Under the pieces are notes generated by a model. The model made no database searches. It was not told the DNA's origin and saw only the letters and a program-made list of their open reading frames with translations. A stretch of 64,000 nt of DNA from Thiotrichales bacterium (GTDB lineage: Bacteria > Pseudomonadota > Gammaproteobacteria > Thiomicrospirales > Thiomicrospiraceae), in NCBI GenBank assembly GCA_016936535.1, contig JAFGXP010000003.1, positions 62,001-126,000 on the forward strand, read 5' to 3'. Position 1 is the stretch's first letter, and each line of letters starts with the position of its first letter. Of the stretch, positions 1-64,000 are shown piece after piece. The position numbers and the translations under genes were made by a program.

Positions 1-336
1 TTTGCCTGGAAAGTCGCTAAATACGTCAAATCCAACGCCATCGTTTATGTCAAAGACGGCATGACCATCGGTGTGGGTGCCGGCCAGATGAGCCGCGTGT
101 ACTCCGCCAAAATCGCCGGCATCAAAGCCGCTGACGAAGGCTTGGAAGTGCCAGGTTCGGTCATGGCCTCAGATGCCTTCTTCCCTTTCCGCGACGGTAT
201 CGACGCAGCAGCCGCGGCTGGTATTACGGCAGTCATCCATCCGGGCGGATCCATGCGAGACCAGGAAGTCATCGACGCCGCCGACGAACACGGCATCGCC
301 ATGGTGTTCACCGGAATGCGCCATTTCCGTCATTAA
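1..336 (+). CDS. purH: PurH, bifunctional AICAR transformylase / IMP cyclohydrolase (3' part only)
   Basis: This is the C-terminal 111 residues of the enzyme that catalyses the last two steps of IMP synthesis. The reading frame is open from base 1 and stops at 334-336. It carries the conserved AICAR-transformylase end: [20 protein letters not shown], a [15 protein letters not shown] segment and a terminal [12 protein letters not shown] / [11 protein letters not shown] block. The start lies outside the window. purD follows on the same strand, the usual purH-purD order, but the pair is separated here by a small cassette. The base composition is visibly richer in GC than that of the cassette. 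Confidence 0.97.
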
Positions 337-345
337 GGTATTTGC

Positions 346-370
346 ACCACAGAGACACAGAGGCACAGAG
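346..370 (+). repeat. Left 25-nt terminal inverted repeat of the GxxExxY cassette
   Basis: The sequence begins ACCACAGAGACACAGAGGCA and ends CAGAG, just after the purH stop. Its reverse complement recurs at 751-775 with 24 of 25 positions identical. The two copies bracket the GxxExxY gene so tightly that the left copy ends 2 nt before the TTG start. Confidence 0.85.
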
Positions 371-372
371 TT

Positions 373-750
373 TTGAATCAAGGGCAAGATCCATTAACCC
401 ATCAAATCATTGGCTGTGCCATAGAAGTTCATAAAGAACTTGGGCCAGGGCTTTTGGAATCCATCTACCAAGAAGCCCTCGCCATTGAATTTCAGTTACA
501 AGGTATTCAATTCCACAAGGAGCTTGAACTTCCGGTCTCATACAAAGGCTACCCCTTAGGTGCTCAATACCGATTGGATTTTATGGTTTCAAACGAAATT
601 ATTATTGAACTCAAAGCCGTTGAAGCAACATTGCCTATACATCATGCACAGTTGTTAACCTATATGAAATTGACGAATAAACCAAAAGGATTACTCATCA
701 ACTTCAATGTTCCAGTGTTATCCAAGGGCATCAAACGATTTGCCCTTTAA
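373..750 (+). CDS. GxxExxY family protein (PD-(D/E)xK nuclease-like)
   Basis: This 125-residue protein has the full family length. The signature G-L-L-E-S-I-Y (GxxExxY) lies near residues 25-35. It is followed by a PD-(D/E)xK-like core with RLDF and IIELKA (Asp, then E-x-K), then QLLTYM and a GLLINF strand. The function of the family is not established; a nuclease fold is inferred from these motifs. The start is TTG at 373, only 2 nt after the left inverted repeat, with no clear Shine-Dalgarno; the stop abuts the right repeat. It sits inside the purH-purD pair and is richer in AT than purH, which suggests insertion. It is probably co-transcribed with the pur genes. Confidence 0.9.
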   Translation: MNQGQDPLTHQIIGCAIEVHKELGPGLLESIYQEALAIEFQLQGIQFHKELELPVSYKGYPLGAQYRLDFMVSNEIIIELKAVEATLPIHHAQLLTYMKLTNKPKGLLINFNVPVLSKGIKRFAL

Positions 751-775
751 CTCTGTGCCTCGGTGTCTCTGTGGT
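751..775 (-). repeat. Right 25-nt terminal inverted repeat of the GxxExxY cassette
   Basis: This segment reads CTCTGTGCCTCGGTGTCTCT and ends GTGGT. It is the reverse complement of 346-370 with one mismatch. It begins directly after the GxxExxY stop codon and ends 18 nt before the purD ATG. I saw no obvious target-site duplication outside the repeats. Confidence 0.85.
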
Positions 776-793
776 TCAACAACAAGGAAAATT

Positions 794-2095
794 ATGAACG
801 TATTAATTATTGGTAGTGGCGGGCGTGAGCACGCTTTGGCTTGGAAGGCGGCTCAATCAGCCTTGGCTGAGCAGGTATTTGTGGCGCCGGGCAATGCCGG
901 TACCGCTCTAGAAAACAACTTGCAAAATGTCGCCATTGCGGTGGATGACATTGCGGCTCTGGTGGCATTCGCCCAACAAAACGCTATTGGCTTGACCATT
1001 GTCGGGCCTGAAGTTCCTTTGGTTTTGGGGGTAGTCGATGCCTTTACTGCAGCCGGATTAAAATGCTTTGGACCTAGCAAAGACGCCGCTCAGCTTGAGG
1101 GCTCGAAAGCGTTCTCTAAAAACTTTTTAGCGCGCCACCAAATCCCAACCGCAGACTATCAGGTATTTACAGAAATTCCGCCTGCGATTGCCTACATCCA
1201 GAAAATGGGTACGCCGATTGTGATCAAAGCCGATGGTTTAGCGGCTGGCAAGGGCGTGATTCTTGCTCAAAGTGAAGCCGAAGCGATTGCGGCGGTAGAG
1301 GATATGCTGGCCGGTAACAAATTCGGCGATGCCGGTGCACGCGTGGTTGTCGAAGAGTTTTTATTTGGCGAAGAAGCGAGCTTTATCGTTATGGCCGATG
1401 GCAAAAATGTTTTGCCCATGGCAACCTCACAAGATCATAAAGCACGAGACAATGGCGATACTGGCCCAAATACCGGTGGAATGGGGGCTTATTCACCGGC
1501 TCCTGTGGTAACGCGTGAAATTCATAATCGGGTGATGGCTGAAGTCATTATGCCCACCATTCGCGGAATGGAACAAGATGGACTTCCCTATACCGGCTTT
1601 CTGTACGCTGGCCTAATGATTGATAATCAGGGCAATCCAAAGGTATTGGAGTTTAACTGTCGTTTTGGGGATCCTGAAACACAACCCATTATGCTGCGTT
1701 TACAATCTGATTTAGTTCAACATTGCTTGGATGCTCTCGAAGGGAAATTAGACCAAACCACGGCTGAATGGGATTCTCGCCCTGCCGTTGGGGTTGTAAT
1801 GGCCGCAGGAGGCTATCCTGACGACTACCGCAAGGGAGATATTATTGAGGGCATTGAGGCGGCCAACGCGATTGACCTAAAAGTGTTTCACGCCGGCACC
1901 CAACTCAATGAAGCCAACCAAGTTTTAACGGCTGGCGGACGCGTACTCTGCGTAACAGCGCTTGGAGAAAGCGTCACCCAAGCGCAAGAGCGTGCTTATC
2001 AAGGTGTGGCTAAAATCCATTGGAACGAAGCCTATTTCCGTAACGATATCGGTCATCGCGCCATTCGTCGTGAAAACGAAAAGAAGCTGAAATAA
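794..2095 (+). CDS. purD: PurD, phosphoribosylamine-glycine ligase
   Basis: This ATP-grasp enzyme joins glycine to phosphoribosylamine, the second step of purine synthesis, in the cytoplasm. The start at 794 gives MNVLIIGSGGREHALAWK, the canonical N terminus, and lies 3 nt after the ribosome site AAGGAAA (784-790). The reading frame extends upstream to 707, but that part only crosses the cassette repeat. Conserved blocks include VGPEVPLVLG, a GSKAFSKNF segment, KADGLAAGKGVI, NTGGMGAYSP and EFNCRFGDPETQ. The 433-residue length is normal. It would form an operon with purH were it not for the cassette between them. Confidence 0.97.
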   Translation: MNVLIIGSGGREHALAWKAAQSALAEQVFVAPGNAGTALENNLQNVAIAVDDIAALVAFAQQNAIGLTIVGPEVPLVLGVVDAFTAAGLKCFGPSKDAAQLEGSKAFSKNFLARHQIPTADYQVFTEIPPAIAYIQKMGTPIVIKADGLAAGKGVILAQSEAEAIAAVEDMLAGNKFGDAGARVVVEEFLFGEEASFIVMADGKNVLPMATSQDHKARDNGDTGPNTGGMGAYSPAPVVTREIHNRVMAEVIMPTIRGMEQDGLPYTGFLYAGLMIDNQGNPKVLEFNCRFGDPETQPIMLRLQSDLVQHCLDALEGKLDQTTAEWDSRPAVGVVMAAGGYPDDYRKGDIIEGIEAANAIDLKVFHAGTQLNEANQVLTAGGRVLCVTALGESVTQAQERAYQGVAKIHWNEAYFRNDIGHRAIRRENEKKLK

Positions 2096-2474
2096 CCGCC
2101 AATCCGATATTTTACATCCTGTTCTCAGGCGCGCTGGACTGTTCTGGCGCGACCTCGACCCCTGATTGAAACCAAATTCAAGCTTTTTATAATTCGATTT
2201 TTTAGGCTTTTTTTTCCAGGCAAAAACGATTACATTGGCTTAACCATTTCGCAGACATTCGTATTTCAAAAGGGCGTTTTGAATCCATGAGGATCTGCAA
2301 ACCCCTCTGATTTAGCGGTACTGCAGCCTATCTTCATAGCAAGGAAAATCTTTTCTATCAAAAAGGTATCTTAATACTTACTCGTTTCGTATTTTTATGC
2401 TGATTTATGCTGAATTAAGCTTTTTCCGAATAACAAAACAAGCACATCTCAAATTTAATTTAAGGGGATTTACC
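2096..2474. other. Intergenic gap, no gene recognised
   Basis: These 379 nt between purD and the ComFB-like gene become AT-rich toward the right. I see no convincing coding frame, tRNA or GC-rich terminator. T tracts near 2190-2215 could help to end purD transcription, but no stem precedes them. Confidence 0.5.
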
Positions 2475-2717
2475 ATGTTGGATTCGGTACATAATTATTT
2501 TGAACGTCTGGTTTTCAATCATCTTAAAGAACATTATTTGCATCAGGTTTCAGAAGATCATCTGGCCGATTTAGCTTGCTTAGCCTTAAATCAATTGCCG
2601 CCCAAATACATTCGATACGATATCGATATGTCATTTTTTTTGAACTCAGAACAGCGTTTGCAAATTGAACAACAAGTTACGCAAGCCTGTGCGACTGCCT
2701 ATCAAAAACTCACTTAA
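2475..2717 (+). CDS. ComFB-domain protein (putative cyclic-di-GMP receptor)
   Basis: This 80-residue protein begins MLDSVHNYFERLVFNHLKEH and resembles the ComFB / late-competence family over its whole length. It has the typical LADLACLALNQLPPKYIRYD centre, where the L-N-x-L-P-P-x-Y motif stands out. Members of this family have been reported to bind cyclic di-GMP in cyanobacteria; that role is transferred here only by family. The ATG at 2475 has an AAGGGGA site about 7 nt upstream. A 26-codon in-frame extension to 2397 lacks such a site and is not family-like. It is flanked by long AT-rich gaps and is probably transcribed alone. Confidence 0.8.
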   Translation: MLDSVHNYFERLVFNHLKEHYLHQVSEDHLADLACLALNQLPPKYIRYDIDMSFFLNSEQRLQIEQQVTQACATAYQKLT

Positions 2718-3088
2718 ATACGAATAAAGACTTATCCAAAGCCGAGTTTTTCGCATAGTATTCAGTTGCAAGAATGGCCTTTTGAACCGAATAAAATTAC
2801 CTGTTTTTCGTCACACTTTATCGTCCTCTAATAGATTCTACGTAGGCTTTACCCTAAATTGAATTTGGCTAGGCATAAGATTATCTTTTACTAAAATATT
2901 AATTTCTTATTACCCCATAAACACAATCAAATAAGCGTCTATTAATACAACCACTAAAACCCTTAATAAACAGTAAAAATGAATACTTTTATACACTGTA
3001 AAAAAAGTTTTTTGGGTTTTTTCCCTTAGCAAAATCGAAAGTCAGTCAAAATAAATCCAAGTTATCCAAGCCCTTGTATATTTTATTA

Positions 3089-3104
3089 GAATTAGGGCTA
3101 ATTC
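3089..3104. promoter_or_regulatory. 16-bp palindrome upstream of fccA (operator candidate)
   Basis: GAATTAG-GG-CTAATTC is a perfect 7-bp inverted repeat with a 2-nt centre, about 90 nt upstream of the fccA ATG. The symmetry suits a dimeric repressor or activator. The assignment as an operator is inference. Confidence 0.45.
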
Positions 3105-3123
3105 CTTGGAGAATAGCCTGCAG

Positions 3124-3155
3124 TTAGCAGTTAAGGCTCTTTACAAAACTGCTAA
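3124..3155. promoter_or_regulatory. 9-bp inverted repeat in the fccA leader
   Basis: TTAGCAGTT (3124-3132) and AACTGCTAA (3147-3155) are perfect inverted copies separated by 14 nt, ending 39 nt before the fccA start. They could form a leader hairpin in the mRNA or serve as two half-sites about two helical turns apart. Confidence 0.45.
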
Positions 3156-3194
3156 GCGACAATAAAAAATAAAACTACTCAATAGAGGTTGTTT

Positions 3195-3515
3195 ATGCAA
3201 AAAACAGTATCACGTCTAGCGAAAATTCTTGCGATTGCCGCAATTGCACCTCTTTCGCTCACCGCTCAAGCTGGAGAAATTTCTAACGCTGAACTTTCCG
3301 CAACCACTTGCTTCCAATGCCACGGCGCAGAAGGCAAAGCCGCAGGGGGAGCCATCCCACCATTAGCTGGCTATCCTGAAGCGATTATGGTTCAACAGAT
3401 GCTGGATATGAAATCCGGCAAGCGTCCTACCACGGTCATGGGGCGTCACGCTAAAGGTTACAGCGATGATGAAATCCGCGCGATTGCCAAATACTTGGCT
3501 ACCCTAAAACCTTAA
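3195..3515 (+). CDS. fccA: FccA-type monohaem cytochrome c, sulfide dehydrogenase subunit
   Basis: This 106-residue periplasmic cytochrome is the electron-accepting partner of the flavoprotein encoded just downstream. It has an N-terminal Sec signal (hydrophobic residues 11-24, cleavage likely after AQA at 26). A single haem-binding C-F-Q-C-H lies at residues 39-43, and there is a distal Met candidate in VMGRHAKG. The mature part of about 80 residues matches a monohaem class I cytochrome, as in green sulfur bacteria, rather than the dihaem FccA of Allochromatium. The ATG at 3195 has AGAGG about 6 nt upstream; a TTG two codons earlier is less likely. It is 24 nt from fccB and clearly in the same operon. 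Confidence 0.9.
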   Translation: MQKTVSRLAKILAIAAIAPLSLTAQAGEISNAELSATTCFQCHGAEGKAAGGAIPPLAGYPEAIMVQQMLDMKSGKRPTTVMGRHAKGYSDDEIRAIAKYLATLKP

Positions 3516-3539
3516 TAAGAATAAGTGGAGCACAAAAAT

Positions 3540-4859
3540 ATGTTGAAACGTAGATCCTTAATTAAAGCATTGGCTGCAACCGGTTTCGGTGGTTCAGCTC
3601 TGGCTACCCTTTCTGGTTGTCAGGTTACAATGGATGGCGTAAAAGCTTCTGGCGCTTCTGCTGCGAAAGGTCCAGCACGCGTTATCGTCGTTGGTGGCGG
3701 CTTCGGCGGTTCTTCCGTTGCCAAATACCTTAAGCGCTTTGATAGTTCGATTAATGTCACACTTATCGAGCCGCAAAAAACTTACATGACTTGCCCTGGC
3801 TCAAACTGGTATCTAGCTGGGTTGGTTGATGCAAACTATATCACTCAAAATTATGACGCTCTTAAGACCAAACACGGAGTGAATGTCGTTCATGCTACAG
3901 TTACTGCGGTGAACGCCGCTGGCAAAAAAGTGACTTTGAGCGACGGTCGCGTACTCGATTACGACAAGCTTGTTGTGTCACCTGGGATTGATTTCAAATA
4001 TGAAGCCATTCAAGGTTACTCTGCGGATGTCATTGATCAAATCCCTCACGCTTACAAAGCGGGTCCTCAGACAGAATTACTCTACAAGCAAATTCGTGCT
4101 ATGCCACAAGGTGGAACCTTTGTAATTTGTCCTCCAGGCAATCCTTTCCGTTGTCCTCCAGGGCCATACGAGCGCGTATCAATGGTGGCTGATTACTTTA
4201 AAAAGAACAATCCAACGGCCAAGATTATTGTTTTAGATGCCAAAGACAAATTCTCAAAACAAGGCTTATTTGTTGAAGGTTGGCAGCAACTCTACGGCGA
4301 TATGATTAAATGGATTCCAGCCTCTGAAGGCGGGAAAATCAACCGAATCGATGCCAAAACTAAAACCGTTTACACCGATTTCGGTGATTACAAAGCTGAT
4401 GTTCTCAACATCATTCCGCCCCAAAAAGCAGGTAAATTGGCGTTTGATGCCGGCCTTGTGAATGACAAGGGGTGGTGCCCAGTAAATCAACAGACATTTG
4501 AATCTAAAATTCATCCAAATGTTTATGTCATTGGTGACTCTTGTGTTGCGGGTAAAATGCCAAAATCTGGCCACTCAGCCGCGAGCCAAGGCAAAATGTG
4601 TGCCGCTTCGATTGTCTCTGCTCTGCAAGGCAAAAACGCGCCAACTGCTAAAAACGTTAACACCTGTTACAGTTTAGTGGGTTCTGATTACGGCATTTCG
4701 GTTGCTGCTGTCTATGAGTTAAAAGAGGGTGCGATTGAAGGCGTGAAAGATGCCGGTGGCGTCAGCCCGAAAGGTGCCGATGCGGCCTTCCGTAAAATGG
4801 AAGCCAATTATGCTTATGGCTGGTATAAGAGCATCGCAATGGATCTATGGAACAGCTAA
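3540..4859 (+). CDS. fccB: FccB, flavocytochrome c sulfide dehydrogenase flavoprotein subunit
   Basis: FccB oxidises sulfide in the periplasm and passes electrons to the cytochrome subunit. The 439-residue protein starts with a twin-arginine signal (KRRSLIKAL, residues 3-11). A Rossmann motif V-V-G-G-G-F-G-G follows at about 50-57. Cys85 in MTCPGSN is a candidate for covalent FAD attachment. C-P-P-G-N-P-F-R-C-P-P-G-P-Y-E-R (197-211) and GWCPV carry candidate redox cysteines. YVIGDSC is the second FAD-binding strand, and a C-terminal FCSD domain follows. The signal also contains LSGC (24-27), which resembles a lipobox and could mean lipid anchoring. ATG 3540 is preferred over GTG 3525 because AAGTGGAG sits at 3523-3530. 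SoxF-like proteins are close relatives, but the fccA neighbour favours Fcc. Confidence 0.92.
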   Translation: MLKRRSLIKALAATGFGGSALATLSGCQVTMDGVKASGASAAKGPARVIVVGGGFGGSSVAKYLKRFDSSINVTLIEPQKTYMTCPGSNWYLAGLVDANYITQNYDALKTKHGVNVVHATVTAVNAAGKKVTLSDGRVLDYDKLVVSPGIDFKYEAIQGYSADVIDQIPHAYKAGPQTELLYKQIRAMPQGGTFVICPPGNPFRCPPGPYERVSMVADYFKKNNPTAKIIVLDAKDKFSKQGLFVEGWQQLYGDMIKWIPASEGGKINRIDAKTKTVYTDFGDYKADVLNIIPPQKAGKLAFDAGLVNDKGWCPVNQQTFESKIHPNVYVIGDSCVAGKMPKSGHSAASQGKMCAASIVSALQGKNAPTAKNVNTCYSLVGSDYGISVAAVYELKEGAIEGVKDAGGVSPKGADAAFRKMEANYAYGWYKSIAMDLWNS

Positions 4860-4887
4860 TCTGAGTTGTCCGTTAATCCAATCCACA

Positions 4888-4914
4888 AAAAAGCCCGATT
4901 TTCTCGGGCTTTTT
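4888..4914. terminator. Bidirectional terminator between fccB and clpB
   Basis: AAAAAGCCCGA (4888-4898) pairs perfectly with TCGGGCTTTTT (4904-4914) around a 5-nt loop. T runs exist on both strands, so it can end the fccAB transcript and the opposing clpB transcript. Confidence 0.9.
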
Positions 4915-4956
4915 TGTCTTATCGCGCTTTATCCACTAGGGTAAACCTAGAGTAAA

Positions 4957-7524
4957 TTAAGCCAAAACTAGCTCACCTGCCTCAACATCAACCTGAATCA
5001 CACTGCCAGGCGCATAACGTCCTTGCAAAATCGCTTGTGCCAAAGGGTTCGCCAAACGCTGCTGAATAACGCGTTTAAGCGGCCGAGCGCCAAACAGCGG
5101 ATCAAAACCTGCCTCACCCAAGAGATCCAAAGCCCCATCACTGATGTGAAAGCCGATTTCATTCACAGCTAAGCGTTGGGTTAACTGCTGCAATTGAATA
5201 GTGGTAATCGCTCGAATTTGCTCACGACCCAAAGGATGAAATACAACGATATCATCAATGCGGTTAATAAACTCAGGGCGGAAATAGCCGCTGACCACGT
5301 TCATCACCGCCCCCTTCATCTCTTCATAAGACGCGGTAGCGGCGCTTTCTTGAATCAATTGTGAACCAAGATTCGATGTCATCACAATTACGGTATTTTT
5401 AAAATCAACTGTTCGACCCTGGCCATCCGTTAAGCGCCCATCATCCAAAACCTGTAACAAAATATTGAACACATCCGGATGTGCTTTTTCGACCTCATCT
5501 AACAGAATCACCGAATAGGGTTTACGGCGAACCGCCTCAGTTAAATAACCCCCTTGCTCATAACCGACATATCCTGGAGGCGCACCGACCAGACGCGCGA
5601 CCGAATGCTTCTCCATAAACTCAGACATATCAATCCGGACAATTGCGTCTGTGGTATCAAACAAGAAGTCCGCCAAGGCTTTAGTTAACTCCGTTTTGCC
5701 CACACCCGTCGGCCCTAAAAAGAGGAAAGAACCGTTGGGACGATTTGGATCAGCCAAGCCCGCGCGTGATCGACGAATGGCATCGGATACGGCCTGCACA
5801 GCTTCACTTTGCCCAACAACCTGTTGCGCTAATACCGTTTCCATTTTCAACAATTTATCACGCTCGCCTTCCAGCATTCTGGCAACCGGAATGCCAGTCC
5901 AACGCGCAACCACTTCCGCGATTTCCGCATCGGTTACTTGATTGCGCAATAACTTTTGCGCTCCGTGTGCTGGTGCTTGCTGCTCTGCGAGCTCGGCTTC
6001 TCGAATTTTCGCTTCTAAATCCGGAATACGTCCGTGCTGAATCTCGGCCATTTTTTCCCAATTACCGGTTCGTTGCGCCATCTCCAATTCAGTTCTTGCT
6101 GCATCCAACTGCTCTTTCCATTTTTGCGCCCCTTGCAAGGCAGCTTTATCACGCTTCCAAATTTCTTCTAAATCAGAATACTCTTTTTCTAAACCGCGGA
6201 TTTCTTCTTGCAAACTTTCAAGACGTTTTTTAGAAGCTGCATCCTTCTCTTTTTTTAGAGCCACCTGCTCAATTTTTAGCTGGATTAGGCGCCGGTCAAG
6301 TTTGTCCATTACCTCCGGCTTGGAATCAATTTCCATCCGAATTCGTGAGGCCGCTTCGTCAATCAAATCAATCGCCTTATCCGGTAACTGGCGGTCGGTA
6401 ATGTAACGCTGGGAGAGCTTAGCCGCCGCAATAATCGCTGCATCGGTTATTGCTACCCCGTGGTGAATTTCGTAACGCTCTTTCAAACCGCGCAGAATGG
6501 CAATGGTATCTTCTTCACTCGGTTGATCGACCAACACCTTCTGAAAGCGCCGCTCTAGGGCCGCATCTTTCTCGATATTTTCCCGATACTCATCTAAGGT
6601 GGTTGCGCCAATGCAATGCAATTCACCTCGTGCCAGTGCGGGTTTGAGCATATTACCAGCGTCCATCGACCCTTCGGTTTTACCGGCGCCAACCATGGTG
6701 TGAATTTCATCAATAAAAAGAATCACCTGGCCTTCTTGCTTTTCCAGCTCTTTTAAAAGGGCTTTCAAACGCTCTTCAAACTCGCCGCGATATTTGGCAC
6801 CGGCCAATAATCCTGCCAAATCCAATGAAAGCAAACGTTTATTTTTAAGTCCTTCTGGCACCTCACCATTCACAATCCGTTGCGCTAAACCCTCAACAAT
6901 CGCTGTTTTGCCTACTCCGGGCTCACCAATTAACACCGGATTGTTTTTGGTACGGCGCTGCAAGACTTGAATCGCACGTCGAATCTCATCATCGCGGCCA
7001 ATCACGGGATCTAACTTGCCCTGCTCGGCTCGTGCCGTCAAATCCAGAGTATATTTGTCTAAAGCTTGACGGTTTTGTTCAGAATTTGGTTCTTGCACGC
7101 TCTCACCTCCACGTACTTTATCAATCGCTTGCTCAAGTCGGGCTTTTTGCGCACCGGCCTGTTTAAAGAGCTCGGTGGCATCGTCTTGAATCTCCAACAG
7201 AGCGGTAAAAAACAACTCGCTGGCAATAAAACGATCACCACGTTTTTGAGCCTGCTTGTCCATCAAGGTTAAAATAGACATCGCTTTGGATGACAAGCTC
7301 AGCTGGGCTGGGTTGCTGATGGTCGGCATACGCGCCAGTTTTGCTTGCAACTGTGTTTGCAAAGCCGCAATGTCAACCTGCGCCAAACGAAGCAGAGCGG
7401 CTTGCTCCTCGACTAAAACCGATAAAATATGCACCGGTTCAATCAGAGCATGATCCTTGCCTGCAGCCAACGATTGAGCCTGCATCAGCACGGATTGAAA
7501 TTGGGATGTAAATTTTTCTTGCAT
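4957..7524 (-). CDS. clpB: ClpB, ATP-dependent disaggregase chaperone
   Basis: ClpB is a hexameric AAA+ unfoldase that rescues aggregated proteins with DnaK. The order is N-terminal Clp repeat domain, AAA1 with Walker [10 protein letters not shown], the long coiled-coil middle domain (rich in K/E, about residues 400-525), AAA2 with Walker [10 protein letters not shown], and a C-terminal D2-small domain with FGARPLKR. The 855-residue length matches E. coli ClpB. There are three stacked start codons (GTG 7530, ATG 7527, ATG 7524). The site AGGGA at 7531-7535 is best spaced (6 nt) for 7524. A heat-shock promoter lies just upstream. It faces fccB, with a shared terminator between them. Confidence 0.98.
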
Positions 7525-7558
7525 CATCACTCCCTGTGAAAGACTGTGTTGCTAACCG

Positions 7559-7586
7559 ATATAAGGATCAAAATTTGCATTTCAAG
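7559..7586 (-). promoter_or_regulatory. Sigma-32-type heat-shock promoter of clpB
   Basis: Read on the minus strand, CTTGAAA (7580-7586) is followed after exactly 13 nt by CCTTATAT (7559-7566). The -35 box is a perfect match to the sigma-32 consensus CTTGAAA. The -10 box agrees in part with CCCCATNT, and the spacing is typical. It lies about 35 nt upstream of the clpB start codons. Confidence 0.75.
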
Positions 7587-7661
7587 CAACCTCAAACAAT
7601 TTCGTTTATTCTGAAGACGAAATCCAGCGACACCCTTTAGGAAATTGAGGAGGGATAATTT

Positions 7662-8576
7662 TTGGAATGGATTAATATGAATGCCGACGATTCACTATTT
7701 TGGATGGCCAGCAAACTGGTGTGGAACCTATTGAGCCCAAGTAATCTCTTGGTTTTAGGCTTGGTAATCGGAACTTTATTACTGATTTTTAAACGTAATA
7801 CCGCAGCGAAATGGCTACTGGTGCCTTTAAGCACGCTCAGTTTTGCCTTAATGCTGTTTCCCTTTAGCGATTATTTGATGATGCCCTTAGAGAATCGTTT
7901 TGCTCGTCTCGCCAGTCTGCCAAGCCAGATTGATGGTATTGTGGTTTTAGGCGGTGCAGAGGATTTAACCCGTGCCCAAGCTTGGCGGGTTCCTGAGTTG
8001 GGTGCAAGCGCGGATCGGTTTGTTGCCGCCGCGGAACTGAGTCGACTTTATCCTCAGGTACCCATTTACTTCAGCGGCGGTCGAACCGATTCCACGCCAA
8101 TTGCCCAGCCGCCCTGCGCACTCGCCAGCGAAATTTTTAAGCAACTTAACGTTGCCCAGGAAAGACTGATCTTAGAGGGCCAAGCACGCAACACTGCTGA
8201 AAACTTTCAAAAACTGAAACCTTTATTACAGCAACCCAACGGCACTTATCTCTTGGTTACTTCGGCTTTTCATATGCCTAGAGCAGTCGGGGTTGCGCGC
8301 AAATTGCAAATTTCAGTCATCCCCTATCCCGTTGATTACCGCTCAAACGCCCCCTATCAACGGCAATTGGGAATGAACTTTTATGAGCGTCTAAAGGCAC
8401 TTGAACCCGCCTGGAAAGAGTGGCTTGGCTTAACCGCCTATTATTGGAGTGGCAAGAGTATCGCTTGGTTTCCAAAGCCGCTGAATCATGATTCCAGTTT
8501 GGAAATTCACCCCTTTAATCAATCCCTTTTTCTTCAGAATCCCTCTTCTTCAAACACTGGGCTGCCGCCAAGTTAG
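7662..8576 (+). CDS. DUF218/YdcF-family membrane protein (ElyC/SanA-like)
   Basis: This 304-residue protein has two N-terminal membrane helices (about residues 28-45 and 51-68) and a DUF218 domain exposed beyond them. It shows DGIVVLGGAEDL, YFSGGRTDS, a TAENFQK segment and VTSAFHMPRA, the usual landmarks of this family. ElyC is linked to envelope and lipid-carrier metabolism in E. coli; the exact role here is unknown. TTG at 7662 is chosen because GAGGAGGG lies 7 nt upstream. ATG 7677 would be 22 nt away. It is divergent from clpB and convergent with hemN, so it is probably transcribed alone. Confidence 0.85.
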   Translation: MEWINMNADDSLFWMASKLVWNLLSPSNLLVLGLVIGTLLLIFKRNTAAKWLLVPLSTLSFALMLFPFSDYLMMPLENRFARLASLPSQIDGIVVLGGAEDLTRAQAWRVPELGASADRFVAAAELSRLYPQVPIYFSGGRTDSTPIAQPPCALASEIFKQLNVAQERLILEGQARNTAENFQKLKPLLQQPNGTYLLVTSAFHMPRAVGVARKLQISVIPYPVDYRSNAPYQRQLGMNFYERLKALEPAWKEWLGLTAYYWSGKSIAWFPKPLNHDSSLEIHPFNQSLFLQNPSSSNTGLPPS

Positions 8577-8624
8577 GGCCTACTTCCCTTGCTGCAGGCT
8601 AGATTAGGCAGCCTGCTGATGCGT

Positions 8625-10019
8625 CTAAATAACTTTAGAAAAACGGTTTTGGGTATCCGCCTTGAGGTAGGCATCAAACACCATACAGAGATTACGAATC
8701 AACAAACGTCCTTTGGCGGTCACGCTCAATTCTTGCGTATTCCATTCAATTAAGCCATCGCCAATCATGGGCGTTAAGCGATGTAATTCATCGGCAAAAT
8801 ACTCGGCAAAACGGATTTTCCACTGTTTTTCAAAGTCAGTAACCGACAAATGAAAATGACAAATCAATCGGGTAATCAAATCCCGACGCAACGCATCGTC
8901 TTCAGTCAACTGCACTCCCCGATAAATTGCTAATCCCCCCGCATCTATCGCCTGATAATAATCTGCCAAGATCTTGTGGTTTTGTGCGTAGCTATTGTCA
9001 ATTAACGAAATCGCCGTAGCACCCATACCAATCAAATCACAATCCGAATGGGTCGAATACCCTTGAAAATTCCGATAAAGGGTTTCATTACGTTGGGCCA
9101 CCGCCAGCTCATCATCTGGTTTGGCAAAATGATCCATACCAATATACACATAACCCGCTGTCAATAAGCATGCACTGGCAGCCTGTAGAATCGCCAATTT
9201 TTCTGCAGCCGTAGGCATATCCGCTTCCTTCATCTTTTTTTGCGTTGGAAAGACATTCGGCATATGCGCATAATTGAAAATGGAAAAACGATCCGGCTTA
9301 GCTTCAAGCACTTGCTCTAGGGTACGAACAAAACCGGCAACCGTTTGGTGTGGCAAACCATAAATCAAATCGACGTTTACCGAAAGAAAACCCATCTCGC
9401 GGGCAGCATGCAAAACTTCAAAGGTTTGCTCAGGCGTTTGCAAGCGATTTACCGCCTTTTGCACTTTTTCATCAAAATCTTGCACCCCTAGGCTCATCCG
9501 GTTAAAGCCTAATTCGCGTAACAACCGAACGGTTTCTCGATTGGCTTCACGCGGATCAATTTCAATCGAATATTCGCCAGAGTCGTCGTCTAACAGCCGA
9601 AAATGCTCACGCGTTTTCGTCATCAATTGACGCATTTCGTCTAGACTTAGAAAAGTTGGGGTACCGCCTCCCCAATGGAGTTGACGCACAACGCGATCTG
9701 AGTCAAAGCATGCGGCTTGTCGCTCAATCTCCAGCAGCAGACGTTGTAGATAAGGGGTGGTTTTAGAACGATCTCGAGTCCAAACTTTACTGCATGCGCA
9801 GAAAAAACAGACCGTATCACAAAAAGGAATATGAAAATACAGCGATAGATCACGCCCAGCCGCGTTGCTTCGTGCCACCGCTTGCTGGTATGCAGCGACA
9901 TCAAAATCTTCTTCAAATTGCACCGCAGTGGGATAAGAGGTGTAGCGAGGGCCGGATTGGTTATAACGCTGAATTAACTCGGTATCGAACACCATTGATT
10001 GTTGAATCGTCTGTTGCAT
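8625..10019 (-). CDS. hemN: HemN, oxygen-independent coproporphyrinogen III dehydrogenase
   Basis: This radical-SAM enzyme converts coproporphyrinogen III to protoporphyrinogen IX without oxygen, in haem synthesis. The 464-residue protein has the iron-sulfur motif C-D-T-V-C-F-F-C-A-C (Cys67, 71, 74, 76), closely matching E. coli Cys62/66/69/71. WGGGTPTF and the tail typical of true HemN follow, including a substrate-side RYTSYPTAVQF near residue 25. These features separate it from the shorter HemW. It is convergent with the DUF218 gene. I saw no convincing FNR box upstream. Confidence 0.95.
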   Translation of the reverse strand: MQQTIQQSMVFDTELIQRYNQSGPRYTSYPTAVQFEEDFDVAAYQQAVARSNAAGRDLSLYFHIPFCDTVCFFCACSKVWTRDRSKTTPYLQRLLLEIERQAACFDSDRVVRQLHWGGGTPTFLSLDEMRQLMTKTREHFRLLDDDSGEYSIEIDPREANRETVRLLRELGFNRMSLGVQDFDEKVQKAVNRLQTPEQTFEVLHAAREMGFLSVNVDLIYGLPHQTVAGFVRTLEQVLEAKPDRFSIFNYAHMPNVFPTQKKMKEADMPTAAEKLAILQAASACLLTAGYVYIGMDHFAKPDDELAVAQRNETLYRNFQGYSTHSDCDLIGMGATAISLIDNSYAQNHKILADYYQAIDAGGLAIYRGVQLTEDDALRRDLITRLICHFHLSVTDFEKQWKIRFAEYFADELHRLTPMIGDGLIEWNTQELSVTAKGRLLIRNLCMVFDAYLKADTQNRFSKVI

Positions 10020-10100
10020 TGCCTGCTCCCTCTCATGCTTATCCAGTGCGGAAAAGCATAAGCGAAAGCTAATGCAAACAAGTTATTTTGCCTCAAGAGC

Positions 10101-12332
10101 CTAATCGGCATTTCGTCGAATTAACCATACTTGGTGAATTTTTGGATTGCGCTTGAAATCTTCCGGCAAGGTCGCTTGCGTTAAATTTTCGATCAAAAAC
10201 TGCTGCTCTAGAAGTGCATCCAGCTTAAATTTACGCAAGTTATTCGAAAACACCAAGGTACCACCCGGCAACAACAAACTCATGGCCTGGCGAATCAAGC
10301 GACCGTGATCACGTTGAATATCTAAAATCCCGTCCATTTTCTTTGAAGAAGAAAAACTCGGTGGATCCATAAAAATCACCTCAAACTGGCGTGACGGTTT
10401 GGGCTGCATCTGCGCCTGCTCTTCCAACCAAGCAATCACATCTGCCCGCAAAAGCTCATGCTTACGATCATCAATTTTATTGGCCCAGAAATTGTGTTGT
10501 GCCCAATACAAATAGGTTCTCGACATATCAACGCTCAAGCTGCTTTTGGCACCGGCTATTGCCGCCTCAGCCGTCGCCGTCGCGGTGTAACAGAAGAGGT
10601 TCAAAAGACTTTTGCCTTTTGAAAGTTCCGCCACTTTAGCACGCACCAAGCGATGATCTAAAAAGACGCCTGTATCCAGATAATCGGTAAAGTTAACGCG
10701 CAGCAAGGTGTCATTTTCAACAATCGTAAAGTAATGCTGGTTACTCTCCAGCTTCTCATACTGACTGGAACCTTTCTGACGCTCACGCACCTTAAACACA
10801 ATACGATCGGTTGGCACCTCAAACACCGCTGGCAAAACGGCCATCACTTCGTGCAAGCGACGGCGCGCACTGACCGGATCGACCGATTTCGGCGCTGCAT
10901 ACTCGCTTACCACCAGCCAAACACCGGCTTCTTCAGTTTGATAATAGTCAATCGCCAAAGCATATTCCGGCATGTCCGCATCGTACACACGATAGGCCGA
11001 AACACGATTTTTTTCTGCCCACTTACGCAATCCTTTCCAATTTTTACGCAGTCGGTTGGCGACCATTTGCGCACCATCGGCCTCCGCTAAACGTGGAAAA
11101 AACTGCTGCACCTGCTGCGCCAAATCACTGCCGCCTTTTAATGCCGGAGTGCGATGCGCCTCTTCGCTGACATCAAAACGCAGCAACTTGCACTCAAGAG
11201 GACCGTTGGCAAAATCGTGCGAACGCTTGGCTTTTAACCCCAAATACAGGCCTAATTGCGGATTGCAGGTTAAAACAGCCGCTTGCCAACCAGCAAACGC
11301 TTGCTTGAGGTAATTGCCTAAATCCAGATAAATCTGTTTGACCTCTTCCACTTCACCCAAGCGTTCACCATAAGGCGGATTGGTTACAATTAAACCCACT
11401 GGCCAATCCCCCCAGCGACTGCCCTGCTCGACTGTCATCTGTTTGAGTTCAATAACATCTGCATAACCCGCTGCGGCAATCGCCTCTTGTGCAATCATCA
11501 ATGACTTGTGAGAGGCGTCCGATCCGTAAATTTGCGGCAATTTACGCAAGCCTTCAGCCTCACGTTGCTCGGCCTCAGCAATCAGTGTTTGCCAAAGGGT
11601 AGGATTGTGACCTTTCAAGTGCCTCAGCTGCATTTGTTGCGCCTTGGCTAAACCAGGAGCCAAATCCGAAGCCATCATCGCTGCCTCGACCAGAAAGGTT
11701 CCCGAACCGCACATTGGGTCATAAAAGCAACCGCCTTGCGCTGCAATTTGAGGCCATCCTGCACGCATTAAAATCGCCGCCGCCACGTTTTCTTTCAAGG
11801 GCGCGGTTACCTGTTCGCCTTCTCGATAACCCCGTTGATGCAAACTGTAACCAATGAGATCTAAACTGAGCGTCAATTGATTACGGTTTAGGTGACCATG
11901 AATCCGCAAATCGGGATAGACCGTATCGACAATCGGACGTTCAAGACCTTGATTACGGAAATAATCCACAATACCGTCTTTAATCTTTAACGCACCAAAG
12001 TGACTGTGATCAATGCCCATTCCCTTTCCAGAAAAGGAGACAGCAAAGCGATCGCCCGTCTTAAAATGGCGTTGCCAATCAAATTGCGCCACCTGAGTGG
12101 TCAAGTCCTCTTGGTTATCTAACGTACATTCCAAAAGCGTTAAGTAGATGCGGTTTGCCAATCGCGACCATAGGCAGCAGCGATAAAGCACCTCTTCACT
12201 TGCGGAAAACTCGACCCCGCGCGGTTGAGCTTTGGCACTTTCTGCCCCTAAAGCAAGGAGTTCCTCCCGGCAGAGTTCATTTAAACCGCCGGCCGTAGTG
12301 GCAAAACAGCTAAGCAGAGGTTGGCTTTTCAT
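10101..12332 (-). CDS. rlmL: RlmKL, bifunctional 23S rRNA methyltransferase
   Basis: This 743-residue fusion matches E. coli RlmKL, which makes m2G2445 (RlmL half) and m7G2069 (RlmK half). The N-terminal THUMP region (about 60-160) is followed by an RlmL methyltransferase with DPMCGSGTFLVEAA and the catalytic V-T-N-P-P-Y-G-E-R-L. The C-terminal RlmK domain has a LNLFCYTATATAEAA SAM motif and MDPPSFS. It is full length and starts at MKSQPLLSCFATTAGG. It stands 81 nt upstream of hemN on the same strand and may be cotranscribed. Confidence 0.95.
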   Translation of the reverse strand: MKSQPLLSCFATTAGGLNELCREELLALGAESAKAQPRGVEFSASEEVLYRCCLWSRLANRIYLTLLECTLDNQEDLTTQVAQFDWQRHFKTGDRFAVSFSGKGMGIDHSHFGALKIKDGIVDYFRNQGLERPIVDTVYPDLRIHGHLNRNQLTLSLDLIGYSLHQRGYREGEQVTAPLKENVAAAILMRAGWPQIAAQGGCFYDPMCGSGTFLVEAAMMASDLAPGLAKAQQMQLRHLKGHNPTLWQTLIAEAEQREAEGLRKLPQIYGSDASHKSLMIAQEAIAAAGYADVIELKQMTVEQGSRWGDWPVGLIVTNPPYGERLGEVEEVKQIYLDLGNYLKQAFAGWQAAVLTCNPQLGLYLGLKAKRSHDFANGPLECKLLRFDVSEEAHRTPALKGGSDLAQQVQQFFPRLAEADGAQMVANRLRKNWKGLRKWAEKNRVSAYRVYDADMPEYALAIDYYQTEEAGVWLVVSEYAAPKSVDPVSARRRLHEVMAVLPAVFEVPTDRIVFKVRERQKGSSQYEKLESNQHYFTIVENDTLLRVNFTDYLDTGVFLDHRLVRAKVAELSKGKSLLNLFCYTATATAEAAIAGAKSSLSVDMSRTYLYWAQHNFWANKIDDRKHELLRADVIAWLEEQAQMQPKPSRQFEVIFMDPPSFSSSKKMDGILDIQRDHGRLIRQAMSLLLPGGTLVFSNNLRKFKLDALLEQQFLIENLTQATLPEDFKRNPKIHQVWLIRRNAD

Positions 12333-12636
12333 TGGGATTCCTTTGATTTTAATTTGCGGTCATTTTATCCGCTTTTGCCTTTTTCTTTACGCCTGTTTCA
12401 GTAGAATAGCAATGCCGCCAAAAGCGTAGGATGGTTAAGAACACGCAAAATACGTTCAAATGGCCTCAGGCAAGGCAAATTGTTCTGAGCAAGGTACAAA
12501 CTTGCCGTCACGTCTCGACCTGACCCAAAAAACAACACGGCTCGGGAATATTTTGCAAAGCCCTCTTAAAAGCAAGGGGGGCTTGTTCTGAATTTTCTTA
12601 ACATCAAGCGCCACCCAATAGCGATAGGATTTGATT
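12333..12636. other. Intergenic gap between divergent rlmKL and mltB-like gene
   Basis: These 304 nt should hold two divergent promoters. A GC-rich imperfect stem (GCCCTCTT with AAGGGGGGC near 12560-12585) is present, but with no T tract. I see no supportable gene. Confidence 0.45.
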
Positions 12637-13899
12637 GTGATAGTATTTTTTTCCCCTCGATTGGCTAAAAGCCTAGCACTGATCGCCTGCCTTATCAGCG
12701 CCCCCATCTTGCAGGCCCAAGCCGAAGCAACCTTAGCTGAGGATTCGCGCTCATTTCAAAGCTGGCTTGCCGACTTTAAACTGCGCGCACTCTCTGAAGG
12801 CATCTCGGCCGCCACGCTTGAAAAGGCCCTCCATAACTTGGTTCCGAGTGAACAAATTTTACAATCCGACCGTAAGCAGCCTGAGTTTACTCGCACCTTT
12901 TTTCAATATTTAGAAGCGGCTGTCTCGCCATTGCGGGTAGAGAATGGGAAAATTCAATATCAAAATCAACGCGCCTTGTTGGAAGAAGTCGAGCAAAAAT
13001 ACGGCGTACCCGGCGCCTACCTAGTCGCTTTTTGGGGAATGGAAACCAACTATGGGCGTTTTACCGGCAACCTACCGATTATTCAGTCGCTCGCCACACT
13101 CGCCTACGATCCACGCCGCAGTGCGTTTTTCAGCCAAGAATTACTGGCCGCATTGCGTATTTTAGATCGTGGGGATGTACCTCTTGAACAGATGCAGGGT
13201 TCTTGGGCAGGCGCAATGGGACAAGTGCAATTCATGCCAAGTAACTACTTAAAATATGCCATTGATGGGGATGGCGACGGGAAAGTCAATTTATGGAGCA
13301 GTGTGCCGGATGCCTTGCATTCAGCGGGATATTTTCTACAGCAATTGGGCTGGCAACCGAACCAAGATTGGGGGCTAGAAGTTCAACTTCCGAGTGACTT
13401 TGACTTTGCGCTGGCTGACGGAAAAACACCTCGCCCCTTACAAGATTGGCAGGCAATGGGTGTCCGCGACGCACAAGGCAAAACACTGGATGCAAATTAC
13501 GCGCAAAATCCACGCTTAGTATTGCCGAGTGATTACCGAGGACCCGCTTTTTTAGTATTTGATAATTTTCGTGTCATTCGTCGCTGGAACAACTCCAGCC
13601 ACTATGCGATTGCAGTCGGATACTTGGCCGACCAATTGCGCAACAAGGCAGCGCTGAGTAAAAGCCGCCCTACAGACGATCAGGGATTAAGTTTGATCGA
13701 AATCAAAGAGTTGCAAACTCAGCTGTCACAACGGGGTTATGCTGTCGGAGAAGTCGATGGGATTATCGGTGGGCAAACTCGAGCCGCTATTCGGGCTTTT
13801 CAGCAACAATATGGACTTCCTGCCGATGGGTACCCTTCCATCAAACTGCTCAATCAACTGCGCACAACACCGAGCAAATCAAGTCTTGAGCCTTCTTAA
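12637..13899 (+). CDS. MltB-family lytic murein transglycosylase with peptidoglycan-binding domain
   Basis: This periplasmic enzyme cleaves the glycan strands of peptidoglycan with formation of anhydro ends. A signal peptide (about residues 8-28) precedes an SLT_2 domain with the catalytic glutamate in FWGMETNYGRF (about residue 136) and the supporting AMGQVQFMPSNYLKYA. A D-x-D-G-D-G-K-V-N-L-W segment is family typical. A PG_binding_1 domain forms the C terminus (about 355-415, with GEVDGIIGGQTRAAIRAFQQ). GTG at 12637 has AGGA 7 nt upstream; TTG 12631 is too close to it. MltB-type proteins with this extra C-terminal domain are common. It faces the retention-module gene. Confidence 0.9.
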   Translation: MIVFFSPRLAKSLALIACLISAPILQAQAEATLAEDSRSFQSWLADFKLRALSEGISAATLEKALHNLVPSEQILQSDRKQPEFTRTFFQYLEAAVSPLRVENGKIQYQNQRALLEEVEQKYGVPGAYLVAFWGMETNYGRFTGNLPIIQSLATLAYDPRRSAFFSQELLAALRILDRGDVPLEQMQGSWAGAMGQVQFMPSNYLKYAIDGDGDGKVNLWSSVPDALHSAGYFLQQLGWQPNQDWGLEVQLPSDFDFALADGKTPRPLQDWQAMGVRDAQGKTLDANYAQNPRLVLPSDYRGPAFLVFDNFRVIRRWNNSSHYAIAVGYLADQLRNKAALSKSRPTDDQGLSLIEIKELQTQLSQRGYAVGEVDGIIGGQTRAAIRAFQQQYGLPADGYPSIKLLNQLRTTPSKSSLEPS

Positions 13900-13927
13900 T
13901 ATATTAAAATACGATGAAAATACCGGT

Positions 13928-14683
13928 TTAAAGGTACTCGTAAACGCCTAAGCTTTCTTCTTGCAAAAGGCTGTTTAGTCGAACATCTCCTGCTGCATAA
14001 CCAACAAATTGTACAGGACTAAAGTAATGACTAATATCCACGACCTGAACCAGTTGCTGTAGCAAACTATCTAACGCCAAACTGTGTACGCCTTGCTCAA
14101 CCAACGAGAGTAATCCTTGCTTATCCAAAGAGGTTGATACCGCTTGAACAGGTTCTGCTTGCGGTCGCAACACTTCACCTAACATCGCTTCTTCTAAAGT
14201 CAGAGTCGGTGAGCTCGCCTCGGCATTTAAGCCTTTTGCCAATAAATCTTGAGCATTCAATGCCTGCTCAAACTCGCTCAAATACAACTGATGCTCTTCA
14301 AGAAGCGTCATTTCATGAAACGGATTTTCGTTCCAGCTTTGATTCAAGCGTTCGGTTAAGCTATGCAGTAACTGACTCATTTCACTTTCGGAATCGGCCA
14401 AAGCCAACTCAACCACTGCCCGAATAAAGCTATGAGTTTGAACGCTTGCCTCGGTTTCTGGATCCAAGGCCAAATTCGCTAAATCTTCATTCAGCAAAAG
14501 CTGAGCATTCGCACCTATGACTAAAAGCGAGCCATCTTCAAGACGGAGCTGACAAGTAGCGTTGTCGCCAGTCACCAGCAACTCATTTAAAGCAAGCGTC
14601 TGCAGTGGCTGCGCAGAACGCATACTGTCTGCCGACACAACACTGACTGTTCCTTGAAGAGACTCCACAACTGCAATTTGCAT
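13928..14683 (-). CDS. Orphan protein with a FecR/LapA-type retention-module-like N terminus
   Basis: This 251-residue protein starts MQIAVVESLQGTVSVVSAD. Residues 1-70 follow the pattern of the retention module that begins giant LapA/BapA-type adhesins (G-x-V near 11-13, ELLVTGD, LRLEDGSLLVIGANAQLLL). Unlike those adhesins it has no long repeat region and no C-terminal RTX part. The rest is acidic, Leu-rich and unrecognised. A Y-A-A-G at 229-232 resembles the di-alanine site cut by LapG, but it lies near the C terminus, not after the module. I see no signal peptide. ATG 14683 has AAGGA 7 nt upstream; the frame extends to 14734 without a site. It is downstream of the LLGGD gene but separated from it by a terminator. 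Confidence 0.6.
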   Translation of the reverse strand: MQIAVVESLQGTVSVVSADSMRSAQPLQTLALNELLVTGDNATCQLRLEDGSLLVIGANAQLLLNEDLANLALDPETEASVQTHSFIRAVVELALADSESEMSQLLHSLTERLNQSWNENPFHEMTLLEEHQLYLSEFEQALNAQDLLAKGLNAEASSPTLTLEEAMLGEVLRPQAEPVQAVSTSLDKQGLLSLVEQGVHSLALDSLLQQLVQVVDISHYFSPVQFVGYAAGDVRLNSLLQEESLGVYEYL

Positions 14684-14896
14684 GCTCTTATCCTTTGCCC
14701 TTCTAACGCTGAACTTGTTTGAGGCTTCTGCCAAACAAAGTGCGCTTGATTGTAAATGGGCACGCAGCAGGGCGCGCCAAGTAAAGAAAATTTACTAGCA
14801 TGATACGTGAAAGAAGAAGACTAGGATACTGTCCTTAAGGACAATTCCCACGCTAAGACGCCACACCTTTCTTTGGATCGCAAAATCTTTAGGCAT

Positions 14897-14925
14897 AAAA
14901 AAAGCACCCAAATGGGTGCTTTTTT
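14897..14925 (-). terminator. Terminator downstream of the LLGGD-repeat gene
   Basis: AGCACCCA (14903-14910) and TGGGTGCT (14913-14920) form a strong stem with A and T runs on the two sides. On the minus strand it follows the LLGGD gene by about 25 nt. It would isolate that gene from the retention-module gene. Confidence 0.9.
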
Positions 14926-14951
14926 AAGCAGAATTATCTTCTAAAACTAAA

Positions 14952-16124
14952 TTAGCCTAGTAGATTCAAACCACCGGTTAGATCACCTAAAAGATCTAAA
15001 GACAATAGGTTGCCTAAGCCTGCGGTTGCTGAAGCCTGGCCATCGCCAGATGCAGAACCACCTAGAGATAGACCACCTAGAAGACCGTCAAGATCCAACA
15101 GTCCGCCTAGCAAATCACCACCAAGTAAGTCGCCACCTAGCAAATCACCACCTAGCAAATCACCGCCAAGTAGATCGCCACCTAGCAAGTCACCGCCTAG
15201 CAAGCCGCCACCAAGTAGATCACCTACAGAAAGCAAACCATCCAGACCTAGTCCTGAAGAACCGCCACCTAGACCACCGATAGCTGAACCAATCACTCCG
15301 TTTGGTCCAATTAGGAAATCTGTCACTTCATAAGCAGGTAATACGTTGTGAGCAATGCCTGCTAAAGGCATGGTGATTGCAGCAATTGGTTCAATCCCAA
15401 GCGCTTTCGGGAAGATATCTGGAATGACTGTTGCAACAACATCACCCACAACTGGCAATGACTTTGCAAAACCAACAACGACATCTAGTGAATCTAAACC
15501 AGCGCGAGGCGTTACTGTGCCGTCTGCAGCGATACGTGTTGTTTCAGTGCTTTCAGAAGCCAATAAACTTCCTGGAGGAATGGTACCAGCCAACAAGTTA
15601 CCACCAAGAGAAATTTCATGCAGTAAATCGGTTACTGGCTTAAGTGGACCTGCAACCCCATTGTCAACAACGAAGGTTTTGATGAACAGGTTAACCACAT
15701 CTTCCGTTACTGGGAAAGCGCGGGCGATATCAACAACAGCCTGCAACGCATCACCACCCAGTTCACCTTCAGTGGTTTTCTCGTTGATTGCAGGTAGCAA
15801 TGCTGAAAACAAAGGCAGTGATTTAAGAAGACCAACAGGACCATCAACCAATGCAGGACCAGGAACTACATCGTGAACTAAATCAATTACTTGTGCGCCT
15901 GCTGGTAGCTTTTTAACAAACCCGATGATGTCCATTAGGTTTGATGTATTTGCTCCCTCAAGCGGGCCGCCGTTAGGCGCAACTGAGTTATTAAAACCAG
16001 TTAAAAGTTTTGTGTTTAAAATGTTTACAACAGAGAAAAGTGCGTCTGCAGATTCTGTTTTACCTGCATTAAGTAGATCTAGTGCCATCGTATCGATACT
16101 CCGAATATTTTGATTATGAGTCAT
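14952..16124 (-). CDS. Protein with LLGGD pentad repeats, unknown function
   Basis: I do not recognise this 390-residue protein. It is hydrophobic and acidic, with almost no Cys. Three loosely similar segments appear: near 64 (DIIGFVKKLPAGAQVIDLV), near 127 (LQAVVDIARAFPVTEDVV) and near 212 (LDVVVGFAKSLPVVGDVV). Residues 303-341 are a pentad array: LLGGG, six LLGGD, then LLGG. A Gly/Ser/Ala-rich tail follows. There is no signal peptide, so export, if any, would be by another route. The pentad G-D-L-L-G recalls pentapeptide repeats (A-D/N-L-x-x), but with Gly where Ala is usual. The start is uncertain: ATG 16124 has no good ribosome site, whereas ATG 16088 (MALDLLNAG) has GGAG about 10 nt upstream. 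Confidence 0.7.
   Translation of the reverse strand: MTHNQNIRSIDTMALDLLNAGKTESADALFSVVNILNTKLLTGFNNSVAPNGGPLEGANTSNLMDIIGFVKKLPAGAQVIDLVHDVVPGPALVDGPVGLLKSLPLFSALLPAINEKTTEGELGGDALQAVVDIARAFPVTEDVVNLFIKTFVVDNGVAGPLKPVTDLLHEISLGGNLLAGTIPPGSLLASESTETTRIAADGTVTPRAGLDSLDVVVGFAKSLPVVGDVVATVIPDIFPKALGIEPIAAITMPLAGIAHNVLPAYEVTDFLIGPNGVIGSAIGGLGGGSSGLGLDGLLSVGDLLGGGLLGGDLLGGDLLGGDLLGGDLLGGDLLGGDLLGGLLDLDGLLGGLSLGGSASGDGQASATAGLGNLLSLDLLGDLTGGLNLLG
15102..15218 (-). repeat. 15-nt tandem repeat array encoding LLGGD
   Basis: There are eight consecutive 15-nt units (the last one partial), each encoding LLGG(D/G) in the minus-strand gene. Third-position variation (CTA/TTG for Leu, GAT/GAC for Asp) shows that the units are not all identical, so the array is not a fresh expansion. 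Copy number could vary between strains. Confidence 0.9.
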
Positions 16125-16583
16125 AGTCTTGTTACAAGCTGTTCTATTTATGTGCTTGCTTTTTTAAAATGACGTGCCAATCTTACCGAAGGCGGTAAAT
16201 ATTCTCTACACCTAAATTGCAAATAATTGAAAATTTCTGACTGTAAAGAGAGTTTATAAAAAATAACCCTTTCCTTTCAAGAACTTACGTAAAGTAAATT
16301 CTTATCACAATTTTTTATCAGTTGATAGGAAAAATTTCTTTAAGCTAATTCTAATGCATTTTTGCACTGAACTTAAATACCTTGAAATACCTTTTAAATA
16401 TGCTTTTTAATTTACTTTTATATTGACTGACAATTTTATAACTTATTCACACTCAAAAAATACAGTCATTTTCAAGCATCAATCCAAAAGAACTTATCCC
16501 TTAATCGGCGCTAAGGGCTTAGAATTTAAGCGTTTTATGGTATTAGTAAATGCTTATGCACCTACCCAGTTCTCAACTCAGAC
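16125..16583. other. AT-rich gap upstream of the LLGGD gene
   Basis: These 459 nt are strongly AT-rich and lie between the LLGGD gene start and the lspA stop. I see no gene, RNA or clear promoter. The long leader suggests regulated expression of the LLGGD protein, but this is inference. Confidence 0.5.
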
Positions 16584-17075
16584 CTAGGGCGTTGTTTGTG
16601 TTTTTTTGGCGAAAAGCTCGTTTATCACCAAGGCAATTGCCCCGATTGTAATTGCCATATCGGCAATATTAAAAGTCGCGTAATGCCAGCTACCAAGGTA
16701 AAAATCGATGAAATCCGTGACCTTACCTTGCCATACTCGATCAATCAAATTCCCTATAGCGCCGCCTAATACCAGATTCAAACTCACAGTTTCCCAAGTC
16801 AATGCCTTGGGCAAACGGTTGAGCCACCACAGCATGAAGGCACTCATCCCCACGGCTAAACTAACAAAAAACCAACGCTGCCAACCGCCCATATCCGCCA
16901 GAAAGCTAAAGGCAGCGCCATAATTAAAAGCCAGTGTCCAATTTAAATAAGGCATGACCGCCACCGGCTCGCCGAGCTGTAAACTGCTTAAAGCTACAAA
17001 CTTTGTCACTTGATCAACAAAGATAACCAAGAAAGCAATCCAAAGGGTGTTGAGTGCACTGGTGCGATAGGACAT
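16584..17075 (-). CDS. lspA: LspA, lipoprotein signal peptidase
   Basis: LspA is an inner-membrane aspartyl protease that removes the signal peptide from diacylated prolipoproteins. The 163-residue protein has four membrane segments and the family motifs FVDQVTKF, FNYGAAFSFL, GGAIGNLIDR and VTDFIDF; the last Asp pairs with the one in NIADMAI to form the catalytic dyad. ATG 17075 has AAGGAAA upstream; the frame runs to 17114, but that start lacks a site. It lies 105 nt downstream of ileS, the common ileS-lspA order. Confidence 0.97.
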   Translation of the reverse strand: MSYRTSALNTLWIAFLVIFVDQVTKFVALSSLQLGEPVAVMPYLNWTLAFNYGAAFSFLADMGGWQRWFFVSLAVGMSAFMLWWLNRLPKALTWETVSLNLVLGGAIGNLIDRVWQGKVTDFIDFYLGSWHYATFNIADMAITIGAIALVINELFAKKTQTTP

Positions 17076-17180
17076 TCGGTTTTCCTTAATTAAACAGAGA
17101 TGGAACAAGGCCACTCAAAAGATGTGGCCTCATTCTCAGTAGAGAAGCGTTTGCGTGCAGATAGGTCTCCCCAAATTAGG

Positions 17181-20036
17181 CTAGGCGAAATGACGAATTT
17201 CACCCTCACCCGCCACATTGTCCACACAACGCTGGCAAAGGGTTTCATGACCTTCAATCGCCCCCACTTCAGGACGATGGTGCCAACAACGCGCACATTT
17301 CGGTTGTTCGGTTGCTTGTGCTTCTAGCCACAATCCCTCTAAGTCGGAAGCCACCGCAGCCGGGGTCTTTTCCATAACCGGCTTGACTTGCGCACCTGAA
17401 GTAATCAAGACAAAACGCAGTTCGTCTCCTAATTGCTGCAATTGTGCGTATAGAGTTGCCTCTGCAAATAAGGTGACTTCGGCGGTAAGTGAACCTTTAA
17501 TCACTTTGGCATTGCGCAACGTTTCCAATTGCTTGGCTACCGCAGATCGTACCGCCATCATTTGCGTCCAATAGCTTGAATTCATGGCCTGTGTTTCGTC
17601 CAGAGCAGTCAATCCTGAATACCACTGAGCCACAAACACGGTCGAGGCGCGCTCTCCAGGAAGGTAACACCAGATTTCCTCGGCCGTAAAACTGAGAATT
17701 GGGGCAATCCAACGCGTCATCGCCTCAACCAGATGATAAAGCGCTGTTTGCGCTGAACGTCTCGGTAACCCATCGGCTTTGCAGGTGTATTGACGATCTT
17801 TAATCACATCCAAATAAAACGAACCCAACTCTACCGAACAGAAATTTGTCACCGCTTGCGAAATTGCATGGAAGTTATAACTGTCGTAAGCCGCCACAAT
17901 TTCGTTTTGCAGTTGTGCCGCATGACCAAGAACCCACTGATCGAGGGGAAGCAGTTGAGCGTAGGGAACCATGTCCGTTGCTGGATTAAAACCATTCAAG
18001 TTGGCCAATAAAAAACGCGCTGTATTACGAATACGACGATAAGCATCGGCAGTGCGGCTAATAATCTCTTCTGAAACCGTCATTTCATAACGATAATCCG
18101 CGGCAGCAATCCACAAGCGCAGAATATCCGCTCCATATTTGTTGGAAATGTCTTGTGGTGCCACAACATTTCCTTTGGATTTGGACATTTTCTTGCCATC
18201 TTTATCGACGGTAAAGCCGTGGGTTAGCACCTGTTTGTAGGGGGCTTGACCATCGGTCGCCAAGGCGGTCAGTAGGGAAGACTGGAACCAACCACGATGT
18301 TGATCGGAACCTTCCAGATACAAATCTGCAGGTGCTTGCAGTTCGGCTCGTGTCTTCAAAACCGTCTGATGACTGATTCCGGAATCAAACCAAACATCCA
18401 GAATGTCCGTCACTTTTTCATATTCTTGCGCTTGTTCGCCAAGCATTTCACTTGGGTCTAAATCATACCAAGCGTCAATCGAATGTTGTTCAACCCGATC
18501 GGCAACCTGGTGCAAAATTTCCAGGGTGCGCGGATGCATATCGCCGCTTACTTTATGAATAAAAATAGGAATCGGCACCCCCCAGAAGCGCTGGCGGGAA
18601 ATACACCAATCCGGCCGCCCCTCGATCATGCCTTCAATGCGGTTTTGTCCCCATTCCGGCACCCAATTGACTTGCCGAATTGCGGCCAAAGCCGAGTCAC
18701 GCAAGCCTGCGGCTTCCATCGAGATAAACCACTGTGGTGTGGCTCGAAAAATGAGTGGGGTTTTCGTCCGCCAACAGTGGGGATAACTGTGTTGGATCAC
18801 TTCAATATGAAGCAAGGCGTGGTGCTCTTTCAGAACTTCCAATACGTGGTCATCGACACTGAGAACATTTTCACCCGCAAAAATTGGCGTGCCCTCAACA
18901 TAATTGCCCGCACCATCCACTGGGCAATCAACCTCCAACTGATACTTCTGGCCTACCGCAAAATCCTCCACACCGTGACCCGGCGCAGTATGCACACAAC
19001 CGGTGCCGGCTTCGGTAGTCACGTGATCACCCAAAATCAACGGCACAATCCGAGCATAAAATGGATGATGCAAACGCAAAAGCTCAAACTGCTCGCCGCG
19101 GCCATAAGCCAAGACCTGATAAGACTCAAAGCCCCAACGAGCCACGGCATCTTTAAGCATTGCTTGCGCTAAAAATAAGCGTTCGGGTCCCTGCTCACCC
19201 TGAACCTGCACTAAGGCATACTCTAACTCAGGGTTAATCGCGACTGCTTGGTTGGCAGGCAAGGTCCATGGCGTCGTTGTCCAAATAACCACCGAAATCG
19301 GACCTTCGCCGGTATGGTCTTCAACATGATGACAGCGTTGGAAGAAGGCCGCTTCATCCACAACCTTAAAACGCACATCAATTGATTTAGAGCGCTTCAT
19401 TTCGTATTCCACCTCAGCTTCCGCTAAGGCAGAACGACCGCCCACCGACCAATAGACCGGTTTAGTGCCCTTAATCAGATGTCCATTGGCAATGATTTGC
19501 CCCAGCGCACGAATTTCGTCCGCTTCAAACTTAAAATCTTTGGTCAAATAAGGCTCTTGCCAATCTGCCATCACGCCAAGACGTTGGAAATCGGCCATTT
19601 GCGCTTCGACTTGCGATTGGGCATAGTCACGACAAGCTTGGCGAAAATCGGAGGCTGAAATCGCCTGACCGACCTTGCCTTTTTGTTTTTCGACATTCAG
19701 CTCAATCGGCAACCCATGACAATCCCACCCCGGGACAAAAGGCGCATCAAACCCACTCAACCCTTTGGATTTGACAATCATATCTTTGAGCACTTTATTC
19801 ACAGCATGACCGATATGAATATTTCCATTCGCATAGGGTGGCCCATCATGCAAAATGAACTTCGGGCGACCCGCCATCTGCTGGCGCACCGTTTGATAAA
19901 GATTTTGCGCCAACCAAGCGGCGACCTGTTCAGGCTCGCGTTCAGGCAAATTCCCGCGCATTGGAAAATCGGTTTCCGGCAAATTCAAGCTGGCTTTGTA
20001 ATCCGGGGTCTGGTTATTCTGCTTCTCTGTGCTCAT
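17181..20036 (-). CDS. ileS: IleS, isoleucyl-tRNA synthetase
   Basis: This 951-residue class I synthetase charges tRNA-Ile. The HIGH motif is in [12 protein letters not shown], the KMSKS motif in [12 protein letters not shown], and the editing domain carries [17 protein letters not shown]-terminal zinc site with paired cysteines (CARCWHHR and CQRC) follows the bacterial pattern of the E. coli enzyme. It is located between ribF and lspA as in enterics. A tRNA with anticodon CAU, a probable Ile2 species, occurs elsewhere in the window. Confidence 0.98.
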
Positions 20037-20104
20037 GCGTTACTCTCTAAAGCGTGGGTGCGTTGCGCATTAAATTCTAAAATTGGGCTTAAGGTTTCGG
20101 GTCT

Positions 20105-21061
20105 TCAGGGTAAGGTGGTGTCATGTTCGACAAAAAATTCACGCGCTTGAGCCACATCCAAACGAATCTGACTCTGCAACGCAGCTAAATTCGCAAAGCG
20201 CTGCTCCGCGCGAATAAAATGGCATAACCGAACACTGACATGGCGGCCATACACGTCTTGCGACCAATCAAATAAATGCACTTCGATGGACGGCTGTAAT
20301 CCCGCTACGGTCGGCCTTAATCCGATATTGGCCACACCAAGCACCGGTTGAGTTTTCAATCCTGCGACTTGCACTGCGAACACACCTTGTACCGGCATCT
20401 GCAACCGCTTAGGATTTAAGTTCAGCGTTGGAAACCCCAAGGTGCGACCCAGCTTTTGACCGTGAATTACTCGTCCACTGAACGCGAAAGGCGTACCCAA
20501 CAATTTGGCGACCTCATCTAAATTCGGCAACGCTAATTGCTGACGAATCCGAGTACTGCTAACGCGAGCGCCTTCAAGATAAAAAGTTGGCATCTCGGTC
20601 ACGGCAAACCCGAGTTCTGCGCCCTGCTGCTGCAAAAACGTAAAATCGCCACGACGGCCCTGGCCAAAGCGAAAATCATCGCCAATCACGAGATGCTTCA
20701 CCGCCATTCCCTTGACCAATACCCGTTCAACAAACTCAGCCGCGCTTAGGCTAGCAAAGGCTTCGTCGAATCGGACACAAAGCACAAAATCAATCTGTGT
20801 CTGCTCAAAGGCTTGCAATTTTTCGCGCAGATTCATTAATCGTACTGGCGCTTGTTTGGGGGCAAAATATTCGATCGGCAAGGGTTCAAACACCATCACC
20901 ACACTTGGAAGCTGCAACTTTTGCGCTTTTTGTGCTAAATATTGCAATACCTGCAGATGCCCAAGATGGATACCATCAAAGTTACCAATCGTTAAAACAC
21001 AGCCCTCGGCTAAGCGGCCGCGAAAACGTGAAATATTGTGCAGTCCGCGAATCAGTTGCAT
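20105..21061 (-). CDS. ribF: RibF, bifunctional riboflavin kinase / FAD synthetase
   Basis: RibF makes FMN and FAD from riboflavin. The N-terminal nucleotidyltransferase shows TIGNFDGIHLGHLQVL and a GDDFRFGQGRRGDF segment. The C-terminal kinase has GRVIHGQKLGRTLGFPT and ANIGLRPTV. The start is MQLIRGLHNISRF at 21061, giving 318 residues, normal for the family; the frame continues to 21130 with no family support. It lies 68 nt upstream of ileS and downstream of murJ on the same strand, an order known from many proteobacteria. Confidence 0.97.
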   Translation of the reverse strand: MQLIRGLHNISRFRGRLAEGCVLTIGNFDGIHLGHLQVLQYLAQKAQKLQLPSVVMVFEPLPIEYFAPKQAPVRLMNLREKLQAFEQTQIDFVLCVRFDEAFASLSAAEFVERVLVKGMAVKHLVIGDDFRFGQGRRGDFTFLQQQGAELGFAVTEMPTFYLEGARVSSTRIRQQLALPNLDEVAKLLGTPFAFSGRVIHGQKLGRTLGFPTLNLNPKRLQMPVQGVFAVQVAGLKTQPVLGVANIGLRPTVAGLQPSIEVHLFDWSQDVYGRHVSVRLCHFIRAEQRFANLAALQSQIRLDVAQAREFFVEHDTTLP

Positions 21062-21169
21062 GACAAAAAGCTTGGCTACCACCTTGACAACAAGGGGCAG
21101 ATTATAGCGTAAGGCGTGCGGTAAAGTCATGCGGACTTGTCGGCGACTTAACCTTCTCTTTTTACCGAA

Positions 21170-22708
21170 TCAGTGCCGACGGGTACCTGCAAACCGTTTC
21201 GGTGAAAACCCCAAAAGCCATAAACTGAGCAAATAAAGACTGATGGCGCCCAAAATCAAACTCATCAACCAAAGCACCCTGCTCCATGCATCCAACGTAA
21301 GCCAAGTTTGCGGAGTTGGCGAAAGCCACACTAATCCTCCCGCCATCAAGGCCGTTGCCAGACCAATTTGCAGAATAAGTTTGCCCCAACCCTGGCTTGG
21401 CGTAAACACCTGCTGACGGCGTAGATACCAATAAAGAAGACCGGCGTTCACAAAGGCTGAAATCGAGGTTGCTGCAGCCAAGCCCACATGAGCAAAGGGA
21501 CCGATCAAAAGCAGATTCAAGACAATGTTCGTCAGCAAAGCGACCACTGCCACCTTGACAGGCGTCTTCATTTCCTTTCGCGCGTAAAAGGCAGGTGCCA
21601 AAATCTTTACCAGAATAAAACCAAGCAAACCAAAAGAGTAAGCCATTAAACTCAAACTCGACATCTGGACATCTTGCGCGGTAAAAGCGCCATAAAAAAA
21701 CAATGTCACCAACAAAGGCTGAGCCAAGAGCAATAACCCCAACATGGCCGGCACGCCAATCAAAAACACCAAGCGCAAGGCAAAATCCAGATCCTGTTCA
21801 AAGCCTTGCCAATCGGAGTTGGCGGCTTTTTTTGATAGACCAGGCAACACAACCGTCGCCAATGCCACACCAAACACCCCTAACGGAAACTCCATCAGGC
21901 GATCGGAATAGTAAAGCCACGAAACCGAACCTGTTACCAAAAACGACGCCAAGATGGTATCCACCAACAAATTAATTTGCGCCACCGACACCCCAAAGAG
22001 CGCGGGCAGCATTAAGCGCTTCACTTCACTCACACCAGGATCGGATTTGCGAGAGGGATGCGGTAGCAAATTCAACTTATACAAAAAAGGCAGATGAAAC
22101 AGCAGCTGTACCACACCGGCAACCAGCACGCCCCACGCCAGAGCCATGACGGGAATATCAAGATGAGGCGAAACCGCGATGGCAAAGACAATCAGAACCA
22201 AATTCAAAAAAACAGGCGTAAAAGCCGGCACGGCAAAACGATTATAGGTATTCATAATCGCGGATGAAAAAGCCACCAAGGAAATCAATAACAGATAGGG
22301 AAACGTAATCGCCAACATATCTGCGGCCAATTGAAACTTTTCGGGATCATCGGCAAAGCCTGGCGCAAAAACCCACATCCACAAAGAAGACCCAAACACC
22401 CCAAAGGCTGTCAGCAACAGCAGAATCCCACCCAAACGAAAACTGATGGCATTCACAAGCTGCTGTACCGCCGCATGACCGCGTTGCTCTTTGGCTTCCG
22501 CTAAAACTGGGACAAACGCCTGAGAAAAAGCCCCTTCGGCAAACAGACGACGAAAAAAGTTAGGGATTTTAAACGCCACAAAAAACGCATCCGCTCCCGC
22601 AGAAGCGCCAAAATAGCGCGCAATCACCATATCACGGACAAACCCTAAAATTCGCGAGAGCAGCGTCATGGCTCCCACGGTTGCGGCCGCTTTTAAAATT
22701 CGTTTCAC
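21170..22708 (-). CDS. murJ: MurJ, lipid II flippase
   Basis: This 512-residue integral membrane protein belongs to the MOP exporter superfamily and flips the peptidoglycan precursor lipid II to the periplasm. About 14 hydrophobic helices can be traced. The N terminus TLLSRILGFVRDMVIARYFG and RRLFAEGAFSQAFVPV are diagnostic. It is the first gene of the murJ-ribF-ileS-lspA run, 108 nt from ribF, and is divergent from the acetolactate synthase gene. Confidence 0.97.
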   Translation of the reverse strand: MKRILKAAATVGAMTLLSRILGFVRDMVIARYFGASAGADAFFVAFKIPNFFRRLFAEGAFSQAFVPVLAEAKEQRGHAAVQQLVNAISFRLGGILLLLTAFGVFGSSLWMWVFAPGFADDPEKFQLAADMLAITFPYLLLISLVAFSSAIMNTYNRFAVPAFTPVFLNLVLIVFAIAVSPHLDIPVMALAWGVLVAGVVQLLFHLPFLYKLNLLPHPSRKSDPGVSEVKRLMLPALFGVSVAQINLLVDTILASFLVTGSVSWLYYSDRLMEFPLGVFGVALATVVLPGLSKKAANSDWQGFEQDLDFALRLVFLIGVPAMLGLLLLAQPLLVTLFFYGAFTAQDVQMSSLSLMAYSFGLLGFILVKILAPAFYARKEMKTPVKVAVVALLTNIVLNLLLIGPFAHVGLAAATSISAFVNAGLLYWYLRRQQVFTPSQGWGKLILQIGLATALMAGGLVWLSPTPQTWLTLDAWSRVLWLMSLILGAISLYLLSLWLLGFSPKRFAGTRRH

Positions 22709-22890
22709 CGCCCTTATCCTTTTATATTTTGGCTGGTTATTTGCCGTTTTTTCAGGCGCTTATTGTAACAAACAGCCGCCCTTTCCCTCGGAGCAACTTC
22801 TCTTTTTAAAAGGATTCTGCCAAGGGTTTCTTATACCGACTTTTCATGGGAAACTAAGGCCAGACACATCGCTCAGCAAGGAATCCATCC

Positions 22891-24522
22891 ATGAAGGCCG
22901 CAGAACTGTTTATTCGCTGTTTAGAAAATGAAGAAGTGCAGTACATTTTTGGAATTCCAGGAGAGGAAAATCTTGACCTGATGGATGCACTTTTAGACAG
23001 CCCAATTCAATTTGTTTTGACCCGCCACGAACAGGGTGCTGCTTTTATGGCCGATGTTTACGGCCGATTAACGGGCAAAGCCGGCGTCTGCCTAGCGACG
23101 CTTGGGCCAGGCGCAACCAACCTTGTCACCGGAGTCGCCGACGCAAACATGGACCGCGCGCCCCTCGTTGCGATTGCTGGGCAAGCCAGTACGCGGCGTT
23201 TGCATAAAGAAAGCCACCAAGTCTTGGATTTGGTCAATCTTTTTGAACCGATTACCCAATTCAGCACCCAGATTCTCAGTCCAGAAGTTATCCCAGAAGT
23301 GGTGCGTAAAGCCTTCAAGGTCGCCGAGGCCGAAAAGCCTGGATGCTGTTTTATCGATTTTCCCGAGAACATCGCCGAAATGCCCGTTGAAAAGCAGCCT
23401 CTCAAAAGACAAAGCCCCTTGCCCCCTTTTCCACACCCACAAAAAGTTCAACAAGCGGCCGAATTGATCAACCAAGCTCGCTATCCGATTATTCTGGCTG
23501 GTAATGGGGTGATTCGCCGCCAAGCCAGCGCCGCGCTCCATCAATTTGCCGAGCAGTTCAATATACCGGTTGCCACCACTTTTATGGCGAAGGGCGCCAT
23601 TCCGTGCAGTAGCCCTTACTCTCTGGGTACCATTGGTTTGCAGGCGCACGACTATATTGCCTGCGGCATTGACCAAGCCGATCTGGTCATTTGCATTGGT
23701 TATGACGTAGTAGAGTATCCACCGCAGATCTGGAACCCGCAAGCTCGCTGCCACATTGTGCACCTGGATAGTAAACCTGCAGAAGTCGATGAGCATTACA
23801 TTGTCCAAGCCGGTTTAGTCGGTGACATTGCTCAAGCCCTAGAGGCGTTAAGTCGGCTTTGCCAACCCCATCCAAATAGCCCTTATCTGCCGGTAAAACG
23901 TGAGGTTGAAAAACATCTGCACCAGCATGACCACGACATCGGCTTTCCATTAAAACCCCAAAAAATTCTATATGACTTACGCCAAGCCCTCGCGCCGCAG
24001 GACATTATTATTTCCGATGTTGGCGCGCATAAAATGTGGATTGCTCGTCTTTATCAAACCTTGGCGCCAAACACCTGTTTAATTTCCAATGGTTTTGCCG
24101 CCATGGGCATCGCTTTGCCCGGAGCCATTGCAGCCAAACTCGCTAAACCCGACCAGGTTGCGGTCGCGGTGACGGGCGATGCGGGTTTTCTGATGAATGT
24201 ACAGGAACTGGAAACGGCTGTACGCCTCAAATTAGCGTTGATTGTGCTGATCTGGAACGACGCCAGCTACGGTTTAATTCGCTGGAAACAACAAAATCAG
24301 TTTGGCCGTGAAAGTCATATTGACTTCACCAATCCGGATTTTCTGAAATTAGCAGACGCTTTTGGTGCTAAGGGATATCGAATTGAAAGCGCCGCACAAT
24401 TGCTACCCACCTTACAACAGGCGATTCGCGATCAGTGTGTGGTCTTAATTGACTGTCCGGTCGATTACTCGGAAAACCTGAAATTAACCGAAGAACTTGG
24501 AAAGATGGTCTGCCCCGTTTAG
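22891..24522 (+). CDS. Acetolactate synthase, catabolic (AlsS/BudB) type
   Basis: This thiamine-diphosphate enzyme condenses two pyruvates to acetolactate. The 543-residue protein has FGIPGEENLDLMDAL, the catalytic Glu in TRHEQGAAFMAD, a central domain, and the ThDP site GDAGFLMNVQELETAVRLKL ending in WND. ISDVGAHKMWIAR and the ending VDYSENLKL resemble catabolic AlsS rather than anabolic IlvB. No small regulatory subunit (ilvN/ilvH) and no acetolactate decarboxylase lie beside it, so it may act alone. Another ThDP-dependent decarboxylase role cannot be excluded. ATG 22891 has AAGGA 8 nt upstream. It is monocistronic. Confidence 0.85.
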   Translation: MKAAELFIRCLENEEVQYIFGIPGEENLDLMDALLDSPIQFVLTRHEQGAAFMADVYGRLTGKAGVCLATLGPGATNLVTGVADANMDRAPLVAIAGQASTRRLHKESHQVLDLVNLFEPITQFSTQILSPEVIPEVVRKAFKVAEAEKPGCCFIDFPENIAEMPVEKQPLKRQSPLPPFPHPQKVQQAAELINQARYPIILAGNGVIRRQASAALHQFAEQFNIPVATTFMAKGAIPCSSPYSLGTIGLQAHDYIACGIDQADLVICIGYDVVEYPPQIWNPQARCHIVHLDSKPAEVDEHYIVQAGLVGDIAQALEALSRLCQPHPNSPYLPVKREVEKHLHQHDHDIGFPLKPQKILYDLRQALAPQDIIISDVGAHKMWIARLYQTLAPNTCLISNGFAAMGIALPGAIAAKLAKPDQVAVAVTGDAGFLMNVQELETAVRLKLALIVLIWNDASYGLIRWKQQNQFGRESHIDFTNPDFLKLADAFGAKGYRIESAAQLLPTLQQAIRDQCVVLIDCPVDYSENLKLTEELGKMVCPV

Positions 24523-24559
24523 TCGTAATTTATCCGGCTCATGTCGATAGAGCACGCAT

Positions 24560-24586
24560 AAAAAAGCCGGGTAAACCCGGCTTTTT
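24560..24586. terminator. Bidirectional terminator between acetolactate synthase and rpsT
   Basis: AAAAAGCCGGGT (24561-24572) and ACCCGGCTTTTT (24575-24586) are perfectly complementary. It serves the two converging genes. Confidence 0.92.
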
Positions 24587-24614
24587 GCACTGAACTTAAA
24601 ACAAGCAACGTTAC

Positions 24615-24881
24615 TTAAGACGCCATTGCTTTAATACGCGCATTGATACGGCTCTTGGTACGAGACGCCTTGTTCTTGTGGATAATGCCTTTGCGTGCCA
24701 TACCATCTAATTTAGATTGTGCAACACGAAACAGCTCATTAGCTTTTGCTTGATCGCCAGAAGCAATTGCTGCAATCACTTTTTTGACAGCGGTACGCAT
24801 ATCTGAGCGTTGTGCAGTGTTATGTTGACGGTGAAGTTCCGCTTGACGAGCGCGTTTGACCGCTTGTACTGAGTTTGCCAT
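24615..24881 (-). CDS. rpsT: 30S ribosomal protein S20
   Basis: This 88-residue basic protein is primary-binding S20 of the small subunit. It shows MANSVQAVKRARQAELHRQH, a conserved central helix with AAIASGDQAKANELF, and the C-terminal IHKNKASRTKSRINARIKA. It is transcribed alone between two strong terminators. Confidence 0.98.
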   Translation of the reverse strand: MANSVQAVKRARQAELHRQHNTAQRSDMRTAVKKVIAAIASGDQAKANELFRVAQSKLDGMARKGIIHKNKASRTKSRINARIKAMAS

Positions 24882-25071
24882 TGTAATTACTCCAGTGTGG
24901 TTTTACGTGTTAACGATCCGTAGACCTATCATTAACAATTAACACAACATCCCTTGTTCACTTACAACCGGGATGGCTACTTGTGGTTCAGACCTTGCCA
25001 AGACAACAAGACAAGGTTTTAAAAATAAGAAACGGTATTATCCATAGCCGATTGCAAAAGTCAACGACAAT

Positions 25072-25099
25072 AAAAAACCGACCACAAGGTCGGTTTTTT
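25072..25099 (-). terminator. Terminator downstream of efp
   Basis: AAAAAACCGACC (25072-25083) and GGTCGGTTTTTT (25088-25099) form a perfect 12-bp stem with an ACAA loop. It follows the efp stop on the minus strand by about 30 nt. Confidence 0.92.
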
Positions 25100-25129
25100 A
25101 CGATTCTAAAGCACGATGAGCCCGATGGA

Positions 25130-25690
25130 TTAAGCGCGCTTACGGAATTCGCCAGTACGCGTATCGATTTCAATCATCTCATCGGTTTCGATAAACGCAG
25201 GGACCATCAATTCATGACCAGTAGAAATTTTTGCAGGCTTCATCACTTTACCGGAGGTATCGCCACGCACCGCCATTTCAGTGTAAATAACTTGGCGAAC
25301 AATAATGTTCGGCAACTCAACCGTAATCGGCTTGCCATTATAGAAAGTGACCACAGAAACATCTTGCATCCCGTCTTCAATATAGTTCACGGTATCACCA
25401 AGGTTCTCTTTTTCAATTTCGTACTGATTGTACTCATCATCCATAAACACATAGAGCGGGTCAGCAAAGTAGCTGTAGGTACAGTCTTTCTGTTCGAGGA
25501 TAATCTGTTCAAATTTATCATCGGCTTTAACAACGGTTTCGGTACCGGCGCCGCTCAAAAGGTTTTTCAGTTTCAGTTTTACAACTGCGGCATTACGACC
25601 AGATTTGCTAAACTCAGCTTTCAGAACGATCATTGGCTGATCGTTTAACATCATCACATTACCGGCGCGGAATTCTTGTGCTATTTTCAT
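25130..25690 (-). CDS. efp: Elongation factor P, arginine-32 (rhamnosylated) type
   Basis: EF-P relieves ribosome stalling at polyproline. The 186-residue protein carries Arg32 in the tip loop [10 protein letters not shown], in place of the lysine found in the E. coli type. This is the subclass activated by rhamnosylation, and the EarP gene that does this is adjacent. Domains: KOW-like N-terminal domain (residues 1-65), then two OB domains. The start is [14 protein letters not shown] at 25690; the longer frame to 25732 overlaps the earP stop and is not family-like. Confidence 0.97.
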
Positions 25691-25725
25691 TGCATGGTTT
25701 CCAAAAAAATTAAAAGCGCGATATT

Positions 25726-26880
25726 TTAACACTCTTTTTTCGTTTGAATAAAGCTTGTTAACTGTTTGACTAAGCTTGGCTCGGCGGCGCGTTGCTCACT
25801 CAACGCAAACACTCGACTTTGACATGGCGAATTCGTCGCCAGCAAATCATTAAAGAGTTGTTCTAGGTGAGCTTGATTCAGCTGTTGACGGTTCCAGTCA
25901 CGAGTTACCTCCGCGATATTTTCGGGCAAATCGTACTCCGTCAAAAAGGCCTCCAGTTTCGGCCAATGCGCCTGATCTTCGGTTGGGTAAATATGCCAAA
26001 CAAAGGGCTTAGCCGCCCAAATGGCGCGCGTTAAAGACTCCTCGCCACGCACAAAGTTCAAATCACAATACCTTAAAAGACCATCAAACTCTTGCTGAGG
26101 TAGAAACGCAATCAGGTGCACTCTAAGCAAACCAAAGTCCAAACTTTGCCCTACTTGCAGATTCACAAAGGGCGCTTGCTGGCGCAAACTATGCGCTAAC
26201 TTTCCCTCGGGCAGATAAACTTCTACCGGATATTGGCTTAAATACGTCAATAAATCTGCGAGCGCCGCATTCTCATAGGCAAACAGCGAAACTTTGAAAT
26301 GGTTGGCTCGGGCGGGCGCAAGCGAATTCTTTTCTAACCAGCGCGAAATCGCCTGCGGGCTCTGCCAAAAATCCGTTCGTTTTTGTTGTAAATCGGCCTC
26401 TCTCAGCAAGCCTCCGCCAATCGGTGAAAACCCCGGAAAATAGAACCATTTATTTAAACCACTGCGATGAAAAGAGGGTAAACCATGACAACCGGCCACC
26501 CAAGATTCGCAACTAAAGTAATCAAGATTCACCCAAATGGGTGCGATAGCGGCAGACTGCATCGCCTGCAAATACCCTTGAGGCAACTCACACGCAAACA
26601 TTTCAATCACCACCTCACCGAGCGTTTCAGGACAGACAAAAGCGGCCGTCCATTGCTTAACCTCAATCTGCTGCAGGGTTTGGCACTGCGCAGAGACATC
26701 CGTGGCTGGAACCAGCATTTTTAAGGCGTCCAAGACATCCACCCACAGGCGCACATGGCAACCCATCTCCTTTTGCAATTGCAGCGCTAAGCGCCAAGCC
26801 GTGCCAATATCACCATAGTTATCAATTACTTGACAAAAAATATCCCAATGCTGCGGTACAGAGGCCGGGGGGTTGGACAT
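25726..26880 (-). CDS. earP: EarP, EF-P arginine rhamnosyltransferase
   Basis: EarP (formerly DUF2331) transfers rhamnose from dTDP-rhamnose to Arg32 of EF-P. The N terminus [21 protein letters not shown] carries the conserved aspartates of the family, and [31 protein letters not shown] holds the nucleotide-sugar-binding glutamate region. The 384-residue length is normal. The ATG at 26880 and GTG at 26883 are adjacent, and neither has a strong ribosome site. It lies 35 nt upstream of efp, a common arrangement. The dTDP-rhamnose genes must be elsewhere. Confidence 0.96.
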
Positions 26881-26999
26881 CACAAATCATCCTGACTAAA
26901 AAATGGGCGGCCATTATACAAAGCGACCTGCGGGCTCTTCTTTGTTTTATTCGTAAATCCGCTTAGAATAGGGGCAGATTTTTCGGAACACAAAACCGC

Positions 27000-27794
27000 A
27001 TGAACATATCAATCAGTGCCCTGCTGGGTTTTACCCTTGGCTTAGGGCTGTTTATCCTGTCGATTGTACTCAATACCGACAACTACTTAATGTTCTTAAG
27101 CTTATCAAGCTTACTGATGGTGACGGGTGGCACCATCGCTGCGGCAATGATTTCTTACGATGGGCGTTATGTGACGCTCGCTTTCAAAGAATTGTTGTTT
27201 ACGATGGTCAGTACCAAGGTCAACCCGATTAAACTCTATGAAGATGTGGGTATTTTAATTGACTGGTCAAAAATCATTCGTAAGCATGGTCTGGTAAAAC
27301 TGGAAACCTTAATTACGCTTCCAGAGGAAGGACAGAGCTTTTTAAATCAATCTATTGTCTTTCTTCTCTCCGGCTACAAGGGGCCGCACCTCTACAGCTT
27401 GCTGCAACACTCGCGCGAATCCATTTATGAAAGCAATATGCGTCCGGCGAAAGTACTTCTCACCATGGCCACCACCGCTCCGGCTTTTGGCATGGTTGGT
27501 ACCTTAGTCGGTCTGATTATTATGCTTAACAGCATGGAAGGCGATCCCTCGAAAATTGGCAGCGGTTTGGCGGTCGCACTGCTCACAACGTTATATGGCG
27601 TTTTACTGGCGCATTTACTGTTTAAACCCGCTGCACGCAAACTGGAACACAAGCAGGATTTAGAAGCGCAACGCAATCAAATTCTCAGTGAGGGCATTGT
27701 TCTGCTGTCCGAAGGTGCCTCTCCCACACTCATCGAGGACACCATGAACTCTTATCTTCACCCCAAATATCAATTTCGCCGTGCCGAACGCTAA
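27000..27794 (+). CDS. PomA/MotA-family flagellar stator protein
   Basis: This 264-residue membrane protein is the ion-channel A subunit of a flagellar stator. Four membrane segments are visible (about 5-24, 31-50, 152-174, 187-207). The helix-3 proline occurs in TTAPAFGMVGTLVGLI, and the LTTLYGVLLAHLLFKPAARK ending of helix 4 is typical. The basic/acidic cytoplasmic loop lies between helices 2 and 3. The partner B subunit follows after 15 nt. The short N terminus is more like the sodium-type PomA than proton-type MotA, but ion choice is inference. No flagellar genes lie near. Confidence 0.88.
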   Translation: MNISISALLGFTLGLGLFILSIVLNTDNYLMFLSLSSLLMVTGGTIAAAMISYDGRYVTLAFKELLFTMVSTKVNPIKLYEDVGILIDWSKIIRKHGLVKLETLITLPEEGQSFLNQSIVFLLSGYKGPHLYSLLQHSRESIYESNMRPAKVLLTMATTAPAFGMVGTLVGLIIMLNSMEGDPSKIGSGLAVALLTTLYGVLLAHLLFKPAARKLEHKQDLEAQRNQILSEGIVLLSEGASPTLIEDTMNSYLHPKYQFRRAER

Positions 27795-27809
27795 CCGGAG
27801 CCGCCGTGG

Positions 27810-28511
27810 ATGGAACAAGAACCGCTCAGACCCTATCAACCCACTCCATTAAAAAAATCCAAAGAAGAGGAGGATGGCAATGAATGGCTGATTACTTACG
27901 CCGATGCCATGACATTGATTTTAGGCTTTTTTGTCTTAATTCTTTCCATGTCGATTATCAATCAAAGTAAATTTGCCGACGTCTCAGAAGCCATTGCTCA
28001 AGGGCTATTAAAAAAGGAAGTTCCGCTTATAGAATCGCCTTTCAAAGCCTTAAACACGCGTCTGAGAAACACCTTGATTGAATACGATATTTTGCCAGAG
28101 CAGGCGTTAATGCAAGAAAAAGACTCACTGAAAATCGATCTGCCCGGTCACATTCTATTTGCCACGGGTTCATCGCAATTGCAACCGTCTTCTCAGCGCC
28201 TGATTGCCGATCTGGCACGCGATATCCGCGCGTTTGATTTGCAGGATTTTTCCATTGAAATTGAAGGGCACACCGACGACATTCCAATACAAACGGAACG
28301 CTACCCCTCGAACTGGGAGCTGTCCTCCAGCCGAGCGATTCAAGTATTGCAGGTGTTTTTAGAACAAGGCGTGGACGGCAACAAACTTAAAGCGATTGGT
28401 TATGCCCAAACGCGTCCCAAAGTGCCAAACCGAGAGGCCAACGGCCAAGCGCTGCCAGACAATCAACAGCTCAACCGTCGAGTTGAAATTAAAATCGCGC
28501 GCAATCTCTAA
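27810..28511 (+). CDS. PomB/MotB-family stator protein with OmpA domain
   Basis: This 233-residue protein is the B subunit that anchors the stator to peptidoglycan. One membrane helix (about residues 28-50) carries the ion-binding Asp32 in ITYADAMTLIL, at the same position as in E. coli MotB. A periplasmic OmpA-like domain (about 110-230) shows IEIEGHTDDIPI, YPSNWELSSSRA and a NRRVEIKI ending. ATG 27810 follows pomA closely. It converges on rlmH with an 8-nt gap and no terminator. Confidence 0.9.
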   Translation: MEQEPLRPYQPTPLKKSKEEEDGNEWLITYADAMTLILGFFVLILSMSIINQSKFADVSEAIAQGLLKKEVPLIESPFKALNTRLRNTLIEYDILPEQALMQEKDSLKIDLPGHILFATGSSQLQPSSQRLIADLARDIRAFDLQDFSIEIEGHTDDIPIQTERYPSNWELSSSRAIQVLQVFLEQGVDGNKLKAIGYAQTRPKVPNREANGQALPDNQQLNRRVEIKIARNL

Positions 28512-28519
28512 AACGCAGA

Positions 28520-28990
28520 CTACTCGCGATGATAGGGATGATGATTCAGCAATGACCAAGCACGGTAGAGTTGCTCAGCAACCAAAATTCGTACCATCGG
28601 ATGCGGCAGCGTGAGATGAGACAAACCCCACTTCCATTGCGCTTGGTCAATCAGCTCCGCTTGCAAGCCATCTGGCCCGCCAACAATCAAAGCGACATCT
28701 TGTCCACCGCCCAGCCAGAGATCGAGCTGTTCGGCCAATTGCTTGGTCGTAACCTGCTGACCACGCTCATCCAACACCACCAGTCGTACGCCCTTAGGCA
28801 GAACATCCAGTATGCGTTTGGCTTCATCGGCTTTCATCTTCTCTACCGAACTGCTTTTACCGCGATTCGCCATCGGCAACTCGATCAAATTCAAGCTGCA
28901 GGCTTTAGGCAGACGCTTGGCGTATTCGTGATAGCCTTCCTGCACCCATTTGGGCATTTTCTGGCCCACGGTAATAAAGTGGATCACCAT
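28520..28990 (-). CDS. rlmH: RlmH, 23S rRNA pseudouridine-1915 N3-methyltransferase
   Basis: This small SPOUT-class enzyme methylates pseudouridine 1915 in helix 69 of 23S rRNA. The 156-residue protein has FITVGQKMPKWVQEGYHEYA, LDERGQQVTT, the SAM-knot ALIVGGPDGL and an ending LAEQLYRAWSLLNHHPYHR. It is 2 nt downstream of rsfS and ends the leuS-lptE-holA-proA-nadD-rsfS-rlmH run. Confidence 0.97.
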   Translation of the reverse strand: MVIHFITVGQKMPKWVQEGYHEYAKRLPKACSLNLIELPMANRGKSSSVEKMKADEAKRILDVLPKGVRLVVLDERGQQVTTKQLAEQLDLWLGGGQDVALIVGGPDGLQAELIDQAQWKWGLSHLTLPHPMVRILVAEQLYRAWSLLNHHPYHRE

Positions 28991-28992
28991 CT

Positions 28993-29367
28993 TTACACAG
29001 AATCCGTTGCCTCAGGCTTATTCAGACGGGTCGCCTGTCCTTTGATATCCCAGAGCTTTTCCAACGCATAGTGCGCGCGTGCCGATTCGGTCATGATATG
29101 AACAATCACATTGCCTAAATCGACCAGTACCCAATCCGGTTGAGGCCCGCCCTCAACGCCCAGAGCTGGCTCACCTGCCTCTTTAAAGGCTTGTTCAAGA
29201 TGCGAGCCTAGGGCGCGAACGTGCGTCGTTGAGGTACCACTGCAGACAATCATCGCATCGGCAAAAGAGCTGATACCCTCAACATCAATCACTTGAATGT
29301 CACGCCCCTTGCTGTCATCCAAAGTCTTGACCACTAAATTGGTTATTTGCTGTAAATCCATCGCCAT
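28993..29367 (-). CDS. rsfS: RsfS, ribosomal silencing factor
   Basis: RsfS binds L14 and blocks subunit joining when nutrients are low. The 124-residue protein shows DDSKGRDIQVIDVEGISSFAD, the VCSGTSTTHVRALG segment, and the family core PDWVLVDLGNVIVHIM with a following Y-x-L-E-K-L-W. ATG 29367 and ATG 29361 are both possible; AGGAG lies 12 nt before the first. It is tightly placed between nadD and rlmH, the conserved arrangement. Confidence 0.97.
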   Translation of the reverse strand: MAMDLQQITNLVVKTLDDSKGRDIQVIDVEGISSFADAMIVCSGTSTTHVRALGSHLEQAFKEAGEPALGVEGGPQPDWVLVDLGNVIVHIMTESARAHYALEKLWDIKGQATRLNKPEATDSV

Positions 29368-29382
29368 TGGCTTTTTGCTCTC

Positions 29383-30018
29383 CTAAAGCGCAGGCGTGCT
29401 TATCCTTTGATAAAGCCCCTGCTGTTGAATAAACTGCACCACCGCTGGCGGGGTGAGGTAGTCGGGATGAATCCCATGTTGTATTTGTTGTCGAATCCGT
29501 GTTGAGCGAATATCCAGTTGCGTAATCGCCACATCAAGGATTTGACCGCTGCGTTGCGTAAAGCGCGCCACTCGGCACTGAGCAAAGAGCGCGGCCTCTT
29601 CACCGATAAAATTCAACCCTTCTCCCGGACGGTGCATCACCGCCAAGTTGGCCAATTGCAGAATCTTGCGCCATTCATGCCAACGACAAAACTGTGCAAA
29701 AGCATCGGTGCCCAACAATAAAACCATTCCTGGCTCGGCAAAGACTTCGGCCAGACTTTGCAAGGTTGTCACCATATAGGAAGGACCATCGCGCTCAATC
29801 TCAATTCGATCAAGAACGAATTTAGGTTGATCTGCAATCGCTAATTCCAGCATGGCACAACGTTGCTGGGCACTGACGTTCGGGGCGGCTCGATGCACGG
29901 GCTGAGCGCACGGAATAAAACGCACCTGCTGTAAATCCAGTTGCTGGGCGATTTCTAGGGCGGCACGCAAATGACCATGATGAATTGGATCAAAAGTACC
30001 GCCGTAGATCCCAATCAT
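29383..30018 (-). CDS. nadD: NadD, nicotinate-mononucleotide adenylyltransferase
   Basis: NadD makes deamido-NAD from nicotinate mononucleotide and ATP. The 211-residue protein starts IGIYGGTFDPIHHGHLRAA, which holds the nucleotidyltransferase H-x-G-H motif. SYMVTTLQSL, LLLGTDAFAQFCRWHEW and the C-terminal STRIRQQIQHG (ISxTxxR type) are as expected. It lies 12 nt downstream of proA. Confidence 0.97.
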   Translation of the reverse strand: MIGIYGGTFDPIHHGHLRAALEIAQQLDLQQVRFIPCAQPVHRAAPNVSAQQRCAMLELAIADQPKFVLDRIEIERDGPSYMVTTLQSLAEVFAEPGMVLLLGTDAFAQFCRWHEWRKILQLANLAVMHRPGEGLNFIGEEAALFAQCRVARFTQRSGQILDVAITQLDIRSTRIRQQIQHGIHPDYLTPPAVVQFIQQQGLYQRISTPAL

Positions 30019-30030
30019 CTTTCCCGCTCC

Positions 30031-31284
30031 CTATTGACGAATATGACCATCGCCTAGAACAATGTATTTTTGCGAGGTCAGACCTTCTAACCCGACAGGA
30101 CCGCGCGCATGGAATTTATCGGTACTGATGCCAATTTCAGCCCCTAATCCATATTCAAAACCATCGGCGAAACGCGTCGAGGCATTCACCATGACCGAAC
30201 TGGAATCGACCTCCGTTAAAAAACGGCGCGCTGTGCTGAGATTTTCAGTAATAATCGCTTCAGTATGTCCAGAGCTGTATTGCGCAATGTGTGCCATCGC
30301 CTGGTCCACATCGCTCACCACACGAATCGACAAGATCGGCGCTAAATATTCGGTTGCCCAATCATTTTCCTGAGCCGGCAGTGCATCAATCAGCGCACAG
30401 GTTTGCGCGCACCCGCGCAACTCAACCCCTTTTTCGGCATAAAGCAAAGCTAATTGCGGCAAAATCTCCGCTGCCCGACTCTCGGCAATCAGTAGCGTTT
30501 CCATCGCGTTACACACCCCATACCGATGGGTTTTCGCATTCAATGCCACTGCAATGGCCTTAGTACGGTCGGCATCCTGATCAATATAAACGTGACAGAT
30601 ACCGTCTAGGTGCTTAATCACAGGCACCTTTGCCCCTTGACTAATCCGCTCAATCAAACCTTTGCCGCCACGGGGAATAATCACATCCACATAACGTGGC
30701 ATTGCAATCAGATGGCCGACGGCAGCACGATCCGTGGTAGCAACGACTTGCACGGCCTGCGCCGGTAAATCTGCCGCTTGCAAACCCGCTGCAATGCATT
30801 TCGCCAAGGCTTGGTTGGAATGTGCGGCCTCCGAGCCTCCTCGCAAAATTGCGGCATTGCCCGACTTTAAGCACAAGGCCGCCGCATCCACCGTAACATT
30901 CGGCCGCGATTCGTAAATAATGCCAACCACCCCCAAAGGCACGCGCATCTTGCCGACCTGAATCCCTGAAGGACGATAGGCCATCTCACTAATTTGCCCA
31001 ATTGGATCTGGTAAAGCGGCAATCTGGCGCAGCCCCTCGGCCATGGTGGCAATCGCTTTATCGCTCAATGTCAGGCGGTCAAGCATAGCCGCATCCATGC
31101 CCTTATCCACACCGACTTGCAAATCTTTGGCATTTTCAGCCTGAAGTTCAGCAGCTTGGGTTTCGATCTGATTGGCGATCTCGAGAAGAGCACGGTTTTT
31201 TTGGGCACTCTGCGCACGCAAAAGCGCACGCGATGCAACACGCGCCGCCTGTCCCAATTGGTTCATATAGTGTTCAATATTCAT
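30031..31284 (-). CDS. proA: ProA, gamma-glutamyl phosphate reductase
   Basis: ProA reduces glutamyl-5-phosphate to glutamate semialdehyde in proline synthesis. The 417-residue protein shows [30 protein letters not shown], the catalytic cysteine in [12 protein letters not shown], and the closing [21 protein letters not shown] region. The start [15 protein letters not shown] at 31284 has AGGA 8 nt upstream; the open frame to 31521 overlaps holA and is not real. proA in this run, between holA and nadD, departs from E. coli but is seen in other gammaproteobacteria. Confidence 0.97.
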
Positions 31285-31333
31285 CGTCTGTTCCTGCTGT
31301 AGCAACGGTTTGCTTTTGGGGTTTGGGTAAAAA

Positions 31334-32365
31334 TTAACTGGCCATCTGGGTGACGAGTTGATGCAGAGCGGACCAACGCTCCGCTTCACCTGAACTGGGC
31401 ACCAGACCTTTGCTCTGCACATCCAACTGTAATGCCTGAGCAAGATACCGGCTGGCATTTTGTCCCAAACCTCGCGCCAGAGCTTGGCGATAATCACCTT
31501 GGTTAATCGACCAAATTTCACACTGTTTAAAAGCTTGAGCTAAGGGCATCTGCTCGGTACAAAACTGCAGCTCTGCCAAGAGCCGCAGTTCTTTGCTTAA
31601 AAGCCACAGCACCACCAACAATTCCACCCCTTCTTGGCGTAATCGCTGAAGAATTTGCGCAGCATTCAAGCGCTGCCCTTGCAGGACAGCACTGCTAAGT
31701 GCATACAGCTGATAATGCGTTTGATCGACCACACTGTTGGCAATCTGTTCTGCCCCGATCTGCTGCGTTGCTTGCGGCAATAAACTTAGGCTCAATTTGA
31801 TTAACTCTTGGTCTGCCGCCAATAAATTACCTTCAGTGCGTTCAGCCAAAAGCGCCGCCGCCGCCGCATCGAGACTCAATCCGTAATTTTGTGCGCGTTG
31901 CAAAATCCAATTGGGCAAGGCGGCACGCTCAATCGTTTTTGCCTGCACCACCAAACCAGCCGCTTCAATCACTTGAACCCATTTACTCTTTAATTGGCGG
32001 CTGTCGAGTTTTTCGCAAAACAACAGCAACACCATGTCAGGATTGCTCTTTGCCCGCACGCAAAATTGCTGAATAAATGCGGTGCCTTCGGTACCTGGGT
32101 TGCCTTTTGGCAAATTTAAACGCAAATATTGGCGTTCGGCAAACAACGAACCTGATTGGGTTGTCATCTGCAAAACCTGCCAATCGAAACTGGCATCCGC
32201 ATCAAAGCTGTCCGTTGCAATCAACCCCTCTTGCTGCAAACGTACACGCAACGCATCCCAACAATCGCGAAGATAAAGTAACTCTTCTCCATAGAACAAA
32301 AAGATTGGCGCGATTTGAAACGATGCGATAGAGACTTGCTTGAGAAAGGCCGCTGCGGGTAACAC
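31334..32365 (-). CDS. holA: HolA, DNA polymerase III delta subunit
   Basis: HolA is the clamp-loader subunit that opens the beta clamp. The 343-residue protein has the family N terminus [23 protein letters not shown], a degenerate AAA+ fold, [15 protein letters not shown], and [22 protein letters not shown] 32365 is the only reasonable start and lies 11 nt after the lptE stop. The lptE-holA-nadD order supports the call. Confidence 0.93.
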
Positions 32366-32376
32366 ATCCTACCCCG

Positions 32377-32907
32377 TTACGGACGAGGAACATAGCGCAG
32401 GCGACTGAGCAATTGCTGAGCCAAATCCTGCGCCATTTGCCGATTCAAATCCGAAAGCTCTTGTTCAGCCGCCATTAGGCCCTGCGGGTCAATCCGTCGA
32501 TCACGATACGCAAACGCTTGATCGCGCACCAACACCTTGCCTTGTGCATCGAGAATTTGATAGGGCTGGGTCCAGCGGATAAATTCAGCCGTTGTTTCGC
32601 CTAAAAGCGAAACGCCGGTGCGCTTACTACTTTTCTGGGTGGAACCCAACACCAAGGTCACTTCTCGTCCTAAGGCTTCAGGCTCTGCAACAAAGCGCTG
32701 CACCGATTCCAGTTCAACGCCGACTGGCAAGCGTGCACGCAACTCGCGTTGAATGGCACTGTCCGTGTCTGGCTCGGTTTGCAGTTGAATCCGCTGGAGC
32801 GCGGTATCCGACATGCTGTCCGAATCACGCAATTGAAAACTGCAGCCCGGTAAGGTGAGCTGCCAAAGCAGCAGCAAACTTAATAAGCTTAAACGTACCG
32901 CAACCAT
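32377..32907 (-). CDS. lptE: LptE, LPS-assembly lipoprotein
   Basis: LptE plugs the LptD barrel that inserts lipopolysaccharide in the outer membrane. The 176-residue protein has a lipoprotein signal with the lipobox L-P-G-C at about residue 22, followed by S-F-Q-L-R-D (typical G/SFxLRG start of mature LptE). FIRWTQPYQILDAQGKVLVRD and a C-terminal QDLAQQLLSRL are consistent. ATG 32907 has AGGA 9 nt upstream; TTG 32913 is less likely. The leuS-lptE-holA context is decisive. Confidence 0.92.
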   Translation of the reverse strand: MVAVRLSLLSLLLLWQLTLPGCSFQLRDSDSMSDTALQRIQLQTEPDTDSAIQRELRARLPVGVELESVQRFVAEPEALGREVTLVLGSTQKSSKRTGVSLLGETTAEFIRWTQPYQILDAQGKVLVRDQAFAYRDRRIDPQGLMAAEQELSDLNRQMAQDLAQQLLSRLRYVPRP

Positions 32908-32929
32908 AGACAATTTTCCTGTTGAGACC

Positions 32930-35587
<2,658 letters not shown>

Positions 35588-35704
35588 CTAGTCAAAAAGG
35601 CGGGCTGTCGAAAAAAGAATAAGTTCAGTATTATATTAGGCGGGCTAAGCCTTTGCACGGCAGTTTTAAGCCTTGCCAAAAATAAGTGAAATTGGGAGAA
35701 AATG

Positions 35705-36094
35705 ATGAGCCAGAACAAGATGCTAAAAGCCTACCGTACCCTGCTGAATCACGCCAAAGAACGGGCGCTCATGGCCGAGTACCAAACTTGGCAAAGTTTA
35801 GGCCATGCCATCGAACGCGCCGAACAGGCCGAGCACAATCTAGCGGAACTGACTCAAAAAGAGTTTCACCAAGTTCAAGAGGATCTGCGCGCCGACCTCA
35901 ATACCCTTGCCGAGTACCTTGCCGATATCGAACAGGGTGCGGCAGATTTTGTACGCATGGAGCTAGAACCACTGGAACAATTGCTGATTGACAAGGCTCT
36001 CAGTCTTGCCGACCCGACCCAAATCACCGTGTTGCGCTTGCGCTTAGCCGCGGCAATGGAAGAGAATCACCCGGCTTTTTCCACTCGCCATTAA
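35705..36094 (+). CDS. YbeL/DUF1451-like protein without a zinc ribbon
   Basis: This 129-residue, largely helical protein is acidic and has no cysteine at all. The central part (LTQKEFHQVQEDLRADLNTL, then YLADIEQGAADFVRMELEPL) resembles the N-terminal half of YbeL. YbeL also lies divergently next to leuS in E. coli, so the synteny supports the match. The C-terminal zinc ribbon of YbeL, with two CxxC pairs, is missing. The function is unknown. ATG 35705 is preferred over 35702 because GGGAG is 6 nt from it. It converges on lnt. Confidence 0.65.
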   Translation: MSQNKMLKAYRTLLNHAKERALMAEYQTWQSLGHAIERAEQAEHNLAELTQKEFHQVQEDLRADLNTLAEYLADIEQGAADFVRMELEPLEQLLIDKALSLADPTQITVLRLRLAAAMEENHPAFSTRH

Positions 36095-36121
36095 GCGAAA
36101 TAGGCCCTTTTCTTTTCCGCT

Positions 36122-37693
36122 TTACGCGACATGAGAGGCATCCGACCGGGCGTCATGACGTCTCGCCAGCAACAACGCCAACCCCAGACTCAACAAAAGG
36201 GCAAGCAAGATCGGCAGCTGACGCCATTGTGCATAAGGCGTTAAGCCTTGGTAAGGCTGTACTTGCGTTCGTAACACCCCTTGCTGATAGACAGGAATCT
36301 GAGCTTTAATCTGCCCATCCACTCCTGCTACCAACGTATAGCCAGTATTGGTCGCACGAGCAATCTCGCGACCCAATTCCAAGGCGCGCATCTGCACATC
36401 CTGCACCTGTTGCGCAGGCTCCAGTGTGTGAGCAAACCAAGCGTCGTTCGAAACCGTAATCAGGTATTCCGCTTGCGGGAGCTGTCGCGCCAGCTCTTCA
36501 CCAAACGCCATTTCGAAACAGATACTTAAACCCACTTGTCGGCCACCCAAGGTCATGGGCGGCTGCTCAGGCGAACCGGCGCTGAAAGTCGCATAGGGAA
36601 TCGAAAAGACGCTACTCAAGAACCGAAAGGCTCCGTCAAACGGAAAATACTCACTAAACGGCACCAGATGATGCTTGTAATAACGTTGCTGCGGATCTTT
36701 CAGGTTAATCAACGCATTATAATAATTTTCGCTGCGGGGCCCTCCGGCAATCACGCCAACCAAAATATCTTTCTGCAAAAGCTGTGCATCGGCAATAAAC
36801 GTTTTCAGCGCCCCCTTCTCTACCACATCATAGTAGGCTGGAATCGCCGTTTCCGGCCAAACAATCACCTCGGCATCTAAGTTTAAGCGGGTCATCTGAA
36901 TATACCGCTCCATGGTCGGACCAAACATATCCGCCTGCCATTTTTGCTCTTGGGGAATATTCCCCTGCAACAAGGCAATATCCACCGGCTTGCCGTTGGG
37001 CGTCACCCACTGGACCTGCTGTAAACCCAAACCTCCCAACCACACACTCACAACCAAGACACTGCCGAGCAACCAAGCGCGCGTTTGCCATAATAAAAGC
37101 AAAGCGCCAGCCGTTAACGCCAAGGCCCAACTCAATCCCCAAACCCCTAAAACTGGTGCATAGCCATCCAGCCAAGTATGCAGATGACTCACCCCGCTCA
37201 ATAAAAACGGAAAGCCACCAAAGAGCCAGCCGCGAAACAACTCAAAAAGCACCCAAAGCGCTGGAAAAATCCCTAACAACGTCAAAGCGGGTGTGCGTTT
37301 CAGATGCCCTGCCACCCAGCTCGCGGCCACAATAAAGAGGGTAAGATAAAGCACCCAAGCTAGGGTAAGTAGCAGCGCCAAGGGCAACAGAACCTCGGCA
37401 TAGAAATAAATACTAGAAAACAACCAGCTGGCCCCAACCCCAAAAAAGCCTAGTCCATACCACAAACCCAGCTTGGCTGAAGACACGGGATTCGGTGCGC
37501 GCCACCAAAAAGCAAACAAGACCGTAAGCGAGAGCAACATGACCGGTGCATACCCAAAAGGGGCAAAGCCCATTACGCCTAAGCCGCCAACGACCAAGGC
37601 CGCCAGATGAACGCGCTGCGGGCGCACAAAATTCCATAATGCTTGAACCCTTGGCCAAGCGGAAAAAAGGGATGCGGTGCTTTTTTGTTGCAT
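36122..37693 (-). CDS. lnt: Lnt, apolipoprotein N-acyltransferase
   Basis: Lnt adds the third acyl chain to lipoproteins in the inner membrane. About seven N-terminal membrane helices (to about residue 220) precede a carbon-nitrogen hydrolase domain. The catalytic residues are visible as Glu in VWPETAIPAYY and Cys in LSICFEMAFGEELA; the Lys is expected in between. LVPFSEYFPFDG and VSNDAWF are typical. The length is 523 residues. It follows corC, as in E. coli, but a strong terminator stands between them. Confidence 0.96.
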   Translation of the reverse strand: MQQKSTASLFSAWPRVQALWNFVRPQRVHLAALVVGGLGVMGFAPFGYAPVMLLSLTVLFAFWWRAPNPVSSAKLGLWYGLGFFGVGASWLFSSIYFYAEVLLPLALLLTLAWVLYLTLFIVAASWVAGHLKRTPALTLLGIFPALWVLFELFRGWLFGGFPFLLSGVSHLHTWLDGYAPVLGVWGLSWALALTAGALLLLWQTRAWLLGSVLVVSVWLGGLGLQQVQWVTPNGKPVDIALLQGNIPQEQKWQADMFGPTMERYIQMTRLNLDAEVIVWPETAIPAYYDVVEKGALKTFIADAQLLQKDILVGVIAGGPRSENYYNALINLKDPQQRYYKHHLVPFSEYFPFDGAFRFLSSVFSIPYATFSAGSPEQPPMTLGGRQVGLSICFEMAFGEELARQLPQAEYLITVSNDAWFAHTLEPAQQVQDVQMRALELGREIARATNTGYTLVAGVDGQIKAQIPVYQQGVLRTQVQPYQGLTPYAQWRQLPILLALLLSLGLALLLARRHDARSDASHVA

Positions 37694-37770
37694 TCTGTAA
37701 ACTTCTTTTTATCAAAAATAACGAGTTGGACATCCACCGAATCGACCGCTTTAGTCATCCAGTGCCGCTC

Positions 37771-37798
37771 AAAAAAAAAGCCAAGCATTGGGCTTGGC
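37771..37798 (-). terminator. Terminator between corC and lnt
   Basis: On the minus strand GCCAAGC and GCTTGGC pair (37780-37786 with 37792-37798) around a 5-nt loop, followed by nine T residues. It lies about 20 nt after the corC stop, so lnt probably depends on read-through or its own promoter. Confidence 0.88.
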
Positions 37799-37817
37799 CT
37801 CTTTACAGAAAGGATTT

Positions 37818-38675
37818 TTAGGCTGCAGGCAGCTCAGAACCCTCATTACTGGCTTTAAAAGGTCGAACTTCAAAGCACTCCACTCGACGATCGTTGGCTT
37901 TGGTGACCTTAATAACCCAAGACGCTAAAATCAACTCTTCGTCTAATGCCGGCACATGCCCGAACTGCACAGCGACATACCCACCCAAGGTTTCAGATAC
38001 CTCTTCATCCAGGGTTAATTTGAAAAACTCATTAAACTCTTCTAGTGAAGTGAGCGCATTAACGTAATAAATCTCGCCCGCTCTTTTTTGAATATTGTCA
38101 CTCTCTTCTTCGTCGTGTTCGTCTTCAATATCCCCAACAATTTGCTCAATGACATCCTCTATGGTGACCAAGCCTGCCAGCTCGCCATACTCATCCACCA
38201 CTAATGCCAAGTGATTTCGGCTCTCTTTAAAATCGCGCAACAGCACATTTAAGCGCTTACTTTCTGGAACAAACACCGGCTCGCGATAGATGGATTGCAA
38301 ATCTGCCTTGGTTTTCAACACCCCTTTCACCACGGAGCGGAAGACGTCTTTTGCCAACAACACCCCGACAATTTTATTGTCATCCATCACTGGGTAGCGG
38401 GAATGAGAGCTTTGCAACATCACTTCTAAAATCGTTTCGAGAGACGCTTCAGCATCAATCAGCTCAATTTGCGGGCGCGGCACCATAATGTCACGCACGC
38501 GGGACTCAGAAACTTCCAAAACCCCTTCAATCATCAATAGCGCATCACCGTCAATAATCCCCTCGTTATGCGCTTCTTTGAGGGATTCAACCAAATCTTC
38601 TCGACTCTCCGGTTCGTCAGAAAACACCTTTCCTAAACGCTCTAACCACGAAGAGCCGCTACTACTGTCACTCAT
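37818..38675 (-). CDS. corC: CorC/YbeX-type CBS-domain protein
   Basis: This 285-residue cytoplasmic protein has a pair of CBS domains (about residues 70-190, with VRDIMVPRPQI, SRYPVMDDNKIVGVLLAKD and HLALVVDEYGELAGLVT) and a C-terminal transporter-associated domain with ETLGGYVAVQFG. E. coli CorC is linked to magnesium and cobalt efflux, and YbeX more recently to ribosome metabolism. ATG 38675 gives MSDSSSGSSWLERL, as in E. coli; the GTG/ATG region upstream at 38684 is less likely. It is located between ybeY and lnt. Confidence 0.93.
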   Translation of the reverse strand: MSDSSSGSSWLERLGKVFSDEPESREDLVESLKEAHNEGIIDGDALLMIEGVLEVSESRVRDIMVPRPQIELIDAEASLETILEVMLQSSHSRYPVMDDNKIVGVLLAKDVFRSVVKGVLKTKADLQSIYREPVFVPESKRLNVLLRDFKESRNHLALVVDEYGELAGLVTIEDVIEQIVGDIEDEHDEEESDNIQKRAGEIYYVNALTSLEEFNEFFKLTLDEEVSETLGGYVAVQFGHVPALDEELILASWVIKVTKANDRRVECFEVRPFKASNEGSELPAA

Positions 38676-38731
38676 TACAATCATTTCACCTTTTGGTTGT
38701 TAAAACAGCGCTGCACTGCCAAGGCAAACAG

Positions 38732-39211
38732 CTACTCGTCATCTGCATAGGGATCAGGATACCCCAGGGCCTGCATAATCTGTTGTTCCAAAGCCTCCAT
38801 CTCCTCGGCTTCGGCTTCCTCTATATGGTCAAAACCTTGCAAATGCAAGGTTCCATGCACAATCAGGTGCGCCCAATGCGCTTCCAAAGATTTATTCTGC
38901 TCGGCAGCCTCACGCGCAACCACTTCAACACACAACACCAAATCGCCCAGATAGGGCAATTCTTCACCTAACTCTAACAACCCCGGAGGTTGCTCAAAAG
39001 GAAAGGAGAGAACATTTGTGGGCTTATCCATGCCGCGATAATCGCGATTAAGCGCCTGCGACTCTTCGGCATCAACCATACGCACCACCATCTCAACCGG
39101 TTGCTTAGCCAAATCGCCCTGAAGCGCTGCACCAACCCAACGATGGCACTGCTCTAAACTGGGTAAGGGCTCCTCTGCCACCGCCCACTGCAGTTCAATC
39201 TCTAACATCAT
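38732..39211 (-). CDS. ybeY: YbeY, rRNA-maturation metalloendoribonuclease
   Basis: YbeY acts in 16S rRNA 3' end maturation and ribosome quality control. The 159-residue protein has the zinc motif [11 protein letters not shown], and [10 protein letters not shown] preceded by [11 protein letters not shown] 39211 has GGAG 9 nt upstream; the GTG at 39217 is too close to it. It overlaps no neighbour and lies 15 nt downstream of phoH. Confidence 0.95.
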
Positions 39212-39226
39212 CTTCACGCTCTCCGC

Positions 39227-40246
39227 TTAATCTGATCCGGTTGATGGCTCAATCGCGCGAGCCGCAGCCAAAGCCTCTTTACGCTGCGTCTCGCGCCGGT
39301 CATGTCGCTCATAGGCTTGAACAATTTTCTGTACCAAACGATGGCGCACCACGTCTTGGGCTTGATAGAAAGTAAAGCCTATGCCCTCAACGCCCTCAAG
39401 CACCTCAATGACATGACGCAACCCCGATTTTTGATGTCGAGGCAAATCACACTGAGTAATGTCACCTGTAATCACCGCCGTTGAACCAAAACCAATGCGC
39501 GTTAAAAACATCTTCATCTGCTCAGTGCTGGTGTTTTGCGCCTCATCCAGAATAATAAAGGATTCATTTAGCGTGCGTCCACGCATAAACGCCAAGGGCG
39601 CAACCTCAATCACATTTTTTTCTAACAAGCGTTCAACGGTTTCAAATCCCATCATTTCAAAAAGGGCATCAAACAGAGGACGTAAATAAGGATCAACTTT
39701 TTGGCTTAAGTCGCCAGGTAAAAAACCGAGTTTTTCACCTGCCTCAACCGCTGGACGGGTTAAGACAATCCGTCGCACGCGCTCGTTCTCTAAAGCCTCA
39801 ACCGCACAAGCCACCGCCAAATAGGTTTTACCGGTACCGGCTGGGCCAATGCCAAAATTAACATCGTGTGCTTGAATCGAGGCAATATAATCGGCTTGAT
39901 TTTTATTACGTGTTTTAATGGTTTTACGCCGAGTTTTAATCAGCACCTGCTCCTCATCCAGCGTCTGGGCTTGATGATGACCGCGTTCATGCAGCAGCAG
40001 ATGCACTTTTTTAGGGTCGAGCGTCTCTTCACCGCTCATCGCATACAAAAGACGCACAACCTCTTGCGCTTTGTGGATACGTTCCGCCAAACCCGTAATC
40101 GCAACCTGAAAGCCGTGTAGATTGATTTCTACCCCTAAGCGCAATTCAATTTGCGCCAGATGTTCATTATGCCAACCGCAAAAATTTTGCAGCTGTTCAT
40201 TTTCTTCGGGGTCTAATCGAAATTGAAGACGATGCAGTGCTGACAA
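39227..40246 (-). CDS. ybeZ: PhoH-family ATPase (YbeZ)
   Basis: This 339-residue PhoH-like ATPase, partner of YbeY in many bacteria, has an N-terminal KH-like part and a helicase-like ATPase core. It shows Walker A GPAGTGKTYLAVA, Walker B FIILDEAQN and VITGDITQCDLPRHQKSGL. The start is TTG at 40246, with GAGG 7 nt upstream; the nearby upstream ATG is out of frame. It is between miaB and ybeY, the conserved order. Confidence 0.95.
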   Translation of the reverse strand: MSALHRLQFRLDPEENEQLQNFCGWHNEHLAQIELRLGVEINLHGFQVAITGLAERIHKAQEVVRLLYAMSGEETLDPKKVHLLLHERGHHQAQTLDEEQVLIKTRRKTIKTRNKNQADYIASIQAHDVNFGIGPAGTGKTYLAVACAVEALENERVRRIVLTRPAVEAGEKLGFLPGDLSQKVDPYLRPLFDALFEMMGFETVERLLEKNVIEVAPLAFMRGRTLNESFIILDEAQNTSTEQMKMFLTRIGFGSTAVITGDITQCDLPRHQKSGLRHVIEVLEGVEGIGFTFYQAQDVVRHRLVQKIVQAYERHDRRETQRKEALAAARAIEPSTGSD

Positions 40247-40288
40247 ATCAAAGCCTCATAGCCGCCGCAAAGATCGCGGCCTAAACAG

Positions 40289-40315
40289 AAAAACGCGGCG
40301 GCCAAAGGCCACCGC
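40289..40315 (-). terminator. Terminator-like hairpin after miaB
   Basis: On the minus strand GCGGTGGCC and GGCCGCCGC pair (one G-U) with a 3-nt loop, followed by GTTTTTCTG. It lies about 120 nt downstream of the miaB stop and upstream of phoH. Confidence 0.75.
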
Positions 40316-40435
40316 AGAGTAGGATTGATGAAATACGCTTGTGCTATTAAAAGCCGTTTTTATCGAATTTACAAGACACTTTATGGCGGATTAGGGTCAA
40401 GGCCACACCCTCCGTAGATTCACGCCCTCTATCGC

Positions 40436-41872
40436 TTAAGCGAGTGCATGAAACTGCGTCTCGCCCTGCTGGGCAAAACGGGCCGCTTCGGGGGTTGCCA
40501 CCAAGGTTCCACGCAAAGAATTATTGAGCGCTTCGGTGATTTTCACCTCAACAAACTGTCCAATTAACTCAGGCGAACCGGTAAAGTTAACCACGCGATT
40601 GCACTCAGTTCGACCAGCCACTTCGGTAAAACTGTTGCGCGACAAGCGTTCAACCAAGATTCGCTGCACCGAGCCAATCAAACCTTCGCTAATCGCTTGC
40701 GTCTGCTTGTTGAGCAACTCTTGCAACGCATACAAACGACGTTTTTTCTTTTCCATCGTTTCATCATCGGGCAAAGAAGCCGCAGGCGTGCCTGGACGAG
40801 GGCTAAAAATAAAACTGAAAGAACGGTCGAAATTCAGGTCTTCAACCAGCTTGAGTGTCTCTTTAAAGTCGTCACAGGTTTCGCCGGGAAACCCAATAAT
40901 AAAATCGCCCGACAAACTTAAATGCGGACGAATCTTGCGGATTTTACGAATGGTCGCTTTATATTCCAAGGCCATGTGATTGCGTTTCATCATCGCCAAA
41001 ACGCGGTCGGAACCGGACTGAATCGGCAAATGCAGATGCGAGACCAACTCCGGCACTTCTGCATAACAATCAATCAAGCTCTGGGTCATTTCATTTGGAT
41101 GCGAGGTGGTAAAACGAATGCGATCAATCCCTTCGATCGCCCGCACCGCATGAATCAACACCGCCAAATCGGCAATTTCACCATCCGGCATCACCCCTCG
41201 ATAGGCATTGACATTCTGACCAAGCAAATTAACTTCACGCACGCCCTGAGTGGCTAGGCTTTGAATCTCCTGCAACACATCAACAAACGGCCGACTCACT
41301 TCTTCGCCGCGCGTGTAAGGTACGACACAGAAAGTGCAATATTTCGAACAACCTTCCATCACCGAGACCATTGCCGACACACCATTGACTTCTGGCTCAG
41401 GCAAATTATCGAACTTTTCAATTTCCGGAAAAGAGATATCAATCACCGCCCGTTTCTTTTTGATGGAATCATCTCCGCGACGCCGCAGGGCTTCATCAAT
41501 CATCGCCGGTAAACGATGCAGGGTTTGGGGGCCAAAAATCACATCAACGCTGGGCGCGCGTTGTCGAATCACCTCACCTTCTTGAGAGGCGACACAACCG
41601 CCAACCCCAATCACTCGGTTCGGTTTTTCCGCCTTCCACTTGCTCCAACGTCCTAACTCGGAAAACACTTTTTCCTGAGCCTTTTCGCGCACCGAACAGG
41701 TGTTCATTAACACTACATCCGCCTCCTCTGGGTCTTGCACCAACTCAAGCCCGTAGGTTTTTTGCAACAAACTGGCCATCTTGTCCGAATCATATTCATT
41801 CATCTGACAACCGTAGGTAATGACATAGAGTCCGCCTTGAAACGGACTTTCACGTGAAGAGAGCTGCGCCAT
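40436..41872 (-). CDS. miaB: MiaB, tRNA-2-methylthio-N6-isopentenyladenosine synthase
   Basis: This radical-SAM methylthiotransferase modifies A37 of tRNAs reading UNN codons. The 478-residue protein has the N-terminal cluster cysteines ([31 protein letters not shown]), the radical-SAM C-S-K-Y-C-T-F-C, and a TRAM domain at the end. The start [14 protein letters not shown] at 41872 has AGGGTGA about 7 nt upstream; 11 further codons to 41905 are not needed. It starts the miaB-phoH-ybeY-corC-lnt cluster. Confidence 0.97.
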
Positions 41873-42295
41873 CAAAATTTCACCCTGAATCCCTGCGCTC
41901 TGCACCGCACTGCGCTAGGTAATTGAAATAACACTAAATTTTAAGGGTCACTATTTTAACACAGCCCACCCTCGGCACAGGACAAAGTTTTAAAGGGTAA
42001 AAATATTGGAATTGTCAGTAGTTGCTGCTCATTGCCAGCCGTTATAGACGCTTATACTCAGTTTAAGTGGGGTGTTTGGTGAGTGGGGTGAATACCCCTC
42101 TTTGCAAGTCAGGCTCTTACCTGATTGAAGCGGTTCAAGTGATTTATTGAAATCGAATTGTGGTTTTGTAATGTGTCATTCCTTTTGCATTAATCAAAAT
42201 AGAATGACACAGATTTTTAAATAGGGATTGCTTAACTAAAATGTTGAAAGAATTAACCAATTTTTGGATAAATACCAAACAAAACTTAGCAAAAA
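41873..42295. other. Gap between miaB and the first prepilin gene
   Basis: These 423 nt are AT-rich. They hold the miaB promoter region and a 10-bp inverted repeat described separately. I see no coding frame that I trust. Confidence 0.5.
42172..42211. repeat. 10-bp perfect inverted repeat downstream of the prepilin gene
   Basis: TGTGTCATTC (42172-42181) and GAATGACACA (42202-42211) are perfect inverted copies around a 20-nt AT-rich spacer. It is 85 nt beyond the stop of the minus-strand prepilin gene. It could be a weak terminator hairpin, an operator for the divergent side, or a relic of an element. Confidence 0.55.
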
Positions 42296-42907
42296 CTACA
42301 TTTCCATACAAATCCCTACAGGGGCGGCTGCTTCAATAGCTGTAGGCGGATTAGCATCAACCCCTACAACTTTCCCCGTACCAAGGTTTCCATCATCAAG
42401 TTTCGCATCAATACCTCTAAGTACTTCGATTGTATCTGCATCCGTCATACCTGTTAAACACACTTCATTTTTAGCTGGGAATATGTTGTCGTTAGCAACA
42501 GTAAAGACTGCACCTGTATCATATTCTGCATTAAATGTATTTTGACTAATAAAGCCTTTTCCGAGTAACTCACCAAAAAATGTACCATCATCAGCCGCAT
42601 AAACAGTTGACGATTCATCGGCAGTAATGGTTCCTTTGTTACCAACAATAGGATCGTCGCCGTCGGCAATAGATGTCGAGTATGGAGAACCTGGATAGGC
42701 ACCTATTCGGTCTCTATAAGCATGAGAAGCCGCTTGCAAAGCAACAAGCGTATCGGTATCTGACTTAATTTTTGCACTATCAATCATCTCTTGCCCTTTC
42801 AGTACCCCACCCAGTAATAGGCCGATAATGACCAGTACAATGGCGATTTCTACCAGGGTAAAACCCTGTTGAGCGTGGCGTTGTTTTTGTAAGCTTTTCA
42901 TGTCCAT
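42296..42907 (-). CDS. Type IV pilin/pseudopilin with C-terminal disulfide loop
   Basis: This 203-residue prepilin has a short basic leader ending in QQG, cleaved before FTLVEIAIVLVIIG, with Glu at mature position 5. A KGQEMIDSAKIKSD region extends the first helix. Two cysteines (NEVC and GICMEM near the end) can close the D-region loop of type IV pilins. ATG 42907 has AGGAAG 6 nt upstream. It could be a major pilin, since it is small and standard, or a pseudopilin. It lacks the PCPD signature shared by the other five prepilin-like proteins. It lies downstream of the histidine kinase gene but has a 328-nt leader of its own. Confidence 0.88.
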   Translation of the reverse strand: MDMKSLQKQRHAQQGFTLVEIAIVLVIIGLLLGGVLKGQEMIDSAKIKSDTDTLVALQAASHAYRDRIGAYPGSPYSTSIADGDDPIVGNKGTITADESSTVYAADDGTFFGELLGKGFISQNTFNAEYDTGAVFTVANDNIFPAKNEVCLTGMTDADTIEVLRGIDAKLDDGNLGTGKVVGVDANPPTAIEAAAPVGICMEM

Positions 42908-42993
42908 CACACACTTCCTTTTTTGCGTTTGGTTGAATTTTGTTGACTGTTTGGTGGCGAGGTTCCTGCACACCCACATTCGACATGGATTCT

Positions 42994-43022
42994 ATTTAAC
43001 GCAGCGTGCGCGCCCTTTACAA
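42994..43022 (-). promoter_or_regulatory. Possible sigma-70 promoter of the pilin gene
   Basis: On the minus strand TTGTAA (43017-43022) and TTAAAT (42994-42999) stand 17 nt apart, each matching four of six consensus bases. It would give an 80-nt leader. The 328-nt gap 42908-43235 holds nothing else that I recognise. Confidence 0.3.
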
Positions 43023-43235
43023 GCTTTACGAAAGGATTTGTTCAGGGTTTATTGTGGAAAATTACTTTAGGTTAAGTTCGAACTAGGTGCCGTATTTTTT
43101 AAAAAAATCAATCTGCACAGCGCCTGAAATTTGGCAAATTTACTTACTCCCCCACCTCAGTTCTCACCAATCTGTGTCCGCCTTAAATTGCTCTTTAAAC
43201 GATCGGAACGACTACTTAAAAAAGGAAACGATTCG

Positions 43236-44315
43236 TTAATCTACGGTTTTTGGAAGGCGAATGATAAAGCCAAAGTGCTGAGTGGTCTGCTGGAACTGAA
43301 TTTCGCCGTCAATTTTTTTGAGGAGCTCACGTGCTAAAAACAATCCTAAACCCAAGCCACTGTGACTGGTGGTCCAGAAAGGTTCAAACATCCGCTCGGG
43401 TTGCAGGCTCACGCCAGGTACTTTACGGCTGTGAATTTGGATTTCGACCTGATTGGGGCGAGGATTATCCTTAATGAAAATCGTCAAGTCGCTCTCTGAT
43501 TGGTGGTCGCGAAAATTTCCCAATACATTTTTAAGCACTTCCAAAAACAGCTCGCGATCAGTTTGTATCAGTGCCTGACCCAACAACTTACAATTGAGAC
43601 CATACATCTGAATGACCTGTTGCACCAGAGCCTCTAAGGCAAAATGCTGCCTCGCTTGGGGGTTAAAGGTGGGGTTTTTCATGCTTTGAATGGTTTTTTG
43701 CGCGCGTTCAGCCATCACCGGCAAGGTTTTTTTCAACCGATCCGCAAGGCGAATCTTGTCTTCATCTCGCTCAATTTTGACCACTTGCGCATTGAGAAGG
43801 TCAATAAATTGCGCGATATTTTTAATTTCGTGCTGTACAAACAATTGATAACGTTCAAGCCGTTTTTGCGTAGCACTGACTTGATGCTCTTTGAGCATCA
43901 GATCACGCTCAAGAATGGCAAAAAAGGTTTCCAGCACCAAATTCGCTAGGGTACCGGCCCGCGCAGCGCGACGACTGACTTGCAGCACAATATCCAGCGC
44001 CATTTCACCGTGATCAATTTGCTGATAGAGCAGTACGCTTTTTTGGGTAGGCAATTCACCAAACTGGATGGTTTTTTCTTCACCAAACCACTTGATTTTA
44101 GCGGCAATCGTGTAAACCCCAACTTGATGCAGAATCGCCCAAGCATGGCGATAAAATTGGAGGGCATCATGCTCAACCTGCTGGTTAAGTTGATGCAGTT
44201 CGGTCAGTGCATGACTGAGTTGACGGGTACGGCGCAGATAATAGCCGCTGAAGGCAGCGGTGAGAAACAGTAACAGGCTGAGCACCAGCCAGCCGGTTAG
44301 TTCGGCACCACTCAT
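43236..44315 (-). CDS. Membrane-anchored sensor histidine kinase
   Basis: This 359-residue protein has one N-terminal membrane helix (about 8-25), a cytoplasmic region of about 125 residues, a dimerisation helix with the phospho-acceptor His162 in QHEIKNIAQFIDLL, and a HATPase domain. The N box is KNVLGNFRDH, and MFEPFWTT and SGLGLGLFLAREL are the F and G2 boxes. The G1 box DxGxG is not visible; HSRKVPGVS stands in its place. The H-box resembles that of PrsK-like kinases. No periplasmic domain is present, so the signal is likely membrane-linked or cytoplasmic. The ATG at 44315 directly follows AGGGG, an unusually tight spacing. It lies downstream of the response regulator gene, which is its likely partner. 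Confidence 0.85.
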   Translation of the reverse strand: MSGAELTGWLVLSLLLFLTAAFSGYYLRRTRQLSHALTELHQLNQQVEHDALQFYRHAWAILHQVGVYTIAAKIKWFGEEKTIQFGELPTQKSVLLYQQIDHGEMALDIVLQVSRRAARAGTLANLVLETFFAILERDLMLKEHQVSATQKRLERYQLFVQHEIKNIAQFIDLLNAQVVKIERDEDKIRLADRLKKTLPVMAERAQKTIQSMKNPTFNPQARQHFALEALVQQVIQMYGLNCKLLGQALIQTDRELFLEVLKNVLGNFRDHQSESDLTIFIKDNPRPNQVEIQIHSRKVPGVSLQPERMFEPFWTTSHSGLGLGLFLARELLKKIDGEIQFQQTTQHFGFIIRLPKTVD

Positions 44316-44357
44316 CCCCTAAGCGGCCTTGGGCAGATCGGCATCTGAAATGTGAGC

Positions 44358-44978
44358 TTATTGCTCATATTCTGGACGCTCAATATTGTATTTTTTAATC
44401 AGATAATAGACGTTTTCGCGCTTAAGGCCTAAGCGCCGCGCCGATTCATGAACATTGAAGTTAGTGTCGGCCAAAACTTGACGCAGCATTTTCTCTTCGG
44501 CCTGATTGCGCACCGGTTTGACACCGCCGCCCATCGGCGCATTGATTTGCATTTTTTGAATGCCTTCTTCGCTGCGCAACTTCTGACTTTGTTGGTAAAA
44601 AAGCACTGCTCGTTTGACGGCAAGCAACAGCTCGGCCTCGGCAATCGGCTTTTCTAAAAAGTCAAAGGCCCCTTCTTTAAGCACTTCGTAAGAAGTGGTT
44701 TGCGCCTCTTGTCCGGTCAAGACCAGCACGAGCGTCATGGGATGGTAAATCCCTAACCATGCCAACACATCTACCCCTTCTTTGGTGGTGTGCTCGTTGG
44801 GGGGCATGCCCATGTCTAAAATGACAATCGGATATTCGGTGTGATCAAATGCCGCTTTGGCCGTGGTTTGCGACTCGGCTTCATCAACCGCATAACCTTC
44901 ACCTTCTAGGGCAAAAGCCACCATGCCACGCAACGCAGGATCGTCGTCCACTAATAAAATTTTTACCGGTTCAGTCAC
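44358..44978 (-). CDS. Response regulator with Fis-type DNA-binding domain
   Basis: This 206-residue regulator has a receiver domain (residues 5-125, acidic DDD at 11-13, phospho-acceptor Asp55 in VILDMGMPP, EKPIAEAEL with the conserved Lys). A linker leads to a Fis-type helix-turn-helix (about 165-200, FNVHESARRLGLKRENVYYL). The AAA+ sigma-54 activator domain usual in NtrC-like regulators is missing. The start is GTG 44978, with GGAG 8 nt upstream; a longer frame to 45023 has no site. Lying between pilin genes on the same strand, it probably controls them. Confidence 0.88.
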   Translation of the reverse strand: MTEPVKILLVDDDPALRGMVAFALEGEGYAVDEAESQTTAKAAFDHTEYPIVILDMGMPPNEHTTKEGVDVLAWLGIYHPMTLVLVLTGQEAQTTSYEVLKEGAFDFLEKPIAEAELLLAVKRAVLFYQQSQKLRSEEGIQKMQINAPMGGGVKPVRNQAEEKMLRQVLADTNFNVHESARRLGLKRENVYYLIKKYNIERPEYEQ

Positions 44979-45059
44979 GTGATTCACTCCAAAAACTGAG
45001 GTTTTCATAGATTTTAATAACACGTTAGTTTAGCCGGAATAGCAAAGCTTGCAAACTTT

Positions 45060-46661
45060 TTAGTCCTTAATTTGCAGTGTACTGAAATTACGGAATTTTC
45101 CGGAGTTGTCTGAATAGGATTCACCAATCAACGCTTCAAATTCGGCCACTGTCATGTTTTCAACTTCTAAGGTGTTATTACCGCTTTCTCCATCAACCAA
45201 AGCGTTAGGGCCAAAACTTAGCTCCGCTGCAGTCGCGCTAAAACGCATGGTGTCATTGCCATCGCCCATGTCAATCTCTCCGTTCATCACATTGCCGTGA
45301 AAAGTCAAGGTATCGTTATCGCTCTCTTTATTATCTTTACCACCAGAAGAGACCACCGCGCCTTGTGCAATGGTGCCGTAAATGTCAATCGTATCGTTGC
45401 CATCCCCTGCGTCAAAGGTACCCGTGACACCATTACCCACTACGGCAATATCAGAGCCAGTGCCAAGTGTCACAACTCCAATAATCGCACCTTCAACGGT
45501 AAGACGATCATCACCTGCCCCAAGATCCGCATTGCCACCTGCCACAACACTACCTTCTAAATAGAGCTTGTCGTCACCATCTTTAAGGTTAACCACCGCG
45601 GATAAGTCCCCAGCCTCATCAGCAATACCATCCCCATTTGCATCCAGTACATTTCCGTTTTCGTCAGTTTTTGCGCCAATATAAAACGAGTTGTTTTCAC
45701 CATTACCCACGTTGAGATCATTGGCATTATCGACATTACGCAGATAAATAACTTCGTAGCCGCCATAGTTGGGGCCTTGGCTTTCTAGTGAAAAATTGCT
45801 AAGTCGGTCAAGCACCTGTTGTTTGATTTCGTAGGCGGAGATGGTCACTATCTGATCATCATATTCGCCGTCGGCGAAGAAACCTTTTAGCAGATACAGA
45901 TCGTTGTTGCAATTTTCTTCCTCTTTTGCACTCCAATGCTGATCATTACAGGCGCTCATACTGAGTCCACTGCCATTTTCATTGAAAGCCATAATAACAG
46001 CCGGAATATCGGTCACCTCAATATCCGCAGCCGCTGAAGCCGCTGAGCAACTGGGGGCGGTATTTTTACAAATGGTAAAATTTTTGTCGGTGGTGGCGGG
46101 GGTTTGGCTAGTCGGAGGTGTATCCAAACCAAACAACGGGAGGGTAATTGGGATAAGCGCATTGGCAGGTTTATTTGCCTCGGCTTCTTGCGCAGCGGTC
46201 CGATTGGCAAAATAACTGGGTTCACGCAGACCGTAAAGTTCTTCATTGCTGGCTCCGGTTACCGCAATCATCTCGCTTTCAATCGTTGCATCTAAGGTAA
46301 CGCCATAGCCAAACACATTGCCGTAATCATCACTGCTATCAGCAAGGGTTCGACCAATATCAATATAGGGCACGGTGCCTTTGGCTGAGCTACAGGCTTT
46401 GTTGTTAATGCGATTTTCACGACCATCAGCCGGAATATCGGTATCGGGACAAGGCATATGATAATTGACCATGACGTAATCCAAGGTCGCGCGCTTGGTT
46501 AACTCAAGGTTGTTTAGCGTATGGTTCTGTTTGGCATTATCCAAATAAGCACTGAGACTGGTTATGCCAGCACCAAAAATAATGCCGATAATGGCCAGCA
46601 CGATTGCAATTTCGACCAAGGTAAATCCACGTTGTAAATCCAAAGATAAGGGCTTCTTCAT
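45060..46661 (-). CDS. Prepilin-like protein fused to RTX-like calcium-binding repeats
   Basis: This 533-residue protein starts with a prepilin leader cleaved at G12, before FTLVEIAIVLAIIG (Glu at mature position 5). Residues 68-290 form a pilin domain related to the two Glu5 minor pilins upstream: M-P-C-P-D (69-73), a AVIMAFNENG strand and ENCNNDLYLLKG. Residues 340-500 carry GxGxD-type repeats spaced about 20 residues apart: KDGDDKLYL (360-368), GAGDDRLTV (381-389), GTGSDIAVV, GDGNDTIDI (419-427) and GDGNDTMRF. A DANGDG loop is at 340-345. This looks like a calcium-stiffened beta-roll or beta-helix at the pilin tip. Its ATG overlaps the upstream stop by 4 nt (ATGA), so it is translationally coupled. 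Confidence 0.85.
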   Translation of the reverse strand: MKKPLSLDLQRGFTLVEIAIVLAIIGIIFGAGITSLSAYLDNAKQNHTLNNLELTKRATLDYVMVNYHMPCPDTDIPADGRENRINNKACSSAKGTVPYIDIGRTLADSSDDYGNVFGYGVTLDATIESEMIAVTGASNEELYGLREPSYFANRTAAQEAEANKPANALIPITLPLFGLDTPPTSQTPATTDKNFTICKNTAPSCSAASAAADIEVTDIPAVIMAFNENGSGLSMSACNDQHWSAKEEENCNNDLYLLKGFFADGEYDDQIVTISAYEIKQQVLDRLSNFSLESQGPNYGGYEVIYLRNVDNANDLNVGNGENNSFYIGAKTDENGNVLDANGDGIADEAGDLSAVVNLKDGDDKLYLEGSVVAGGNADLGAGDDRLTVEGAIIGVVTLGTGSDIAVVGNGVTGTFDAGDGNDTIDIYGTIAQGAVVSSGGKDNKESDNDTLTFHGNVMNGEIDMGDGNDTMRFSATAAELSFGPNALVDGESGNNTLEVENMTVAEFEALIGESYSDNSGKFRNFSTLQIKD

Positions 46662-47497
46662 TTGAATCTCCTTGATGCAATCATCGCTTTTTTGGCTTGG
46701 AATAGGGTTATTGGCGTGAGATAGTCTTGATCTAATCCCGTTTGCGTCTTAACAAACAGATTATTGATATCATTATTGCAATTTTCCAACTCTTCGGGAC
46801 TGGCGTCACTGCAGTTGGTTTCATTGACTCGATCGCCATTCGCACCCCATGAAATAATCACCGCCACTACCCCGGTATCTTCTTCCTGATTGGCTTCATT
46901 TTTCACGGTGAGAGATTCATTGAGTGGTGTATAGAGCGTGGCATAGGGAGGATAGTTGCCACTGAGCGCAACACCAGCGTTTACCCAGCTGCCACCAGGA
47001 CAGTGCATCCCAGCACCATCGCAGGCGGCTTCATTGGTGGTGGAACACAAATGCAGCCCGCTGTAATCTAAATTGCCTGTGCGACCAAATAGCGCTGCAG
47101 TCTGACAAAGCGCCGTCGTTTTACTGGAATCTGTCGCGCCAGCAATGGTCTGATAAAAATAGCCGTTACCCCAGGCATCGGTCGATTTCACCCCTAAATC
47201 TTTATAAGGTAAACCACCAGCGGCCACTGCGCAGGCACTGCCATTCGCATCTTCCGAACCATCGCCATTGCTATCTGGACAAGGCAGACGAAAATTCACA
47301 GCAATGTAAGTTTGCATCGCTTCTTGAATTTGCAAACTCTGGTTCAGTTGCATGATGCGCTTATCCGTGTCAAAAATCAGCTTAAACAAACCATTAAATA
47401 ACATCACCATAAGACCTAATACCACCAGTGCGATCACCAGTTCTAATAGGCTAAAACCACGTTCAGCCGAGGTGCTTTGAACCGGGATTACGGACAT
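46658..47497 (-). CDS. Minor pilin-like protein (Glu5 type, copy A)
   Basis: This 279-residue prepilin is cleaved before FSLLELVIALVVLG, with Glu at mature position 5. R-L-P-C-P-D-S-N-G-D-G carries the PCPD signature and a calcium-loop-like DxNGDG. GLPYKDLGVKSTDAWGNGYFY follows. Near the end come VVAVIISWGANGDRVN, ELENCNNDINNLF and YLTPITLFQAKKAMI. Many cysteines suggest disulfides in the periplasm. ATG 47497 has GGAG upstream and overlaps the stop of the preceding gene by 10 nt. It is clearly homologous to the product at 48678-49559. Confidence 0.85.
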   Translation of the reverse strand: MSVIPVQSTSAERGFSLLELVIALVVLGLMVMLFNGLFKLIFDTDKRIMQLNQSLQIQEAMQTYIAVNFRLPCPDSNGDGSEDANGSACAVAAGGLPYKDLGVKSTDAWGNGYFYQTIAGATDSSKTTALCQTAALFGRTGNLDYSGLHLCSTTNEAACDGAGMHCPGGSWVNAGVALSGNYPPYATLYTPLNESLTVKNEANQEEDTGVVAVIISWGANGDRVNETNCSDASPEELENCNNDINNLFVKTQTGLDQDYLTPITLFQAKKAMIASRRFK

Positions 47498-48573
47498 ACA
47501 CCACTCCATTCATACCAGCTTTTACCATGCCCGCTCTCATTCCAGAAAAACCAGCTACTGGTCAACTTCCAGACATCCACATCGGCTTGATTAATCAGAC
47601 CATCCGCATTGGTATCGGTATAACCGCTATAAACAGGGTCTTTACCAGTCTGCAAATCCCCATCCCCATCCGCATTATCGCGATCAATAAAATTTAGGTA
47701 GTTACTAGTGTAACGTGCTTTTTCAGTACAAATGCGCCGAGCTAAAAGTGGCAACCAGTGTTGCTGATAGGTTAACGCCACAAGCTTATCCACCGTTGGA
47801 TCTTCTGCAGTAATACTGGAATTGGGAATGATATAACTGAAGTTTGCTCCATTACGCACCACTTCATTGAGCTGATTATCACTGCCTGGATCGACCAAAA
47901 TTGCAATAAATCCCTTTGCGCCATTTAAGGTTAAAGCCCCGCCAGCTGAAGCATCTGCTTCAATCGTTTGCGGCGTTAAGGGAGCGAACAAACCGGTTTC
48001 ATTAATGGCCGTACCGGCCACCAACTGATTATCGGTATAGTCTCGGCTGGGCAGCACAAAACGGCGATCCACAAAATAAAAGAGTGCACGCTCAGCACCG
48101 AATGCAAAGGGCTGGGCTGGATTGGTATTGTGTGCCAAGCGCGGTAAATAGCCCCAAAGCAGCATCGACGCATCGCCGACTGGATCACCGACCGGATTGC
48201 TGCCGGTACTGCAGGTTTCCCAATCGGCAATCCCATCCGTCGTCGCTGGGGTACTGATGGAACCGCCCACCGCGCCATCTGGACAAGGAAAATATCCAGG
48301 CCCAATAGGCATGTCAAGCACGGGATTTAAGTCCACGCCATGATAGAGTTCTGGCGTTAAGAGCATAAACTGCAACAAGCGTTCTTGCGCTTGGCGCAAT
48401 TCAATAAAGTCGCTTTCAATTGCCTTGTTTTTGAAATTGCCTATAATCACGCCTTGCTTACTGGCAACCCACAGGGCAGCAATAATGGCTAGCACCACCA
48501 CCACCAACATAACGGCGATACCTTGCTGGCGTTGACGACGGTGAATGGAGTGAAATGAACGAAATGAAAACAT
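47488..48573 (-). CDS. PilX/GspK-like pseudopilin without Glu5 (copy A)
   Basis: This 361-residue protein has a basic leader of 18 residues and a helix starting IAVMLVVVVLAIIAALWVAS, with no Glu at position 5, as in tip pseudopilins of the GspK type. Y-F-P-C-P-D (95-99) is the shared signature. Near the C terminus a perfect EF-hand-type loop D-T-N-A-D-G-L-I-N-Q-A-D (320-331) is preceded by a DNADGDGD run (299-306). Calcium binding is therefore likely. It is the first gene of copy A of a duplicated two-gene module. The 104 nt before it could hold a promoter. Confidence 0.8.
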   Translation of the reverse strand: MFSFRSFHSIHRRQRQQGIAVMLVVVVLAIIAALWVASKQGVIIGNFKNKAIESDFIELRQAQERLLQFMLLTPELYHGVDLNPVLDMPIGPGYFPCPDGAVGGSISTPATTDGIADWETCSTGSNPVGDPVGDASMLLWGYLPRLAHNTNPAQPFAFGAERALFYFVDRRFVLPSRDYTDNQLVAGTAINETGLFAPLTPQTIEADASAGGALTLNGAKGFIAILVDPGSDNQLNEVVRNGANFSYIIPNSSITAEDPTVDKLVALTYQQHWLPLLARRICTEKARYTSNYLNFIDRDNADGDGDLQTGKDPVYSGYTDTNADGLINQADVDVWKLTSSWFFWNESGHGKSWYEWSGVCP

Positions 48574-48677
48574 GGTAAAAGCCTAAAAATTCGAGCGTCC
48601 TACCAGTATAGAGAATTTGTGCAGCACGGCTTTTGGCAAGAAAGCCTATTTTGGGAAAAGTTCACGAGAAGTTATGC

Positions 48678-49559
48678 CTAATCAAAGGCTTGACGTTTTA
48701 TAAGAGCCAACTTGGCTTGATGCACCGTTACCCATTGCAGGTAGTCTTGATTCTCTCCCGTTGGCGCGAACATAAAGTCGCGGTCACCATCGCAATTCTC
48801 TAGCTCGGTTTCAAGCAAGCTCTGACACTGCTGACGATTGACTTGCGCGCCATTTGCCCCCCATGAAAGTACCAGCGCCACAACCCCCTCCTCGACTCTT
48901 TGTCCTGACGCATCGCTAATCTGCAAATTCAGAGCGCCTACTCGAGTGCCAAACGGCGGCGTATTGAGATGAAAATAAGGTGCTAAATGCAATGGATTCA
49001 CATGAATAAACGGCGTAGGGCGCGGATCAATTAAATTCGTGCAGGACTGATCGCAAACCGAATCACAGGTCGAACTGCCTGCATGATCGGCACAATAAAA
49101 CTGATTATTGCTTGAACACAGCCACAAATCTTGCAAGCCACGCGCACCCGACCGACCAAAAACACTGGCAGTTTCACAAATTTGGGTAATATAAGCCTGC
49201 TCTTGCGCACGCTGATGAACACGATAGTAATAGGGATTTCCCCAAGCATCACGCGCTGGCGCGGCCAAATTAAGATAAGGCAAACCGCCTTCGCGCGCCT
49301 GACATACAGCAACACCACCTAGAGAACGCCGATCCTCTCGTCCATCCCCATCCACATCAGGACACGGCAAAAACAAATTAATCTGCAGAAAGCTTTGCAG
49401 TGCCTCCGTAATTTTGAGCTGCTGAAATCGCTCCTGACGCGGCGCTTTCAGGGCACTTTCCAACTGCCAAGCATTCAACACCCAAACACTCAGCAACGAG
49501 AGCGCAATCAAAAACAGCGTTACCTCAATCAAACTGAATCCTAGACTTTTAAGGCGCAT
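48678..49559 (-). CDS. Minor pilin-like protein (Glu5 type, copy B)
   Basis: This 293-residue prepilin is cleaved before FSLIEVTLFLIALS (Glu5 present). F-L-P-C-P-D-V-D-G-D-G-R-E-D is the signature with the calcium-like loop. GLPYLNLAAPARDAWGNPYYY, a cysteine-rich stretch near residues 165-185, VVALVLSWGANGAQVN and ELENCDGD follow. It matches copy A along its length but has diverged clearly. ATG 49559 overlaps the preceding stop by 11 nt, the same coupling as in copy A. Confidence 0.85.
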   Translation of the reverse strand: MRLKSLGFSLIEVTLFLIALSLLSVWVLNAWQLESALKAPRQERFQQLKITEALQSFLQINLFLPCPDVDGDGREDRRSLGGVAVCQAREGGLPYLNLAAPARDAWGNPYYYRVHQRAQEQAYITQICETASVFGRSGARGLQDLWLCSSNNQFYCADHAGSSTCDSVCDQSCTNLIDPRPTPFIHVNPLHLAPYFHLNTPPFGTRVGALNLQISDASGQRVEEGVVALVLSWGANGAQVNRQQCQSLLETELENCDGDRDFMFAPTGENQDYLQWVTVHQAKLALIKRQAFD

Positions 49560-50511
49560 CACATTGAGCTCGCCAATTGCTACCGACAGGGTTATTCTGC
49601 CCTTCAAATGGATTCAGCCAATGTGCTTGCTGCGCATCGACCTGAGAAAACAGGCCTTGGCCACTTAAACGTAAACTTTGCCGGCAAGCCCGAACTTGCA
49701 TTAGATTAGCCCACTCTTGTAAGGTCACACCAATCACTTTATCCGCCTCTTTAGCGGCAAACAGGGATGCGCTCTGATCAAAAAATTGAAAATCCCCATC
49801 GGCATTATCCGCAGCCAAGCCATCCAGACCCGCATCAATCAACAAAAGAACATAACCACCACTTTGATTCAGACGCAGTCTTGGCGCCTGATTCCCTTTT
49901 AATGCCTGCAAATCAAACGGGGCAAAACGTTTTTGACCTTGGTTACTGTAATAGCCATTTTGAAAACTGAAGCGCTCATCCAAAACGTAGTAATAGCGCC
50001 CTGCTGGGGCAAAATAGAATTCACGGCTAACAATTTTTTGTGGCACAAAACCCATACAAGGCGTTAAGCCACTGCACTGACTACCACCACTGGCCAGCAT
50101 AGGATCTGGCACAAAACCGGTTTGCATCGGAAAAGGCGCATTCGGATTGGTAGGATTACCGCACTGGGTTTCCGCGCCTAGCAAAAAACCATCACCATCC
50201 AAATCGGGACAAGGAAAATAGCCTGCGCTTGGTATTTGGGCACTGGGTTGTAAGCTGGAACTGCTATTGGTTTGATACAACTCAGGATGCAGAACCGCAA
50301 AAGTCAGTAAACGCTGCTTAACGTGTTGTAAATCTGCAATCCGCAGCTGTCTTTCTTGCGACTGAAAATGGCTGATTAAATGGGCATAACGGCCTGAAGC
50401 CCAAAGTGCGGCCACCGCACCCAACACCATGACGAACAACAATAACCCATAGCCTGTTTGCTGAACCGTTGCTTGAGACGAGAACATTAAAGACAGGTTA
50501 TGCAACTTCAT
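49549..50511 (-). CDS. PilX/GspK-like pseudopilin without Glu5 (copy B)
   Basis: This 320-residue protein has an N-terminal helix GYGLLLFVMVLGAVAALWAS after a leader ending QQT and lacks Glu5. Y-F-P-C-P-D-L-D-G-D-G-F-L-L-G-A-E joins the shared signature directly to a full EF-hand-type loop. ILHPELYQ-like text (AVLHPELYQ) parallels LLTPELYH of copy A, and QEWANLMQVRACRQSL parallels QHWLPLLARRICTEK. ATG 50511 gives MKLHNLSLMF; the frame starts four codons earlier. It is the first gene of the cluster and has an inverted repeat at its promoter region. Confidence 0.8.
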   Translation of the reverse strand: MKLHNLSLMFSSQATVQQTGYGLLLFVMVLGAVAALWASGRYAHLISHFQSQERQLRIADLQHVKQRLLTFAVLHPELYQTNSSSSLQPSAQIPSAGYFPCPDLDGDGFLLGAETQCGNPTNPNAPFPMQTGFVPDPMLASGGSQCSGLTPCMGFVPQKIVSREFYFAPAGRYYYVLDERFSFQNGYYSNQGQKRFAPFDLQALKGNQAPRLRLNQSGGYVLLLIDAGLDGLAADNADGDFQFFDQSASLFAAKEADKVIGVTLQEWANLMQVRACRQSLRLSGQGLFSQVDAQQAHWLNPFEGQNNPVGSNWRAQCDAP

Positions 50512-50535
50512 AACTACCACCAAATTACGTTTTTG

Positions 50536-50571
50536 CTATTTATAACACGCGTTTTTGAAATTTATAAATAG
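50536..50571. promoter_or_regulatory. 10-bp inverted repeat at the pseudopilin cluster promoter
   Basis: CTATTTATAA (50536-50545) and TTATAAATAG (50562-50571) are perfect inverted copies with a 16-nt spacer, 25-60 nt upstream of the first pseudopilin ATG. The copy nearest the gene includes TATAAA, a -10-like box, on the minus strand. It is a plausible operator, perhaps for the linked regulator; this is inference. Confidence 0.45.
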
Positions 50572-50631
50572 ATTTTTGTTATAAGGCTTTAGCACGTATT
50601 TGGTGTGGGAAAGAAGATTACCTAGAAAAAC

Positions 50632-50665
50632 AAAAACCCCGTAAAGCAAGCTTTACGGGGTTTTT
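50632..50665. terminator. Strong bidirectional terminator after the porin gene
   Basis: AAAAACCCCGTAAAG (50632-50646) and CTTTACGGGGTTTTT (50651-50665) are perfectly complementary over 15 bp with a CAAG loop. It ends the porin transcript and separates it from the pseudopilin cluster. Confidence 0.95.
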
Positions 50666-50704
50666 CTTAAACAGTCTTACTGACGGATCACTCCGCCGGC
50701 GAGA

Positions 50705-51700
50705 TTAGAACTTGTGAACCATACCAACAGAAAGAGCAGTTAGGTCGTCAGCAGAACCTGTCATCTCTTTGTCAGAACCAACGTATTCGATGTAACCAGT
50801 TGTTTTCTTACCTAGAGCATAGTCAAGACCTAGGCCGTAAGCTGAACCGTCATCACGCGCATCATCAAAATCAACCATTGAGTATTTGACTTTTGGCATT
50901 AGCTTGCCAATTTTGTAACCAGCAGAAACCTGGATGTTTGAACCTTCTCTTGCATTAGCAATGTCTGCATCAAACTCTTGGTAGATACCGTTAACCACTA
51001 GGCCTGCTGCTGCATACTGTGCAGAGAAACGAATGTGTTGCCATTCGTTGTTTGCACCAGCAAATTCATCGCCCGCCTGATCCATCGCCGCCGCTAGGTA
51101 TAGACCTTTCTTAGCAGAACCGTAAGTTAAGGCAACAGAGTATGCATCAGTAACAGAAGAATCGGCAGTGGTACCACCTTTTTCAGAAGCTACGCCCGCT
51201 GCAATCAACTTGATGCCAGCAAAAGAAGGAGAAACGTAAGCAACAACGTTGTCAAAACGTGACTCACCGCCGTCACCATTTAAACCTAGGTTACCAGACA
51301 TGGTGTCTTTGCCAATATCCGCATAGGTGCTGTCACCAAACAAATCCTTAGGTTGAGACATTTTTAGAGGAGAATCCCAACGGCCTAGCAATACCGTACC
51401 AAAACCACCCGATAGGCCAACTGCTGCGTTACGACCAGAGATGGTACCCAATGCATCACCAACTTTAATACCAAATTCCATGTGGTAAACCGCTTTTAGG
51501 CCGTTACCTAGGTCTTCAGAACCCTTGATCCCTAGACGAGAATCACGGTCAGTCGTACCAGTACCATCCATAAATCCAGCTTCACCATTTACAGAGTCAA
51601 CGGCAACGTTGATTTGACCGTAAAGAGTTGGCGCATCCGCCATAACAACAGGTGCAGCAACTGCAGAAGCGATAGCAAGCGCAATTAGATTCTTTTTCAT
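50705..51700 (-). CDS. Gram-negative general porin
   Basis: This 331-residue outer-membrane protein has a signal peptide (MKKNLIALAIASAVAAPVVM, cut after MADA or just before it) and begins TLYGQINVAVDSV. It carries DSRLGIKGSEDLGNGLKAVY and GFGTVLLGRWDSP, typical of trimeric porins of the Porin_4 family. The last residue is Phe (VGMVHKF), as needed for barrel assembly. Alternating beta strands run through the chain. It is transcribed alone, between a promoter-like sequence and a strong terminator. Confidence 0.93.
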   Translation of the reverse strand: MKKNLIALAIASAVAAPVVMADAPTLYGQINVAVDSVNGEAGFMDGTGTTDRDSRLGIKGSEDLGNGLKAVYHMEFGIKVGDALGTISGRNAAVGLSGGFGTVLLGRWDSPLKMSQPKDLFGDSTYADIGKDTMSGNLGLNGDGGESRFDNVVAYVSPSFAGIKLIAAGVASEKGGTTADSSVTDAYSVALTYGSAKKGLYLAAAMDQAGDEFAGANNEWQHIRFSAQYAAAGLVVNGIYQEFDADIANAREGSNIQVSAGYKIGKLMPKVKYSMVDFDDARDDGSAYGLGLDYALGKKTTGYIEYVGSDKEMTGSADDLTALSVGMVHKF

Positions 51701-51732
51701 ATTCGTATTCCTTCAATGAGTTTTGAGTTGAG

Positions 51733-51747
51733 CACCCATCGTGGGTG
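51733..51747 (-). promoter_or_regulatory. Hairpin in the porin mRNA leader
   Basis: CACCCA and TGGGTG are perfect complements around TCG, about 35-50 nt upstream of the porin ATG and downstream of the putative start of transcription. It may stabilise the leader or pair with a small RNA. Confidence 0.4.
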
Positions 51748-51758
51748 GCTTGGAACAA

Positions 51759-51787
51759 ACTATAGGCAGTTAGACGTAAAGGCGCAA
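51759..51787 (-). promoter_or_regulatory. Putative sigma-70 promoter of the porin gene
   Basis: On the minus strand TATAGT (51759-51764, five of six consensus bases) lies 17 nt after TTGCGC (51782-51787, three of six). The distance to the ATG is about 60 nt. Confidence 0.45.
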
Positions 51788-51990
51788 CTTTTTTTTGTTT
51801 TTTTACAACAAAGTTTTTTTGTGTTGCTTTTTTACAACAGCGACGCCTCCAAGCTCGATTAAACCTGGGTATTCTGGGCGCTGCCTGTAAAAATTCTTTA
51901 CTTCTTGGCCGACAAAACACTGCACATTCAGCGAACCATTGCATATTTACCACAATCCGCGCCTTGTCTTTCAAGGCCAATAGAAAACAA

Positions 51991-52013
51991 AAAACCCGCA
52001 CAAGGCGGGTTTT
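51991..52013 (-). terminator. Terminator after rpsI
   Basis: AAAACCCGC (51991-51999) and GCGGGTTTT (52005-52013) form a stem with a 5-nt loop; on the minus strand a T run follows. It lies 25 nt beyond the rpsI stop. Confidence 0.88.
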
Positions 52014-52038
52014 CCATTCGCAACGATAACGGTAAAGA

Positions 52039-52431
52039 TTAACGTTTTGAGAACTGTGGACGACGACGTGCTTTGCGTAGACCGACTTTTTTACGTTCAA
52101 CTTCACGCGCATCACGCGTTAATAGACCGCGTGCACGAAGTGCTGGACGATTTTCTTCGCTAAAAGCGACCAAAGCGCGTGAAAGACCGTGGCGAACGGC
52201 GCCAGCTTGACCTGTTGTTCCACCACCAACAACGGTGATAAACGCATCAAACTTTGCACTGCTCTCAGTGGCTTCAAGCGGTTGGTTAATTACCATAAGA
52301 TCCGTTTCACGAGCAAAGTACTCCGTGATATCGCGACCATTTACTGTCATCTTGCCAGAGCCTGCACGTAGGAAAACACGTGCGACTGAGCTTTTACGAC
52401 GACCTGTTCCGTAGTATTGTTCTGTTGCCAT
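52039..52431 (-). CDS. rpsI: 30S ribosomal protein S9
   Basis: This 130-residue protein has [21 protein letters not shown] at the start, [19 protein letters not shown] in the middle, and the conserved basic tail ending QFSKR that reaches the P site. It is 13 nt downstream of rplM, the universal bacterial pair. Confidence 0.98.
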
Positions 52432-52444
52432 CTTGTGTTACCCC

Positions 52445-52873
52445 TTAAATATCAAGCGCTTTAGGTTGTTGGGCAGTATGAGGGTGTTCCATTCCTGCAT
52501 ACACTTTCAGCTTTTTGAACATTGCGCGCCCTAGAGGCCCTTTTGGCAACATCCCTTTCACCGCAAACTCGATTGGACGAACGGGTGCCTTATCAATCAA
52601 CTTTTCAAAGTTCGTTGATTTCAAGTTACCCACATAGCCAGTCACATGGTGGTACATTTTGTCTTTACGCTTATTGCCGGTCACAGCAACTTTCTCAGCA
52701 TTCACAACCACAATGTAATCACCGCAATCTGCGTGAGGTGTGTACTCAGGCTTATGCTTGCCACGAAGACGTAGCGCGATTTCCGCTGCAAGACGACCTA
52801 GCGTTTTGCCTTCTGCATCAACAACATACCAGTCGCGTTTGATTTCAGCTGGTTTTGCAACAAATGTTTTCAT
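52445..52873 (-). CDS. rplM: 50S ribosomal protein L13
   Basis: This 142-residue protein shows [40 protein letters not shown], the [14 protein letters not shown] strand and [21 protein letters not shown]13 autoregulates this operon in E. coli; I could not identify a matching leader structure here. ATG 52873 has TTAGGAA upstream. Confidence 0.98.
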
Positions 52874-53184
52874 AATTTGTTCCTAATATAAACGTGTAAT
52901 CCAAATCCAAGGAGCACAACCGGCGGCTGGCGTCCACTTACTGTTTAACGGGCAATAAGGGGGAAGGATTATTAAGCCGGCGATTATACAAACTCACTTG
53001 CAAGACCGCAATGCTTTTACCAACAAAATAATCAAGAAAAAAATAATCAAGACCACCGCTTCAACCCCTCAAACCCGAAACCAGATAAGAAAGCTGAAAT
53101 CACCAAACGAGCGGTTAACATCTAAACCCTTTGCGGATTTTAATTAACGCACCATTAAAACAAGAAAAAGAAAACTAAAAAAGA
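52874..53184. other. Gap between rplM and the tRNA gene
   Basis: These 311 nt should hold the rplM-rpsI promoter and leader (left end) and the T-rich end of the tRNA transcript (right end, several T runs on the minus strand). No gene is visible. Confidence 0.5.
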
Positions 53185-53261
53185 TGGTGGGCCCTCAGGG
53201 ACTTGAACCCTGGACCTAACGATTATGAGTCGTGTGCTCTAACCAACTGAGCTAAGGGCCC
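53185..53261 (-). tRNA. tRNA with CAU anticodon, probably tRNA-Ile2
   Basis: The minus strand folds as a cloverleaf. Acceptor GGGCCCT pairs with AGGGCCC, with discriminator A and encoded CCA. The D arm is GCTC/GAGC, the anticodon loop CTCATAA gives CAU, and the T stem is CAGGG/CCCTG with loop TTCAAGT. The acceptor stem and TTCAAGT T loop resemble the lysidine-modified Ile2 species more than elongator Met, but this should be tested. The first anticodon-stem pair (C27-T43) is a mismatch. Confidence 0.9.
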
Positions 53262-53371
53262 GAAAAGGAAATGACTTCAGTGAGTCAAGTTGCGCGCCAT
53301 TATAGCGGCTGTGAAAAGAGGCCAGAAGCAATTTCTCGCTAGACTGGCCAAGGATTTACATCCTATTTACG

Positions 53372-53407
53372 ATTTTAAAGGCACCTAGGATTGGAACCCA
53401 GGCCTTT
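53372..53407 (-). terminator. Hairpin downstream of rpoD (weak terminator)
   Basis: On the minus strand AAGGC-CTGGG pairs with CCTAG-GT-GCCTT around loop TTCCAAT, followed by TTTAAAATC. The 2-nt bulge and short T run make it weak. It also mimics a tRNA T arm. Confidence 0.4.
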
Positions 53408-53421
53408 GCAACCCGCAATCT

Positions 53422-55206
53422 TTAATCTAAGAAACTCTTAAGTTTTTCAGCACGACTTGGATGACGCAATTTGCGAAGCGCTTTCGCTTCAATCTGACGA
53501 ATACGCTCGCGTGTTACATCAAATTGCTTACCCACTTCTTCTAGCGTGTGATCAGTGTTCATGCTTAGACCAAAACGCATCCGCAAAACTTTCGCTTCGC
53601 GTGGCGTCAAAGTATTCAGCATCTCACGTACCGTTTCGCTCATGCCTTCGGCATCCGCAGCATCTTGCGGTGACAGAATATTCGAGTCTTCGATAAAGTC
53701 GCCTAATGAAGAGTCTTCATCATCCCCAATCGGCGTTTCCATTGAGATTGGTTCCTTGGCAATCTTCATCACCTTGCGAATCTTATCTTCTGGCATTTCC
53801 ATCTCAATCGCCAACTCTTCTGGCGTCGGTTCACGTCCCATTTTTTGCAGCAATTGACGCTGAATACGATTGAGTTTATTGATGGTTTCAATCATGTGCA
53901 CTGGAATACGAATGGTGCGCGCTTGGTCGGCAATCGAACGCGTAATCGCCTGACGAATCCACCAGGTGGCATAGGTCGAAAACTTATAACCACGACGATA
54001 TTCGAACTTATCCACCGCTTTCATCAAACCAATATTGCCTTCCTGGATGAGATCAAGGAATTGCAAACCACGATTGGTGTATTTCTTGGCAATGGAAATA
54101 ACCAAACGCAAGTTGGCTTCAATCATCTCACGCTTGGCCGTACGGGTATTACTTTCGGCTTTGCTTAAGTCTTTATACACCGCTTTGTAAAGCGCAATCG
54201 GCATGCGTTCAGCTTTTTCAATCATGCCCAAACGCTTTTGCGCCCGTTTAATATCGAGGCGTGCATCTTCCAATTTTGAGGCTAAATCTGGGCACTTCGC
54301 CTGCAGACGATCGACCAAGGAATAATCTGTCTCCTTGCCAACAAACTCCTCCAAGAATACCGTGCGTGGCACTTTCAAGCGTCGTTGAATAATTTCAACA
54401 ATCACCCGCTCCTGTTCGCGAATGGCAGTAATCCGATTTTTGATATCACGAATCAAACCATTGCTAAACAGCGGTGAAATTTTAACGGTTTTCAGCAGCT
54501 CAACAATCTTCTCACGGGCTTGCAAAACTTTGGGATCATCGCCGCCGAGCTCTTTTTCCATCGTCAGCGCGCGACTCTGCATATCTCGCAATGTTTCCAA
54601 GAAGCGGTTGAGCTCTTCTTCATCAATGCCATCGTCTTTGACTTCAGTGTTATCACTGTCTGGCGAAAGTTCTTCCACCGGCACATCCACCAAATCTTCA
54701 GGGCGAATGAATCCTTGAATTACATCTGCGGTTTTGCCTTCGCCATCGTCCATTTTGTTAAAGGCATCCAAAATGCTTTTGGCAAAGTTAGGGTACTTGG
54801 CCAGCGCATCCAGCATATCGCGAATGCCCCATTCAATCCGCTTGGCGATTTCAATCTCGCCATGGCGCGTCAACAGATCCACCGAACCCATTTCGCGCAT
54901 ATACATGCGTACTGGATCGGTGGTTCGGCCAAATTCACTGTCCACTTCGGCCAAGGCTGAAATCGCGGCTTCAGCGGCGGCATCGTCAAAGGCCCCCCCA
55001 TCTTCAGCCATCAGCTCATCTTCATCCGGTGGGGTATCAAATAAGCGAATACCAAAGTCTTTCAAGATGGTTAAGACTTGCCCGAGCTGGTCTTCTTCGA
55101 TATCGTCTGGCAAGACATCGTTCACATCGGCAAAGGTAAGGTAGCCAAGCTCCTTTGCGCGCTCAATCAAATCAATTAACTGCTGCTTTCTTTCGACTTT
55201 GGTCAT
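53422..55206 (-). CDS. rpoD: RpoD, primary sigma factor sigma-70
   Basis: RpoD directs RNA polymerase to housekeeping promoters. The 594-residue protein has region 1.1 at the N terminus, the [26 protein letters not shown] region 1.2 segment, and a non-conserved insert. Region 2 has [20 protein letters not shown] and [17 protein letters not shown]; region 3 follows. Region 4 has [30 protein letters not shown]. It follows dnaG by 115 nt in the macromolecular-synthesis operon. Confidence 0.98.
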
Positions 55207-55321
55207 GCTTTGTCCCGACTGTAATTGACACTAAAACGCTCTGTTCGGCCCAATGAGCCGCAATCCGCTGAAAAACAGAACTCGATATTATAGCAAATCT
55301 GCTAAAAATATCCTTGCTAAT

Positions 55322-57094
55322 TCAACGCGTCTCTCGATTTTTTAGCGCAGCTAACTGCGCCATTTCTTGCTCACTCCAACCCTCTTGACCTAACTGTTCG
55401 GCTTCCAGAGACTGAGCCAATGCCAGTGCATAATCCATTAATTCCTGCTGTAAAAAAGGTGGCAAAACATCCGCATTGGCACGGCTATTCGGCAAGAGCT
55501 CCTCAGCGTCATATCCCAAAGATTGACAAAGTTCCTGCCAATACTCAGCGCTTAGGGAACCGCTTTGCTGCATCTGCTGCAAAGCACGCCCAAGAAGTTG
55601 ATGGTCTGCCTGAGGGTGGTTTAATAAACGTCGTAAAATGGCTTCAGGAAAACTGTGACTCCACTGCGGAGCTCGCACTAGCAAACGCACTATTTTCAAC
55701 GGTAAACTCAAAACCTTTAACTTGGGGGCCGCATTGGTTCGAACAGGATGTTTGGTCGCCGCTACTGTGCCAGAACGAATCCCTAATTGCCGCCCCAAAA
55801 CCCAATCTTTCATCCCCACTCGATCCGCTACAGCTTCCAACAAACCCATCTGATAAATGCCTTGCGCCTTTTTTAAGTAGGGTTCCGCCAATGCGACATA
55901 ATGCTGCCTACCCTCAATACTTTGCAGACGGAAGCCGAGCTTGGCCTCTAACCCTTGTAATAAAAAATCCGACAAGGACAGTGCCTGTTTCATCCGCTGC
56001 TGAAAGGCTTCCGCACCCTCTTTGCGAACCATCGAATCGGGATCCTCACCCTGCGGCAAAAATAAAAAGCGCGCTGAACGTTCCTTTTGAACCATCGGCA
56101 ACGCGATATCCAAAGCCTTCCATGCCGCTTTAGTACCTGCCGCATCGCCATCAAAGCAAAACACCACTTCTGAGACCTGACGAAACAACAACTCTAAATG
56201 TTCTTGTGTAGTGGCCGTACCCAGGGTCGCAACCACATTGCGCACCCCAAATTGCACAAGGCTGACCACATCCATATAGCCTTCAACGACTAAAATTTGG
56301 TGCGGCACAATCCGTGCCTGACGCATTTCATACAAGCCATAAAGCGTGTGACTTTTATGAAAAATCGGCGTTTCTGGCGAGTTGAGATACTTAGGCTGTC
56401 CCTGCTCTAAAATACGCCCGCCAAACGCAATAAAACGACCTCGTCCATCGCGAATAGGAAACATAATTCGATCACGAAACCGCTCAAAAACACGACCATC
56501 TTCACTTTTGCCGAGTAAACCTGCTTCCAAAAGCTGCGGTGAGAGTTGGGCGTCAGCACCCAATCCCTTCAAGAGAAGGTCTTTGCCGGAGGGTGCAAAA
56601 CCAATTTTAAACCACTTAGCGATTTCCGGAGTCAGGCCTCGATTTCGCAAATACTGCTTGGCTTGCACCGCCTGCGGGTGATCGCGCAATTGTGTTCGAT
56701 AAAACTGTGCAGCCATCTCCATTACCGTGAACAGATCCCGCTGCTTCTCCTGCTGTTGAATCTGCGCTTGGCGTTGCGGCTCGGTGAGCTGCTCGCGCGG
56801 AACCGCCATCCCAAATTGGGCTGCGAGCGTTTCAACGGCCTCGACAAAACTCAAGCCGTCGTACTCCATTAAAAAGGTCAACGCATCGCCACTGGCACCG
56901 CATCCAAAGCAATGGTAGAACTGCTTATGAGGGTTAACGTTGAATGAAGGGGTTTTTTCACCATGAAACGGACAACAGGCTTTATAGGTCGTTCCGGCCT
57001 TTTTAAGCGGCACGCGCTGACCAATCAATTGCACCAAATCCGCACGCGCAATGACCGCATCAATAAACGATTTTGGGATATTTCCACCCTGCAT
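55322..57094 (-). CDS. dnaG: DnaG, DNA primase
   Basis: DnaG makes RNA primers at the replication fork. The 590-residue protein starts MQGGNIPKSFIDAVIARADLV. It has the zinc-ribbon CCPFHGEKTPSFNV and HCFGCG (about 35-65), a TOPRIM core with LVVEGYMDVVSLVQFG and a FCFDGDAAGTKAAWKA metal site, and a C-terminal helicase-binding domain. ATG 57094 has GGGGGT 5 nt upstream and fits the family start; the frame extends five codons to 57109. Confidence 0.97.
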   Translation of the reverse strand: MQGGNIPKSFIDAVIARADLVQLIGQRVPLKKAGTTYKACCPFHGEKTPSFNVNPHKQFYHCFGCGASGDALTFLMEYDGLSFVEAVETLAAQFGMAVPREQLTEPQRQAQIQQQEKQRDLFTVMEMAAQFYRTQLRDHPQAVQAKQYLRNRGLTPEIAKWFKIGFAPSGKDLLLKGLGADAQLSPQLLEAGLLGKSEDGRVFERFRDRIMFPIRDGRGRFIAFGGRILEQGQPKYLNSPETPIFHKSHTLYGLYEMRQARIVPHQILVVEGYMDVVSLVQFGVRNVVATLGTATTQEHLELLFRQVSEVVFCFDGDAAGTKAAWKALDIALPMVQKERSARFLFLPQGEDPDSMVRKEGAEAFQQRMKQALSLSDFLLQGLEAKLGFRLQSIEGRQHYVALAEPYLKKAQGIYQMGLLEAVADRVGMKDWVLGRQLGIRSGTVAATKHPVRTNAAPKLKVLSLPLKIVRLLVRAPQWSHSFPEAILRRLLNHPQADHQLLGRALQQMQQSGSLSAEYWQELCQSLGYDAEELLPNSRANADVLPPFLQQELMDYALALAQSLEAEQLGQEGWSEQEMAQLAALKNRETR

Positions 57095-57184
57095 CTTTAC
57101 CCCCCGCATTAAACACCGGCGTTCATCTTAAAGCATTGTTCGCTTATCTGACCGTTTCCTGTCCATCCTCACAAACCGCGCAAA

Positions 57185-57222
57185 TGAAAAAACCCGCGAC
57201 AGAGAAACTCCATCGCGGGTTT
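57185..57222 (-). terminator. Internal terminator between yqeY and dnaG
   Basis: AAACCCGCGA (57190-57199) and TCGCGGGTTT (57213-57222) pair perfectly around a 13-nt loop, with a T run on the minus strand. It lies between yqeY and dnaG. E. coli also has a terminator before dnaG that lowers primase expression relative to S21. Confidence 0.85.
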
Positions 57223-57282
57223 GCGCAACAACCTAAAAAACAGAATAGGTTGAGGCTTGGTTACAGCTTTATTGCCGGTTAA

Positions 57283-57732
57283 TTAAGCACCCAGTTTGGC
57301 TTTAATCAACTTGCTAACTTCCGCCATATCTGCACGGCCTTGCATCTGCGGCTTTAATAACGCCATGACCTTGCCCATGTCTTGCATATTAGCTGCACCT
57401 GACTCCGCCATCGCTGCCTCAATCAGAGTAGCAATTTCGGTTTCGGTCAAGGCTTGCGGCATAAAATCCTGAATCACCGTCATCTCATAGGCCTCTTGCT
57501 CAGCAAGATCCATGCGCCCGGCATCGGTAAATTGCTGATGAGAATCACGGCGTTGCTTCATTGCCTTATCAAGAATGGCAAGAACACCGGTATCGTCCAA
57601 GGTGGTCTGATTGTCGATCTCAACCTGTTTGATGGCGGCCAAAAGGGAACGAACCACGCCAAGGCGCTCTTTGTCCTTGGCCTTCATGCAGGTTTTCATT
57701 TCTGCCGTAAGCTGCTCTTTTAATGCTGACAC
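57283..57732 (-). CDS. yqeY: GatB/YqeY-domain protein
   Basis: This 149-residue helical protein has the YqeY fold related to the tRNA-binding tail of GatB. It shows LKEQLTAEMKTCMKAKDKERLGVVRSLLAAIK, QRRDSHQQFTDAGRMDLAEQE, and the closing GKVMALLKPQMQGRADMAEVS. Its role may concern tRNA-dependent amidation, but this is unproven. GTG 57732 has AAGGA 8 nt upstream. It lies between rpsU and dnaG, the common gammaproteobacterial position. Confidence 0.93.
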   Translation of the reverse strand: MSALKEQLTAEMKTCMKAKDKERLGVVRSLLAAIKQVEIDNQTTLDDTGVLAILDKAMKQRRDSHQQFTDAGRMDLAEQEAYEMTVIQDFMPQALTETEIATLIEAAMAESGAANMQDMGKVMALLKPQMQGRADMAEVSKLIKAKLGA

Positions 57733-57749
57733 AGATCGGGTCCTTGCAA

Positions 57750-57965
57750 TTAATAAAGACGAGTCGTACGACGGTTTTCACGCGCCAAACGCTTAGCCAG
57801 ACGCTTAGTAGCGGCTGCTTTCATGCGCTTACGAGCCCAAGTTGGCTTTTCGTAGAATTCACGCTTACGCGTTTCAGTTAGGACGCCTGCTTTTTCACAA
57901 GCACGTTTAAAGCGACGTAGAGCTACGTCAAAAGGTTCTGTATCACGGATTTTTACGCTTGGCAT
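57750..57965 (-). CDS. rpsU: 30S ribosomal protein S21
   Basis: This 71-residue basic protein reads [20 protein letters not shown] and ends in the arginine-rich [17 protein letters not shown] 57965 has AGGTAG upstream; a 13-codon extension to 58004 is not real. It is the first gene of the rpsU-yqeY-dnaG-rpoD operon and is divergent from tsaD. Confidence 0.98.
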
Positions 57966-58198
57966 AATGCTACCTATAAAAAAATTCTGTAAATTCGGGT
58001 ACACAATCGCCCACGCAAGAAATGGGGATGTGTAGAAAACGCAGAATTATAAAATTACCACCCTATTTTTGCAAACCTTTTTAATAGAAAAGCCAATAAG
58101 GTGATGGCGAAGTCTCGCCGAAAGCGCACCCCAGCCCCCGTCGCCAGCAAAGTTTGCTAAAATTGCGCCACTTTTCACGGACAACAGAGAATACACCC

Positions 58199-59224
58199 AT
58201 GCTGGTATTAGGAATTGAAAGCTCATGTGATGAGACCGGATTAGCGCTATACGACACCGAACAAGGGCTTCTCGCGCACCATCTTTATAGCCAAGTCGCT
58301 CTGCACGCCCTTTACGGGGGCGTGGTTCCGGAACTGGCCTCGCGCGATCACATTCAACGCCTCATTCCCCTGTTACAACAAACCTTTAAGGAAGCCGGCC
58401 GCAGCTTGCCAGAATTGATGGGCATTGCCTATACCGCTGGACCAGGTTTAGTTGGTGCGCTGCTCACCGGCGCTTCGGTGGCACGCAGCCTTGCGTTTGC
58501 TTTGAATATCCCCGCCATCGGCGTTCATCATATGGAAGGGCACCTGCTCGCCCCCATGTTGGAAACCGAAAAACCACAGTTTCCCTTTATCTGCTTACTG
58601 GTTTCCGGTGGGCATTCCATGCTCATTCGTGTCGATGGAATTGGTCGCTATCAGCTACTGGGCGACACCATGGACGATGCCGCCGGTGAGGCGTTTGATA
58701 AAACAGCCAAACTCTTGGAGTTAGGTTATCCGGGCGGCCCAGAAGTATCCAAACTGGCTATGCAAGGTCGTAGCGACCGTTATACTTTTCCGAGACCAAT
58801 GGTCGATCGCCCTGGTTTAGACCTCAGTTTCAGCGGCTTAAAAACCTATACGCTTAACACTTGGCAAAAAGCGCTGCAAACCGGTGACGCGACCCTACAA
58901 ACCAAGGCGGACATCTGTCGTGCTTTTGAATTAGCGGTCGCCGATACTCTCACCATTAAATGCAAACGCGCTCTAGATCAAGAGGGGCTAAATCGCTTAG
59001 TAGTTTCTGGCGGCGTCAGCGCCAACCGCGAAATTCGCGCCAAACTGCAACAACTTATGGCCAAACGTCGCGGGGAGGTTTATTTCCCTCGCCTAGAATT
59101 CTGTACCGACAACGGCGCAATGATTGCCTATGCTGGCGCACAAAGACTTCTGGCCGGAGAAGAAGAGCCTTTGACCTTTGGTGCAAGACCGCGCTGGTCA
59201 CTTGAAGAACTGGCCCCGATTTAA
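58199..59224 (+). CDS. tsaD: TsaD, tRNA threonylcarbamoyladenosine transferase
   Basis: TsaD transfers the threonylcarbamoyl group to A37 of ANN-decoding tRNAs with TsaB and TsaE. The 341-residue protein starts [19 protein letters not shown]. It has the metal ligands in [13 protein letters not shown], the ATP site [12 protein letters not shown], a [14 protein letters not shown] segment, and [17 protein letters not shown] 58199 is family-like; the frame opens at 58154. It is divergent from rpsU and its stop overlaps that of plsY by 4 nt. Confidence 0.98.
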
Positions 59225-59814
59225 GCCTTTTTAATCAAACTCTCTTCGCCCCGCAGAATACGGCGAATATTACTACGATGACGCCAAAACAGAATTAACG
59301 TCATCAGCGCGGAACCCCACACCCAAGCCGATTGGTCGGTAAAGCCATACAAATAAAAAGGTGCCAACAAAGAGGCGACCAATGCGGATAAGGACGAAAT
59401 TTTTAAAACCTTAGCCACAAACAACCAGGTCGCCACCACCGCCAAACCGATCCAAAAATGCAATGCGAGCATCACACCAAGCATGGTTGCGACCCCTTTG
59501 CCACCGCGAAAACCAAAAAAAACCGGATAGAGATGACCGATAAAAGCGGCAAAACCGATCCAAAAAACCTGATCCGGGGCAAAACCGAATCCATAGGCGA
59601 TGAGAACGGGCACAACCCCCTTCAATAAATCGCCCGCTAAGGTAATGGCCGCGGCCTTATTACCATACAAACGCTTTACATTGGTCGCCCCCGGATTTCC
59701 AGAACCGCCTTCTCGCGGATCGCCTAACCCCATCACGCGGCAAACAATAATAGCGGTGGATAAGGAACCGATTAAATAAGACAAACCCAGAGCGAGAAAA
59801 AATCCAAATTCCAT
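59221..59814 (-). CDS. plsY: PlsY, acyl-phosphate:glycerol-3-phosphate acyltransferase
   Basis: PlsY makes lysophosphatidic acid in the inner membrane. The 197-residue protein has about five membrane helices and the active-site loops [28 protein letters not shown] and, near the end, [19 protein letters not shown]. The convergent overlap with tsaD is only 4 nt. It is divergent from folB. Confidence 0.97.
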
Positions 59815-59943
59815 TTACTTTCCTATAACGATGAATGCCCCTTGGCGGGCAAGACAAACTGGGCGACAATTCTACTCGTTTGCCTAACGAAGTACAAAAC
59901 AAGCCATGATTAATCCATCTACCCTAATAAAAGAGAGAGTTGT

Positions 59944-60324
59944 ATGCGTACACAAGACCATGACGTTATTTACATAGAAGGCTTACAAACCACTGCCATC
60001 ATTGGCATTTATGACTGGGAAAGAGCGCAAGCGCAACCGTTGATATTTGATGTCGAAATGGCCGTACCCTTGTTTACGGCTGCCCGTAGCGACCGCATTG
60101 AAGATACCGTGGATTACAAAGCCGTTGCCGACTTTATCGGCGATTGGGTCTCAACCAGTCGTTTTGAGTTATTAGAAGCCTTAATGGACAGTCTGTGCCA
60201 AGCGCTCTTTACCGAGTTTCCAGCCATCTTGCAGCTGGACATCAAAGTTGGCAAACCGCAAGCGGTTGCCCAAGCGCGCACAGTGGGGTTACAGCTTCGC
60301 CGCAACAATCCCCAAATACCTTAG
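59944..60324 (+). CDS. folB: FolB, dihydroneopterin aldolase
   Basis: FolB cleaves dihydroneopterin in folate synthesis. The 126-residue protein has DVIYIEGLQTTAIIGIYDWERAQ with the usual GIYxWER, DTVDYKAVADFI, and the catalytic-lysine region LDIKVGKPQAVAQA. The tsaD-plsY-folB neighbourhood is typical. It ends 7 nt before the stop of the convergent FliG-like gene. Confidence 0.95.
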   Translation: MRTQDHDVIYIEGLQTTAIIGIYDWERAQAQPLIFDVEMAVPLFTAARSDRIEDTVDYKAVADFIGDWVSTSRFELLEALMDSLCQALFTEFPAILQLDIKVGKPQAVAQARTVGLQLRRNNPQIP

Positions 60325-60331
60325 AAGTGCC

Positions 60332-60793
60332 CTAGAGTGAATTTTGCAGCTGCTTCTGCTCTTGAGCAGCCTGCTTAATTAATGGAATCAACTGCTCCAT
60401 ATAGAGGCAGGCATGGGCTTCGCTGATCCGGTTCATCTGTGCAAAGTCCTCTGCAAACTGGCGCTGATTTTGTCGAGACAAATTACGCAAAATCTTGTGA
60501 TAAAGTGCATCGCTGCTGGCCAGACGGGCCAAAGTGACCAAGGGTTCCGCCGCTACCATCGGTGCAAATTTCTGCACCACCCGATCATCGACCAGCCCCA
60601 TCTTATCGGCCAGCGCACGATAGGCTTTGAGCTTGTGCTGCAACGCGGCATGACTGCTTGCCTCACCAGAACTCAAACCCTGATGAATCGCCTGATACAA
60701 CTGCTCAACCACCGACAACGGCAGGGTAAACGTGACCGAGCCAAGCAGTAAATTCAGCGCACCGGAATCATCGTGCTTTGCAGAAATTTCCAT
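60332..60793 (-). CDS. FliG C-terminal-domain-like protein, copy 1
   Basis: This 153-residue helical protein has no signal or membrane segment. Residues about 80-140 (AAEPLVTLARLASSDALYHK, then ILRNLSRQNQRQFAEDF) follow the pattern of the FliG C-terminal torque domain: E-x-L-x-x-x-L-x-x-A-S, then I-L-x-N-L-S and E-D. The N-terminal part (LPLSVVEQLYQAIHQGLSSGE) is shared with the next gene product. It is not a full FliG (about 330 residues). It has no flagellar neighbours. ATG 60793 has GGGAG upstream. The function is unknown; a role in motility or surface sensing is inference. Confidence 0.6.
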   Translation of the reverse strand: MEISAKHDDSGALNLLLGSVTFTLPLSVVEQLYQAIHQGLSSGEASSHAALQHKLKAYRALADKMGLVDDRVVQKFAPMVAAEPLVTLARLASSDALYHKILRNLSRQNQRQFAEDFAQMNRISEAHACLYMEQLIPLIKQAAQEQKQLQNSL

Positions 60794-60898
60794 AACATTC
60801 TCCCACTTGGATAAAAACCGCCTCTCGGCCATGCTCATGTTTTTGGTGAAGTCATTATTTATTTAAAGACCCGTACAATCTCTAAATACCTTCAATCT

Positions 60899-61363
60899 CT
60901 AAATATAACGGGTCTGTTCGTTGACCCACTCAATGACCCCTTTTGCCTCTAGCTCAAAGACTTTTTCCATTAAACGGCGTATGGCCGCTTTCGCCTCGTC
61001 TTCGCTTGGCAAAGCTGGTGATTTCAAATCGTCTTGAATTTGGCGAGCCAGGATGGCGCCACTGTTTTGCAATACGGCATGCGTTAAACTTTCATCTGCC
61101 GCCAGACGTAACAATACGCTGATATCCGCACTCGCCACCTCCCGTAATCCTTTTTGCAAGTCTGCCGCACTCAGCTGCTTGAGCCGCAACCCCAGCTTAA
61201 GGTAACTTTGCAAAGTCGAATGCTGTTCTCCGCGCTCCAGCGCCAACAGATGTTCAAGCGTAATGTCCAATAACGCCAAACTAAAGTGGTCCAACGGAAT
61301 ACTGGCGCAACCTATTTGCACCAGCCACTCATTTTCATGCCGTTTTTTTAAGCCGACTTGCAT
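60899..61363 (-). CDS. FliG C-terminal-domain-like protein, copy 2
   Basis: This 154-residue protein is a tandem paralogue of copy 1. Residues 73-147 (LREVASADISVLLRLAADES, N100, QIQDDL at 108-113, VFELEAKGVIEW) align well by eye with the E. coli FliG C-terminal domain (REV-S, A-x-x-x-L, L-x-N, DDL, L-x-x-x-G). The front half (IPLDHFSLALLDITLEHLLA) matches copy 1 in pattern. ATG 61363 has AGGAG about 7 nt upstream; a longer frame to 61411 is not supported. It is separated from copy 1 by 105 nt and probably is cotranscribed with it. Confidence 0.65.
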   Translation of the reverse strand: MQVGLKKRHENEWLVQIGCASIPLDHFSLALLDITLEHLLALERGEQHSTLQSYLKLGLRLKQLSAADLQKGLREVASADISVLLRLAADESLTHAVLQNSGAILARQIQDDLKSPALPSEDEAKAAIRRLMEKVFELEAKGVIEWVNEQTRYI

Positions 61364-61459
61364 CTTAAACTCCTCTGGATTTATCGAGCATAAAAGCCCA
61401 AACCCGCGCACCTTTCTATTGCATAATAGCGGCTATTTTGAACAAGTTTTACGAAAAAA

Positions 61460-62650
61460 ATGGCCAACCCAAAAAAACTCCCCATCCCCACGGATGATGC
61501 CAAAGCACTCAGTGAACAACTCACTCAGAAAATCCGCACGCACCTCAAGCGCAGTAGTCAACCAATGCGCTTCTCTCAGTTTATGGAAGCGGTGCTCTAT
61601 ACCCCAAACTTGGGTTACTACAGCAATTCACTCCCCAAAATTGGCAGCGAAGGCGATTTTATAACGGCGCCTGAAGTGTCGCCGATCTTTTCGCGCTGCC
61701 TAGCACGACAAGCAAAACAAGCATTAGAACAACTAAGCGAACCCAATATTGTCGAATTTGGGGCGGGACGAGGCCGAATGGCGGGGGATATTCTACGAGA
61801 ACTTGAACGCCTCAACCAACCGCTAGAACGCTACTACATTATTGAAATCAGTGCCGAGTTACAGCAGCAGCAGCAAGCTTACCTGCAATCAACGCTTCCG
61901 CAGCATTTGTTTGCCAAGTTGTCATGGCTATCAAAACTGCCGAGCCAACCGATTCGCGCCGTTGTGCTCGCCAATGAGCTTTTGGATGCCATGCCGTTCG
62001 AGCGCCTGCGCATTGAACCGGATCGAGCCTTGCAGGCCTACGTTACCTTTAACGAACAAAGCCAACGCTTTGACTGGGATTACCAACCGATTACCGAGCC
62101 TTCGATGCAACGCTTTGTAAACCAACTGATTAAGCATTTAGGCAAGGTGTCTGATTTAGGATACGAAACGGAAATTAACCTCAACATCGGTCCTTGGCTC
62201 AAAGCCGTCAGCGACAGCTTAAGTCAAGGTTTAGTACTGCTGATTGATTACGGTTATAGCCGCCAAGAGTATTATCAACCCGCTCGGGTCATGGGTACTT
62301 TACGCTGTCACTACCAACATCGCGCGCACCAAAACCCTTTTTTCTACCCAGGCTTGCAGGACATTACCGCACACGTTGACTTTACAGCCGTGGCTGAAGC
62401 GGGGTTTGATGCTGGCTTTAAAATCGCCGGCTATACCACACAAGCGCATTTTTTAATGGGCAGTGGCTTATTAGACATGGCCATAGACCCCGATGCCGAT
62501 ATCACCGAACAAATTCGCCTCGCTCAACAAATCAAAACCCTTACCTTGCCAGATGAAATGGGCGAAACCTTTAAGGTTATGGCACTGACTAAGCAACTGG
62601 AAAACAGTTTAATGGGCTTTAGCGTTCGCGATTTGCGCCATCAACTCTAA
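61460..62650 (+). CDS. SAM-dependent methyltransferase, MidA/NDUFAF7 (COG1565) family
   Basis: This 396-residue protein has the family's IRTHLKRSSQPMRFSQFMEA start, SEGDFITAPEVSPIFSRCLA, the SAM motif IVEFGAGRGRMAGDIL, the VVLANELLDAMPFERL block, and VLLIDYGYSRQEYY. Eukaryotic NDUFAF7 methylates an arginine of complex I; the bacterial substrate is not settled. ATG 61460 is a natural start. It lies between folB and uppP on the plus strand, divergent from the FliG-like pair. Confidence 0.92.
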   Translation: MANPKKLPIPTDDAKALSEQLTQKIRTHLKRSSQPMRFSQFMEAVLYTPNLGYYSNSLPKIGSEGDFITAPEVSPIFSRCLARQAKQALEQLSEPNIVEFGAGRGRMAGDILRELERLNQPLERYYIIEISAELQQQQQAYLQSTLPQHLFAKLSWLSKLPSQPIRAVVLANELLDAMPFERLRIEPDRALQAYVTFNEQSQRFDWDYQPITEPSMQRFVNQLIKHLGKVSDLGYETEINLNIGPWLKAVSDSLSQGLVLLIDYGYSRQEYYQPARVMGTLRCHYQHRAHQNPFFYPGLQDITAHVDFTAVAEAGFDAGFKIAGYTTQAHFLMGSGLLDMAIDPDADITEQIRLAQQIKTLTLPDEMGETFKVMALTKQLENSLMGFSVRDLRHQL

Positions 62651-62689
62651 CCCCTTTATTTAGACGGAAAACGTAGACGGAAAACACAG

Positions 62690-63499
62690 ATGGAAACCGC
62701 TCTTGATTGGCTACAAATAACGCTTCTTGCCCTGATTCAGGGCATCACCGAGTTTCTCCCAATTTCAAGCTCCGGCCACCTGATTTTGGTGCCAGAACTG
62801 CTCGGCTGGCCGGATCAGGGGCTCGCCTTCGATGTGGCGGTGCACCTGGGAACACTTAGCGCAGTATTGATTTATTTTCGGCGCGACCTTTGGTTGATGG
62901 GACGCGATTGGAGCCAGTCACTGATTACCCGCCAACCGACCTCCAACTCCCGTTTAGCTTGGTGGGTCATTCTCGCCACCCTACCTGCCTTGGCATTTGG
63001 GCTGTTTTTGAACAACGGCATCGAAGAAGCATTACGCAACCCACTGCTCATTGCCGCAACCACCATCGTTTTTGGCGCACTGCTCTGGTGGTCGGACGTG
63101 CGAGGTAAAAAAATTCGTGATGAATACAGCCTAAGCTTTAAAGATATTGCAATTATCGGCCTTGCACAAGCGATCGCGCTCATTCCGGGAACCTCGCGCT
63201 CCGGCATCACCATGACTGCCGCTCTTTTTCTCGGTTTAACACCACAGGCCGCAGCACGCTTTTCGTTCTTACTCTCCATTCCGATTATTCTCGGGGCGGG
63301 CCTGATAAAGTGGTTAGATTTACTGGCGGCCAAAACCGCCGTTGATTGGGTAGCAATGTTTGCAGGCGTAGTTCTGTCCGCACTTTCGGCTTATTTAGTG
63401 ATTGCACTGTTTTTACAGTGGATTAGTCGCATCGGCATGGCCCCTTTTGCGCTCTACCGCTTTGCCCTAGGCGCGCTCTTACTCTATTTATTCCTTTAG
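62690..63499 (+). CDS. uppP: UppP/BacA, undecaprenyl-diphosphate phosphatase
   Basis: This inner-membrane enzyme recycles the lipid carrier for cell-wall synthesis and gives bacitracin tolerance. The 269-residue protein has the two signature motifs GITEFLPISSSGHLIL (residues 19-34) and LIPGTSRSGITMTAALFLG, and about eight membrane segments. ATG 62690 follows the methyltransferase stop by 39 nt. A VanZ-like gene follows directly. Confidence 0.97.
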   Translation: METALDWLQITLLALIQGITEFLPISSSGHLILVPELLGWPDQGLAFDVAVHLGTLSAVLIYFRRDLWLMGRDWSQSLITRQPTSNSRLAWWVILATLPALAFGLFLNNGIEEALRNPLLIAATTIVFGALLWWSDVRGKKIRDEYSLSFKDIAIIGLAQAIALIPGTSRSGITMTAALFLGLTPQAAARFSFLLSIPIILGAGLIKWLDLLAAKTAVDWVAMFAGVVLSALSAYLVIALFLQWISRIGMAPFALYRFALGALLLYLFL

Positions 63500-63509
63500 G
63501 ATGTTAAAG

Positions 63510-63875
63510 ATGCTTTCGATGCGACATCTCTGGTTAGCGGGCGGTTGGTTGATTGCTGCGGCCATTTTTTATCTGTCGGTGCTGACACCCTATTTGCCGA
63601 CGGTATCCCTCTCACACATCGATAAGCTGTATCATTTCAGTGCTTATCTCGGCTTTATGCTCTGGTTAGCACAAGCCTATAACCCTCGGCAACGCGGCTG
63701 GATTTTGCTATTGTTGATTGGCTTTGGCATTCTAATCGAATTGATTCAACCTCGTTTTGGACGCGCTTTTGAGTGGATGGACATGGTCGCCAACAGCAGC
63801 GGCGCGCTGACGGGTTTGCTGTTAAGCCGAATCGGATTTGCTCCGCTCTATCCTTACCTGCAACGCCAAACCTGA
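63510..63875 (+). CDS. VanZ-like membrane protein
   Basis: This 121-residue protein has about four membrane helices. It shows the VanZ-family pattern: HIDKLYHFSAYLGFMLWL, then a GFGILIELIQPRFGRAFEWMD segment and DMVANSSGALTGLLL. The role is unknown; relatives lie in cell-envelope loci. ATG 63510 has AGGA 8 nt upstream; ATG 63501 would start 2 nt after the uppP stop without a usable site. Confidence 0.85.
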   Translation: MLSMRHLWLAGGWLIAAAIFYLSVLTPYLPTVSLSHIDKLYHFSAYLGFMLWLAQAYNPRQRGWILLLLIGFGILIELIQPRFGRAFEWMDMVANSSGALTGLLLSRIGFAPLYPYLQRQT

Positions 63876-63903
63876 ACGTAACGTTGATTTTTTGGGAGTT
63901 TTT

Positions 63904-64000
63904 ATGCAATCTCCGCGCCGATTACTGACCGCTGAACAGAGTCGCCAACTCGATGAATGGGCACAAAATCAGGCCGGCCTCCCCGGACTTTTACTCATGA
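63904..64000 (+). CDS. nnr: Nnr-type NAD(P)H-hydrate epimerase (5' end only)
   Basis: The first 32 residues, MQSPRRLLTAEQSRQLDEWA, then GLPGLLLM, match the start of the YjeF N-terminal epimerase domain, which repairs damaged NAD(P)HX. GGGAG lies 5 nt upstream. In gammaproteobacteria it is usually fused to the dehydratase domain, which would be outside the window. Confidence 0.85.
   Translation, partial: MQSPRRLLTAEQSRQLDEWAQNQAGLPGLLLM

Follow-up and report, generated by a model that had tools for sequence, protein, structure and literature searches.

The window, by which we mean the whole 64,000-nt stretch of DNA that was analysed, is part of contig C2 of a 2.12-Mb draft genome that is 97.5% complete. 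Two tandem open reading frames (ORFs) on its minus strand, separated by 105 bases in the ORF list of the window, encode the small proteins that we named A (60332-60793, 153 aa) and B (60899-61363, 154 aa), each assigned as a FliG torque-domain protein from ORF, Pfam, profile and model evidence. The torque-domain part of A comprises residues 60-147 (60353-60616, minus strand), as delimited by Pfam (62-146) and by structural alignment with FliG (60-147), and that of B comprises residues 57-146 (60926-61195, minus strand), as delimited by Pfam (61-145), a profile match to the FliG structure 1qc7 (61-146) and alignment with the FliG chain 8ucs_H (57-145). These parts are preceded by an N-terminal segment of residues 1-43, predicted to form three strands and the start of a long helix in A (60665-60793, minus strand) and three strands and a helix in B (61235-61363, minus strand); both assignments come from the lower-confidence portion of the models and from the profile alignment of A with B. 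The pair is flanked by a gene convergent with A (59944-60324, plus strand), presumably folB, and by a gene divergent from B (61460-62650, plus strand), which we take to encode an NDUFAF7-like methyltransferase. A first-pass annotation, made from the sequence alone, had described two tandem proteins of about 150 residues lying by housekeeping genes and outside any flagellar cluster, and both the ORFs and their surroundings agree with that description. No significant PHROGs match was obtained for the pair and no plasmid match for B.

Neighbourhoods of the pair were compared at 43 loci, several of which represent one genome taken twice. The methyltransferase gene adjoins B in 38 of them and folB adjoins A in 36, with two further loci running off the contig, and the remaining five are the stator-linked loci described below. 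Function was not read from the window neighbours (folB and the NDUFAF7-like gene), a clue that we rejected given that in five relatives the pair sits elsewhere, beside motA-motB. One A protein, that of genome G022 (L060:1501-1941), has a TAA stop at the end of the match and, at 146 aa, is shorter than its relatives.

Sequence comparisons related both proteins to the C-terminal domain of FliG, as the first-pass annotation had proposed. The Pfam FliG_C model matched B with 29.8 bits (30.3 in the genome search; cut-off 23.3) and A with 22.3 bits, just below the cut-off (22.5 in the genome search), and orthologues of A and of B from other genomes scored above it in the family search. Profiles of 27 B and 31 A sequences, searched against solved structures, both retrieved FliG, with 1qc7, the C-terminal domain of T. 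maritima FliG, as the best match (E = 5.9e-8 for B and 4.1e-5 for A), and the B profile also picked up genuine FliG in other genomes. The REV...DDL motif, initially read in both proteins, is literal in B; A carries only a degenerate PMV...EDF. The remainder of FliG is missing, as had been claimed: neither FliG_N nor FliG_M matched A or B (Pfam, E up to 1), and the full-length equivalog TIGR00207 gave 14.6 bits for A, against a cut-off of 226.7, and nothing for B. There was likewise no Pfam match in either protein to PilZ (E up to 1) or to MgtE_N. The N-terminal segment that the two proteins had been said to share is indeed common to them, with residues 1-131 of A aligning to residues 1-127 of B in a profile-profile comparison (probability 97.5%, E = 6.4e-12), and by this sequence criterion the homology of A and B extends over almost the entire length of the two proteins, N-terminal segment included. 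In a poorly resolved tree of the torque domain (85 columns) A forms one clade (100/99), and so does B once the misread L121 row is set aside; the FliG rows of L121 and L124 represent a wrong ORF in both this and the FliG tree, and L114 has a very long branch in the latter. We conclude that A and B derive from the FliG torque domain, and we do not file them as FliG because its features besides the torque domain were looked for and not found.

The predicted structures are in line with this origin. AlphaFold2 models had a mean pLDDT of 82.9 for B and 82.5 for A (the alignment for A comprised 22 rows and left out L086, which has no start codon, and L094, which is cut by a contig end), with the torque-domain part modelled best and the first 40-50 residues less confidently; block values in the N-terminal segment were 68, 72, 75 and 59 for A and 59, 65, 76 and 80 for B. 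Foldseek ranks 1-14 for B and 1-16 for A were all FliG, at modest E-values (best 4.9e-3 and 1.1e-2, none below 0.001), and VIA-align gave Z-scores against FliG of 13.8-11.5 for B and 10.6-8.9 for A. With 8ucs_H, a FliG piece solved bound to MotAB, B aligned at Z 12.9 and an rmsd of 1.6 over 88 of 88 residues, and A at Z 9.7 and an rmsd of 2.3 over 86 residues. Two FliG chains (3hjl and 8umx_B) align to A via the FliG middle domain and not the torque domain. After the FliG-derived chains, the next VIA matches were MgtE (Z 4.8) for B and DnaK (4.8) and MgtE (4.5) for A; an MgtE-like or unrelated helical protein was rejected on this gap in fold scores and on the sequence profiles. A fold other than that of FliG, which would have spoken against the original proposal, was not seen. 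Because the Foldseek E-values are modest and, according to the aligner's warning, chance alone can take helical models to Z near 13, we take the match of the models to FliG as support rather than proof, needing the sequence evidence beside it. The first 40-48 residues weakly match PUR repeats (5fgo_F, Z 4.3, and 8chw_B, 4.0, for A; 3n8b_B, 3.2, for B), and no known family was established for the N-terminal segment. The fixed tandem arrangement and these weak fold matches suggest, as a guess, that this segment could pair A with B.

The bacteria that carry the pair are sulfur oxidisers. Both A and B are present in 55 of the 62 genomes of the family (46 of the 50 good ones), and an order-level search with the B profile returned the same 62 genomes. 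At class level (369 genomes, including at least four of the family; E up to 1e-6) the profile matched three family genomes and fifteen others; fourteen of these fifteen matches lie in a frame of 336-358 aa, a FliG-like length, and one in a frame of 237 aa at a contig end. Outside the family, the B profile, which was the sole query of this wider search, found only full-length or contig-edge FliG among the 369 class genomes. A contig scan with a single peptide pattern yielded 23 loci, in Thiomicrorhabdus, Thiomicrospira, Hydrogenovibrio, Sulfurivirga or higher groups that contain them. Two genomes without the pair, G016 and G040, probably lack the locus in their assemblies, because the neighbouring methyltransferase gene is gone too and completeness is 85% and 79%. 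No pair was found in the four genomes of genus g2 (G001-G004), where the methyltransferase gene is located elsewhere. The FliG tree places g2 and the other genomes on two sides of one branch (92/88), a topology with which a gain of the pair after the g2 split or a loss in g2 would both be compatible.

The distribution of the pair is tied to that of flagella. Among the 55 pair genomes, 51 encode full-length FliG, 51 encode FliM and all 55 have a MotB plug domain; three (G020, G035 and G048) have the pair but neither FliG nor FliM, and these are 84-88% complete with three or four MotB plug genes each. G053, a complete genome of 1,932,455 bases that is putatively Thioalkalimicrobium cyclicum ALM 1, is the sole complete one without a match to FliG, FliM or the MotB plug, and A, B and the membrane protein C introduced below are all absent from it; folB and the methyltransferase gene are direct neighbours there (L147), with the pair missing between them. 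This strain is described as non-motile in the available part of its report (PMC4891895). The aflagellate state of G053 represents a single loss event. The four flagellated g2 genomes have FliG, FliM and MotB yet no pair, and because these genomes of one genus do without it, the pair is not essential for flagella. A wide occurrence in organisms lacking flagellar genes, which would have weakened a flagellar role, was not seen in this survey.

A more specific connection comes from five Thiomicrospira genomes (G052, G054, G055, G059 and G060), in which B and then A lie directly behind motA-motB on the same strand and not at folB. In 5/5 genomes of this branch the spacing between motB and B is -4 to +20 bp and that between B and A is 8-18 bases, and the motA-motB-B-A block occurs in three flanking contexts (G052/G060, G055/G059 and G054, judged from ORF translations). 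Pfam confirms MotA_ExbB, MotB_plug and OmpA in two of the five genomes, and the MotA proteins of the other three group tightly with these. The linkage holds in 5 of the 55 pair genomes and is absent at the window's own locus and at most loci of the family. Binding of the rotor and competition with FliG had been named in the first-pass annotation among the possible roles; this gene linkage points to the stator side instead.

Stator genes are numerous in the family: genomes that match the MotB plug domain carry between one and seven such genes (e.g. L152, L212, L213, L225, L228, L246-L250). We sorted the stator sets into classes with names of our own: they lie in the fli cluster, beside genes that we take to be parC-like/moeB-like, panBC-like or aspC-like (class V being the set beside aspC), and next to the pair. 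The window itself contains a divergent MotA/MotB-like pair (27000-28511, plus strand; 264 and 233 aa); it clusters loosely with PomA-type stators, and its MotB plug domain scores 60.2 bits. A strict link between A and B and PomA-type stators was considered and rejected, as G017 (99% complete) has the pair and its three MotB plug matches belong to other classes. Among the genomes without the pair, G001, G002 and G004 are also without PomA-type sets, and G003 (81% complete) shows two matches.

A third protein enters through gene fusion. In three of the four Sulfurivirga-type genomes (G017, G019 and G020) a membrane protein of ~295 aa has at its C terminus a FliG_C-like domain (24.6 bits), which in G017 matches the B profile at 1.4e-15 and which groups with B in the torque-domain tree (91/91). 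The first 180 residues of the fused protein correspond to a separate protein in other genomes, here named C; this is a conserved membrane protein whose gene follows apaH at the listed loci (examples are L165:3762-4397, minus strand, and L125:931-1806, plus strand). C is matched in 59 of the 62 family genomes, the exceptions being G018, G036 and G053; G053 retains apaH and the genes upstream of it but not C, and a tblastn search with three C sequences against the stretches examined returned nothing. C has a hydrophobic stretch of about 50 residues, which we interpret as a pair of transmembrane helices, and the libraries scanned gave no convincing family match for it. Because C and a B-like domain are fused in three Sulfurivirga-type genomes, the usual gene-fusion argument suggests that C and B-like domains work together. 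With three independent lines of evidence (the pair found, in this family, only alongside flagellar or stator genes and lost together with them in G053; the motA-motB-B-A block; the fusion to C), the contact with the flagellar motor raised at the outset gains support, and we consider it likely that A and B act on this motor.

The residues of the torque helix indicate what such an action might be. According to the available portion of PMC6079164, FliG R281, D288 and D289 are the residues of first importance in Salmonella, where the contact of FliG D289 with MotA R90 serves stator assembly and that of FliG R281 with MotA E98 serves torque. The FliG reference kept R281 in 24/24 segments and D or E at the D289 position in 24/24. 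The alignments A1 and A2 contain 31 and 27 distinct sequences, respectively, out of 53 each. In A, R281 is kept in 0/53, the D289 position is D or E in 52/53 and the D288 position in 44/53, the K264 position is R or K in 51/53 and the R297 position is T or S in 52/53. In B, R281 is kept in 0/53 and D289 is D in 53/53, the D288 and K264 positions are mixed, and the torque helix has lost the greater part of its charged face. The fused Sulfurivirga domain has also lost R281 and D288. On the stator side, the pair-linked stators, like the other stators of the family retrieved by the search pattern, have an arginine followed at a distance of eight residues by a glutamate, within the loop of R90 and E98 in E. 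coli. Judged from these alignments, the residue pattern fits a domain that would dock on the stator without taking torque; retention of D289 may also reflect a role in folding.

Taken as a whole, we propose that A and B are stator-docking accessory proteins of the flagellar motor, derived from the FliG torque domain, a reading to which we assign a probability of roughly 50%; that they act on the stator at all we hold to be an even bet. In both proteins, a small strand-strand-helix segment would replace the FliG domains that bind FliF and FliM, and because those domains are missing, A and B should not sit in the rotor ring as FliG does. They would instead dock on the cytoplasmic side of stator units (MotA/PomA), outside the rotor, possibly as A:B partners. 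What we infer for a docked stator is that it would be held without torque, and either fed to the motor or kept idle as a spare; recruiting and restraining seem to us about equally plausible. C may tether such a torque domain near the membrane.

This proposal sets the pair apart from known systems in several respects. With FliG, A and B share the sequence and predicted fold of the torque domain and the acidic D289 position, and they differ from it in size (153-154 aa), in the absence of FliG_N and FliG_M, in the new N-terminal segment, in the loss of R281 and R297 and in being encoded outside the fli cluster, with a full FliG also present in 51 of the 55 pair genomes. Should A and B guard stator units, or deliver them, ahead of entry into the motor, they would work like FlgX, the Campylobacter jejuni stator chaperone that protects MotA/MotB from FtsH (PMC6686046); the likeness is one of function, and no FliG torque domain is described for FlgX in the accessible part of that source. 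YcgR and the stand-alone PilZ brakes (MotI, MotL) are likewise small accessory proteins at the stator-rotor interface, as presented in the available portions of PMC10140304, PMC12713396 and PMC8203827, whereas A and B have no PilZ match. The cytosolic domain of MgtE has a distant likeness in fold (VIA Z 4.8 for B and 4.5 for A), far below the values of up to 13.8 and 10.6 reached with FliG.

Among the other explanations, the one that survives best, though we regard it as unlikely, is that A and B are rotor-side proteins, packed against FliG, FliM or one another at the C-ring edge, and that they alter switching or ring width. Helical domains mediate the packing between FliG subunits, and a paralogue consisting of a free torque domain could behave likewise, in keeping with the co-occurrence of the pair with flagella and with the alignment of the A model to the FliG middle domain in 3hjl and 8umx_B; against it stand the size of only 153 and 154 aa and the absence of a FliG_N or FliG_M match, and the linkage seen is with motA-motB and not with fliG, fliM or fliF. 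Somewhat less probable still is service to another ion-driven rotary complex, such as the extra MotAB-like sets represented by class V and by the divergent set of the window. The abundance of MotB plug genes, several of them outside flagellar clusters, would leave room for this, but class V is also present in the pair-less G001, G002 and G004, the pair-linked set is an ordinary MotA/PomA-MotB set by Pfam, and G053 lacks the pair along with FliG, FliM and every MotB plug gene. A role outside the motor, as a general scaffold or in signalling, with no more than the helical fold retained from FliG, would suit the usual locus beside housekeeping genes (38/43 loci) and the loss of most charged contact residues in B, but it is improbable, as the loss in G053, the motA-motB-B-A block and the C fusion would then be three separate links with motility that all arose by chance.

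The stator-docking reading can be carried one step further, to a doubtful picture in which C and A:B form a docking complex near the membrane that displays rotor-like FliG torque domains and grips stators outside the rotor, a parking or loading site built by copying the stator-binding domain of the rotor minus its torque contact. If this were true, bacteria with several stator types would choose through this complex which stators enter the motor.

No named family for the pair was found in Pfam, NCBIfam or PHROGs, and in the literature searched, from which subscription papers were mostly excluded, neither FliG torque domains as proteins of their own nor a pair of this kind in the order are described, a silence that we regard as weak evidence of novelty. 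The domain itself is known; what appears to be new is that it makes up two separate proteins, each with a new N-terminal segment, alongside a complete FliG and linked to stator genes. In the literature examined, the FliG torque domain is known only as a part of the rotor. Here, a lineage keeps it as two small proteins in which the torque contact is dropped and the stator-assembly contact is kept, and which in one branch are part of the stator operon. The pair may thus be a natural case in which one interface has had its two functions separated, and C adds a third candidate motility gene, one that the scanned libraries leave unannotated. Stator recruitment, stator exchange and the choice among several stator sets would become testable in these bacteria by simple deletions.
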